35,044 nucleotides of DNA from a virus. Both the position numbers and the translations under genes were made by a program. The stretch is from positions 1 through 35,044 of IMG/VR virus record IMGVR_UViG_3300036944_000227. One strand, given 5' to 3'. This document shows positions 1 to 35,044 of this stretch, piece by piece. Each line of letters begins with the position of its first letter. Positions within the stretch are counted from its first letter, which is position 1. The notes beneath the pieces are model-generated. The model was not told the DNA's origin. It did no database searches and saw nothing but the letters and a program-made list of their open reading frames with translations.

Positions 1-177
1 TGGGCGTGGTCAAGCCCACTGACGATGAAGCCCAAGAACTCATGGCCGAGATGCAAGGCCAGCCGCAAGACCCGAACGCGATGTACTTGCAGGCCGCAGC
101 TGAGGAAGCCACAGCCAAAGCAGCCCAGGCTCGAGCCACCACCGTCAAAACCATCGCAGACGCAGAACTCAGCCGGG
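1..177. repeat. Terminal overlap copy 1 (contig closes to a circle)
   Basis: This stretch matches 34868-35044 over all 177 bases with six differences, at 20, 26, 29, 35, 41 and 50; bases 51-177 are identical. All six are transitions at third codon positions of the portal gene and are silent (Thr, Asp, Glu, Gln, Leu, Glu). It is best read as assembly overlap of a circularly permuted headful-packaged genome or a replication concatemer, with strain variation, not as a biological terminal repeat: it sits inside a coding gene, and the terminases are of the pac/headful class. Confidence 0.9.
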
Positions 178-308
178 CAAAAACCGTCGAGACCCTCAGC
201 AACGTGGACATGGATTCTCAAGACCACGCACTTAACCTGGCGGAACAAATCGGTGGCTTTGTCCAGCAACAAGCACAACCAGTTGTCAATCAACCCACAA
301 TTGAGTGA
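1..308 (+). CDS. Portal protein, C-terminal part (continues from window end)
   Basis: This is the 3' end of the portal gene that begins at 33103. The reading frame enters at base 3 and stops with TGA at 306-308. Bases 1-177 repeat the last 177 bases of the window, so the full gene is 33103-35044 joined to 178-308, giving 690 codons plus stop (P22 gp1 has 725 residues). This part encodes an Ala/Gln-rich, probably helical tail, consistent with the C-terminal helical region of P22-type portals that lines the DNA channel and faces the capsid interior. The GTG at 6 is an internal Val codon, not a start. The scaffold gene follows. Confidence 0.9.
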   Translation, partial: GVVKPTDDEAQELMAEMQGQPQDPNAMYLQAAAEEATAKAAQARATTVKTIADAELSRAKTVETLSNVDMDSQDHALNLAEQIGGFVQQQAQPVVNQPTIE

Positions 309-367
309 CAATTGCACACACGGTATCCACCCAGCCGTTTCAATGGGTGAGTTTCACAGGGTCAACG

Positions 368-1243
368 ATGAACACAAAGGCAGAACAGGAAGACGACACC
401 ACAGACGACGACACCGCAGTCATTGAGGACGAGGCCACCGAGCAGCCCGAGGAGCAATCCGACGGTGAGCAGGCCCAAGCCCAAGAAGACGAGGCAGAAT
501 CCGACGAGGTTGTAGTCTCCATTGGTGAGGAAGCGCCGCCTCCCGAAGAACCAGCACACGCGCCCGAATGGGTCCGAGAGCTACGCAAGACGAACCGAGA
601 ACTCCAGCGCCAAAACCGCGAACTCCAAACCAAGCTGCAAACCACCGCACAGACTGAGACCAAGCCGGTCGTGCTCGGGGCAAAGCCCAAGTTGGAAGAT
701 CACGACTACGACGCCGAGAAGTTCGAGGAAGCACTGGCCACTTGGTTTGAGCGCAAGCGCAAAGCCGACGAAGCCAACGCCAAGCAAGAAGCTGAAGTTA
801 TGAATCAGCAAAAAGCCTGGCAAGCCAAACTGGATGGCTACGGCAAGGCGAAAGCCGAGTTGAGGGTCAAAGACTTTGACGACGCCGAGGCCGTGGCCCA
901 GGAGCTGTTCAACGTCACCCAGCAAGGAGTCATGCTGCAAGGTGCGGACAATCCCGCCCTCGTCGTCTACGCACTCGGAAAGAACCCCAAGAAGGCGCAA
1001 GAGCTGGCCGCCATCAAAGACCCCGTAAAGTTTGCCTTTGCGGTAGCGAAACTGGAGAAAGACTTGAAAGTTACCAACCGCAAGGCAGCCCCGCCGCCCG
1101 AAAGAATCGTGTCAGGAACTGGCCGAGTCTCTGGGGCGGTGGACTCAACCCTCGAACGGCTGCGCGAAGAAGCTGCCCGTACTGGCAACATGACGAAAGT
1201 CATCCAGTACAAGGCGCAAAAGCGTGCAGCATCTCAAAAATGA
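368..1243 (+). CDS. Scaffolding protein (P22 gp8-like)
   Basis: Internal scaffold that directs procapsid assembly and then leaves. It lies between portal and coat, exactly as in P22, and has 291 residues against 303 for P22 gp8. The first 60 or so residues are very acidic and rich in Glu, Asp and Gln. A likely coiled coil follows (repeated NRELQ-type heptads near residues 75-95), and the C-terminal end is basic (about the last 15 residues, KVIQYKAQKR), fitting the coat-binding basic helix of scaffolds. I chose ATG 368 because AGGG lies about 6 nt upstream. A longer reading from GTG 305 overlaps the portal stop (GTGA) but lacks a ribosome site and would add 21 unscaffold-like residues. Identity rests on position, length and composition more than sequence. 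Confidence 0.8.
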   Translation: MNTKAEQEDDTTDDDTAVIEDEATEQPEEQSDGEQAQAQEDEAESDEVVVSIGEEAPPPEEPAHAPEWVRELRKTNRELQRQNRELQTKLQTTAQTETKPVVLGAKPKLEDHDYDAEKFEEALATWFERKRKADEANAKQEAEVMNQQKAWQAKLDGYGKAKAELRVKDFDDAEAVAQELFNVTQQGVMLQGADNPALVVYALGKNPKKAQELAAIKDPVKFAFAVAKLEKDLKVTNRKAAPPPERIVSGTGRVSGAVDSTLERLREEAARTGNMTKVIQYKAQKRAASQK

Positions 1244-1260
1244 TTTTTTAAGGAAATACC

Positions 1261-2553
1261 ATGTCTAACAGTTTCTCAAAAGAAGAGCGCGTTGCCTTTG
1301 AAGACCTCCTCGAAGGCTTCCAGGATGCGCTGGTCCTGTCCCGTCACGTCGCCGTCTACAACACAGACCAGACAATGATGGAACGCGCCAACAACACCAT
1401 CTGGCGTCCACAGCCCTACATCGCTCAGTCGATCAACAGCACACCCGGTAACAGCATCGCTGGCCAATACCAGGGCATGACTCAGTTGGCCGTCCCCGCG
1501 ACTCTGGGCTACAGCCAGACAGTGCCATGGGAAATGACCGCCCTCGAACTGCGTGACGCTTTGCAAGAAGGCCGTCTGGGTGAGAGCGCCAAGCAAAAGC
1601 TGGCCTCAGACATCAACGTGGCCATCATGGGCTCTGCCGCAAACCTCGGCTCTTTGGTTGTTCCAATCGCAGCTGCCGCTGGCGATTACGATGACGTCTC
1701 CCTGTGCGACACCATCATGAACGAACAAGGCGTTCCAGACTATGACCGCTTCATGGCTCTGTCCAGCCGCGACTACAACGGCTTGGCTGGCAACCTGGTC
1801 GGCACTGCTCGCAGCTTCGGCAACCAGAAGTCGGACAAAGCCTACGAGCGCAGCTACGTCGGCATGGTCGCAGGCTTCGACACCTACAAGATGGACTACG
1901 CAAACCGCCTGACAGCTGCTGCTGGCACAAGCAAGACCATCGACACCAACGGTTCCAACACACAAGCGAACTACGCTCCTCAAGCCACTTCCACAGCAGT
2001 GGGCGGCCAGATCAACGTGGACAACCGCTTCCAGACCGTGACCGTGAACAGCACTACCAGCATCGCTGCTGGTGACGCCTTCACGATTGCCGAGGTGTAC
2101 GCCGTGCACCACATCACCAAGCAAAGCACTGGTCAGTTGAAGACCTTCCGTGTTGTGTCTGTTGATTCCGGCACTACCATGACCATCACGCCTCCAATCA
2201 TCGGTGCTCAAACCATCGGTGGCACAGGCCCAACCGACGCTCAGTTGCAGTACAAGAACGTGGAAGTTGCCATAGCAGCCGATGCAGCCGCCATCACTTT
2301 CTTGAACGTCAACGCCGCTTCGGTGAACGTGTTCTGGCAGCGTGACTCCTTGGAGATCTTGCCTGGCCGTTACGCAGTGCCCTCTGACGCTGGCGTCGCA
2401 GTGATGCGTGCAAGCACAGACCAAGGCATCGAGCTGGTCCTGCAAAAGTGGTACGACATCAACAGCATGACCATCAAGTACCGCATGGACACCCTGTTCG
2501 GCGTGGTTAACAAGAACCCCGAGATGAGCGGAATTTTGCTGTTCAATCAATAA
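1261..2553 (+). CDS. Major coat protein (P22 gp5 family)
   Basis: Capsid subunit with the HK97 fold, assembling around the scaffold. At 430 residues it equals P22 gp5 in length. Recognisable shared stretches include NNTIWRPQP near residue 45 (P22 SNTIWMP), VAGFD near residue 203, INVDNRFQTVTV near residue 257 (P22 VNVDNRFATVTL) and LNVNAASVNVFW near residue 345 (P22 LNVKDARTNVFW). The segment between VAGFD and the NVFW region corresponds to the inserted I-domain of P22. A strong AAGGAA ribosome site sits at 1250-1255. Only 17 bases separate it from the scaffold gene. The endonuclease gene downstream is an insertion relative to the P22 order. Confidence 0.95.
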   Translation: MSNSFSKEERVAFEDLLEGFQDALVLSRHVAVYNTDQTMMERANNTIWRPQPYIAQSINSTPGNSIAGQYQGMTQLAVPATLGYSQTVPWEMTALELRDALQEGRLGESAKQKLASDINVAIMGSAANLGSLVVPIAAAAGDYDDVSLCDTIMNEQGVPDYDRFMALSSRDYNGLAGNLVGTARSFGNQKSDKAYERSYVGMVAGFDTYKMDYANRLTAAAGTSKTIDTNGSNTQANYAPQATSTAVGGQINVDNRFQTVTVNSTTSIAAGDAFTIAEVYAVHHITKQSTGQLKTFRVVSVDSGTTMTITPPIIGAQTIGGTGPTDAQLQYKNVEVAIAADAAAITFLNVNAASVNVFWQRDSLEILPGRYAVPSDAGVAVMRASTDQGIELVLQKWYDINSMTIKYRMDTLFGVVNKNPEMSGILLFNQ

Positions 2554-2580
2554 TTGAATAGGATAATGCCGCTTGGTGTG

Positions 2581-2615
2581 ATATCATGCTCTTGAGTTAA
2601 TCAGGAGCATGATAT
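2581..2615 (+). promoter_or_regulatory. Hairpin covering the ribosome site and start of the endonuclease gene
   Basis: A perfect 11-bp inverted repeat: ATATCATGCTC at 2581-2591 and GAGCATGATAT at 2605-2615, with a 13-nt loop. The right arm holds part of the AGGAG ribosome site (2603-2607) and the first two bases of the start codon at 2614. A further GTG/CAC pairing (2576-2578 with 2617-2619) could lengthen it. No T run follows, so it is not an intrinsic terminator. In mRNA that includes the coat gene it should hide the start signal of the endonuclease. Phage T4 I-TevI is controlled by a comparable hairpin, which is the basis for the functional inference. Confidence 0.75.
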
Positions 2616-3360
2616 GCACATTCTGTACAAGTTGGTTTTCGCATCGGGCAAGGCATACATCGGACAAACGGCACGCAATATGAGCATCCGCATCGCACAG
2701 CACAAGCGGTCTGTCAAAAGTGGCAGCCAGCTTCCTGTGCACTGTGCGTGGCGCAAATATGGCGATCCTGAAATCACGGTGGTTGCTGAGTTCGAGACGC
2801 AAGACGAACTTCATGCAGCGGAAAAGGCAGCGATCATTGCTGTAGGCACGTTGGCTCCACAAGGGTACAACGTCGCTTATGGTGGTGACACTGCCCCATC
2901 CAAGAATCCAGAAGTGGCGGCAAAAATTGCCGACAAAGCTACTGGACGCAAGTACTCTGACGTTTCCTCATGGGTTGATGCTTCGACACGACGCTGGAAG
3001 GATGCCGATTACCGCAAAAAGGTGTCGGACGGACTGAAAGCGACATGGACTGATGAAAAGCGTGCTGAACGTTCTGAGCAATCAAAGCGAGCATGGCAGG
3101 AACGCAAGTCATCTGGTTATGCAATGCCAGAGACGACCAAGCAAAAACTTGCAGCCTATGAGAGAACGCCAGAGACTCGCGCAAAGATGAGCGCGGCTGC
3201 CAAGGCTCGCAAACGCACATTGCGTAATGAAGAGACAAAACAGAAAATATCAGGCAAGACTGCAAGCTCTTGGCAAGACCCAGAGGTCAGAGCAAAGCGA
3301 CTGGCCGCCATGCAACTTGCACGTGAAAAACGCAAACAGGAGAAGGCACCATGCCATTGA
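2614..3360 (+). CDS. GIY-YIG homing endonuclease, free-standing
   Basis: A 248-residue site-specific DNA endonuclease that spreads its own gene by cutting alleles that lack it. The GIY-YIG core is near the N-terminus: LYKLVF at residues 4-9 and KAYIGQT at 13-19, with Arg26 and Glu70 in the places of the catalytic Arg and Glu. The rest is Lys/Arg-rich with repeated modules that resemble NUMOD3 DNA-binding motifs, such as ETKQKISGKT near residue 210. It is not inside an intron: the coat gene before it is complete and the next gene starts within its 3' end (overlap 3351-3360). Translation is probably limited by the hairpin at 2581-2615. The P22 module has no gene here, so it looks like a later insertion. 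Confidence 0.85.
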   Translation: MHILYKLVFASGKAYIGQTARNMSIRIAQHKRSVKSGSQLPVHCAWRKYGDPEITVVAEFETQDELHAAEKAAIIAVGTLAPQGYNVAYGGDTAPSKNPEVAAKIADKATGRKYSDVSSWVDASTRRWKDADYRKKVSDGLKATWTDEKRAERSEQSKRAWQERKSSGYAMPETTKQKLAAYERTPETRAKMSAAAKARKRTLRNEETKQKISGKTASSWQDPEVRAKRLAAMQLAREKRKQEKAPCH

Positions 3361-3521
3361 CCAAAGGTTATTCGAGCAAATCCATCGGCAAGAACATCAA
3401 GATGGAAAAGAAAGCAGGCAAGCCCATGAAGCAAGCCGTGGCCATTGCACTCAGCACAGCCGAGAAAGCAGCCAAGGCAGCAGGCAAGCCCAGCAAAGCA
3501 CCCAAGAAGGCCATGAAATGA
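3351..3521 (+). CDS. Small basic protein with KQAVAIALS motif
   Basis: A 56-residue protein, about a quarter lysine, starting at ATG 3351 with the ribosome site AGGAGAAGG inside the end of the endonuclease gene. The central segment MKQAVAIALSTAEKAAK resembles the short conserved K/R-Q-A-x-A-I-A-L-S motif of small lysine-rich phage proteins (DUF6496-like, from memory). The C-terminus is a Lys-Ala-Pro tail. Overlapping starts and stops with its neighbours (10 nt before, ATGA after) place it in the morphogenesis operon. Function unknown; the charge suggests nucleic acid or capsid contact, which is inference. Confidence 0.7.
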   Translation: MPLTKGYSSKSIGKNIKMEKKAGKPMKQAVAIALSTAEKAAKAAGKPSKAPKKAMK

Positions 3522-3679
3522 AGCCAGGTCTCTACGCCAACATCAACGCCAAGCGCGAACGCATTGCAGCAGGCAGCAAAGAGAAGATGCGTAAACCCGG
3601 TGCCAAAGGCGCACCCACAGCCGCAGACTTCAAAGCAGCCGCCAAGACTGCCAAGCCCATGAAGAAAAAGGCCAAGTGA
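3518..3679 (+). CDS. Small conserved Lys-rich phage protein (LYANINAKRERI)
   Basis: A 53-residue basic protein starting at ATG 3518, with a 4-nt ATGA overlap with the gene before it. The pattern GLYANINAKRERIAAGS followed by EKMRKPGAKGAPT and a Lys-rich tail is one I recall from many podophage genomes, always as a small unannotated protein next to head or tail genes. The strong conservation of such a short protein argues for a virion or assembly role, but no activity is known to me. Its stop overlaps the next start by one base (TGATG). Confidence 0.7.
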   Translation: MKPGLYANINAKRERIAAGSKEKMRKPGAKGAPTAADFKAAAKTAKPMKKKAK

Positions 3680-3984
3680 TGCAGCCCAAGATTCTCACCC
3701 CCAAATACGCCAAGAACCGCAAGCCGGTCAAGGTTCGCAAGCCTTCCAAGCCCATTGACGGCGTAAATCACCGCCTGCTGCGTGAGCAAGCCGAGGCAGC
3801 AGCCCAGGCAGAAGCCCAGGCCGTGGAAGTCGTGGATGCAGCTCCAGAAGACGACGCAGCCCCTACCCGTGAAGAGCTGGAGGCCAAGGCCACAGAACTC
3901 GGCATCCGCTTCGACGGTCGCACAAAGGACAAAAAGCTGGGACAATTGATCCAGGACAGACTGTCCGCGCCAACTGGAGAATGA
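3679..3984 (+). CDS. Small protein with C-terminal HeH/LEM-like helix domain
   Basis: 101 residues from ATG 3679 (one-base overlap, TGATG). The N-terminus is basic (KNRKPVKVRKPSKP) and an Ala/Glu-rich helix follows near residues 35-60. The last 35 residues, TREELEAKATELGIRFDGRT and on to the end, look like the short helix-extended loop-helix (HeH/LEM or SAP-like) unit common on phage head-connector proteins. It precedes the gp4-like connector with an ATGA overlap. A role in head completion or DNA contact is plausible from domain and position only; there is no P22 counterpart here. Confidence 0.6.
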   Translation: MQPKILTPKYAKNRKPVKVRKPSKPIDGVNHRLLREQAEAAAQAEAQAVEVVDAAPEDDAAPTREELEAKATELGIRFDGRTKDKKLGQLIQDRLSAPTGE

Positions 3985-4469
3985 CAATGGGATGGACCAA
4001 GCGCCAATTTATCGAGCAGGCCTTCGACGAGATCGGACTGGCCTCCTACGCCTTTGACCTCGGGCCAGAGCAAATGCAATCTGCCCTCCGGCGCTTGGAC
4101 ACCATGATGGCCGCATGGAATGCCCTCGGCATCCGCCTCGGCTACCCTCTGCCATCCAGCCCCCAGGACAGCGATCTCGACGAGCAAACCAACGTGCCCG
4201 ACAGCTCTAACGAGGCCATCTACACCAACTTGGCGATCAAGCTCGGCCCGTCCTACGGCAAGCAGGTCATGCCCGACACCAAGGCCACAGCCAAAGAGTC
4301 CTACAACACCCTTCTGTCCCGCGCAGCCATGCCCGTGCAGCAACAACTGCCCAGCACCATGCCAGCAGGCGCAGGCAATAAGCCCTGGCGCGTCTACGAC
4401 AACCCCTTCATCCGTCCGCCCGTCGATCCAGTCCTGGCCGGTCAAGATGGCCCCATCGAATTCAACTGA
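3981..4469 (+). CDS. Tail accessory factor / head completion protein (P22 gp4-like)
   Basis: First tail protein to bind the portal ring after DNA packaging, forming the adaptor for gp10. It has 162 residues against 166 for P22 gp4. The N-terminal helical part (TKRQFIEQAFDEIGLAS, then MQSALRRLDTMMAAWNALGI) matches the helical core of gp4, and MPAGAGNKPW near residue 127 corresponds to MPTGSGN in P22. The start at ATG 3981 overlaps the previous stop (ATGA); ATG 3987 is a possible alternative. P22 gp4 has a muramidase activity, but I see no catalytic signature here that would let me claim it. Confidence 0.85.
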   Translation: MTMGWTKRQFIEQAFDEIGLASYAFDLGPEQMQSALRRLDTMMAAWNALGIRLGYPLPSSPQDSDLDEQTNVPDSSNEAIYTNLAIKLGPSYGKQVMPDTKATAKESYNTLLSRAAMPVQQQLPSTMPAGAGNKPWRVYDNPFIRPPVDPVLAGQDGPIEFN

Positions 4470-4478
4470 GGAACCAAC

Positions 4479-4934
4479 ATGCCAACCATCAACCAGCTCT
4501 CGGGCATCAGCCAGGTCTCTGGCGGCGATCTGCTCCCGGTCTACGTCTCCAACAACGGCGACGCTCGCAAGGTCTCGATCACACAGCTGCTGCAATACTT
4601 CCAGCAAGTCTTTGCAGCCCCCACCGTGGCCACCAACCTGTACACCCCAGGCACTGGCTTCAACATCACCGTGCCAACGCCCACCAGCGAACAGCAGTGG
4701 ATGATCTTGCAGCCTGCCGGAACTCTGGCTGCTGGCACAGTCACCCTGCCATTGAACACTGGCGTGCCAGACGGCACACAGGTGCTGGTCACATCCACCC
4801 AGATCATCACCAGTTTCACGCTGGCCCTGAACGGCGCAGCAGCAGCCTTCGGCGCACCCACCACCCTGGCCGCCAATGCCTTCTTCACCATGCGCTTCTA
4901 CCAGGCCACCAACAGCTGGTATCGCGTCGCCTAA
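4479..4934 (+). CDS. Small structural protein with fibre-type N-terminus
   Basis: 151 residues. The first 40 residues (INQLSGISQVSGGDLLPVYV, then SNNGDARKVSITQLLQYF) resemble the opening segment of many phage fibre and appendage proteins, in which a short strand-rich motif ends in a helix. The remainder is rich in Thr, Ala and Val and predicted to be beta structure, ending in a conserved-looking FFTMRFYQATNSWYRV. GAGGAACCAAC precedes the start. It sits between the gp4-like and gp10-like genes, where P22 has nothing, so it may be a capsid or tail decoration. No enzyme motif seen. Confidence 0.65.
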   Translation: MPTINQLSGISQVSGGDLLPVYVSNNGDARKVSITQLLQYFQQVFAAPTVATNLYTPGTGFNITVPTPTSEQQWMILQPAGTLAAGTVTLPLNTGVPDGTQVLVTSTQIITSFTLALNGAAAAFGAPTTLAANAFFTMRFYQATNSWYRVA

Positions 4935-4937
4935 ACC

Positions 4938-5222
4938 ATGGCCACCAAAGACACACGCCTTGCCCGTGCCGGGGTTTCGGGCTACAACAAGCCCAAGGCC
5001 ACGCCATCGCACCCCACTAAAAGCCACGTCGTTGTGGCCAAGTCGGGCGACCAAATCAAGACCATCCGCTTCGGTCAGCAAGGCGTCAAAGGCTCACCCA
5101 AAAAAGAGGGCGAGTCAAAAGCGTCCAAGGCCCGGCGCGAATCATTTATGGCCAGACATGCCGAGAACATCGCCAAGGGTAAGATGAGCGCGGCATACTG
5201 GGCGGCAAAAGAAAAGTGGTGA
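4938..5222 (+). CDS. Small conserved basic phage protein (SGYNKPK family)
   Basis: 94 residues, basic and rich in Lys, Ser and Arg. The pattern VSGYNKPKATPSHPTKSHVV, then IRFGQQGVKGSP, and the ending RRESFMARHAENIAKGKMS with YWAAKEKW is one I recognise from many unrelated phage genomes as a short conserved protein of unknown function. The terminal part resembles a basic nucleic acid-binding helix. It starts three bases after the preceding stop and lies among virion genes, so it may be a minor virion or DNA-packaging component. Confidence 0.75.
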   Translation: MATKDTRLARAGVSGYNKPKATPSHPTKSHVVVAKSGDQIKTIRFGQQGVKGSPKKEGESKASKARRESFMARHAENIAKGKMSAAYWAAKEKW

Positions 5223-5227
5223 GCTGA

Positions 5228-6640
5228 ATGCAAATCCAAATCCTCAACGGCATCTATGCCGACACCACTCCAGAGCTGCGCACGGCCTACCCTGTCAACA
5301 TGGTTCCAGTGCCCAAGAAGTCAGGGATCAGCAACGGCTTTTTGCGCCCTGGTGACGGTATCGTGTCCAATGGAACAGGCCCAGGCATTGACCGTGGCGG
5401 CATCAACTGGAACGGCGTTTGCTATCGGGTTATGGGCACCAAGCTGGTTTCCGTGGCCAGCAACGGAGCTGTGACAGTCTTGGGCTACGTTGGCGGCCCC
5501 ACCACTGAGCTGGTGACCATGGACTACAGCTTCGAGCTGCTGGCCATTGCATCTGGTGGTCGCCTCTACTTCTGGGATCCGGTTGCAGCCACACTCACGC
5601 AGAACACTGACCCAGATCTTGGCGTCGTGTTGGACGTGGCCTGGGTTGACGGTTACTTTATGACCACTGACGGTGAGTTCCTCATCGTCACCGAGCTGAC
5701 AGACCCCTTGCAGGTAAACCCCCTCAAATACGGCAGCTCCGAGGTGGATCCAGATCCAGTGGTCGCGCTCATAAAGCTGCGAAACGAGATCTACGCCCTC
5801 AACAGCAACACCATTGAGGTGTTCGACAACGTAGGCGGCGAGCTATTTCCCTTCGCACGCATTGATGGTGCTCAGATTCAAAAAGGTTGCCTCGGTACGC
5901 AGGCCTGCTGCGTCTACTTGGAGCGCCTTGCCTTCTTGGGCGGTGGCCGCAATGAAGCTCCAGGCATCTACATCGGGGCAGCTGCCACCACCCAGAAGAT
6001 CAGCACACAGGAAATCGACAATCTGCTCCTGACCTACACCGAGGCGCAACTGGTCACCACCAAGCTCGAAGCACGCAACGACAAGAACCACCAGCACCTC
6101 TACGTCCACCTGCCAGACCGCACCATCGTCTATGACGCATCGGCATCTGAGGCGCTTGGAGATCAGGTCTGGTTCACCATCACCAGCACCGTGGTCGGCT
6201 TCAGCCAATACCGCGCACGCAATCTGGTCTGGTGCTACGACAAGTGGCTGGTGGGCGACCCTCAAAGCAGCGCCATCGGCTACCTGGTGCAAGACACCGG
6301 CCACCACTGGGGCCAGCAAGTGCGCTGGGAATTCGGCACGATCATCGCCTACAACGAAGGCAACGGCGCGATCTTCAATCGCCTGGAGCTGGTCAGCTTG
6401 ACCGGCAGCGTTGCATTGGGCACAAGCCCACAGATCAGCACCAGCTACAGCGTCAACGGCCTGGCATGGAGTCAGGACAAAAGCGTTGCAGTCGGAACCA
6501 TAGGCGACACTGCCAAGCGTATCGCATGGTTTCAGCAGGGCCACATGCGCAACTGGCGCATCCAGCGTTTCCGTGGTGACAGTGACGCGCACATCTCCTT
6601 TATCCACCTTGAGGCACAGATCGAGGCATTGGCATACTGA
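5228..6640 (+). CDS. Packaged DNA stabilisation protein (P22 gp10-like tail hub)
   Basis: Hexameric tail-hub protein that joins the gp4 ring to the tailspikes and needle and keeps DNA inside the head. At 470 residues it is almost the length of P22 gp10 (472). Points of likeness: the opening with AYPVNMVPVPKKSGISNGFL (P22 LPVNMLATPK...), a run of WD40-like beta repeats, IYALNSNTIEVFDNVG near residue 192 (P22 CFGSSTIEYF), IQKGCLGT near residue 218 (P22 VQKGIAGT), LHLPDRTIVYDAS near residue 297 (P22 IHLPRHVLVYDAS), and a closing segment on the angled VGRIRR-type strand. The stop overlaps the next start by one base. Confidence 0.92.
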   Translation: MQIQILNGIYADTTPELRTAYPVNMVPVPKKSGISNGFLRPGDGIVSNGTGPGIDRGGINWNGVCYRVMGTKLVSVASNGAVTVLGYVGGPTTELVTMDYSFELLAIASGGRLYFWDPVAATLTQNTDPDLGVVLDVAWVDGYFMTTDGEFLIVTELTDPLQVNPLKYGSSEVDPDPVVALIKLRNEIYALNSNTIEVFDNVGGELFPFARIDGAQIQKGCLGTQACCVYLERLAFLGGGRNEAPGIYIGAAATTQKISTQEIDNLLLTYTEAQLVTTKLEARNDKNHQHLYVHLPDRTIVYDASASEALGDQVWFTITSTVVGFSQYRARNLVWCYDKWLVGDPQSSAIGYLVQDTGHHWGQQVRWEFGTIIAYNEGNGAIFNRLELVSLTGSVALGTSPQISTSYSVNGLAWSQDKSVAVGTIGDTAKRIAWFQQGHMRNWRIQRFRGDSDAHISFIHLEAQIEALAY

Positions 6641-7869
6641 TGGCAACCGCACCTCAATCCCGCAGGCTCAACCTGACCCGCGACCAGCTCGCGGCCTTCC
6701 TGACCGACCAGCAACAGATTCGCCAGTTCGAGCTGCTGTTCTCTGCCGTCGATCAGCTCCAGGTCATCGTCGGGACTGATTTCGAGTACCAGGCAGACAC
6801 AGCAGCGGCCACAGCGAACGAGGCACTGGCCCAGATCAGCAGGATTGCCCAGTCTTTGGAGTTGCTGGCCACAGCACCAGTCATCGAGAACAACAACTCG
6901 GTGGTGACTGATTACATCGACCTCAGCGAAAGCCCTGCACCAGTCAACAAAACCAGACGCCTGTCGTGGAACACCACAGACCAGACCGTCAACCTCGGCA
7001 TGGAGTACGGCGTCATCCAGCAGATCGGCCAAGAAATCTACGCCCGTGTCGGAAACACCACCGGAGTGACCATCCCCAATGGCACAGTCGTTGGCTTTGC
7101 AGGTGCAACAGCAAACGCCCTTCTTGTCGCGCCATATCTCGCAGATGGCTCACAGCCAACCCTCTACATCTTGGGCGTGATGACGCACGATCTTCCCGAC
7201 AGCGGTGAGAAGGGTTACTGCACCACATGGGGCTTTGTGCGCGACTTGGACACCAGCGCGTTTGCCGTTGGTGACCTGCTTTATGCCAGCCCCACCGTGG
7301 CCGGAGAGCTGACAAACGTCAAGCCCACAGCCCCAGACAATGTGATCCCATTGGCTTCGTGCGTTACCTCAAACGCAACGACTGGCGTCATCTTCGTGCG
7401 CCCCACCATCACGCAGATGCAGTATTACGGCGTGTTCACCAAGACCACAGACCAAACACCTACCGTCATTAACACCGAATACCTGCTCACATTCGACAAC
7501 ACTCAGATCAGCAACGGCGTGACCATTGGCGGAACCGCCAGCCGAATCATCGTGCCAGAGTCCGGCCTCTATCAGTTCGACGTTACCGTGCAACTAACCA
7601 GCGGAAGTTCATCGGCAAAAAACATTTGGGTATGGTGGAAGAAGAATGGCACTGCCATTGCAAATAGCGCACGCCTTGTCACATCAGACCTGAACAACGG
7701 TTACATTCCCATTGCGCTCAACGAGACCGTCTCTCTTGCCGCCAACGAATACGTCGAGCTGGCATTTGCAGCAGACAGCACTAACGTCACCGTAGACAGC
7801 GTGTCAGCCACAGCATTTGCGCCAGCCGCTCCAGCGGTGGTGCTTTCAGTCACTCAAGTTCAACAGTAA
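6640..7869 (+). CDS. Tail needle or fibre candidate with jelly-roll-like tip
   Basis: 409 residues at the position of the P22 tail needle gene 26, directly after the gp10-like gene. The N-terminal 80 residues are helical and Gln/Ala-rich (coiled-coil type, EYQADTAAATANEALAQIS), the middle (about 120-260) is Gly/Thr/Val-rich beta structure, and the C-terminal 140 residues (VINTEYLLTFDNTQISNGV onward, with SGLYQFDVTVQL) have the look of a C1q/TNF-like jelly roll. The Sf6 needle carries a TNF-like knob, which supports the needle reading. P22 gp26 itself is shorter (233), and a host-binding side fibre is the main alternative. No cleavage or enzymatic motif seen. Confidence 0.6.
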   Translation: MATAPQSRRLNLTRDQLAAFLTDQQQIRQFELLFSAVDQLQVIVGTDFEYQADTAAATANEALAQISRIAQSLELLATAPVIENNNSVVTDYIDLSESPAPVNKTRRLSWNTTDQTVNLGMEYGVIQQIGQEIYARVGNTTGVTIPNGTVVGFAGATANALLVAPYLADGSQPTLYILGVMTHDLPDSGEKGYCTTWGFVRDLDTSAFAVGDLLYASPTVAGELTNVKPTAPDNVIPLASCVTSNATTGVIFVRPTITQMQYYGVFTKTTDQTPTVINTEYLLTFDNTQISNGVTIGGTASRIIVPESGLYQFDVTVQLTSGSSSAKNIWVWWKKNGTAIANSARLVTSDLNNGYIPIALNETVSLAANEYVELAFAADSTNVTVDSVSATAFAPAAPAVVLSVTQVQQ

Positions 7870-7878
7870 GGACAGATC

Positions 7879-8214
7879 ATGACCGTATCCATCAAGGTGC
7901 TGATCCCAGCAAAGCAGGCCGAGAGCAGCCAGACCACTCAGTACACAGCAGTGAACTGCAAAGCCATCATCGACAAATTCACGGCCACCAACACCACAGC
8001 AGGCAATGTCACGATCAGCGTCAACCTGGTGACCAGTGGCGGAACTGCTGGCGTGTCCAACCTGATTGTTGACACCCGCGCCATCGCACCAGACGAAACC
8101 TACACCTTCCCAGAATTGGTTGGCCAAGCTCTGGATTCTGGTGGCTTCATCAGCACTATTGCCAGTGCAGCCACCTCGCTGACAATCCGCGCCTCTGGCC
8201 GCGAAATCACTTAA
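7879..8214 (+). CDS. Small beta-rich structural protein
   Basis: 111 residues, almost all short beta strands (KAIIDKFTATNTTAGNVTIS, TYTFPELVGQALDSGGFIST, SLTIRASGREIT). I recall this type from many podophages next to appendage genes; the C-terminal IRASGREIT ending is typical. It could be a tail or capsid decoration protein, but no function is established to my knowledge. A purine-rich AAGGACAG precedes ATG 7879 and GGAGAA follows its stop for the next gene. Confidence 0.65.
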   Translation: MTVSIKVLIPAKQAESSQTTQYTAVNCKAIIDKFTATNTTAGNVTISVNLVTSGGTAGVSNLIVDTRAIAPDETYTFPELVGQALDSGGFISTIASAATSLTIRASGREIT

Positions 8215-8226
8215 AGGAGAAACAGC

Positions 8227-8625
8227 ATGGACAAATTCATGATGATGCCCAAGGGCTTCATGGGCCTGCCAGTCGAAGAGGAATTCATCAACGCAGCCGA
8301 GAACAAGAAGAACACCCAAGTCGTGATCGACGACTGGATGCTCGGCCCAGAAAACCCCAGCAACGAGCCAACAGCCAACAAGGTGTATTGGGTCGCGCTG
8401 GGCAAGGCCATGCAGGTCGATGAGAAAGAAGCCCGTCGTCGTCGCTGCTCGAACTGCGAGTACTACGACAACAGCACCATGACCCAAGCCAAAATGGAGC
8501 GCATCCCGCGCAACGATTGGGACACCGACGCAGGCTTCCGTGGCTACTGCAACAAATTCGACTTCATCTGCCACGACCTGCGCTCCTGCCAGGCCTGGGA
8601 AGAGCGCGAATTCGAGATGGATTGA
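8227..8625 (+). CDS. Cys-rich protein with HiPIP-like C-terminal pattern
   Basis: 132 residues. The N-terminal 65 are ordinary; the C-terminus holds five cysteines at 74, 77, 108, 115 and 121: CSNCEYYD, GYCNKFDF, and SCQAW. The order C-x2-C, then G-x-C-x-x-F, then C-x-A-W matches high-potential iron-sulfur proteins (C-x2-C, G-C-x-L-F, G-W-C-x-A-W), with a longer gap (30) between the second and third Cys and a 12-residue gap between 108 and 121. It may bind a 4Fe-4S cluster or zinc; neither is proven by the sequence. It sits between virion genes with a good GGAGAAACAGC ribosome site, so it is probably expressed late. Confidence 0.65.
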   Translation: MDKFMMMPKGFMGLPVEEEFINAAENKKNTQVVIDDWMLGPENPSNEPTANKVYWVALGKAMQVDEKEARRRRCSNCEYYDNSTMTQAKMERIPRNDWDTDAGFRGYCNKFDFICHDLRSCQAWEEREFEMD

Positions 8626-8704
8626 ACACGCCATGCAAATGTGGGACAATCTGGCCGCTGAGTCACCAAAGCCGCCAGCAGCTTGCCCTAAACAGGAGTT
8701 GCAC

Positions 8705-9154
8705 ATGACTGGTATTGATTGGCTCAAAGAAAACCTGCAAAGGGTTTTCATGCTGCCTGCGCCAGTCGTGGAATGGCTCGTCATGGTCTACGATGCCATT
8801 CAGGTGTTTGACGATGTTGCCGACGGCGACACAGTTGAGCGCAAAGACCTGAATGCCGCCATCTGGAACACACTGGTGGGCATCCATCAGAATCCGTTTT
8901 TTATTGCCAACAGCCACCACTTGGTGCCATTACTGGCCACCGCGATCATGAAGTGGCAGGCATCAGACACAGCAGAACGTGCAGGCCAAGCTGACGCCAG
9001 ATCATTCGTTTGGCGAGCTGGTTTCTACGACCTGATCTTGATGGCTGTCTCACTCACACATGGCCCAGGCTTTGCCACAAAAAATGCGCACCTGGTCATG
9101 GACTTGTACGGCGAAAAATTTGAAGACTACATGAAGGAGTTCGGCGATGCCTGA
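8705..9154 (+). CDS. Conserved phage protein at the P22 gene 14 position
   Basis: 149 residues of mainly helical sequence (ENLQRVFMLPAPVVEWLVMV, DAIQVFDDVADGDTVERKDL, and a C-terminal DLYGEKFEDYMKEF). The DDVADGD motif followed by a NxFFxANxxxLxPL segment recurs in other P22-like podophages from memory, with unknown role. P22 has gp14, needed for gp7 use, at the equivalent place, but I cannot show homology. I chose ATG 8705 because AGGAG lies 6 nt upstream (8694-8698); in-frame ATG 8633 is possible but has only a poor ribosome site. Its stop overlaps the next gene by 8 nt. Confidence 0.6.
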   Translation: MTGIDWLKENLQRVFMLPAPVVEWLVMVYDAIQVFDDVADGDTVERKDLNAAIWNTLVGIHQNPFFIANSHHLVPLLATAIMKWQASDTAERAGQADARSFVWRAGFYDLILMAVSLTHGPGFATKNAHLVMDLYGEKFEDYMKEFGDA

Positions 9155-9992
9155 TCCAGTAACGGCCCTAGTTGTGGGCGGAACACAAGTCGTTGGCGGC
9201 ATGATGCAAGCCGACGCAGCAGAAGATGCAGCCAACATTCAAGCTGGTGCAGCAGGCCAAGGCATTGCAGAACAGCGTCGCCAATTTGACGCACTGCAAG
9301 CCCTGCTCAAACCCTACACAGAGGCAGGCGTCCCAGCACTGGAGCAACAGCAAGCCTTCTTGGGTCTCCGTGGCCCAGAGGCAGAGCAAGCCGCGATTGA
9401 TCGCATCAGCAGCGGTGCTGGGTTTCAAGAGTCCGTGCGCCAAGGCGAAGAGGCTTTGCTTCAACGTGCCTCGGCCACAGGCGGTTTGCGCGGCGGCAAC
9501 ATCCAGGGCGCACTGGCACAGTTCCGCCCAGCACTGCTCAATCAAGCCCTTGAGCAGCAATACAGCCGACTCGGTGGCATGACCACCCTGGGCCAAAGAT
9601 CTGCTGCCGGTGTAGGTGCTGCCGGAATGGAAACAGGCACAAACGTGGCCAACCTCTTGGGCCAGCAAGGTGCAGCTCTCGCAGGCGGCGAACTTGGCCA
9701 GGCCAAAGCCTACGGCCAGATCTTGAACATGCCAGCACAGTTCCTCGGTATGCAATACGGCGCAGGCGGCAAGGCTGGCATGGGCTTTGGCAATATGTTC
9801 AGCGACCGTCGCCTCAAGAAAAACATCAAGCAGATCAGCACACGGCCAGATGGCTTGAACGTCTACGAATTCGATTATGTCTGGGGCGGTGGTCGTCAAA
9901 TTGGCCTCATGGCCCAAGAAGTCCAGACCATTTACCCTGGTGCTGTTTCCGAGTCCGGCGGCTACTTGATGGTCGACTACAGCAAGGTCTAA
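9147..9992 (+). CDS. DNA ejection protein (gp7-like) with C-terminal S74 chaperone domain
   Basis: 281 residues at the P22 gp7 position. Such proteins leave the virion with the DNA and help it cross the envelope. The N-terminus has a short Gly/Val-rich membrane-like stretch and an Ala/Gln-rich helical body (QGIAEQRRQFDALQALLKPY). The last 63 residues, from Ser219 (SDRRLKKNI), form a short intramolecular chaperone of the peptidase S74 type, with Ser219 and Lys224 in the Ser-x4-Lys spacing of the self-cleaving dyad, plus GLMAQEVQ and YLMVDY motifs. Cleavage before Ser219 would leave about 218 residues, near the 229 of P22 gp7. S74 domains are best known on fibres and spikes, so its presence here is notable. 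Confidence 0.8.
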   Translation: MPDPVTALVVGGTQVVGGMMQADAAEDAANIQAGAAGQGIAEQRRQFDALQALLKPYTEAGVPALEQQQAFLGLRGPEAEQAAIDRISSGAGFQESVRQGEEALLQRASATGGLRGGNIQGALAQFRPALLNQALEQQYSRLGGMTTLGQRSAAGVGAAGMETGTNVANLLGQQGAALAGGELGQAKAYGQILNMPAQFLGMQYGAGGKAGMGFGNMFSDRRLKKNIKQISTRPDGLNVYEFDYVWGGGRQIGLMAQEVQTIYPGAVSESGGYLMVDYSKV

Positions 9993-9996
9993 AAAC

Positions 9997-11406
9997 ATGG
10001 CACAGATCAATCCATTCCAAGGCCCAATCAACTACGCAGTCGAAGTGCAAAGCCCATTTGAGGCCGCAATCGGTGGCTTCAAAATTGGCCAAGCCGGTGC
10101 TGAGATGCAGGCACAGGCTCAAGCACGCGAGCAAAAGAAGCAATTCCAAACTGGCCTGAGCGATTTTTTCAAGAAAACAGATCGCACCTATGAAGACCTA
10201 GAAAAGCTCTTGCCATTTGCTGACAAGCAACAGTTTGATGCTTTGACCAAGGTCGGCGAAGGAATGGAGAAACGCAAACTGGACACGGAAAAGCGTTTTT
10301 CTGCACAGACCCTTCTGGCCCTTGAGTCGAATGTTCCAGTCGCCAAGACAATGCTTCAGGAACGCGCTGAGGCTGAGAAAGACCCAAACCAAAAACGTGC
10401 ATTTGAGGCCATCTTAAACACCATTGATGTTGATCCAACAAAAGCTGCACAAATGCTTGAGTTGACCAGCGCAGCCACCTTTGGCAAAGACTGGTATCAA
10501 GGCATCACAGACGCTAGGAAAGAGCGCAGAACCGCAGAGCTGGCCCCAAGTGGATTGATGGAAGCAAAAGCCAAAGCAGATCTGGCTGTTCAAAATGCAG
10601 CCAATGCTGTGCTGACAGCAGAAGACGACATTGCCAGAGCCAGAGCTGAACGCCTGCTGAAAGAGGCGGAGGCCAACGCCAAAGGAGTCGAGGCAAGATA
10701 TGCAGAACAAGTGGCCAAGGATGCCATCAAAAAGCGTGCAGCTGATCTTAACTTGACCACAGCCCAGACAAATCAGGCTTTGGCCACCACACGAAAACTT
10801 GGAACAGAGACTCAAAAGATTGCACTCGAACTGGAAGGCCTAAAAGCTACTGGTGGTCTTGACCCAGTAAAGTCATTTGAGCAAGAAGAAAAGCTGCGCA
10901 AGGAATTTCAGACACGCACAAAAAATTATGGAGAACTTGGTACCACATTCTCTAATATCCAGTCGTCTGCAAAATCCAACACCGGCGCAGGTGACATTGC
11001 TCTCATCACAGGGTTTATGAAGATGCTGGACCCAACCAGTGTTGTGCGTGAAACAGAATTTGCAACAGGACGGGACACAGCAGGCCTTTATGCTCGTCTC
11101 GAAAACAATTTACAAAAGGCCCAAAATGGTCAATTTTTACAGCCAAAACAGCGCGACGAATATGTAACATTAGCCAAGCAATATCTTGATTCAGCACAGA
11201 AAAAAGCAGCAGAAGACAAGAAGGCGCTTGGCATCGTGGTCAAAAACTACAAGCTCAATCCAGAAAACGTGTTTGGCGCTGAACAAGCACCACCGCCACC
11301 ATTGCCAACCAGTGCGACAGTTGGTGGGGTAACTTACCCAAGGCCAGCAAGTTTCACTGATGCACAATGGAGCGACTATCTCAAAGCCAACGGGGTGATC
11401 CAATGA
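9997..11406 (+). CDS. DNA ejection protein (P22 gp20-like)
   Basis: 469 residues against 471 for P22 gp20, and in the same place between the gp7- and gp16-type genes. The protein is nearly all helix: long Ala/Glu/Lys/Gln-rich coiled-coil-like stretches near residues 25-80, 180-260 and 370-410, then a Pro-rich linker (APPPPLPTS) and a short C-terminal domain. Ejection proteins of this class are carried in the head and pass into the host with the DNA, where they form part of the channel. Sequence likeness to gp20 cannot be shown by eye; the call rests on order, length and composition. It ends with an ATGA overlap. Confidence 0.75.
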   Translation: MAQINPFQGPINYAVEVQSPFEAAIGGFKIGQAGAEMQAQAQAREQKKQFQTGLSDFFKKTDRTYEDLEKLLPFADKQQFDALTKVGEGMEKRKLDTEKRFSAQTLLALESNVPVAKTMLQERAEAEKDPNQKRAFEAILNTIDVDPTKAAQMLELTSAATFGKDWYQGITDARKERRTAELAPSGLMEAKAKADLAVQNAANAVLTAEDDIARARAERLLKEAEANAKGVEARYAEQVAKDAIKKRAADLNLTTAQTNQALATTRKLGTETQKIALELEGLKATGGLDPVKSFEQEEKLRKEFQTRTKNYGELGTTFSNIQSSAKSNTGAGDIALITGFMKMLDPTSVVRETEFATGRDTAGLYARLENNLQKAQNGQFLQPKQRDEYVTLAKQYLDSAQKKAAEDKKALGIVVKNYKLNPENVFGAEQAPPPPLPTSATVGGVTYPRPASFTDAQWSDYLKANGVIQ

Positions 11407-13550
11407 GTCCTGAAGAATGGCTGAAGCAACAACCACCACAGACGTTCAATGTCCAAACTGGCGAAGGCAGAAATGTTGAGGTTGATGTAAGGTTTCCCAC
11501 GGCGGAAGAATCAGCCGCGCCAGCGCCACAATCGCGCTCAATGCCAGTGACACCCGGCGTCACTCCTATGTCGCCAGAACAATGGCTTGCCTCACAGCAG
11601 CCAGCATCAGAAACCACGGTTAAAGGCCTAGCAGATGCAGCCACCAGGGGCTTGGCACTTCCAGCCGCAGGCGCTGCCCTTGGCGCGGCCATAGGCGCTC
11701 CATTCGCAGGCGTTGGCGCAATCCCTGGCGCTGTCGCAGGTGCTGGTGCGGCTACCTTGGCAGGGCTGGTTGCAGATCCGATCGTCGGCTCGATCAACAG
11801 CATGTTTGGCACAACCTACACGCTGCCCACCGACGCGCTACAAGACCTGCTCACCCGTGTCGGCGTGTCCGAGCCTAGAACAGCAGCCGAGCGCATCGTC
11901 CAGACCACCGCAGCAGGCGCTGGTGCAGCTGGTGGCATGGCCGCAGCAGGCAAAGGTATTGCAACTGCTGCCGATGCCGCACTAGATGTTGGCCGCATCA
12001 TGGCATCTCGCCAAGGACTTCCATTTGTTGCTGGTGAGGCTTTGCCTGCTGTCAGTGGAGTCGGAAAAATGCTGGCAACTGCCCCAGGCCTTCAAGTGGC
12101 AAGCGGTGCATCAGCAGGTGGAGCAGGCCAGATCGCCAAAGAATCTGGCGCTGGGCCACTCGGTCAGATTGCAGCAACCCTCGGCGGCGCAATGCTTCCT
12201 GCTGCACCTCAAATGGTTCGTGCAGCAACTCAGGCCACCGCCAGAGCTATCGCACCCAGAGGCGCAGGCATCACGCAGCAGGAAACCTCGGCCTCTGGCA
12301 TTCCACTGCCTCGCGTTGAGCCAACATTTAAAGAATCGGTGCAAAGCATCAAAGCCACAGTGGGCGAGAAGATCGCACCAGAGGAACAGCGCATTATCAA
12401 AAGCCAACTGACCCAAACCCCTGATTCTGTTGACCTGGTGAACGTCCGGCTTTCAGGCACTCAGGTCGTGCCCGACAACGAGGCTGCATCGGCCATCAAG
12501 CAAGGTTGGAAAGACGGCACAGTGGCCAGCATCAAGGCGGCCACAGACAAAGACCGCAACGCCATGACCAAGATGCTCAACGTCTTCAAGATGGGCGAGA
12601 ATAGCGACAAATTCAGGGCCATGAACAGGCCAGCCGACATCCTTGGCGACACCGTGCAAACTCGTGTCGACTTCTTGGCCAACTCCAACCAGCAGGCAGG
12701 CAAAGCCATCGACCGCATTGCCAATACTAGGCTGCGCGGCCAGGCCGTCAATTACGATCCGGCGATCAATTCATTCCTGGATGAGCTGGGCGCACTCGGC
12801 GTCAAAGTCGAGCTGGATCAAAACGGCGTGGCCAAGGCGCTCTTGCAAGGCTCAGACATCCAAGGCGACAAAGCAGCGCAACGCATCCTGAACACCGTTT
12901 TGGAGCGTCTCAGCACAGCCAAAGCCCCAGACGCCTACGGGGTACACACAGCCAAGCGCTTCATCGACACGCAGGTCAACTACGGCAAGAAAAACTTGGC
13001 CAACCCGTTGACCTCGCAGGCCGAACGCGCCCTCAAGAATCTACGCCGTAACCTGAACCAATCACTTGGCGAGAAGTTTCCGGTCTACAAAGCAGCCAAC
13101 GAAAAGTATGCCGACACCATCACGGCGCTCGACGACTTGCAAAGGGCAGCAGGCACACAGATCGACTTCGATTCGCCAAACGCCAACAAAGCCCTTGGAA
13201 CGGCCATGCGTAAGCTGACCAGCAACTACGGCACACGCGCCAACCTGATCGACTCACTCGACCAGGCCAACCAAGTGGCCAGCAAGTACGGCATGAAGCT
13301 GGACGACGACATCGTGAACCAGTTGATTTTCGTGAACGAGCTAGACCGCATGTTCGGAGCTGCTGCCGATACATCACTCAAGGGCCAGATGTCCCAGGCT
13401 TTGGAAACTGGAGTGGAAATCGCCAGGGGCAATGCTGCTCAACGAGCCATGGAGCTGGTGGCCGAGAAAGCGCAAAACCTGCGAGGAGTCAACAAGGAAA
13501 ACGCCATCAAAGCGATGGAAGAGATCCTCAAACGCAAGGCCAACCCATGA
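11403..13550 (+). CDS. DNA ejection protein (P22 gp16-like)
   Basis: 715 residues; P22 gp16 has 609. The start at ATG 11403 overlaps the previous stop by 4 nt; an upstream in-frame ATG at 11367 lies inside the gp20-like gene and is less likely. An MSPE-x-WL motif occurs twice, at residues 1-7 and 56-62. Residues about 77-125 and 165-260 are Gly/Ala-rich and hydrophobic (for example GAALGAAIGAPFAGVGAIPG), suiting membrane insertion during DNA entry. The C-terminal half is charged and helical. Gene order and the hydrophobic segments support gp16-type ejection function; no transglycosylase motif was recognised. Confidence 0.75.
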   Translation: MSPEEWLKQQPPQTFNVQTGEGRNVEVDVRFPTAEESAAPAPQSRSMPVTPGVTPMSPEQWLASQQPASETTVKGLADAATRGLALPAAGAALGAAIGAPFAGVGAIPGAVAGAGAATLAGLVADPIVGSINSMFGTTYTLPTDALQDLLTRVGVSEPRTAAERIVQTTAAGAGAAGGMAAAGKGIATAADAALDVGRIMASRQGLPFVAGEALPAVSGVGKMLATAPGLQVASGASAGGAGQIAKESGAGPLGQIAATLGGAMLPAAPQMVRAATQATARAIAPRGAGITQQETSASGIPLPRVEPTFKESVQSIKATVGEKIAPEEQRIIKSQLTQTPDSVDLVNVRLSGTQVVPDNEAASAIKQGWKDGTVASIKAATDKDRNAMTKMLNVFKMGENSDKFRAMNRPADILGDTVQTRVDFLANSNQQAGKAIDRIANTRLRGQAVNYDPAINSFLDELGALGVKVELDQNGVAKALLQGSDIQGDKAAQRILNTVLERLSTAKAPDAYGVHTAKRFIDTQVNYGKKNLANPLTSQAERALKNLRRNLNQSLGEKFPVYKAANEKYADTITALDDLQRAAGTQIDFDSPNANKALGTAMRKLTSNYGTRANLIDSLDQANQVASKYGMKLDDDIVNQLIFVNELDRMFGAAADTSLKGQMSQALETGVEIARGNAAQRAMELVAEKAQNLRGVNKENAIKAMEEILKRKANP

Positions 13551-13615
13551 AGCCCTCAACGCATTGCCACCCGTGCAGCCTTGAGCGACAATTCACCATC
13601 CAGGAGAACCAATAA
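13547..13615 (+). CDS. Possible 22-residue leader peptide gene before the tailspike
   Basis: A tiny reading frame in the gap between the gp16-like gene and the tailspike: MKPSTHCHPCSLERQFTIQE plus two residues. Its ATG overlaps the upstream stop (ATGA at 13547) and its TAA ends one base before the tailspike start, so it fills the gap exactly. The tailspike ribosome site AGGAG lies inside it at 13601-13605. It has a C-x2-C pair. It could be a coupling peptide or simply chance; comparison with related phages would decide. Confidence 0.3.
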   Translation: MKPSTHCHPCSLERQFTIQENQ

Positions 13616-15859
13616 ATGTCCGCACTCTCGATCCAAGTCCCCTTTCCGGTCTTTCAAGGCCGTGATGGGCAGCCACTGGAGAACGGTTACGTCTGGATTG
13701 GCGAACCGAATCTTAACCCACAGATCAACCCGGTCGTGGCCTACTTTGACGCAGCCCTTACCATTCCAGCAGCACAGCCATTGCGCACGCTCAACGGCTA
13801 CATTTCCCGCGCAGGCACACCAGCCCAGATCTATGTAGACGCAGCAAACTACAGCATTCTGGTGCAGGACAGCAAAGGCTCAATGGTCTACAACTTCCCA
13901 GACGGAACAGGCATCAGCCCAGACGCTTGTGGGGTTACATACGACCCACCTTTTACTGGTGGAGTTCCTTACCCTGTCTGCGAGAAGTTGGCGGAGTACG
14001 TCAGCGTTTTAGACTTCGGCGCTGTTGCTGACGCCACCAGCCCAACAACAGGAACGGACAACGCAGCTGCATTCCAATTAGCGTTCAACACCGGCAAAGA
14101 CGTTCTGATCCCAGCATCTCCTGCTGGATACGGTTATCGCGTGTCCACTGCAACCATCAGCAAACAAATCCGTGTGTTTGGTGAAGGCATGGATGCCACA
14201 CGCATCTGGCCGACCGATGGATATTCGTGTTTTATTGTTGCAACCGATAAAGTTGAAGTCAGTGACTTGACGTTCATCGGTAAGACTGGCACAGGTCAAG
14301 CCGAGGTTTATGGTGATTGCATCAAGTTTGATGCTGTCACCAACAACCCATCATTTACTCGACAAATTGAAGGTTGTAAGGTTCAGCGTGTGGAGTTTCG
14401 CAACCTGAAGATGAACGGCATCAACGTTGCTCAACTTCTGCGTGAAAGCCACATCCGTGAATGCCGTTTCATCGGCATGGGTAACGCTGCCACATCCCGT
14501 AGCGGTATTTACATGCGCCAAACACTTGGCACAGCATCAAATAACAACATTCTTTGGATAGACAAAAACGTGTTCTATCGGTTCGACACAGCCGCAATCT
14601 GGCTGCGTCGATCCACTCTGATTTCGCCGGTCTACTCTGAGCCGAGCTATGACGGAATCATGATTACGAACAACCTGATTCACGGTCAGCTCCAAGACGA
14701 AAATGGTGTGGAGCCGGTGCAACCATCGCCCACCAACCATGTGACCATTGAAGATGGCACACGCACCATGCTTCGGGGCAACATCTTCACCGCAATTCAC
14801 CCTCAATACGATGGCGTGTATGCCGTCAGCGGTGGTACTGCTTGCAAGAGCATTGACCACAGCAACAACCAGATGTCTGTCAAAGAAGTTGTTGGCGGCG
14901 TCACTTACAACCGTGCCACTGGCAATGCCACCGGGCATTTTGTGACAGCGTGGGGCAATGAAGCCATCACCATCACCAACAACACCGTCAACGGAGGCGT
15001 TTTTAACAACGACCTCTTGCTGAACAACGGCGATTACACAACAAGCATTGATGTCAATGTTTGCCAAAACGTCACTGAGGCCGGAATCATTCTTACCGAC
15101 TACACCGGCATTGGAACTTGGGCTGGTGAGATTCAAACCAACAACACCCGCCAAATCACAGATCAGATCGACGCATACGGTGCAATCACAGCTGCCACAA
15201 CCGTCAAAGCAAACAACGGCTTGTCTGAGTTTTTCGGCAACAGTCAGAATTGGTCCATTTGGCTGAAGTACAACGCAGCCACCAATGGCTGTTTGGTTGG
15301 ATCGCCCGGTGTAAGTCAGTTTCAGGTATCCACCAACGGTGGAACGCCTCTGTTGATTGTTGACAGCACTACAGCAACCAGACCAGGTGCTGACAACACT
15401 TACAAACTCGGAACAGCCTCTTTCCGATGGTCCGAAGTGTTTGCTGGCAACGGCACAATCAACACTTCTGACGAGCGTGAGAAACAAGACATCGCCCTGT
15501 TGAACGAAGCCGAGAAGCGATTGGCCCTCGTTCTCAAAGGCTCGATTAAAAAATTCAGGTTCAAGGATTCAGTGGCCTCCAAAGGTGGCGCTGCCCGTAC
15601 CCACATCGGCGTGGTGGCGCAAGAAGTCAAAGCTGCGTTTGAATCCGAAGGTCTTGACCCATTCGCATACGGCATTCTGTGCTACGACGAGTGGGAAGAA
15701 ACCCAAGAACCAATCGTTGAGTTGCAAGACTTTATTGACGAGAAAACTGGCGAGACCTCGCAGCGTCATGTCGTGGTCGGCACGAAAACCATCCCTGCTG
15801 GCAACAGATACGGCATTCGCTACGAGCAGATGTTCGCCTTCATCATTGGAGCAATGTAA
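13616..15859 (+). CDS. Tailspike: P22-type head-binding domain, beta-helix, S74 chaperone
   Basis: Receptor-binding trimer, 747 residues. Residues 1-105 resemble the P22 tailspike head-binding domain (FPVFQGRDGQPLENGYVWIG, then LRTLNGYISRAGTPAQIYVD), which fits the gp10-like hub. A linker leads to VLDFGAVADA near residue 133, the usual opening of pectate-lyase-type beta-helices, and the solenoid continues to about residue 560. From Ser618 the end is a peptidase S74 chaperone (SDEREKQDI, HIGVVAQEV, YGIRYEQMFAFI), with Ser618 and Lys623 in the self-cleavage spacing, so 130 residues are probably removed after trimer folding. Surface glycan cleavage is likely but the catalytic residues cannot be named by eye. 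Good AGGAG site. Confidence 0.9.
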   Translation: MSALSIQVPFPVFQGRDGQPLENGYVWIGEPNLNPQINPVVAYFDAALTIPAAQPLRTLNGYISRAGTPAQIYVDAANYSILVQDSKGSMVYNFPDGTGISPDACGVTYDPPFTGGVPYPVCEKLAEYVSVLDFGAVADATSPTTGTDNAAAFQLAFNTGKDVLIPASPAGYGYRVSTATISKQIRVFGEGMDATRIWPTDGYSCFIVATDKVEVSDLTFIGKTGTGQAEVYGDCIKFDAVTNNPSFTRQIEGCKVQRVEFRNLKMNGINVAQLLRESHIRECRFIGMGNAATSRSGIYMRQTLGTASNNNILWIDKNVFYRFDTAAIWLRRSTLISPVYSEPSYDGIMITNNLIHGQLQDENGVEPVQPSPTNHVTIEDGTRTMLRGNIFTAIHPQYDGVYAVSGGTACKSIDHSNNQMSVKEVVGGVTYNRATGNATGHFVTAWGNEAITITNNTVNGGVFNNDLLLNNGDYTTSIDVNVCQNVTEAGIILTDYTGIGTWAGEIQTNNTRQITDQIDAYGAITAATTVKANNGLSEFFGNSQNWSIWLKYNAATNGCLVGSPGVSQFQVSTNGGTPLLIVDSTTATRPGADNTYKLGTASFRWSEVFAGNGTINTSDEREKQDIALLNEAEKRLALVLKGSIKKFRFKDSVASKGGAARTHIGVVAQEVKAAFESEGLDPFAYGILCYDEWEETQEPIVELQDFIDEKTGETSQRHVVVGTKTIPAGNRYGIRYEQMFAFIIGAM

Positions 15860-17013
15860 TGGCAGCACGATTCTGGGTCGGTGGTTCAGGCACTTGGGAC
15901 AACTCAAGCACCGCAAACTGGTCTGCTACAACAGGCGGCGCGTCTGGCGCATCTGCTCCAACAACCGCTGACACGGCCACTTTTGACTCTAACTCTGGAA
16001 CTGCCGCGACCGTTACCGTTGCGTCGACAGCCGCCTCATCAAGCACCACAGTCAACAAATCCGACATCGTTCTGTCTCTGTCGGGCAGCCCAACGCTTTG
16101 CACTTCTGCTGGCACTTTGACGCTGACCACTGGAGCGATAAATCTCAATGGCAACACATTGACCATTGGGCGTTTTACTTCAAGCAACAGCAATACTCGA
16201 TCAATTGCTTTTGGTATTGGGAGCGTTGCGTTAACTGGCAACGCTGCTGCAATTTGGAACGTGCAGATTGCAGATAACTTCACCTACACAGGCACACCGA
16301 CCGTAAACTGCACCTATTCGGGATCGACAGGCACACGGACAATCTTGCACGGCAACACATCAGGCGGCGTAGAAGCCAACTCGATTTCTTACAACATCTC
16401 TGCCGGTACTGACATTTTTACTTTTGCAAATAGTTCCAAAGTAAAAAGTATTGACTTCACGGGTTTTGCTGGAACTACCAATTTGGGCGGCGGCACATTC
16501 AACATCTTCGGTGGCTTGAAAGTTTCTAGTGGAATGACATTGCCCACAGGAGCAAGCACGGTTACTTTCTCGGCAACTTCTGGCACTCAGCAGATCACCA
16601 CGGCTGGAAAAACATTTGATTTTCCTTTGGCGTTCAACGGAAATGGCGGAACATTCGCTTTCCAAGATGCGCTAACCCAAGGATCAACAAGAGCATTTAC
16701 CATCACCAATGGCACAGTGCAACTCAAGGCCGGAGTCACTAGTACAGCGGGGGCGTTTGCCACCAGCGGCTCGACTCAGAAGTTTTTGCAATCAACATCC
16801 GCTGGCGTGCAAGCCACATTGACACAAGCTGGCGGAACAGTCAACGCCAACAATTTAACCATCAAAGACATAAGCGCCATTGGCGGCGCGACCTGGAACG
16901 CTTACACCACCAACAGCAACGTGGATGCAGGCAACAACCTGGGATGGGATTTCTCACTCCAGATCGGTCGTTGTATTTATACTCGACGCAAAAACAAACG
17001 AATTCTTCCTTAA
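15859..17013 (+). CDS. Beta-rich appendage protein (MAARFWVGGSGTW family)
   Basis: 384 residues, very rich in Thr, Ser, Gly, Asn and Ala, with regular short strands that suggest a beta-solenoid or adhesin-like fibre. It opens with MAARFWVGGSGTWDNSSTAN, a start I recall from many phage appendage proteins and some bacterial adhesin-like proteins, and ends in a strikingly basic tail (YTRRKNKRILP). It begins at the last base of the tailspike stop (TAATG), so it is coupled to the tailspike and may attach beside it or replace it on the virion. No enzymatic motif seen. Confidence 0.65.
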   Translation: MAARFWVGGSGTWDNSSTANWSATTGGASGASAPTTADTATFDSNSGTAATVTVASTAASSSTTVNKSDIVLSLSGSPTLCTSAGTLTLTTGAINLNGNTLTIGRFTSSNSNTRSIAFGIGSVALTGNAAAIWNVQIADNFTYTGTPTVNCTYSGSTGTRTILHGNTSGGVEANSISYNISAGTDIFTFANSSKVKSIDFTGFAGTTNLGGGTFNIFGGLKVSSGMTLPTGASTVTFSATSGTQQITTAGKTFDFPLAFNGNGGTFAFQDALTQGSTRAFTITNGTVQLKAGVTSTAGAFATSGSTQKFLQSTSAGVQATLTQAGGTVNANNLTIKDISAIGGATWNAYTTNSNVDAGNNLGWDFSLQIGRCIYTRRKNKRILP

Positions 17014-17022
17014 GGAGTCATC

Positions 17023-17376
17023 ATGGCCACCAACTCGCAAATTTCTTTCACACCACTTGGCAACACCATTGCTGTCGCTGCGGCTGCCACAGCTCCAGCA
17101 GGCATCCAAGCCCCAGTGTTTACAAAGTTTGACCCGCAAAGCGCAGGCCAATATCGCTTTGTCAATGGTGGCGTCAACACAGTATTTATTGGCACAGGAG
17201 CAACAGCAGCAGAGGCCACAGCCAATGCAGTCGCTCCAGTCGGTGGCACGCCTTCAGAGGCCATCCCACTCTTGCCTGGCGCTGTCGAGATCATTCGCTT
17301 CAACAAGGACACCTTCTTCAGCGGATTCGCTTCTGCTGGCACAACCGTCTACATCACGCCCGGCCAGGGCATCTAA
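17023..17376 (+). CDS. Small virion-associated protein, decoration-like
   Basis: 117 residues, predicted all beta, with Ala/Thr-rich strands (NTIAVAAAATAPAGIQAPVF, QYRFVNGGVNTVFIGTG) and the ending TTVYITPGQGI. Proteins of this kind sit downstream of tail-fibre genes in many podo- and siphophages and are sometimes annotated as head decoration or stabilising proteins; I know of no proven function. A strong AAGGAG lies upstream of ATG 17023. The next gene overlaps or abuts directly. Confidence 0.65.
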   Translation: MATNSQISFTPLGNTIAVAAAATAPAGIQAPVFTKFDPQSAGQYRFVNGGVNTVFIGTGATAAEATANAVAPVGGTPSEAIPLLPGAVEIIRFNKDTFFSGFASAGTTVYITPGQGI

Positions 17377-17394
17377 ATGCTGGAGGCCGAAGTC

Positions 17395-17604
17395 ATGGCG
17401 GATGGAGAGATTGATCTGGTCAAGTACGGCGTGCTTTGGCAGAAAGTCCAGGACATGGACAAAAAAATGGAAAAGATGGAACGTAACGTCGAAGAGTTGC
17501 TGGCGCTGGCCAACAAAGGGCGCGGCGGCTTCTGGATGGGCATGACCATTGCGTCATCAGTCGGCGCTTTCGTGGCGTGGATTGCTGGTCACATGAAGGC
17601 CTAA
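17395..17604 (+). CDS. XhlA-like small membrane protein, lysis cluster
   Basis: 69 residues from ATG 17395, which has GGAGG 8 nt upstream; ATG 17377 would add 6 residues. An amphipathic coiled-coil segment (KVQDMDKKMEKMERNVEELL) is followed by a single transmembrane helix at about 46-64 (FWMGMTIASSVGAFVAWIA). This is the layout of XhlA-type hemolysin/holin-helper proteins. It stands first in a run of four membrane protein genes before the endolysin, so a part in controlling lysis is likely, though a signal-anchor virion protein cannot be excluded. Confidence 0.65.
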   Translation: MADGEIDLVKYGVLWQKVQDMDKKMEKMERNVEELLALANKGRGGFWMGMTIASSVGAFVAWIAGHMKA

Positions 17605-17607
17605 GCC

Positions 17608-18054
17608 ATGCTGGCTGAGATCGCAGCAGCGAACGCAGCCTTCGCAGTCATCAAAGGTGCGCTGGCGAACGGGAAGGAGTTGCACCAGCTCGGCTCACGG
17701 GTCTTCGACTATTTCGACAATGAAGCCAAAATTCAGGAAGCCGTCACAAATAATGGCGGTCGTTCTGACTCGGCAGAGTTTGCAGCTCTAGAACAGCTCA
17801 GAGCGCAAAAAGAACATTTGCGCGAGTCGATGGTATATGCCGGGCGTCCCGGAATGTGGGATGATTGGGTGAAATTTCAAGCCGCAGCCGCAAGACGAAG
17901 GCGTGAGCAAAAAGAAGCTGCCGCCCGTGAGGCTAAAAGGCGAAAAGAACAACTTGAAAAGATGGCTGAGTACATCGCCATCGGCATGGCGGTCATTGTG
18001 CTGGCAGGCCTGATGATCGGCGGTATTGTCATCTACATGAAGCATCTGCGATGA
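17608..18054 (+). CDS. Membrane-anchored conserved phage protein (GRPGMWDDW motif)
   Basis: 148 residues. A soluble N-terminal part contains VYAGRPGMWDDWVKFQAAAA, a motif I recall in podophage proteins near lysis or terminase genes. It is followed by a strongly basic Ala/Arg/Lys coiled coil (about 92-118) and one C-terminal transmembrane helix (about 121-143), so most of the protein should stay in the cytoplasm. Function unknown. It ends with a 4-nt ATGA overlap with the next membrane protein gene, so it is expressed with the lysis cluster. Confidence 0.65.
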   Translation: MLAEIAAANAAFAVIKGALANGKELHQLGSRVFDYFDNEAKIQEAVTNNGGRSDSAEFAALEQLRAQKEHLRESMVYAGRPGMWDDWVKFQAAAARRRREQKEAAAREAKRRKEQLEKMAEYIAIGMAVIVLAGLMIGGIVIYMKHLR

Positions 18055-18668
18055 GCGACGACAAGCTGAACGCCAATTCAACACTCGACAAGGTGCTGTC
18101 CTATGTGGACTCGCCCTTCAAGCTGTTCGCCATCCTCATCATGGGCGTGGTGGCCTTTGCCGGGTATTTTCTTTGGCAGAACCAGACCTTCATGCTGGAT
18201 GCTTACAAAGAGTCCAAGAAGCTGCCAGAGATCAACACGGCCAGGGCAGACGAGGCCAGCTCTTTGTTGTTCAAGCACACCGGCGCATCGGTGGTTGCCA
18301 TCTTCAAGGTGAACCCGTTGTTCAACTCTCGGGTGTTGTATAAAGCATACACAAAAGACGGGCGCGACAAGAGCATTGCGGACATCGACGTCGGCCTGTT
18401 CAGCCAGAATTCATCCAACAACAGCGATGTCGTCAAGCTCATGACCAACGAGATACCGTGCGGCGAATACCGCTACGCTCAGTCAGAGGTCGGGCTTTGG
18501 TACATCGAGAAGGGCGTGGCCTTCACTTGCAGGGTCAGCGTCCCACCAGACAGCCATCGCTTTGTTGGCCAGATCACAGTCGGATGGCCACAGCCTCCAG
18601 AGGACTTGCAGCAGACCAAATTCATGCTGGAGATCGCCAGCACAATGTTGACCAAAAGAGGGAACTGA
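18051..18668 (+). CDS. Single-span membrane protein with GAF-like outer domain
   Basis: 205 residues. One transmembrane helix at about 25-42 (LFAILIMGVVAFAGYFLW) follows a short charged N-terminus. The remaining 160 residues form a mixed alpha/beta domain (ASVVAIFKVNPLFNSRVLYK, EIPCGEYRYAQSEVG, ITVGWPQPP) whose rhythm resembles a GAF-type sensor; the likeness is impressionistic. Two cysteines (near 138 and 160) could form a disulfide if the domain is periplasmic. It lies just before the holin candidate. An inner-membrane spanin role is conceivable, but there is no coiled coil and no Rz1-type lipoprotein gene alongside. Confidence 0.6.
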   Translation: MSDDKLNANSTLDKVLSYVDSPFKLFAILIMGVVAFAGYFLWQNQTFMLDAYKESKKLPEINTARADEASSLLFKHTGASVVAIFKVNPLFNSRVLYKAYTKDGRDKSIADIDVGLFSQNSSNNSDVVKLMTNEIPCGEYRYAQSEVGLWYIEKGVAFTCRVSVPPDSHRFVGQITVGWPQPPEDLQQTKFMLEIASTMLTKRGN

Positions 18669-18669
18669 T

Positions 18670-19167
18670 ATGGATTGGCTCAAACAAATTGCACCCACCA
18701 TCGCCACGGCGCTTGGTGGCCCACTGGCGGGCATGGCAGTCTCGGCCATCTCCAAGGCCGTTGGCGTCGAGCCTGACCAAGTTCAGGACATGATCGCCAA
18801 CAACAAGCTGTCAGCCGAGCAGATCGCCCAGGTCAAGCTGGCCGAAATTGAGCTCCAAAAGCAGGCGCAGGAACTAGGCCTGAACTTTGCCAAGCTGGAA
18901 GTGGAAGACCGCAAGTCAGCGCGTGAGATGCAGGCCACCACTCGGTCAATGATGCCTCCCATCTTGGCTGGCGCTGTGACCGTTGGCTTTTTTGGCATCA
19001 TGGTGATGATGTTCTTCAACCAGATCGACAGCAACAACCCAGCCATTTTGATGATGCTTGGCAGCCTTGGCACAGCGTGGACCGGCATCATCGCGTATTA
19101 TTTCGGCTCTAGCGCAGGGTCGCAAGCCAAGACCGATCTTCTTTCAAAAGCAGGGCCAGTGAAATGA
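18670..19167 (+). CDS. Holin candidate, 3TM type
   Basis: 165 residues. There is a hydrophobic N-terminal stretch (about 8-30, ATALGGPLAGMAVSAI), a charged helical middle, then two clear transmembrane helices (about 97-117 and 125-146). This arrangement and the ending YYFGSSAGSQAK are typical of the phage and gene-transfer-agent 3TM holin family (PF11351-like). It is followed at once (ATGA overlap) by the endolysin gene, which lacks a signal peptide and so needs a holin to reach the wall. It would form the membrane lesions that time lysis. Confidence 0.75.
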   Translation: MDWLKQIAPTIATALGGPLAGMAVSAISKAVGVEPDQVQDMIANNKLSAEQIAQVKLAEIELQKQAQELGLNFAKLEVEDRKSAREMQATTRSMMPPILAGAVTVGFFGIMVMMFFNQIDSNNPAILMMLGSLGTAWTGIIAYYFGSSAGSQAKTDLLSKAGPVK

Positions 19168-19601
19168 ATTTAACACCCAACTTCACCCTCGAAGAGCTTA
19201 CGGCCAGCGAGACCGCCGAGCGCAACGGCTGGGACAACAGCCCCAACGATCAGGAGCTGGCCAACCTCACCAGGCTTGCTGACTTCTTGGAGCAGGTCAA
19301 AGTAGTCATGGGCGGCAAGCCCATCATGATCTCGTCAGGCCTTCGCACGAAGAAGGTAAACGATGCCGTGGGCAGCAAGGACACCAGCCAGCACCGCATC
19401 GGCTGCGCTGCCGATTTCAAGGTTCCAGGCATGACACCAGACCAAGTGGTGAAGGCCATCGTCGCCAGTGGCATTGGCTACGATCAGGTCATCCGCGAGT
19501 TTGACCGCTGGACGCACATCAGCATCCCCAACAGCGAAGACACCAGCCCACGCAAGCAGGCGCTGATTATCGACAAGGCTGGAACCAGGCCTTACGCATA
19601 A
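19164..19601 (+). CDS. Endolysin, peptidase M15 family
   Basis: 145 residues, full length for a single-domain M15 (D-Ala-D-Ala carboxypeptidase/L-Ala-D-Glu endopeptidase-like) peptidase that cuts peptidoglycan stem peptides. Zinc ligands are recognisable: His77 and Asp84 in SQHRIGCAADF, and His118 in WTHISIP. The SSGLRTKKVN segment (57-66) is the usual substrate-loop lead-in. There is no signal peptide or wall-binding domain, so export depends on the holin upstream. It is the last gene of the rightward block, and its coding end overlaps the end of the facing leftward gene by 10 nt (19592-19601). Confidence 0.9.
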   Translation: MNLTPNFTLEELTASETAERNGWDNSPNDQELANLTRLADFLEQVKVVMGGKPIMISSGLRTKKVNDAVGSKDTSQHRIGCAADFKVPGMTPDQVVKAIVASGIGYDQVIREFDRWTHISIPNSEDTSPRKQALIIDKAGTRPYA

Positions 19602-19804
19602 ACGGCAGCGCAGGCCACCAAGAAGGCCAGCCAGAGCATCCCCAGGATGCCCATGACAAACCACAAGGCCACACGCCTGAGCATGTACCGCCACACAGAC
19701 TGCGGCAACAGCTCAGGCCCGTGCACCTTCTTGCCGATCTTGGCCACACGCAAAGGGCAGTCCCGGCCCTGGTTGCAGTTTCCGAACTCGTCGCAGCAGC
19801 TCAC
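19592..19804 (-). CDS. Small Cys-containing membrane protein
   Basis: 70 residues, read leftward. I chose GTG 19804 because AAGGAG lies just upstream and the start overlaps the stop of the gene before it (GTGA). The N-terminal part is a small cysteine segment (MSCCDEFGNCNQGRDCPLRV), then a basic stretch, then a transmembrane helix (about 44-66, VALWFVMGILGMLWLAFLVA). The CxxGRDCP pattern occurs in small Burkholderiales and Pseudomonas phage proteins as I recall. Function unknown. It is the last gene of the leftward block. Confidence 0.65.
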   Translation of the reverse strand: MSCCDEFGNCNQGRDCPLRVAKIGKKVHGPELLPQSVWRYMLRRVALWFVMGILGMLWLAFLVACAAVYA

Positions 19805-19917
19805 GACGACTCCTTGAGCGTGGCCCATGCCACTTGGGCACATCGGGCGCACTGGTAGTGGTACTGGGTGCGATGTGGCGATGGGGTCAACAGCCAGCGG
19901 TGTTTACATTGGGTCAT
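19801..19917 (-). CDS. 38-residue Cys/His mini-protein
   Basis: A short leftward gene filling the gap between its neighbours: ATG 19917 overlaps the upstream stop (ATGA) and its TGA overlaps the next start (GTGA). It has a CKHRW segment at residues 4-8, a run of His/Thr/Pro, then YQCARCAQVAW (21-31). Four potential metal ligands (Cys4, Cys23, Cys26 and a His) suggest a single zinc-ribbon-like fold. The ribosome site AAGGGGG lies in the preceding gene. Small CxHRW...QCxxC proteins are common in phage accessory operons. Function unknown. Confidence 0.6.
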   Translation of the reverse strand: MTQCKHRWLLTPSPHRTQYHYQCARCAQVAWATLKESS

Positions 19918-20237
19918 GTGTTCCCCCTTGCTCGGATGGCGTTGGCAAGCGATTTGGCAGCAGCAAGCGTTTCAAACATGTGTGCTTCCGCTTCCACGGC
20001 CTTTGCACACGCCTCACGCTCTGCCTTGCGCTCCTCTTCCAACCGACCTGCAAAGCACCGTGCAACCCAGTCAATGAAGACCTTGGCGCTCTCCTCTGCG
20101 TCACCAGTAAACACCAGTGCAGGGCCGTTGAAGTCCAGCTTGCCGATCTCTTTGCCGTTGTTGTGAAGGCTAATGTTGTAGTTGGGCTTGATGTCACGGA
20201 AAGCAAACTGCCCGTAGCCTTGTTCAATTTCATCCAT
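19914..20237 (-). CDS. Accessory protein, beta start and helical end
   Basis: 107 residues from ATG 20237, preceded by AAGGAG; the reading frame continues upstream to 20270 but that part overlaps the previous gene too deeply. Start and previous stop overlap by 8 nt. The N-terminal half is strand-rich (YNISLHNNGKEIGKLDFNGP, ALVFTG), and the C-terminal half is a charged Glu/Ala/Arg helix. I do not recognise a family with confidence; similar proteins occur in phage early regions. Expression with the surrounding early small genes is likely. Confidence 0.6.
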   Translation of the reverse strand: MDEIEQGYGQFAFRDIKPNYNISLHNNGKEIGKLDFNGPALVFTGDAEESAKVFIDWVARCFAGRLEEERKAEREACAKAVEAEAHMFETLAAAKSLANAIRARGNT

Positions 20238-20847
20238 TGTTCTTCTCCTTGAGTTTGGTTTCGACCGCATCTATAAGTGGAAGTGTTCGTGCGTAATGCT
20301 CTCGCCTAATTTCTGTGCGCTCCTCATCCGTCAGCCCAACCCATTGCCGCTGTGCTGCGGGTGGGGTGGTGTAGAGGGCATCGAGCGCAGCGGAATATTC
20401 GGCGTAGTCGGCATCACTGCTGAGATTGTTCCGCAAGAAGCGATCAACCATGTCGTATGCAACACTCGCCACAGGCTCCTGCACAGGTGCTGCAAGGGCT
20501 TGCCACTGTGCTGCGGGTGGGGTGTATCGCTCGCCAGCGGGCTCAAGGGTGTGACCGTTTGCGAGAATGTCGCAAACAATCGTGCGCTCGGGGTCACGCA
20601 TCTTGCTTTGCCACTGTTGAAGCGCATCGGCGCGGCGCTTGTAAAAGTCCAGCGAACTCAGAGCATCGTCCAACTGCTCTTGAAGCGTCGGCTCCTGCAC
20701 AGGTGCTGAACGGGCTTGCTTGATGGCGGTGATGGCTTCGTCCAGTTGAAAACATTCATGCGGGTGCAAAAAGTCTCTGTCGTTGTCGCACAAGTCAATG
20801 TATTCCAACGCCTCCAGCGCCAAGTCGAGTGCTTCGTCTTTGGTCAT
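20230..20847 (-). CDS. Repeat-built accessory protein (PPAAQ / APVQEP modules)
   Basis: 205 residues. It opens with MTKDEALDLALEALEYIDLC, a start common to small early proteins in beta-proteobacterial phages (the gene at 22977-23132 opens in a similar way). It contains repeated short modules: APVQEP at about residues 48-53 and 120-125, and YTPPAAQWQ / YTTPPAAQRQW. These are backed by repeats in the DNA (19 bp at 20474-20492 and 20690-20708; 18 bp at 20351-20368 and 20507-20524). The ending VGLTDEERTEI is a unit I recall from other Burkholderiales phage proteins. It seems to have grown by shuffling of modules. Function unknown. Confidence 0.6.
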   Translation of the reverse strand: MTKDEALDLALEALEYIDLCDNDRDFLHPHECFQLDEAITAIKQARSAPVQEPTLQEQLDDALSSLDFYKRRADALQQWQSKMRDPERTIVCDILANGHTLEPAGERYTPPAAQWQALAAPVQEPVASVAYDMVDRFLRNNLSSDADYAEYSAALDALYTTPPAAQRQWVGLTDEERTEIRREHYARTLPLIDAVETKLKEKNNG

Positions 20848-21053
20848 GACTGCTCCTCGGTGGCCTTGTGCAGATAGGTCGTCAGGCGCTTGATCTGAGC
20901 CTCACGGTACTTGCACATGGACTCAGCGTATTCCCGTGCTGACTGGGCCTCCAGCAGCCTGCGCTTGCAGTCCTCCAACTCGCGCAGTGCCAGCGCTTCA
21001 GCACTTGGCGTGGTGTAGGCGTTCTTCATCCAGTGAACAAGTTCTCGAATCAT
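20844..21053 (-). CDS. Small coiled-coil protein
   Basis: 69 residues, nearly all charged helix (LRELEDCKRRLLEAQSARE, MCKYREAQIKRLTTYL), with an N-terminal MIRELVHWMKNAYTTPSAEA. It overlaps both neighbours by 4 nt (ATGA). Such short coiled coils are frequent in phage early operons; binding to a host protein is possible but unsupported. No metal-binding or catalytic motif. Confidence 0.6.
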   Translation of the reverse strand: MIRELVHWMKNAYTTPSAEALALRELEDCKRRLLEAQSAREYAESMCKYREAQIKRLTTYLHKATEEQS

Positions 21054-21352
21054 GTCAGCTCCTCTGTGGCCATCTCATCGGCCATCTTTGCCCAATACGC
21101 CCTGGTTATCATGTCCAGCAAGATCCCAGCCTGGTCAAACTTGCGCTCGACCAGCATCTTGGCCATGACCATCTTTTCGTTGGTGGTAGCTGCTCCATAA
21201 GCCTCGAAGATGTTGAAGCCATCCAGCGGGTCACACGCCTCGCCATGCGTCAGCAGTTCAGCAGCTCGTGCCTCGATTGCAAAGTCCAGGCTCTCGGCCA
21301 GATCCTCATCATCCTGACGGCTGTTCATCATCATGGTGTTCATGCAGCTCAT
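21050..21352 (-). CDS. Small helical accessory protein
   Basis: 100 residues from ATG 21352, chosen because it overlaps the preceding stop (ATGA); an open frame continues upstream to 21433 but would run through the previous gene. The start region is unusual (MSCMNTMMMNSRQDDEDLAE, six Met in 30 codons). The body is acidic and helical with SLDFAIEARAAELLTHGEAC and MVMAKMLVERKFDQAGILLD. I do not recognise the family. It could be regulatory or host-directed. Confidence 0.6.
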   Translation of the reverse strand: MSCMNTMMMNSRQDDEDLAESLDFAIEARAAELLTHGEACDPLDGFNIFEAYGAATTNEKMVMAKMLVERKFDQAGILLDMITRAYWAKMADEMATEELT

Positions 21353-21507
21353 GACGACCACCATGCCACCAGCAATCCGGCCATGCCGACACCAATGGCC
21401 AAAGCCAAGGCATAACCAGCCACACGCTCCCAAAGCGGCTCTGGGTGGCCATAGGTCTGCACCCAGGTGCAGTCTGCAAAATTACGGGGTGTTGTGTTGT
21501 TTTTCAT
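21349..21507 (-). CDS. 52-residue membrane protein
   Basis: Starts at ATG 21507 with AGGAG 6-7 nt upstream. The soluble start (KNNTTPRNFADCTWVQTYGH) is followed by one transmembrane helix at about 30-49 (YALALAIGVGMAGLLVAWW). The stop overlaps the next start (ATGA). Small early membrane proteins of this kind often act on the host envelope or exclude other phages; nothing here shows which. A rightward terminator hairpin (21526-21546) lies just upstream of its ribosome site. Confidence 0.6.
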   Translation of the reverse strand: MKNNTTPRNFADCTWVQTYGHPEPLWERVAGYALALAIGVGMAGLLVAWWSS

Positions 21508-21525
21508 GTCGGTCTCCTGAAAGGT

Positions 21526-21546
21526 GGGGCCAGTGGCCCCGTTTTT
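21526..21546 (+). terminator. Rightward intrinsic terminator inside the leftward operon
   Basis: GGGGCC (21526-21531), loop AGT, GGCCCC (21535-21540), then G and five T. This is a 6-bp all-GC stem with a T run on the plus strand only. On the minus strand the stem is followed by ACCTTTC, so it should not stop the leftward transcript. It lies in a 40-bp gap between two leftward genes and would end rightward readthrough from the endolysin gene, which has no terminator of its own. Confidence 0.6.
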
Positions 21547-21547
21547 G

Positions 21548-21766
21548 TTAGACAAAATCAAAGCTGTATTCAGCGCTTGGGGTAACGATCACACCCACGC
21601 CAATGTATTCAAATGCTGTTTGAATTTTTGATGCTTCGCGGGGTGTGCATCCAGTGACAAACAATGTTCCATTGAAATATTCCGCTGCTGCCATTGGTGC
21701 AGATTGTTTGGCCACATCTTGTGCGTAGATTGCAAATTGTGTGCTGTCCATTGTGTAAGTTGCCAT
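21548..21766 (-). CDS. Small conserved accessory protein (MATYTMDSTQ)
   Basis: 72 residues. Strand-helix alternation (AAEYFNGTLFVTGCTPREAS, FEYIGVGVIVTPSAEYSFDF) suggests a small alpha/beta fold. A ribosome site GGAG precedes ATG 21766. It is the first gene after a 90-bp gap that carries a leftward promoter candidate, so it likely heads its own transcript of small genes. No family recognised. Confidence 0.6.
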   Translation of the reverse strand: MATYTMDSTQFAIYAQDVAKQSAPMAAAEYFNGTLFVTGCTPREASKIQTAFEYIGVGVIVTPSAEYSFDFV

Positions 21767-21790
21767 GTCGGTTACTCCGGTTTGGTTTGT

Positions 21791-21830
21791 TGCGATGACT
21801 GAATCATAACATCATTTCCCACAATCTCAC
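21791..21830 (-). promoter_or_regulatory. Leftward promoter region with shared TTATGATTC motif
   Basis: The gap 21767-21856 is AT-rich beside GC-rich genes. On the minus strand it carries TATGAT (21803-21808), a good -10 match, within TTATGATTC (21801-21809). The same 19-nt layout, TTATGATTCNNTCANNNCA, occurs at 28531-28549 before the other leftward start. A convincing -35 is not visible: TTGTGT lies 20 bases upstream of the -10, a wide spacing. It would drive 21766 to 19592. Confidence 0.45.
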
Positions 21831-21856
21831 ACAATTTATTTTATAGGGATAAACCC

Positions 21857-22354
21857 TTAGATAAGCGTCACCTCAACATCATGCGGCTTGCGCTTTCCCC
21901 CCAGCAGCTCATGCAGGCGTTTCTCGGTCAGGCGGTGGCAGCGAATCATGGTGCGTGCAGACAGCACATCCAGCAGCGCGGCGTAATCCTCCAGCACAGC
22001 ACGCACCGCCTGGATGCCAGCACCGTCCAGCCGGATCGCAGCCCCAGCCAGGTTGCGGCGGCCAGCCATGGCCAGCGCGGTGATCGCATCCATCAGCAGG
22101 CCAGAGCTGTCCTCGCACACTTGCATGGTCTCGATCAGGGTCTCCATCAAGTTGACCGCATCCGACACCACCCGCCAGTCGTCAGTCGTTGGGCTCTCGC
22201 CTTGCTCCATCGCGGCCAGGCCCTCGTACATCCTTGTCAGCTGGTGCGTGCGGTACTCCAACGGAAGCGGCTCGGTAGGGCTGGCCATCATCTCGTCAAG
22301 AATCGTGTAGTGCTTCGGCCTTTGGGCCGGGCGTTTCTTCCCGGCCTTCCTCAC
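21857..22354 (-). CDS. Helical conserved phage protein
   Basis: 165 residues from GTG 22354, which overlaps the preceding stop (GTGA). The upstream extension to 22537 overlaps the previous gene and is Arg-rich nonsense in style. It begins with a basic MRKAGKKRPAQRPKHY segment, and the rest is helical (YRTHQLTRMYEGLAAMEQGE, VVSDAVNLMETLIETMQVCE, SARTMIRCHRLTEKRLHEL). I recall similar proteins in Burkholderiales and Pseudomonas phages with no assigned role. It ends the central leftward gene string before the promoter gap. Confidence 0.65.
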   Translation of the reverse strand: MRKAGKKRPAQRPKHYTILDEMMASPTEPLPLEYRTHQLTRMYEGLAAMEQGESPTTDDWRVVSDAVNLMETLIETMQVCEDSSGLLMDAITALAMAGRRNLAGAAIRLDGAGIQAVRAVLEDYAALLDVLSARTMIRCHRLTEKRLHELLGGKRKPHDVEVTLI

Positions 22355-22980
22355 ACAAACCCCCGCAGGTCGGGTGGCTTCCAACCGGTTGGCTTGCCGA
22401 TTTTCCCGCCTTCGAGAATCACAGGCTTGCCATCGACCAGCTTGGCGTCGTTCGAGTCCAGCACAGCACGATCGGCCCCAGGCTTGTTTATGCCGGCTAG
22501 GTAAGCCACACCATTGCCCGTCACCTCGGTATCGCACAGCGCGTCCAGGGCATCAATCCGCAGGTGCGTTGGGATGTAGACGAACTGCTCACGGCGTTTC
22601 AACTTCCCGGCGAACCACTCCAAATCGGTGCGCGTGCGCTCCAGCAACTTGCCGTAACCCTCAGAGTCGCTCCGCAGCGCCCCCAGGAACTCGCAGAACT
22701 CCTCCAGATGGCAGCCGATCTGCACAGACAGATTCTCGATTTCAGGCTCTTTGCCGCAGGCCTTCAACCAGCCCTCGGTGCGCTTGTAGTTGCTGGCCTG
22801 AACTTCTTCCAGCAAAGCCACAGCAATCTGTCGCGCCACCACAAAAGGCTCGGCCCCTTGCTCCCAGGCTCCCAGCTCGTCGACCATTCGATCGACGGTG
22901 ATCTCGGCCATGCTTCGCTTGTCGCGCTGCAACAACGACAGCGTTTCCGCCTCGCTTGCGTATGGGTCAGGCTTGGTCAT
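22351..22980 (-). CDS. MazG/PRA-PH-type nucleotide pyrophosphohydrolase
   Basis: 209 residues. All-alpha NTP pyrophosphohydrolases cut NTPs or dNTPs to monophosphates with Mg. The C-terminal 125 residues fit the phage version: EE-x2-E at 93-97 (HLEEFCEFL), a DALDALCD helix at 143-150, then VTGNGVAYLAG, a DSNDAK segment (SN-x2-K at 176-180), DGKPVILEGGKIGKPTGW and a closing PDLRGFV. The N-terminal 80 residues are helical and less familiar. It may clean the nucleotide pool or lower (p)ppGpp-type signals during infection; substrate cannot be told from sequence. It overlaps both neighbours by 4 nt. Confidence 0.75.
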   Translation of the reverse strand: MTKPDPYASEAETLSLLQRDKRSMAEITVDRMVDELGAWEQGAEPFVVARQIAVALLEEVQASNYKRTEGWLKACGKEPEIENLSVQIGCHLEEFCEFLGALRSDSEGYGKLLERTRTDLEWFAGKLKRREQFVYIPTHLRIDALDALCDTEVTGNGVAYLAGINKPGADRAVLDSNDAKLVDGKPVILEGGKIGKPTGWKPPDLRGFV

Positions 22981-23132
22981 GGTTTTTTCTCCAAAATGAT
23001 TTTGGACAGCACTTGTTGCGCTTCGTGCATTTGCTCGTGCAGGTAATCAGGCAGTGGGTTTTTTGTGCTGAATGCCCACGACTCCAGCGCGGACAGCAAC
23101 ATCATGGTTTTGAGCGCTTCTTCTTTCGTCAT
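22977..23132 (-). CDS. 51-residue helical mini-protein (MTKEEALK)
   Basis: Starts at ATG 23132 and ends within the next start, with ATGA overlaps on both sides. The opening MTKEEALKTMMLLSALESWA is like the opening of the 205-residue protein at 20230-20847 (MTKDEALDLALEALEYI), so the two probably share an ancestral N-terminal module. The rest is helical and charged (EQMHEAQQVLSKIILEKKP). Function unknown. The tight overlaps and family likeness argue that it is real despite its size. Confidence 0.6.
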   Translation of the reverse strand: MTKEEALKTMMLLSALESWAFSTKNPLPDYLHEQMHEAQQVLSKIILEKKP

Positions 23133-23296
23133 GCTTTCACCTTCTCAGACTGGCGTGCCAGCTCCAGCTTGATGCAATGCAGGATCTGCGCGGCCAAGGT
23201 GCGGGTGTTCTCCTCGGCCATCTTCCGCAATTCGATTTCCACATCCGCAGGCAGCCGCAACGTCATGTAGCGGTCTTTGATCTTGTCGGTGGACAT
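23129..23296 (-). CDS. Arc-type ribbon-helix-helix DNA-binding protein
   Basis: 55 residues from ATG 23296, which shares one base with the upstream stop (TGATG); it ends with an ATGA overlap. The sequence YMTLRLPADVEIELRKMAEE followed by NTRTLAAQIL fits the Arc/MetJ fold: a strand RLP segment (residues 12-16) that pairs in the dimer and reads the major groove, helix 1, the N-x-R-T/S-L turn, and helix 2. P22 Arc has 53 residues and the same RLP and NGRS-type turn. It is probably a transcription regulator of phage genes; its operator is not known. The motif at 21791-21809 and 28531-28549 is a candidate target. Confidence 0.8.
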   Translation of the reverse strand: MSTDKIKDRYMTLRLPADVEIELRKMAEENTRTLAAQILHCIKLELARQSEKVKA

Positions 23297-23535
23297 CAAT
23301 CAGTCCCCCCAGCGTTGGAGATCGCCTCCTCGAACATATCCATGGTCGCGCCAGCGCCAGCCAGCTCGATGGCCGTGCCACCAGTGAGCAGGCTCACCAG
23401 ATCATCCTGGCCAGCCACTTCGATGTCGAAACGGGTCTGGGCGGCGTACTTGATCGCCTGCGCTTGGTTGCTTGCGCGAATCAGGCGGTGCTTGTTGGTC
23501 TCCACATCCGTGACCAGGTAAATGCGTGTGCTCAT
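23296..23535 (-). CDS. Small conserved phage protein (KHRLIRASNQAQA)
   Basis: 79 residues with an alpha/beta start: RIYLVTDVETNKHRLIRASN, then QAQAIKYAAQTRFDIEVAGQ. I recall this pattern in Burkholderiales phage early regions without assigned function. The strand-turn-helix layout suggests a small host- or DNA-binding domain, but no key residues can be named. It overlaps the VRR-NUC gene by 4 nt and the Arc-type gene by one base, so the three are translated together. Confidence 0.65.
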   Translation of the reverse strand: MSTRIYLVTDVETNKHRLIRASNQAQAIKYAAQTRFDIEVAGQDDLVSLLTGGTAIELAGAGATMDMFEEAISNAGGTD

Positions 23536-23921
23536 GGTATAAATTTTCCTTCGTTAAAAAAGGCCTGAATCTGCCCTTTTGCAGCCTCAGCACCTTTGCA
23601 CACTTTAACACAATAACCCACTTCTTCGAGGTATTTGATCCAGTCCTTTTGCTCGGCACTGACCGCCCCACCCTTTGTGCGCTTCATCTCCACCCACAGC
23701 CCCCAGGCAGGCACGAACAGATCAGGCACACCAGAGGAAACGCCCTCGGCCTTCAAGCGGCCAGCAGTGGCAGGGCTTCGCGCACCACCGTTCGGGATGG
23801 CAAAGATCCGCACCCCTTTGTAAGTCTGGCGAAACCAGCGCACAACCTCGCGCTGCTCCTCATGCTCGGTGGGTATGCGCTCGGCGGTCAAAACGGGATC
23901 TCCAGCATCCACTTCGGGCAT
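23532..23921 (-). CDS. VRR-NUC domain nuclease
   Basis: 129 residues, the usual size of stand-alone phage VRR-NUC proteins, a PD-(D/E)XK branch related to Holliday-junction and FAN1 nucleases. Motifs: EHEEQ (19-23), FAIPNGGARS (40-49), GVPDLFVP (64-71, the catalytic Asp67), VEMKR (77-81, catalytic E-x-K) and SAEQ (88-91). It likely acts on branched or flap DNA in recombination or replication. The start is uncertain: ATG 23921 overlaps the previous gene by 34 nt, while TTG 23891 gives a 4-nt TTGA overlap with GGAG upstream and would trim 10 residues without touching the domain. Confidence 0.88.
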   Translation of the reverse strand: MPEVDAGDPVLTAERIPTEHEEQREVVRWFRQTYKGVRIFAIPNGGARSPATAGRLKAEGVSSGVPDLFVPAWGLWVEMKRTKGGAVSAEQKDWIKYLEEVGYCVKVCKGAEAAKGQIQAFFNEGKFIP

Positions 23922-24082
23922 TCGCCAACAGCCTCGGCAAACTCTGCCGGCGGCTTCATGAAGAATTCAACGCACTGGCCGTCGTGGCCATAGTTCTCGC
24001 ACGTATGGCAGCAGCGCGGCGGCCCAGCACGATCCCACTCGCGCCACTGGACCAGGAACTCGGGTTCGGGTGGTCTGCTCAT
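23888..24082 (-). CDS. 64-residue Cys-rich protein, HiPIP-like spacing
   Basis: Starts at ATG 24082 with a GGGGG ribosome site and an ATGA overlap with the zinc-ribbon gene. Cysteines at 24, 25, 28, 37 and 55 occur as RCCHTCENYGHDGQC and GECPKW. The order C-x2-C, G-x-C, C-x2-W resembles the C-terminal part of the protein at 8227-8625. It probably binds zinc or an iron-sulfur cluster. It lies between a helicase/zinc-ribbon pair and the VRR nuclease, so a DNA-metabolism partner role is possible. Confidence 0.65.
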   Translation of the reverse strand: MSRPPEPEFLVQWREWDRAGPPRCCHTCENYGHDGQCVEFFMKPPAEFAEAVGECPKWMLEIPF

Positions 24083-24225
24083 TTCAGCCCCCTTTGCATT
24101 GCCTTCACCCAGCACCGAGCGCAATGCCACTTCGCACGCAGCTCGACACCGCCCCTAGGCTCCTTGGCCACCTTGCACAGATCACACAAGCGCAGCTTCT
24201 GCGCCTTCACCAGTTCGTCAATCAT
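24079..24225 (-). CDS. 48-residue zinc-ribbon mini-protein
   Basis: ATG 24225 is preceded by AAGGAG and overlaps the helicase stop (ATGA); the stop overlaps the next start (ATGA). Two C-x2-C pairs, CDLC at residues 14-17 and CARC at 35-38, with 17 residues between, form a classic zinc ribbon; the rest is basic (VKAMQRGLK end). Small zinc ribbons next to replication genes often bind nucleic acid or assist a helicase or nuclease, which is inference here. Confidence 0.65.
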   Translation of the reverse strand: MIDELVKAQKLRLCDLCKVAKEPRGGVELRAKWHCARCWVKAMQRGLK

Positions 24226-25814
24226 TCCCAGCTCCTTTTCATCACTCTAAAAAATTTCCCGTCCTTGCGATACTCGATCAGCTTCGGCGGCGTGGCGTTG
24301 TTCATGTTCTGCACCATGTCGATCATGGCTTGCACTTTCAGACCACCAGGCACAATGCTGGCGCTGTTCGCAATACTCAGCAGCAGTCCCATCGCTCTTT
24401 GGCCAGCGTAGCCCTCGTGCATGATCGGCAAGTATTCAGTGATCGGCGGGTCACTCAGCCCCCCGTAATACGTCACCGCCAGCATCTTGATGCCAGATGC
24501 TCGGCTCGTATGTTCACGCCAGGCCCAGCTGCTCACTTCCAGCTCTTGCCCCTCCAGCCCCATGATGTCGTCATTGCGCAGCACCATCGCCTTCTTCACA
24601 GGCTCGGGGAACTGCTCACCACACGACGGGCAGGTCATCACCGAGATGTGCACCAGCTCCCCACAGTGGTCGCACACCTTCACTGGCGCCTCACCCTCAC
24701 CATCGCTGCTCGACTTCTTCGGCGGCTGCACGTTCGTGATCGGCCCATGGGTCTCCACCACCCCAGCAAAGTCCAGCACCAGGCAGTGATCGGTGTGGCT
24801 CTTGACCCTCATGCCCCTGCCGGCCATCTGCACATAAAGGCTGGCGCTCATGGTGGGGCGCAGCATGGCCACCAGGTCGATGTCGGGATAGTCAAAGCCA
24901 GTCGTCAGAACATTGGCATTCGTCAGCGCGCGCAGTCGCCCAGCTTTGAAGTCGGTCAGGATGCGCTCGCGCTCCTTCTTCGGGGTTTCGCCAGTCACAC
25001 ACTCAGCAGCCACCCCCTGCTGGCGCAGGGCTTCGGCCACGTGCTGCGCGTGCTGCACACCAGCACAAAAGAACAGCCAAGCCTTGCGCTCTCCAGCCAG
25101 CGCCACCACCTCGCGCACCACAGCCTGATTCTTGTCGTCCGTGTCCAAAGCAGCTTGCAACTCAGATTCGATGAACTCTCCTCCGCGCTTCTTCACGCCA
25201 GTAACATCCAGCTTGGCCTTGGTGATCTTCGAGCGCAGCGTGGACAGATACCCCTTGAACACCAACTCCTCGATGCTCACAGGCGTCAGCAGATCATCAA
25301 ACATCGCAGGCTTGTCAGTTATCAGGCCATGCCCCAAGCGGTACGGCGTGGCCGTCAGGCCAATCACGCGCAGGCTCGGGTTGATCGCTTTCAGCTCGGC
25401 CAGCAGCTTGCGATAACCGCCCTCGTCTTTGTGGTTGACCAAGTGGCACTCGTCAATGATCACCAGGTCGATGTGCCCCAGCTCTCGCGCCTTGCTCCGC
25501 ACCGACTGAATGCCAGCAAACGTGATCGGCTCCCCCAAGTCCTTGCGGCCAATGCTCGCGCTGTAGATCCCCATCGGTGCCCCAGGCCAGTGCTGGCGCA
25601 TCTTTTCAGCGTTCTGCTCGATCAGCTCCTTCACATGGGTCAGCATCAGCACACGGGTTTCGGGCCAGTTCTGCAAAGCATCCTTGCACAGCGCGGCCAC
25701 AATGTGCGACTTGCCAGATCCAGTCGGAAGCACCAAGCAGGGATTGCCCAAGCCACCGGCCTCGAACCAGGCATACAGCTGGTCGATGGTGCGCTGTTGG
25801 TACTCTCTCAGCAT
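24222..25814 (-). CDS. SF2 DNA helicase with zinc ribbon
   Basis: 530 residues. ATP-driven DNA helicase of the DEAD/H-like SF2 type. Motif I PTGSGKS (30-36), motif II DECH (121-124), motif III TATP (154-157) and motif VI QMAGRGMR (329-336) are all intact; the Q-like start REYQQ is at 3-7. After the helicase core comes a zinc ribbon with Cys381, 384, 395 and 398 (CDHC, CPSC), then a C-terminal domain of about 130 residues. It follows the exonuclease gene with one-base overlap and belongs to the recombination/replication group; it may unwind recombination intermediates. UvsW-like or Type III restriction-like helicases are the nearest general class. Confidence 0.9.
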   Translation of the reverse strand: MLREYQQRTIDQLYAWFEAGGLGNPCLVLPTGSGKSHIVAALCKDALQNWPETRVLMLTHVKELIEQNAEKMRQHWPGAPMGIYSASIGRKDLGEPITFAGIQSVRSKARELGHIDLVIIDECHLVNHKDEGGYRKLLAELKAINPSLRVIGLTATPYRLGHGLITDKPAMFDDLLTPVSIEELVFKGYLSTLRSKITKAKLDVTGVKKRGGEFIESELQAALDTDDKNQAVVREVVALAGERKAWLFFCAGVQHAQHVAEALRQQGVAAECVTGETPKKERERILTDFKAGRLRALTNANVLTTGFDYPDIDLVAMLRPTMSASLYVQMAGRGMRVKSHTDHCLVLDFAGVVETHGPITNVQPPKKSSSDGEGEAPVKVCDHCGELVHISVMTCPSCGEQFPEPVKKAMVLRNDDIMGLEGQELEVSSWAWREHTSRASGIKMLAVTYYGGLSDPPITEYLPIMHEGYAGQRAMGLLLSIANSASIVPGGLKVQAMIDMVQNMNNATPPKLIEYRKDGKFFRVMKRSWE

Positions 25815-26845
25815 CAGGCCACCACCCTTCCACCAAACTGCTTTCGCATGTCGTGCAGCTGCGTCCAGCCTTTGTCCGCGCAGGCAGCAGCATTGGCCAG
25901 CAGCTCACGCGAACTGAACACGCCCTCGATCTCAGGATCTCCATTGGCCACATTCGTGCCATTGATCTCGTACACGGCAGTGTAATCGTCCGGCCCATCC
26001 TTGCGCTGCCACGGCACCAGATCAGGGTGCAGCACATGACCCTCGCAGCCGGTACGCTGGGCATCCACCGGGATCACAGAATCCCACTTGGCGCAGTGCC
26101 AGGTCGAGTCCGACAACGGGGTCGCCATCGCGCAGGTGCGGCAGTTCACATGCTCGGTCGTCTTGGTGTAGGCACAGAACTGCGACGCATCACAGAACTT
26201 GCACTGATACCAGGTCGCAGGGTCAGCACTGATCGGCTCTGGCATCCGGTCACTCAGGGCAATGCGCTGGCCTCGCGCAATAGCAGGCAGCGCCACATCT
26301 TTGTCGAACTTCACACGCTCGGTGTGAATCCGGTCATCATCCTTGCAAACGGCCAGGTACAGCGCACGGTCCAAACCAGTCCCGGCCATGTAAACCTGCA
26401 TCTGCACAAAATGCTCGGGCTTCGACTTCTCCACGCCATCCTTCACCAGAGCATCAAAGGATTTTTTGGAATGGGTCTTGAACTCGGCCACGTGCTTGGT
26501 CTTCGGGGCATCAGGCACGCCAGAGTCGATGATCGCGTCCAGAGATCCAGACACATGGCTGCCAAAGTCAACACGGTGCTGGCTCGACACCTTGCGCACA
26601 TCCATGCCGATCGCACGCAAGTCGCTGATGATCGTGGCCTCCTCATTCTGCCCACGGCGGAACAATCGCAGGATGCGGCCAGGGAAAAACGGCTGCACCG
26701 CCCAGCGAAACGACAACCACAGCCAACGGTCGCAAGGGTGGCCCAGCCCACTGGCCCCCATGTGAGGGCGAGGCTCCTCCTTCTTGGCCTCATGCGCTTT
26801 GTCAATCAAGGCCTGGATGGTATGCTCTGACTCGGGAATCTTCAT
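25814..26845 (-). CDS. PD-(D/E)XK exonuclease with Cas4-like cysteine cluster
   Basis: 343 residues from ATG 26845, with AAGGAG upstream; an in-frame extension to 26893 has no ribosome site. Nuclease motifs: Asp103 in GSLDAI, Glu121-x-Lys123 in AEFKTH, and Gln148 in VQMQVYM. Cys38 (HPCDRW) together with Cys215, Cys218 and Cys224 (CKFCDASQFC) makes the Cas4/AddB-type 4Fe-4S arrangement. Four more Cys (235, 238, 251, 267) may form a second metal site. With the Sak4-type recombinase upstream it likely serves as the 5'-3' end-resecting nuclease of a phage recombination pair, as lambda Exo does with Beta. Confidence 0.85.
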   Translation of the reverse strand: MKIPESEHTIQALIDKAHEAKKEEPRPHMGASGLGHPCDRWLWLSFRWAVQPFFPGRILRLFRRGQNEEATIISDLRAIGMDVRKVSSQHRVDFGSHVSGSLDAIIDSGVPDAPKTKHVAEFKTHSKKSFDALVKDGVEKSKPEHFVQMQVYMAGTGLDRALYLAVCKDDDRIHTERVKFDKDVALPAIARGQRIALSDRMPEPISADPATWYQCKFCDASQFCAYTKTTEHVNCRTCAMATPLSDSTWHCAKWDSVIPVDAQRTGCEGHVLHPDLVPWQRKDGPDDYTAVYEINGTNVANGDPEIEGVFSSRELLANAAACADKGWTQLHDMRKQFGGRVVA

Positions 26846-26866
26846 GTTGTCTCTCCTTTGAGAATT

Positions 26867-26900
26867 TGCCCAGGCCTTCAACAGCCTAGGCATTTTTTTT
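26867..26900 (+). terminator. Rightward intrinsic terminator inside the leftward operon
   Basis: TGCCCAGGC (26867-26875), an 8-nt loop, GCCTAGGCA (26884-26892; 9-bp stem with one wobble pair), then eight T (26893-26900) on the plus strand. On the minus strand the hairpin is preceded by A's and followed by AAATTCTC, so it does not fit a leftward terminator. It lies in the gap between the DUF669-type gene and the exonuclease ribosome site. It should stop rightward transcripts running antisense to the early genes. Confidence 0.7.
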
Positions 26901-26902
26901 GC

Positions 26903-27409
26903 TTACTTCTTAGCCCAAGGCGGCGCGGCCTTCGCGGTGGCAGCCTGAGCAGCCTCGGCCTGCTTCACAAAAGGCGGCACAGCAGCGGCAGCCGGTGCAG
27001 CACTTCCAGACATAGACTTGAAGCCCTTTACCTCGTTGCTTGCGCCATACTGCGCGTCTTGCTTCACATCCAGCTTGATCGACAGGCTGTTACCAATCAA
27101 CTGGTCGGTGTCCGTGACCTTGGCCAAGCCGATCGCACGCATGATGTCCCCCAGCTGCTGGCGGCCAATCTCCTCAGCCTTCTGGTTCGGGTTTTTGATG
27201 TTCAGGTTGCCAAACACCACACGGCCTTGGTGGGTCGGGCCCGTCACGTCGTAGCGCAGCTTGATGTACTGGCCATTGCCTGCCTTGGTGTCCTTCAGCT
27301 CGGCCTGAGTGATCGTCACCGTGTACCAACCAGCTGGCAGCGGGTCAAAGTTTCCACCAGTGCCCTGGGGCAGTTCGTTGACGTCAAATGCTTCGTTGAG
27401 AAATGCCAT
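26903..27409 (-). CDS. DUF669-family protein, probable ssDNA-binding partner
   Basis: 168 residues. The core (FDPLPAGWYTVTITQAELKD, GQYIKLRYDVTG, and IGLAKVTDTDQLIGN) fits the phage DUF669 family, an OB-fold-like group found beside Sak- and Sak4-type recombinases. The last 35 residues are an Ala/Pro-rich flexible tail ending PPWAKK; SSB proteins also end in a flexible tail with an aromatic tip, though that tip is acidic (DDIPF) and this one is basic. Binding of single-stranded DNA is inference from family context. The AAGGAG ribosome site lies in the last codons of the preceding gene. Confidence 0.7.
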   Translation of the reverse strand: MAFLNEAFDVNELPQGTGGNFDPLPAGWYTVTITQAELKDTKAGNGQYIKLRYDVTGPTHQGRVVFGNLNIKNPNQKAEEIGRQQLGDIMRAIGLAKVTDTDQLIGNSLSIKLDVKQDAQYGASNEVKGFKSMSGSAAPAAAAVPPFVKQAEAAQAATAKAAPPWAKK

Positions 27410-27414
27410 GATAT

Positions 27415-27807
27415 TTACTCCTTGGGAATGATTTTGAAAGATGGGCGGCCAGGCTTGGCCGTAATAGCACCAGCCAAAGGCCCGGTGATCGTTGCGTCGG
27501 CAGCTTTCCAGGCCGACATATTCAGTTCAGGCTTCCAGCGGAACAGCTTGGCCAAGTGGTCGCTCAGACCAAACTCGGCGGCCAGCTCCTGCACCTTGTC
27601 GCCATCGACCTTGCGATCAATGCGGCCAGAGATCTTGACCACAAAGCCCTCGGGCTCCGCAGTCTCAGTGCCCTCGAAGTTCTCGGCCACAGCCAGCAGC
27701 TTGACAATCTGGTCCTCGACCTTGCGGCGCTCGCCCGTGGCTTTTTCTTCCTCGGCCTTATGCAGCATCCACTGGCGCGACAGTTCTTTCAAGTCAGGCT
27801 GCATCAT
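27415..27807 (-). CDS. Recombination-cluster companion protein
   Basis: 130 residues from ATG 27807 (ATGA overlap; ATG 27804 is the next codon and equally possible). The N-terminal half is charged helix (LSRQWMLHKAEEEKATGERR), the centre has strands (GFVVKISGRIDRKV), and the end is mixed (FRWKPELNMSAWKA). Proteins like this regularly lie between Sak4-type and DUF669 genes in phages, as I recall, without a known activity. Upstream extension to 27912 is inside the Sak4 gene and rejected. Confidence 0.65.
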   Translation of the reverse strand: MMQPDLKELSRQWMLHKAEEEKATGERRKVEDQIVKLLAVAENFEGTETAEPEGFVVKISGRIDRKVDGDKVQELAAEFGLSDHLAKLFRWKPELNMSAWKAADATITGPLAGAITAKPGRPSFKIIPKE

Positions 27808-28481
27808 GCTTTGCCCCCAATCTTGGCAATGATTGCGCCCAGGTCTGGGGCCTCCCATCCAGACAGCTTGCCCGAGCGATCCTTGGCCAGCCAGAGGCCA
27901 TCCGAGTCGCACATCAGAGCGCGTTGCGTCACACCCTCAGCATCGCGCTCCACACGCAGCGCCAGCACCTCATCGAAGAAATACGGCAGCGCTTGGCCAG
28001 TCTTGTTCCCAGGCATCGATGGCGAATACAACACACGGCCCATCTCGTCCTGTGTTTTCTCCAGCTTAGCGCTCATGTACACATGCTTGCCAGGCAGGTC
28101 ACGGAAGGCGCGGATGATGTCGGCCATCTGCTCCTGCATCGCACCATAAGCGGCCCGAGGATCTTTGTTCGCCTTCTTCTCAGTGTTCAGGCAGACTTCC
28201 GCGATCTCGCTGATCGAGTCCAAGGCCACCGACTGAAAACCCCCAGCTTCTTGGCTGGAAGTCAGCCAGGAATAAGCCTCGCGCAGATCATCCATGCTGG
28301 CGATCTCAATGTAAGGCAGGTCAGCATCCTGAATGGACAACAAACCACCCTCAGCACTCAGCACCACCACATTCGGCAAAGTCTTGACCAGCGTTGTCTT
28401 GCCAGCCCCTGCTTGCCCATACACCAACAACTTCACACCATTGGCTGTCAAGCCTCCGGTCGTCTTCAAATTGATCGCCAT
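27804..28481 (-). CDS. Sak4-type RecA-like recombinase (AAA_24 ATPase)
   Basis: 225 residues, typical of Sak4 proteins, which are shortened RecA/Rad51-core ATPases that promote strand annealing or exchange in phage recombination. Walker A GQAGAGKTT at 22-30; Walker B SVALDSI at 84-90 with Asp88; and a sensor-like HVYMSAKLE near 133-141. It is the first gene of the leftward block, directly behind the 128-bp control region, and is followed by the annealing and exonuclease partners. Early expression is therefore likely. Confidence 0.85.
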   Translation of the reverse strand: MAINLKTTGGLTANGVKLLVYGQAGAGKTTLVKTLPNVVVLSAEGGLLSIQDADLPYIEIASMDDLREAYSWLTSSQEAGGFQSVALDSISEIAEVCLNTEKKANKDPRAAYGAMQEQMADIIRAFRDLPGKHVYMSAKLEKTQDEMGRVLYSPSMPGNKTGQALPYFFDEVLALRVERDAEGVTQRALMCDSDGLWLAKDRSGKLSGWEAPDLGAIIAKIGGKA

Positions 28482-28609
28482 GATTGGCTCTCCTTTTCTT
28501 TGTTTGCACCACTGTCAGGGAATCTGTTTGTGGTGTGATCGAATCATAAACCATTTTTTAAGGTAATATCCACACATCGAAAGATTTTTTTTCAACAGGA
28601 GAAACCAAC
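28482..28609. promoter_or_regulatory. Divergent control region between the two blocks
   Basis: A 128-bp AT-rich gap. Leftward: TATGAT (28543-28548) inside TTATGATTC, with the 19-nt layout shared with 21791-21809; I cannot name a good -35. Rightward: TAATAT at 28564-28569 is a possible -10, but no -35 stands out, followed by a T run at 28585-28592 and the AGGAG ribosome site at 28597-28601. A DnaA-box-like ATATCCACA (28566-28574, one mismatch to TTATCCACA) overlaps the latter. Both gene blocks depend on this stretch. Confidence 0.55.
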
Positions 28610-28798
28610 ATGATGACCCTCGAACAGATACGGGACGCCCTCTCAGACCGAATGCCCATGAAAGTGGCAGAGGCCACCGGAGTGCACTACAACACCATCC
28701 GCAAAGTGCGTGATGACCTCAACGCAAACCCCACGCACAAAGTCTTGCAGGCTCTCTCGGACTACCTGGAAAGTCGCAAGGTGGCGCAGCATGGCTGA
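28610..28798 (+). CDS. Small HTH regulator (Cro-like)
   Basis: 62 residues. One compact helix-turn-helix domain: RMPMKVAEATGVHYNTIRKV spans the two helices (residues 14-33), with the GVHYNTIRKVR recognition helix; the tail PTHKVLQALSDYLESRKV is the closing helix, as in short XRE/Cro proteins. AGGAG lies 8 nt upstream of ATG 28610 (ATG 28613 is also in frame). It is the first gene of the rightward block and lies beside the divergent control region, so it probably acts there. No partner repressor was found. Confidence 0.75.
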   Translation: MMTLEQIRDALSDRMPMKVAEATGVHYNTIRKVRDDLNANPTHKVLQALSDYLESRKVAQHG

Positions 28799-30806
28799 CC
28801 TCTCCAAAGTCCTCGGCGGCCCATGGGCTCCGCCACCAGAAAAACTGGTCTCGCCACCAGAAGTGCAGCTGATTGATGCCATCAAAGCAGCAGGCCTTGA
28901 ACCTCCAGACCACATCGAGATGGACGGCAAGATCCACCGCTTCAAGTCCGGCACAAAAGGTGCACCGGGCATCGACAAGCCGGGCTGGTATTTGGTTTTC
29001 GGTGATGGCATCCCTGCCGGCCGGTTCGGTTGCTGGCGCTCAGGCATTGAGGTCACATGGCGTGCAGACGTAGGGCGCAAGCTCACACAGACAGAGGAGA
29101 TGGCCCACGCCAGACGCCTTAGCGAGTCCAAGGCCATGCGCGATGCAGCTCTGGAGCGTCAACACCAGCTGGCCAGCGACACGGTGGAGAAAATCTGGAC
29201 CGGCGCACAGGCAGCTTTGCCAGATCACCCCTACTTGGCCAAGAAGGGCATCGGCGTTCATGGCGCCAGGGCCACAGGAGATGGTCGGCTTGTCGTCCCC
29301 CTCTACGATCCAGACGGCACAATCTCCAGCCTCCAATACATCGACCACCAAGGAGGCAAGCTCTACCACCCTGGCGGCCAGACCGGGGGCAAGTTCTGGC
29401 AGATCGGCACCATGGACGAGCCGGGCACCCTCTACGTGGCCGAAGGCTTCGCAACCGCGGCCACCATCCATGAGACAACAGGCAGGCCAGTCGTGGTGGC
29501 CTACAGCGCCAGCAACTTGGTGCCAGTCACAGGCACACTCCGAGAAATGCACGGCGCAACCCAGGACATCGTTATCGTGGCAGACAATGACAGCTCAGGC
29601 GTTGGCCAACGCTACGCAGAACAGGCCAGCGCCAAGTTTGGGGCCAGGATGGTCATGCCACCCATCCAAGGCGATGCCAATGATTACGCCCAAGCAGGCA
29701 ACGACCTGGCCAGCCTCCTCATGCCCTCCCATGATGACTGGCTCATCCCGGCGGATGACTTCTGCTCCCAGCCCTCCCCCATCAGCTGGCTGGTCAAGAA
29801 GTGGATCCAGTCCCAGGCCTTGGTCATGGTCCACGGGCCCAGCGGCGGCGGCAAGACCTTTGTCGTGTTGGACTGGTGTCTCAGAATGGCCAGCGGCATC
29901 AAGGACTGGTCAGGCCACAAGGTCAGGCCAGGCAATGTGGTGTATCTCGCAGGCGAAGGCCATCACGGTCTGCGCGGCAGGGTCGCAGCCTGGAAGCACC
30001 ACCACCAAGCAGGCAAGCTCAAGATGTGGCTCTCCAAAGACGGATGCGATCTCAACACCCCCACCGGCTACCTCAAAGTCGTCGAGCAGGTCAGGATGCT
30101 CCAAGAGCGCCCCAGCGTCATCGTGGTCGACACCCTGCACCGCTTCCTTCAAGGCGATGAGAACTCAGCCCAGGATGCCAAGACCATGCTAGATGCCTGC
30201 AACGCACTCATGATGGAATTCAACTGCTCAGTTATCTTGGTGCACCACACCGGCGTGTCAGACGAAGCCCAGCACCGGGCCAGGGGATCATCAGCATGGC
30301 GCGGCGCTCTCGACATCGAGATCAGCATCATCCCAGGCAAAGACGACCAGCCCATGCAAATCGTCCAGCGCAAGTCCAAAGACGCAGAACTTGCCGAGAC
30401 CGTTTTCGTGGAACTTCACACAGTCGAGATCCCAGGCTGGCGCGATGAAGACGACCAGCAAGTCACAAGCGCAGTGGTTGTGGAGGCCTCAGCACCCGCC
30501 CAGGCCAGCAAAAAAGACAGCAAGATCGACACCCACCGCAAGACCTTTGAAAGCGCTTGGTGGGGCACAGGTGCAGAAGTTCGTGAGGGTTTACCCTACA
30601 TCAGCCGGTCAGCCCTCAAAGACAAACTAGCCTCAGACGGGCGCAAACCCAGAACCATCGAGAATGATCTCAGCCCAGCCTACACAGACAAACTGATCGG
30701 CGCCCTCATCCTTTCCGAGATCATCAGCCCCTTTGAACACGGTTGGCTGGTGGTCGATGAAGTCCAATCCAGCGCAATGATGATGCGCAAAGGTGGTCAA
30801 GAATGA
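28791..30806 (+). CDS. Bifunctional primase-helicase (Toprim plus RepA-like AAA_25)
   Basis: 671 residues from ATG 28791 (8-nt overlap with the regulator); the frame is open upstream to 28710 but inside that gene. The Toprim domain has VAEGFATAA (217-225, catalytic Glu218) and VADNDSSG (263-270, the D-x-D). The C-terminal half is a RecA-fold hexameric helicase of the RepA type: Walker A GPSGGGKT (349-356), Walker B VIVVDTLHRF (443-452), and HHTG (485-488). The domain before the Toprim lacks the usual CHC2 zinc-finger cysteines. It would make primers and unwind DNA at the fork. No DNA polymerase gene is present, so the host polymerase is used. Confidence 0.9.
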   Translation: MADLSKVLGGPWAPPPEKLVSPPEVQLIDAIKAAGLEPPDHIEMDGKIHRFKSGTKGAPGIDKPGWYLVFGDGIPAGRFGCWRSGIEVTWRADVGRKLTQTEEMAHARRLSESKAMRDAALERQHQLASDTVEKIWTGAQAALPDHPYLAKKGIGVHGARATGDGRLVVPLYDPDGTISSLQYIDHQGGKLYHPGGQTGGKFWQIGTMDEPGTLYVAEGFATAATIHETTGRPVVVAYSASNLVPVTGTLREMHGATQDIVIVADNDSSGVGQRYAEQASAKFGARMVMPPIQGDANDYAQAGNDLASLLMPSHDDWLIPADDFCSQPSPISWLVKKWIQSQALVMVHGPSGGGKTFVVLDWCLRMASGIKDWSGHKVRPGNVVYLAGEGHHGLRGRVAAWKHHHQAGKLKMWLSKDGCDLNTPTGYLKVVEQVRMLQERPSVIVVDTLHRFLQGDENSAQDAKTMLDACNALMMEFNCSVILVHHTGVSDEAQHRARGSSAWRGALDIEISIIPGKDDQPMQIVQRKSKDAELAETVFVELHTVEIPGWRDEDDQQVTSAVVVEASAPAQASKKDSKIDTHRKTFESAWWGTGAEVREGLPYISRSALKDKLASDGRKPRTIENDLSPAYTDKLIGALILSEIISPFEHGWLVVDEVQSSAMMMRKGGQE

Positions 30807-30976
30807 AGCCCCCTAGCCCCCTGAATCCCCCTCTAGGGTGTTTTAGGGTCAGGGGGCAAAACGCTCGAAAAGCCCCCTCCCTCCCCCTCACACCCTTTAG
30901 GGTGAGGGGGCTAGGGGGCATCGAAGCGGCAGATTTTGAAGGTGAAGTTATCCACAATAAAGTGAGCAGGTACTAA
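30803..30976 (+). CDS. Possible 57-residue repeat-coded protein
   Basis: ATG 30803 overlaps the primase stop (ATGA) and the frame runs to TAA 974-976, two bases before the next start. The peptide has a duplicated unit, PLGCFRVRG at residues 11-19 and PLTPFRVRG near 29-37, each within Pro-rich surroundings (MKPPSPLNPP at the start). The exact fit between neighbours favours a gene, but the DNA is a GC-run repeat zone with symmetrical arms, and composition is unlike other proteins here. I treat coding as uncertain; it could be non-coding origin sequence. Confidence 0.35.
   Translation: MKPPSPLNPPLGCFRVRGQNARKAPSLPLTPFRVRGLGGIEAADFEGEVIHNKVSRY
30808..30919. repeat. GC-run inverted and direct repeat zone (candidate origin region)
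   Basis: A perfect 15-bp inverted repeat, GCCCCCTAGCCCCCT at 30808-30822 and its complement at 30905-30919, encloses a shorter pair (AGGGGGC at 30851-30857 with GCCCCCT at 30872-30878). There is also a 16-bp direct repeat with one mismatch, TTTAGGGTCAGGGGGC at 30842-30857 and TTTAGGGTGAGGGGGC at 30896-30911. Runs of three or more G (for example 30901-30918) could form G-quadruplexes. A DnaA box follows at 30948. This cluster directly behind the primase-helicase gene is my best candidate for the replication origin. Confidence 0.65.
30948..30956 (+). promoter_or_regulatory. DnaA box (perfect consensus)
   Basis: TTATCCACA, the exact E. coli-type DnaA box sequence. It lies 29 bases after the GC-run repeats and before the DUF6378 gene. 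A weak sigma70-like pair, TTGAAG (30936-30941) and TAAAGT (30958-30963) with a 16-base spacer, surrounds it, so DnaA binding here might also affect transcription of the terminase group. A 9-base match can occur by chance; its location is what gives it weight. Confidence 0.5.
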
Positions 30977-30977
30977 C

Positions 30978-31268
30978 ATGACAGAACAGACCAACGTCAA
31001 CGAAATGCTGGCAGGCAGAGAAGCCAGATACGGCAGCTTTGAAGGCCATGCCGAAATCAGCCAGCACCTCAAAGGTGTGATTCTGAAATACGAATCCAAG
31101 CGCGGATGCGATCTCGATCCAGACCAACGCGAAGCCCTTGAAATGATCTCCCACAAAATCGCACGAATTCTGAACGGTGATCCAAACTATGCCGACAACT
31201 GGATCGACATCGCAGGCTACGCCACCCTGGTGGCAAACAGACTTGAAAAAGAGGACAATGCAGCATGA
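30978..31268 (+). CDS. DUF6378 family protein
   Basis: 96 residues, the usual length for this phage family. Recognised by YGSFEGHAEISQHLKGVI (18-35), then QREALEMISHKIARILNGD (near 50-68) and DNWIDIAGYATLVANRL (near 73-89). The family occurs widely near phage replication or terminase genes; its function is unknown to me. The ribosome site is weak (CAGG at 30967-30970). It ends with an ATGA overlap to a short frame that contains the next gene. Confidence 0.8.
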   Translation: MTEQTNVNEMLAGREARYGSFEGHAEISQHLKGVILKYESKRGCDLDPDQREALEMISHKIARILNGDPNYADNWIDIAGYATLVANRLEKEDNAA

Positions 31269-31300
31269 CCACAAAAACCCACTTTCACAAAGGAACAGCC

Positions 31301-31429
31301 ATGAAAGCCATCATTGTCATTGCCATCACTTTGGCCACCACAATCGCACAAGCTCAGACGACCTCACGATGCGTCAAGAACTGGGATGGCAGCGTGACTT
31401 GCACTACAACTCGCAATGGGGGGTTTTGA
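31301..31429 (+). CDS. Tiny secreted protein with signal peptide
   Basis: 42 residues from ATG 31301, with AAAGGAAC upstream; an in-frame ATG at 31265 is possible but would spoil the signal peptide. A clear Sec signal (MKAIIVIAITLATTIAQAQ, cleavage expected after AQA at residue 18) leaves a mature peptide of 24 residues with Cys24 and Cys34, which may form a disulfide (SRCVKNWDGSVTCTTTRNGG). No lipobox. Its stop overlaps the small terminase start by one base. An exported two-Cys peptide could act in the periplasm, for example in superinfection exclusion; that is speculation. Confidence 0.65.
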   Translation: MKAIIVIAITLATTIAQAQTTSRCVKNWDGSVTCTTTRNGGF

Positions 31430-31854
31430 TGGCCACAAAGAGAACAAAGCCGGGCAGTGAAGATCGCGCAACGGTCAGCCAGCTGGTGTTGGATGGAATG
31501 CGAAGCGGCTTAAGTGCTTTCAAAGCCTGTCAAGCAGCTGGTGTTCCTCAGAGCACTTTTTCCCGCTGGTGCGATGATGATGCTACCCTTGCGGAAAATT
31601 ACGCGCGTGCGCGTGAGGCGCTGATCGAGAAGATGGCCAACGAGCTGCTGGAGATCGCAGACACCCCTGTTGGCAGCACTGACAGCGGTGCGACCGACTC
31701 TGGCGCTGTGCAAAAGCAACGCTTGCAGGTTGACACCCGCAAGTGGCTGCTCTCCAAACTGGCCCCAAAGAAGTTTGGCGACAAAATCGAAGTTTCTGGC
31801 GACCCAGCTAACCCATTGGTGCAACGCATTGAGCGAGTGGTCGTGAAGGCATGA
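31429..31854 (+). CDS. terS: Terminase small subunit (Sf6-type)
   Basis: 141 residues against 140 for Sf6 TerS. It recognises the packaging (pac) site and hands DNA to the large subunit. N-terminal helix-turn-helix: LSAFKACQAAGVPQSTFSRW (24-43). A helical oligomerisation part follows (ARAREALIEKMANELLEIAD, as Sf6 AKATEARADSIFEEIFEIAD), then RLQVDTRKWLLSKLAPKKFGD (Sf6 RLRVDTRKWALARMNPRKYGD), a strong match. Start ATG 31429 shares one base with the upstream stop (TGATG). It ends with ATGA overlap to the large subunit. In Sf6/P22 the pac site lies within this gene; I cannot locate it here. Confidence 0.9.
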   Translation: MATKRTKPGSEDRATVSQLVLDGMRSGLSAFKACQAAGVPQSTFSRWCDDDATLAENYARAREALIEKMANELLEIADTPVGSTDSGATDSGAVQKQRLQVDTRKWLLSKLAPKKFGDKIEVSGDPANPLVQRIERVVVKA

Positions 31855-33074
31855 GCGTTTTACAACTTCCCACCCCAGAATGGGCCCTGCCTCTTCTGGA
31901 CCCCAGCCGCTACAAAGGCGCATGGGGTGGCCGAGGCTCCGGCAAGTCCCACATGTTTGCCGAGCTCATGATCGAGGCCCACATCATGGACCAGAAGCGG
32001 CGCTCGGTTTGCGTGCGCGAGATCCAGAAGTCACTGAACCAGTCAGTCAAGCGCCTGCTCGAAACCAAGATCGAGGCCATGAATGCCGGGGCTTACTTTG
32101 AAGTCCAGGATGCCGTCATCAAGTCCCGCAAGGGCGACGGGGCGATCATCTTCCAGGGTATGCAGAACCACACCGCAGACAGCATCAAGTCGCTGGAGGG
32201 TTACGACTGCGCCTGGGTGGAGGAAGCCCAAAGCCTCAGCCAGACCAGCCTTGACCTGCTCCGGCCAACCATCCGAAAGCCAGAGTCCGAGCTCTGGTTT
32301 ACCTGGAACCCTCGCCTTCACTCCGACCCGGTCGACCACCTGCTCCGTGGCCCAACGCCACCCAAGGACGCCCAGGTCTTGAAGGTCAACTTCACCGACA
32401 ATCCGTGGTTTCCAGACGTCCTGCGTGACGAAATGGAATACGACAAACGCCGAGACCCAGACAAATACCAGCACGTTTGGATGGGTGGGTATGTCACCAA
32501 CAGCAATACCAGAGTGTTCAAAAACTGGAAAGTTGAGGAGTTTGAAGCACCACCAGACGCCATCCACAGGCTTGGAGCTGACTGGGGTTTCTCCATCGAC
32601 CCCACCACCTTGGTGCGCTGCCACATCATTGGCCGCAGCCTCTACATTGATTACGAGGCCTACATGGTCGGCTGCGAGATCGTGAACACCCCAGAGCTGT
32701 TCATGACTGTGCCCGAGGCCGAGAAGTGGCCCATCGTGGCCGACTCCGCCAGGCCAGAAACCATCAGCCACATGAAGCGCAACGGCTTTCCCAAGATCAT
32801 GACCGCGGTCAAAGGTCCAAGATCAGTGGAGGAAGGCATCGAGTTCTTGAAGAACTACGACATCGTGGTTCACCCCCGCTGCATTCACACCATCGACGAA
32901 CTCACCCTCTACAGCTACAAGACCGACCCCCTCACGGGCAAGATCCTGCCAGTGCTGGAGGACAAGAAAAACCACGTAATTGATGCCCTGCGTTACGCCT
33001 GCGAAGCCGTCCGCCGAGCTGGCGCATCCAAACCCGCCATCTTCACCCCTTTGCCAAATGTGAAGAAGTGGTGA
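31851..33074 (+). CDS. terL: Terminase large subunit, ATPase and nuclease
   Basis: 407 residues (Sf6 TerL 470). This motor protein packs DNA into the head and cuts it. Walker A GGRGSGKS (26-33), Walker B DCAWVEEA (119-126) with catalytic Glu; coupling motif FTWNP near 150-154; and an RNase H-like nuclease with Asp244 (GADWGFSID), Asp298 (VADSARPE) and Asp378 (HVIDALRYA). The family is the PBSX/Sf6 type (PF04466-like), which uses headful packaging; that fits the circular permutation implied by the contig ends. It is coupled to TerS and followed by the portal gene after 28 bp. Confidence 0.93.
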   Translation: MSVLQLPTPEWALPLLDPSRYKGAWGGRGSGKSHMFAELMIEAHIMDQKRRSVCVREIQKSLNQSVKRLLETKIEAMNAGAYFEVQDAVIKSRKGDGAIIFQGMQNHTADSIKSLEGYDCAWVEEAQSLSQTSLDLLRPTIRKPESELWFTWNPRLHSDPVDHLLRGPTPPKDAQVLKVNFTDNPWFPDVLRDEMEYDKRRDPDKYQHVWMGGYVTNSNTRVFKNWKVEEFEAPPDAIHRLGADWGFSIDPTTLVRCHIIGRSLYIDYEAYMVGCEIVNTPELFMTVPEAEKWPIVADSARPETISHMKRNGFPKIMTAVKGPRSVEEGIEFLKNYDIVVHPRCIHTIDELTLYSYKTDPLTGKILPVLEDKKNHVIDALRYACEAVRRAGASKPAIFTPLPNVKKW

Positions 33075-33102
33075 GACAATCGCACAAATTGAGGAAATCC
33101 CC

Positions 33103-35044
33103 ATGGCCCGAATGAGCAACGACCAACGCCTCGCCAACCTGCACGCAGAAGCCTTGGCGCAGTTTGATGACGTACAGACAGCCCTCCGAGATGAGCGCCT
33201 GCAATGCCTCCAGGATCGGCGTTTCTACTCTCTGGCAGGCAGCCAGTGGGAAGGCCCACTCTGGGACTTGTACGAGAACAAGCCCAAGTTCGAGGTCAAC
33301 AAGATCATGCTCTCGGTGATTCGCATCATCAACGAGTACCGCAATAACCGCATCACGGTGGACTACGTTTCTAAGGATGGCCAGGAAAACGACAAACTAG
33401 CCGAGGTCTGCGACGGTCTGTATCGTGCAGACGAGCAGGCATCCGTCGCAGATGAGGCCTACGACAACGCCTTCGAAGAAGCAGTCGGCGGCGGCATCGG
33501 GGCATGGCGCCTGCGCACAGTCTACGAAGACGAGGAGAACGACGAGGACGACCGCCAGCGCATCAGGATCGAGCCCATTTTCGACGCTGACAGCTCGGTG
33601 TTCTTCGACCTCGGGGCCAAGCGCCAGGACAAGTCCGACGCCAAGTATTGCTACGTCGTCACCAGCATGACGCGCCAGGCCTACAAAGACACCTGGGGTG
33701 ACGATCCAACCGACTGGCCCAAGATCATTCACCAGTATGAATTCGACTGGTGCACCCCTGATGTTGTCTATGTTGCCGAGTACTACAAGGTCGAGGAAAA
33801 GACCGAGACCATCCGCATCTTCCAGAACATCGCAGGCGAGGAAGAACGCTACACCCAGGCAGACTTCGCCAACGACGAGACCCTGGAAGAAACCCTTGCG
33901 GCCATCGGCACGGTCGAGATCCGCCAGAAGCGAGTCAAGCGCAAGCGCGTGCACAAATACATCATGTCAGGCGGCAGGGTCTTAGAGGATGCAGGCTACA
34001 TCGCAGGCAAGTGCATCCCCATCGTGGTCGTGTACGGCAAGCGTTGGTTTGTGGACAATATTGAGCGTTGCATGGGCCATGTTCGCTTGGCCAAAGATGC
34101 CCAGCGCCTCAAGAACATGCAGCTGTCGAAGCTTGGCGAGATCAGCGCACTTTCGTCGGTGGAAAAGCCAATACTGACCCCTGAGCAGGTCGCAGGCCAC
34201 CAGGTCATGTGGTCCGAGGACAACCTCAAGGACTACCCGTATCTGCTTATCAACCCGATCACCGACCAGAACGGCAACCAGGCCGTGTCGGGCCCAGTCG
34301 CCTACACCCGCGCCCCCAACATCCCACCGGCCATGGCCGCGCTCTTGCAGATCACCGAAACCGACATGCAAGACATCCTGGGCAACCCAGCCGGGGCCGA
34401 CAAGATGGTCAGCGGCATGTCAGGCAAAGCCGTGGAGATGATCCAGACTCGCGTGGACATGCAGGCCTTCATCTACATGAGCAACTTTGCCAAGGGCATG
34501 AAGCGCTGCGGCGAGATCTGGCTCTCCATGGCCAAAGAGGTCTACATCGAAGACAAGCGCAAGATGAAAACCATAGCCCCCACAGGCGAGGCCGGGATGG
34601 TCGAACTCATGCAGCCATCCATTGACCAACAGACTGGCGAAGTCGTCATGCAAAACGACCTCAGCTCTGCCACTTTTGATGTCGTGGCCGAGGTCGGCCC
34701 ATCCAGCACCAGCAAGCGCGAGGCCACAGTCCGCGCCCTGACAGGGATGCTCCAGATCACAGCAGATCCAGAGACCCAGCAAGTGATTACCGCCATGGCC
34801 ATGATGAACATGGAGGGCGAGGGCATCGGAGACGCCAATGCCTACTTCCGCAAGAAACTCCTACGCATGGGCGTGGTCAAGCCCACCGACGACGAGGCCC
34901 AGGAACTTATGGCCGAAATGCAAGGCCAGCCGCAAGACCCGAACGCGATGTACTTGCAGGCCGCAGCTGAGGAAGCCACAGCCAAAGCAGCCCAGGCTCG
35001 AGCCACCACCGTCAAAACCATCGCAGACGCAGAACTCAGCCGGG
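33103..35044 (+). CDS. Portal protein, N-terminal part (P22 gp1 family, continues at window start)
   Basis: 647 codons to the window edge, without a stop because the gene runs across the circle join and ends at base 308 (690 residues in all). The portal is the 12-mer ring through which DNA enters and leaves and on which the gp4-like adaptor binds. The sequence opens MARMSNDQRLANLHAEALAQ, followed by a long helical wing and an acidic loop near 143 (EDEENDEDDRQR). Central VYGKRWFVDNIERCMGHVRL and GPVAYTRAPNIPPAM, and the SGKAVEMIQTRVDMQAFIYM stem region, fit P22-type portals. GAGGAAATC precedes ATG 33103; ATG 33112 is an alternative start. Confidence 0.92.
   Translation, partial: MARMSNDQRLANLHAEALAQFDDVQTALRDERLQCLQDRRFYSLAGSQWEGPLWDLYENKPKFEVNKIMLSVIRIINEYRNNRITVDYVSKDGQENDKLAEVCDGLYRADEQASVADEAYDNAFEEAVGGGIGAWRLRTVYEDEENDEDDRQRIRIEPIFDADSSVFFDLGAKRQDKSDAKYCYVVTSMTRQAYKDTWGDDPTDWPKIIHQYEFDWCTPDVVYVAEYYKVEEKTETIRIFQNIAGEEERYTQADFANDETLEETLAAIGTVEIRQKRVKRKRVHKYIMSGGRVLEDAGYIAGKCIPIVVVYGKRWFVDNIERCMGHVRLAKDAQRLKNMQLSKLGEISALSSVEKPILTPEQVAGHQVMWSEDNLKDYPYLLINPITDQNGNQAVSGPVAYTRAPNIPPAMAALLQITETDMQDILGNPAGADKMVSGMSGKAVEMIQTRVDMQAFIYMSNFAKGMKRCGEIWLSMAKEVYIEDKRKMKTIAPTGEAGMVELMQPSIDQQTGEVVMQNDLSSATFDVVAEVGPSSTSKREATVRALTGMLQITADPETQQVITAMAMMNMEGEGIGDANAYFRKKLLRMGVVKPTDDEAQELMAEMQGQPQDPNAMYLQAAAEEATAKAAQARATTVKTIADAELSR
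34868..35044. repeat. Terminal overlap copy 2
   Basis: Partner of 1-177, with the same frame within the portal gene and six silent transition differences, all in the first 50 bases of the copy. It marks the end of the assembled circle; the unique genome is 34,867 bp. Confidence 0.9.

Follow-up and report, generated by a model that had tools for sequence, protein, structure and literature searches.

To our knowledge, phage antisense RNAs have been described from a few model phages, where they act mostly on lysis-lysogeny genes. The sar RNA of phage P22 covers the ribosome site of its target in an intercistronic region and carries an intrinsic terminator at its end, while the OOP RNA of phage lambda pairs with the 3' end of cII. 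A passage of PMC12197685 (citing Wu et al. 1987) describes sar as a phage-encoded antisense RNA of 68/69 nt, which pairs with the ant mRNA and blocks the initiation of its translation. OOP, a short (77 nt) phage antisense RNA to cII, is transcribed from its own promoter, pO, and promotes the degradation of the cII mRNA through RNase III (PMC12197685). Here, we describe a phage locus in which a terminator that faces against its operon probably marks the end of an RNA of this kind.

The locus is part of the 35,044-base virus record IMGVR_UViG_3300036944_000227 in IMG/VR, which was analysed from position 1 to 35,044 and is referred to as the window in the following. Rightward genes in its left part include those for a head scaffolding protein and an endolysin. 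A leftward operon extends from a divergent control region at ~28.5-28.6 kb down to ~20.2 kb and encodes a Sak4-like annealing protein, DUF7173, the ssDNA-binding-like DUF669, a Cas4-domain exonuclease, a helicase and some smaller genes. Toward the right end lie rightward genes, among them those for a transcriptional regulator, a Toprim/AAA protein and a terminase. The convergent last genes overlap at 20230-20252, and no terminator was found there. On the minus strand, two leftward promoter-like sites (28543-28572 and 21803-21830) share the motif TTATGATTC around their -10 elements, and the latter might serve as a separate promoter for the final part of this operon. The exonuclease gene begins with an ATG at 26845, and its end is overlapped by the helicase gene; the DUF669 gene also matches PHROG 6015, single strand DNA binding protein. 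The features around the start of the exonuclease gene are:

26903..27409, minus strand: DUF669 gene (ssDNA-binding-like), upstream of the exonuclease gene in the same operon (PF05037, E 3e-16)
26893..26900, plus strand: terminator T tract; in relatives, the first three positions are T in 107-111 of 111, the next four are T with few C
26867..26892, plus strand: predicted terminator hairpin of the antisense RNA, the same DNA forming a hairpin in the exonuclease mRNA leader (from sequence, folding and covariation)
26853..26858, minus strand: exonuclease Shine-Dalgarno site AAGGAG, within the span of the predicted antisense RNA (from sequence)
26834..26899, plus strand: predicted antisense RNA of ~66 nt; putative start 7-8 nt after the -10 element, putative end in the T tract
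25814..26845, minus strand: Cas4-domain exonuclease gene, predicted antisense target (PHROG 1990, E 2.8e-95)
26818..26826, plus strand: extended -10 element TGG-TATGCT of the antisense promoter, opposite exonuclease codons 7-10; 171 of 204 distinct relatives have it in register
26799..26804, plus strand: -35 element TTGTCA of the antisense promoter, opposite exonuclease codons 14-16; TTGTCA in 103 of 169 relatives with both parts, weaker variants elsewhere

Between the DUF669 stop codon and the exonuclease start codon, the plus strand reads TGCCCAGGC-CTTCAACA-GCCTAGGCA-TTTTTTTT (26867-26900; site 2), a GC-rich stem-loop followed directly by a T tract, as is typical of intrinsic (Rho-independent) terminators. 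The original prediction had placed a wrong-way terminator with a 9-bp stem and eight T residues between these two genes. Its position and orientation were correct, and both the hairpin and the run of eight T are real, but in the rightward RNA the nine stem positions comprise eight Watson-Crick pairs and one C.A mismatch (26871/26888). In the leftward mRNA, a G-U pair forms at this position, and the hairpin is more stable, at -17.9 kcal/mol versus -9.8 kcal/mol as rightward RNA. Because of this mismatch, which nearly all relatives lack, a simple terminator scanner missed the site. When both strands of the whole window were scanned with a d'Aubenton-Carafa-type score, only two sites exceeded d = 0, namely site 2 (d = 24.1) and site 1 at 21526-21540 (d = 2.0). 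Sixty dinucleotide shuffles of the window yielded two sites with d of at least 24.1, or ~0.03 per window by chance. Judged by its sequence, site 2 is a real rightward intrinsic terminator, and by far the best in the 35-kb window. Site 1 reads GGGGCC-AGT-GGCCCC-GTTTTTGTT (21526-21545, plus strand) and, like site 2, closely precedes the Shine-Dalgarno site of a leftward gene.

Scanning contigs of IMG/VR and GTDB yielded relatives with 208 distinct exonuclease 5' regions. These relatives are not independent, and the clustered and tree-based tests used below correct for their kinship in part only. Contigs from MAGs that carry them are labelled Methylococcaceae and beta proteobacterium. We found no cultured phage of this clade, the nearest ones having at most 59% exonuclease identity and neither promoter nor terminator. 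Hairpin and T run are kept in about 175 distinct relatives with covariation of base pairs, so that the conservation on which the original prediction had made itself dependent is indeed observed. Among the loci over 9 kb, 48 of 51 have an antisense-facing terminator in the gap between the DUF669 and exonuclease genes, which outscores all others of its locus in nearly every case; d in relatives is mostly 25-54. In 38 hairpins that share one geometry, standard pairs fill 98.4% of the cells and seven of the eight pairs change on both sides; none of 500 shuffles was as good, and slid registers came nowhere near in paired cells or covariation score. On the rightward strand, the stem is followed almost exclusively by T, with few C, which fits the requirement of an intrinsic terminator. 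The hairpins contain 28 G-U pairs as antisense RNA versus 48 as mRNA, with a mean dG of -17.9 and -18.9 kcal/mol, respectively, and 79 of 174 loops have a YUNR (U-turn) motif.

Some other readings of the same DNA were considered and discarded. Ribosomal frameshifting or slippage on the A tract fails because the DUF669 stop codon precedes the tract and no frame runs through it, and an alternative exonuclease start at 26893 is not kept in relatives with other leader lengths. A protein operator formed by the inverted repeat is at odds with a loop that varies from 3 nt to ~20 nt and a stem that covaries, unlike a dimer site, and a leftward terminator would need a T tract on the other side, where it is absent.

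Forty bases upstream of the hairpin, on the opposite strand of the first 17 exonuclease codons, lies a sigma70-type promoter sequence (26799-26826, plus strand) of the form TTGTCA-N16-TATGCT, with a TG one base before the -10 element. It is the sole site in the whole window that combines an extended -10 with a -35 element. In relatives, the -10 element stays in register, ending 19 bases before the end of the start-codon complement; it occurs as TATGCT, TATGAT, TATTAT or TATACT and, chiefly in a more distant clade in which the -35 element is weak, as TAATCT, TAATAT or TAACCT. The promoter is maintained despite differing amino acids at codons 7-9 (E-H-T, D-H-S, E-I-T and N-N types). With synonymous codon resampling in divergent representatives as the measure of chance, it was found in 25 of 26 representatives with less than 55% codon identity, versus 5.1 expected, and in 11 of 12 with less than 45%, versus 2.3 expected. 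In representatives lacking the terminator, it is at chance level (1 of 14, versus 1.4 expected). Single promoter codons show a strong third-base excess, yet other early exonuclease codons show excesses too, and sliding windows of synonymous constraint over the exonuclease gene gave no peak at its 5' end. The information thus lies in the particular promoter positions and in the in-register test.

As comparison of the relatives establishes, promoter and terminator are linked. Both are present in 170 of 204 relatives and neither in 24; one has the promoter alone, and nine have the terminator alone, i.e. no -10 element in register, which counts against the antisense explanation. On a stricter count, a Fisher test gives 6e-20, uncorrected for phylogeny. 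On the tree, six supported independent pairs have the promoter going with the terminator in 4.6 and opposed to it in 0.1, for a sign-test p of only ~0.06, because there were few independent losses. Of the terminators in the loci over 9 kb, all 48 in this gap are preceded within 110 bases by an extended -10 and a -35 element, versus none of the 34 elsewhere in these loci. Rearranged loci provide natural experiments. Where a gene or an RNA-like element is inserted between DUF669 and the hairpin (L029, L150, L107, L116 and L060), the unit remains with the exonuclease gene; in L026, whose hairpin is separated from the exonuclease by an intervening gene, this promoter is lost. Two relatives whose hairpin has no T tract (L047 and L027) have likewise lost the -10 element. 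It is lost, too, in six relatives with a different leader (L054, L132, L141, L145, L063 and L057). This second leader type, TTTTCGGGGG..ATGCGTACTCC..GGCTTWATGAGGCAAG..CCCCCACC, replaces antisense promoter and terminator entirely.

The gap between DUF669 and exonuclease is also an insertion spot for extra genes (L026, L029, L043, L226 and L309). In several relatives, an element of 66-107 nt directly follows the DUF669 stop codon (L107:3053-3140, L210:1854-1942, L286:22-120, L306:1839-1945, L150:1888-1986 and L024:1718-1789). It has the form TTTT(C)GGGGG-GAAAGCGGATGC-[variable tip]-GCAGCGAGTA-CCCCC-ACC, with fixed outer stem and core. The variable tip is tRNA-like in L286 and L150, scoring 27.7 bits with a tRNA model in L286 (threshold 29). 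The element matched no Rfam family at threshold and is possibly an undescribed structured or mobile RNA. A short palindromic terminator, GCGCCTTYTNAGGCGC-TTTT, recurs in some relatives in the leftward direction, ~4.5-5.7 kb after the exonuclease start and near the expected end of the operon (L120:10529-10544, L053:12259-12274 and L049:11860-11875, all plus strand), which the window does not have.

Since the terminator has a conserved promoter 40 bases upstream, it would end a short antisense RNA rather than stop long readthrough. Taken together, site 2 is probably the terminator of a dedicated, conserved small antisense RNA gene, which likely represses translation of the exonuclease. The predicted transcript, 62-96 nt long in 174 relatives (median 71.5), would have its own promoter opposite the target strand, as expected of an RNA of the sar type, and would span exonuclease codons 1-4, the start codon and the Shine-Dalgarno site (together 26843-26858) as well as the leader hairpin, before ending in the T tract. 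Around the exonuclease start, it would match the leftward mRNA with perfect complementarity. We infer its transcription and start point, the formation of a duplex and the timing of its action in infection, repression being read from the geometry. A repression of exonuclease translation like that of ant by sar appears most likely, in the simplest case by acting on initiation. The complementary loop of the mRNA leader hairpin could start the pairing by meeting the terminator loop of the antisense RNA, and the duplex would then spread across the exonuclease ribosome site, so that translation of the exonuclease and the overlapping helicase gene would drop in comparison with that of the annealing and ssDNA-binding genes upstream. 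The promoter lies within the leftward operon and may therefore be kept inactive as long as early leftward transcription is strong; speculatively, the RNA would act as that transcription declines.

The original prediction had instead seen the two sites as a joint design, a defence against antisense readthrough into the divergent control region. According to this explanation, site 2 would halt long rightward transcription, from the late operon or stray antisense, before it reaches the first operon genes and the control region. Both terminators of the window do face right within the leftward operon, and the overlapping convergent genes have no terminator between them, so that some guarding against late readthrough is possible as a side effect of site 2. 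A guard, however, could do without a promoter 40 bases upstream, whereas promoter and terminator are in fact retained or lost as a unit. The design also lacks support for its second element: site 1 is weak and has no antisense promoter, and relatives showed no comparable antisense terminator at the corresponding position, which leaves site 2 as the only conserved antisense-facing terminator of the two. We consider it unlikely that defence is the main purpose. The hairpin might also serve the sense RNA, as had been suggested for a 5' hairpin ahead of the exonuclease ribosome site, in processing, stabilizing or tuning the translation of the leftward mRNA, with an incidental T tract. In the leader, it does closely precede the Shine-Dalgarno site; it has the greater stability in its mRNA form (by ~1 kcal/mol on average in relatives), and it persists in the two relatives without T tract. 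But these two have lost the -10 element as well, an unstructured mRNA spacer would not need a rightward tract of almost pure T/C, and the conserved antisense promoter would be left unexplained. While the hairpin may have a role in the mRNA, such a role as the whole explanation seems decidedly improbable.

The same transcript could also resemble the betaproteobacterial 'toxic' sRNAs of family RF02278 (bdhR1, S17-like; on coli growth, PMC11722255, PMC7011215, PMC5688073) and, by means of its anti-Shine-Dalgarno stretch, act mainly in trans on other mRNAs. Full-length matches to this family fall exactly on the unit (L060 34.1 bits, L107 30.4, window 22.5), but they stay below its curated threshold of 50 bits, and the standard Rfam search of the window gave nothing at gathering threshold. 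What matches is a generic layout of CU-rich stretch and terminator in which the first hairpin of RF02278 is not formed consistently, and CUCCU is present in any antisense to a Shine-Dalgarno site. We regard a mainly trans-acting RNA as highly improbable. It is rather unlikely, too, that the cis-antisense RNA acts in trans in addition, by mimicking RF02278-like anti-Shine-Dalgarno sRNAs of the host in betaproteobacterial cells or by silencing the exonuclease of related superinfecting phages; if it did, a cis-antisense gene would double as a host-control or exclusion RNA.

In the literature searched, which was not exhaustive, no antisense RNA was described as controlling a Cas4-type exonuclease of a phage. 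The antisense unit proposed here, on a recombination nuclease, has comparative support from some 170 distinct environmental phage sequences, including natural losses. This suggests that an antisense RNA sets how much exonuclease is made relative to annealing protein, and that wrong-way terminators inside phage operons may be read as the ends of antisense genes. With RF02278, the predicted RNA shares a CU-rich, anti-Shine-Dalgarno stretch with a GC-rich terminator behind it; that family, however, is trans-encoded on bacterial chromosomes and has a double hairpin, whereas the RNA predicted here would be cis-antisense and has a single constant hairpin. Like OOP, it would be a short phage antisense RNA with its own, here predicted, promoter, but it would cover the start of its target and not the 3' end. 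The nearest model is sar, likewise a short phage antisense RNA over the ribosome site of its target with a terminator. The target of sar is an antirepressor, while here it would be a recombination exonuclease in a system known from sequence alone, and the likeness is one of arrangement, with no sequence relation claimed.
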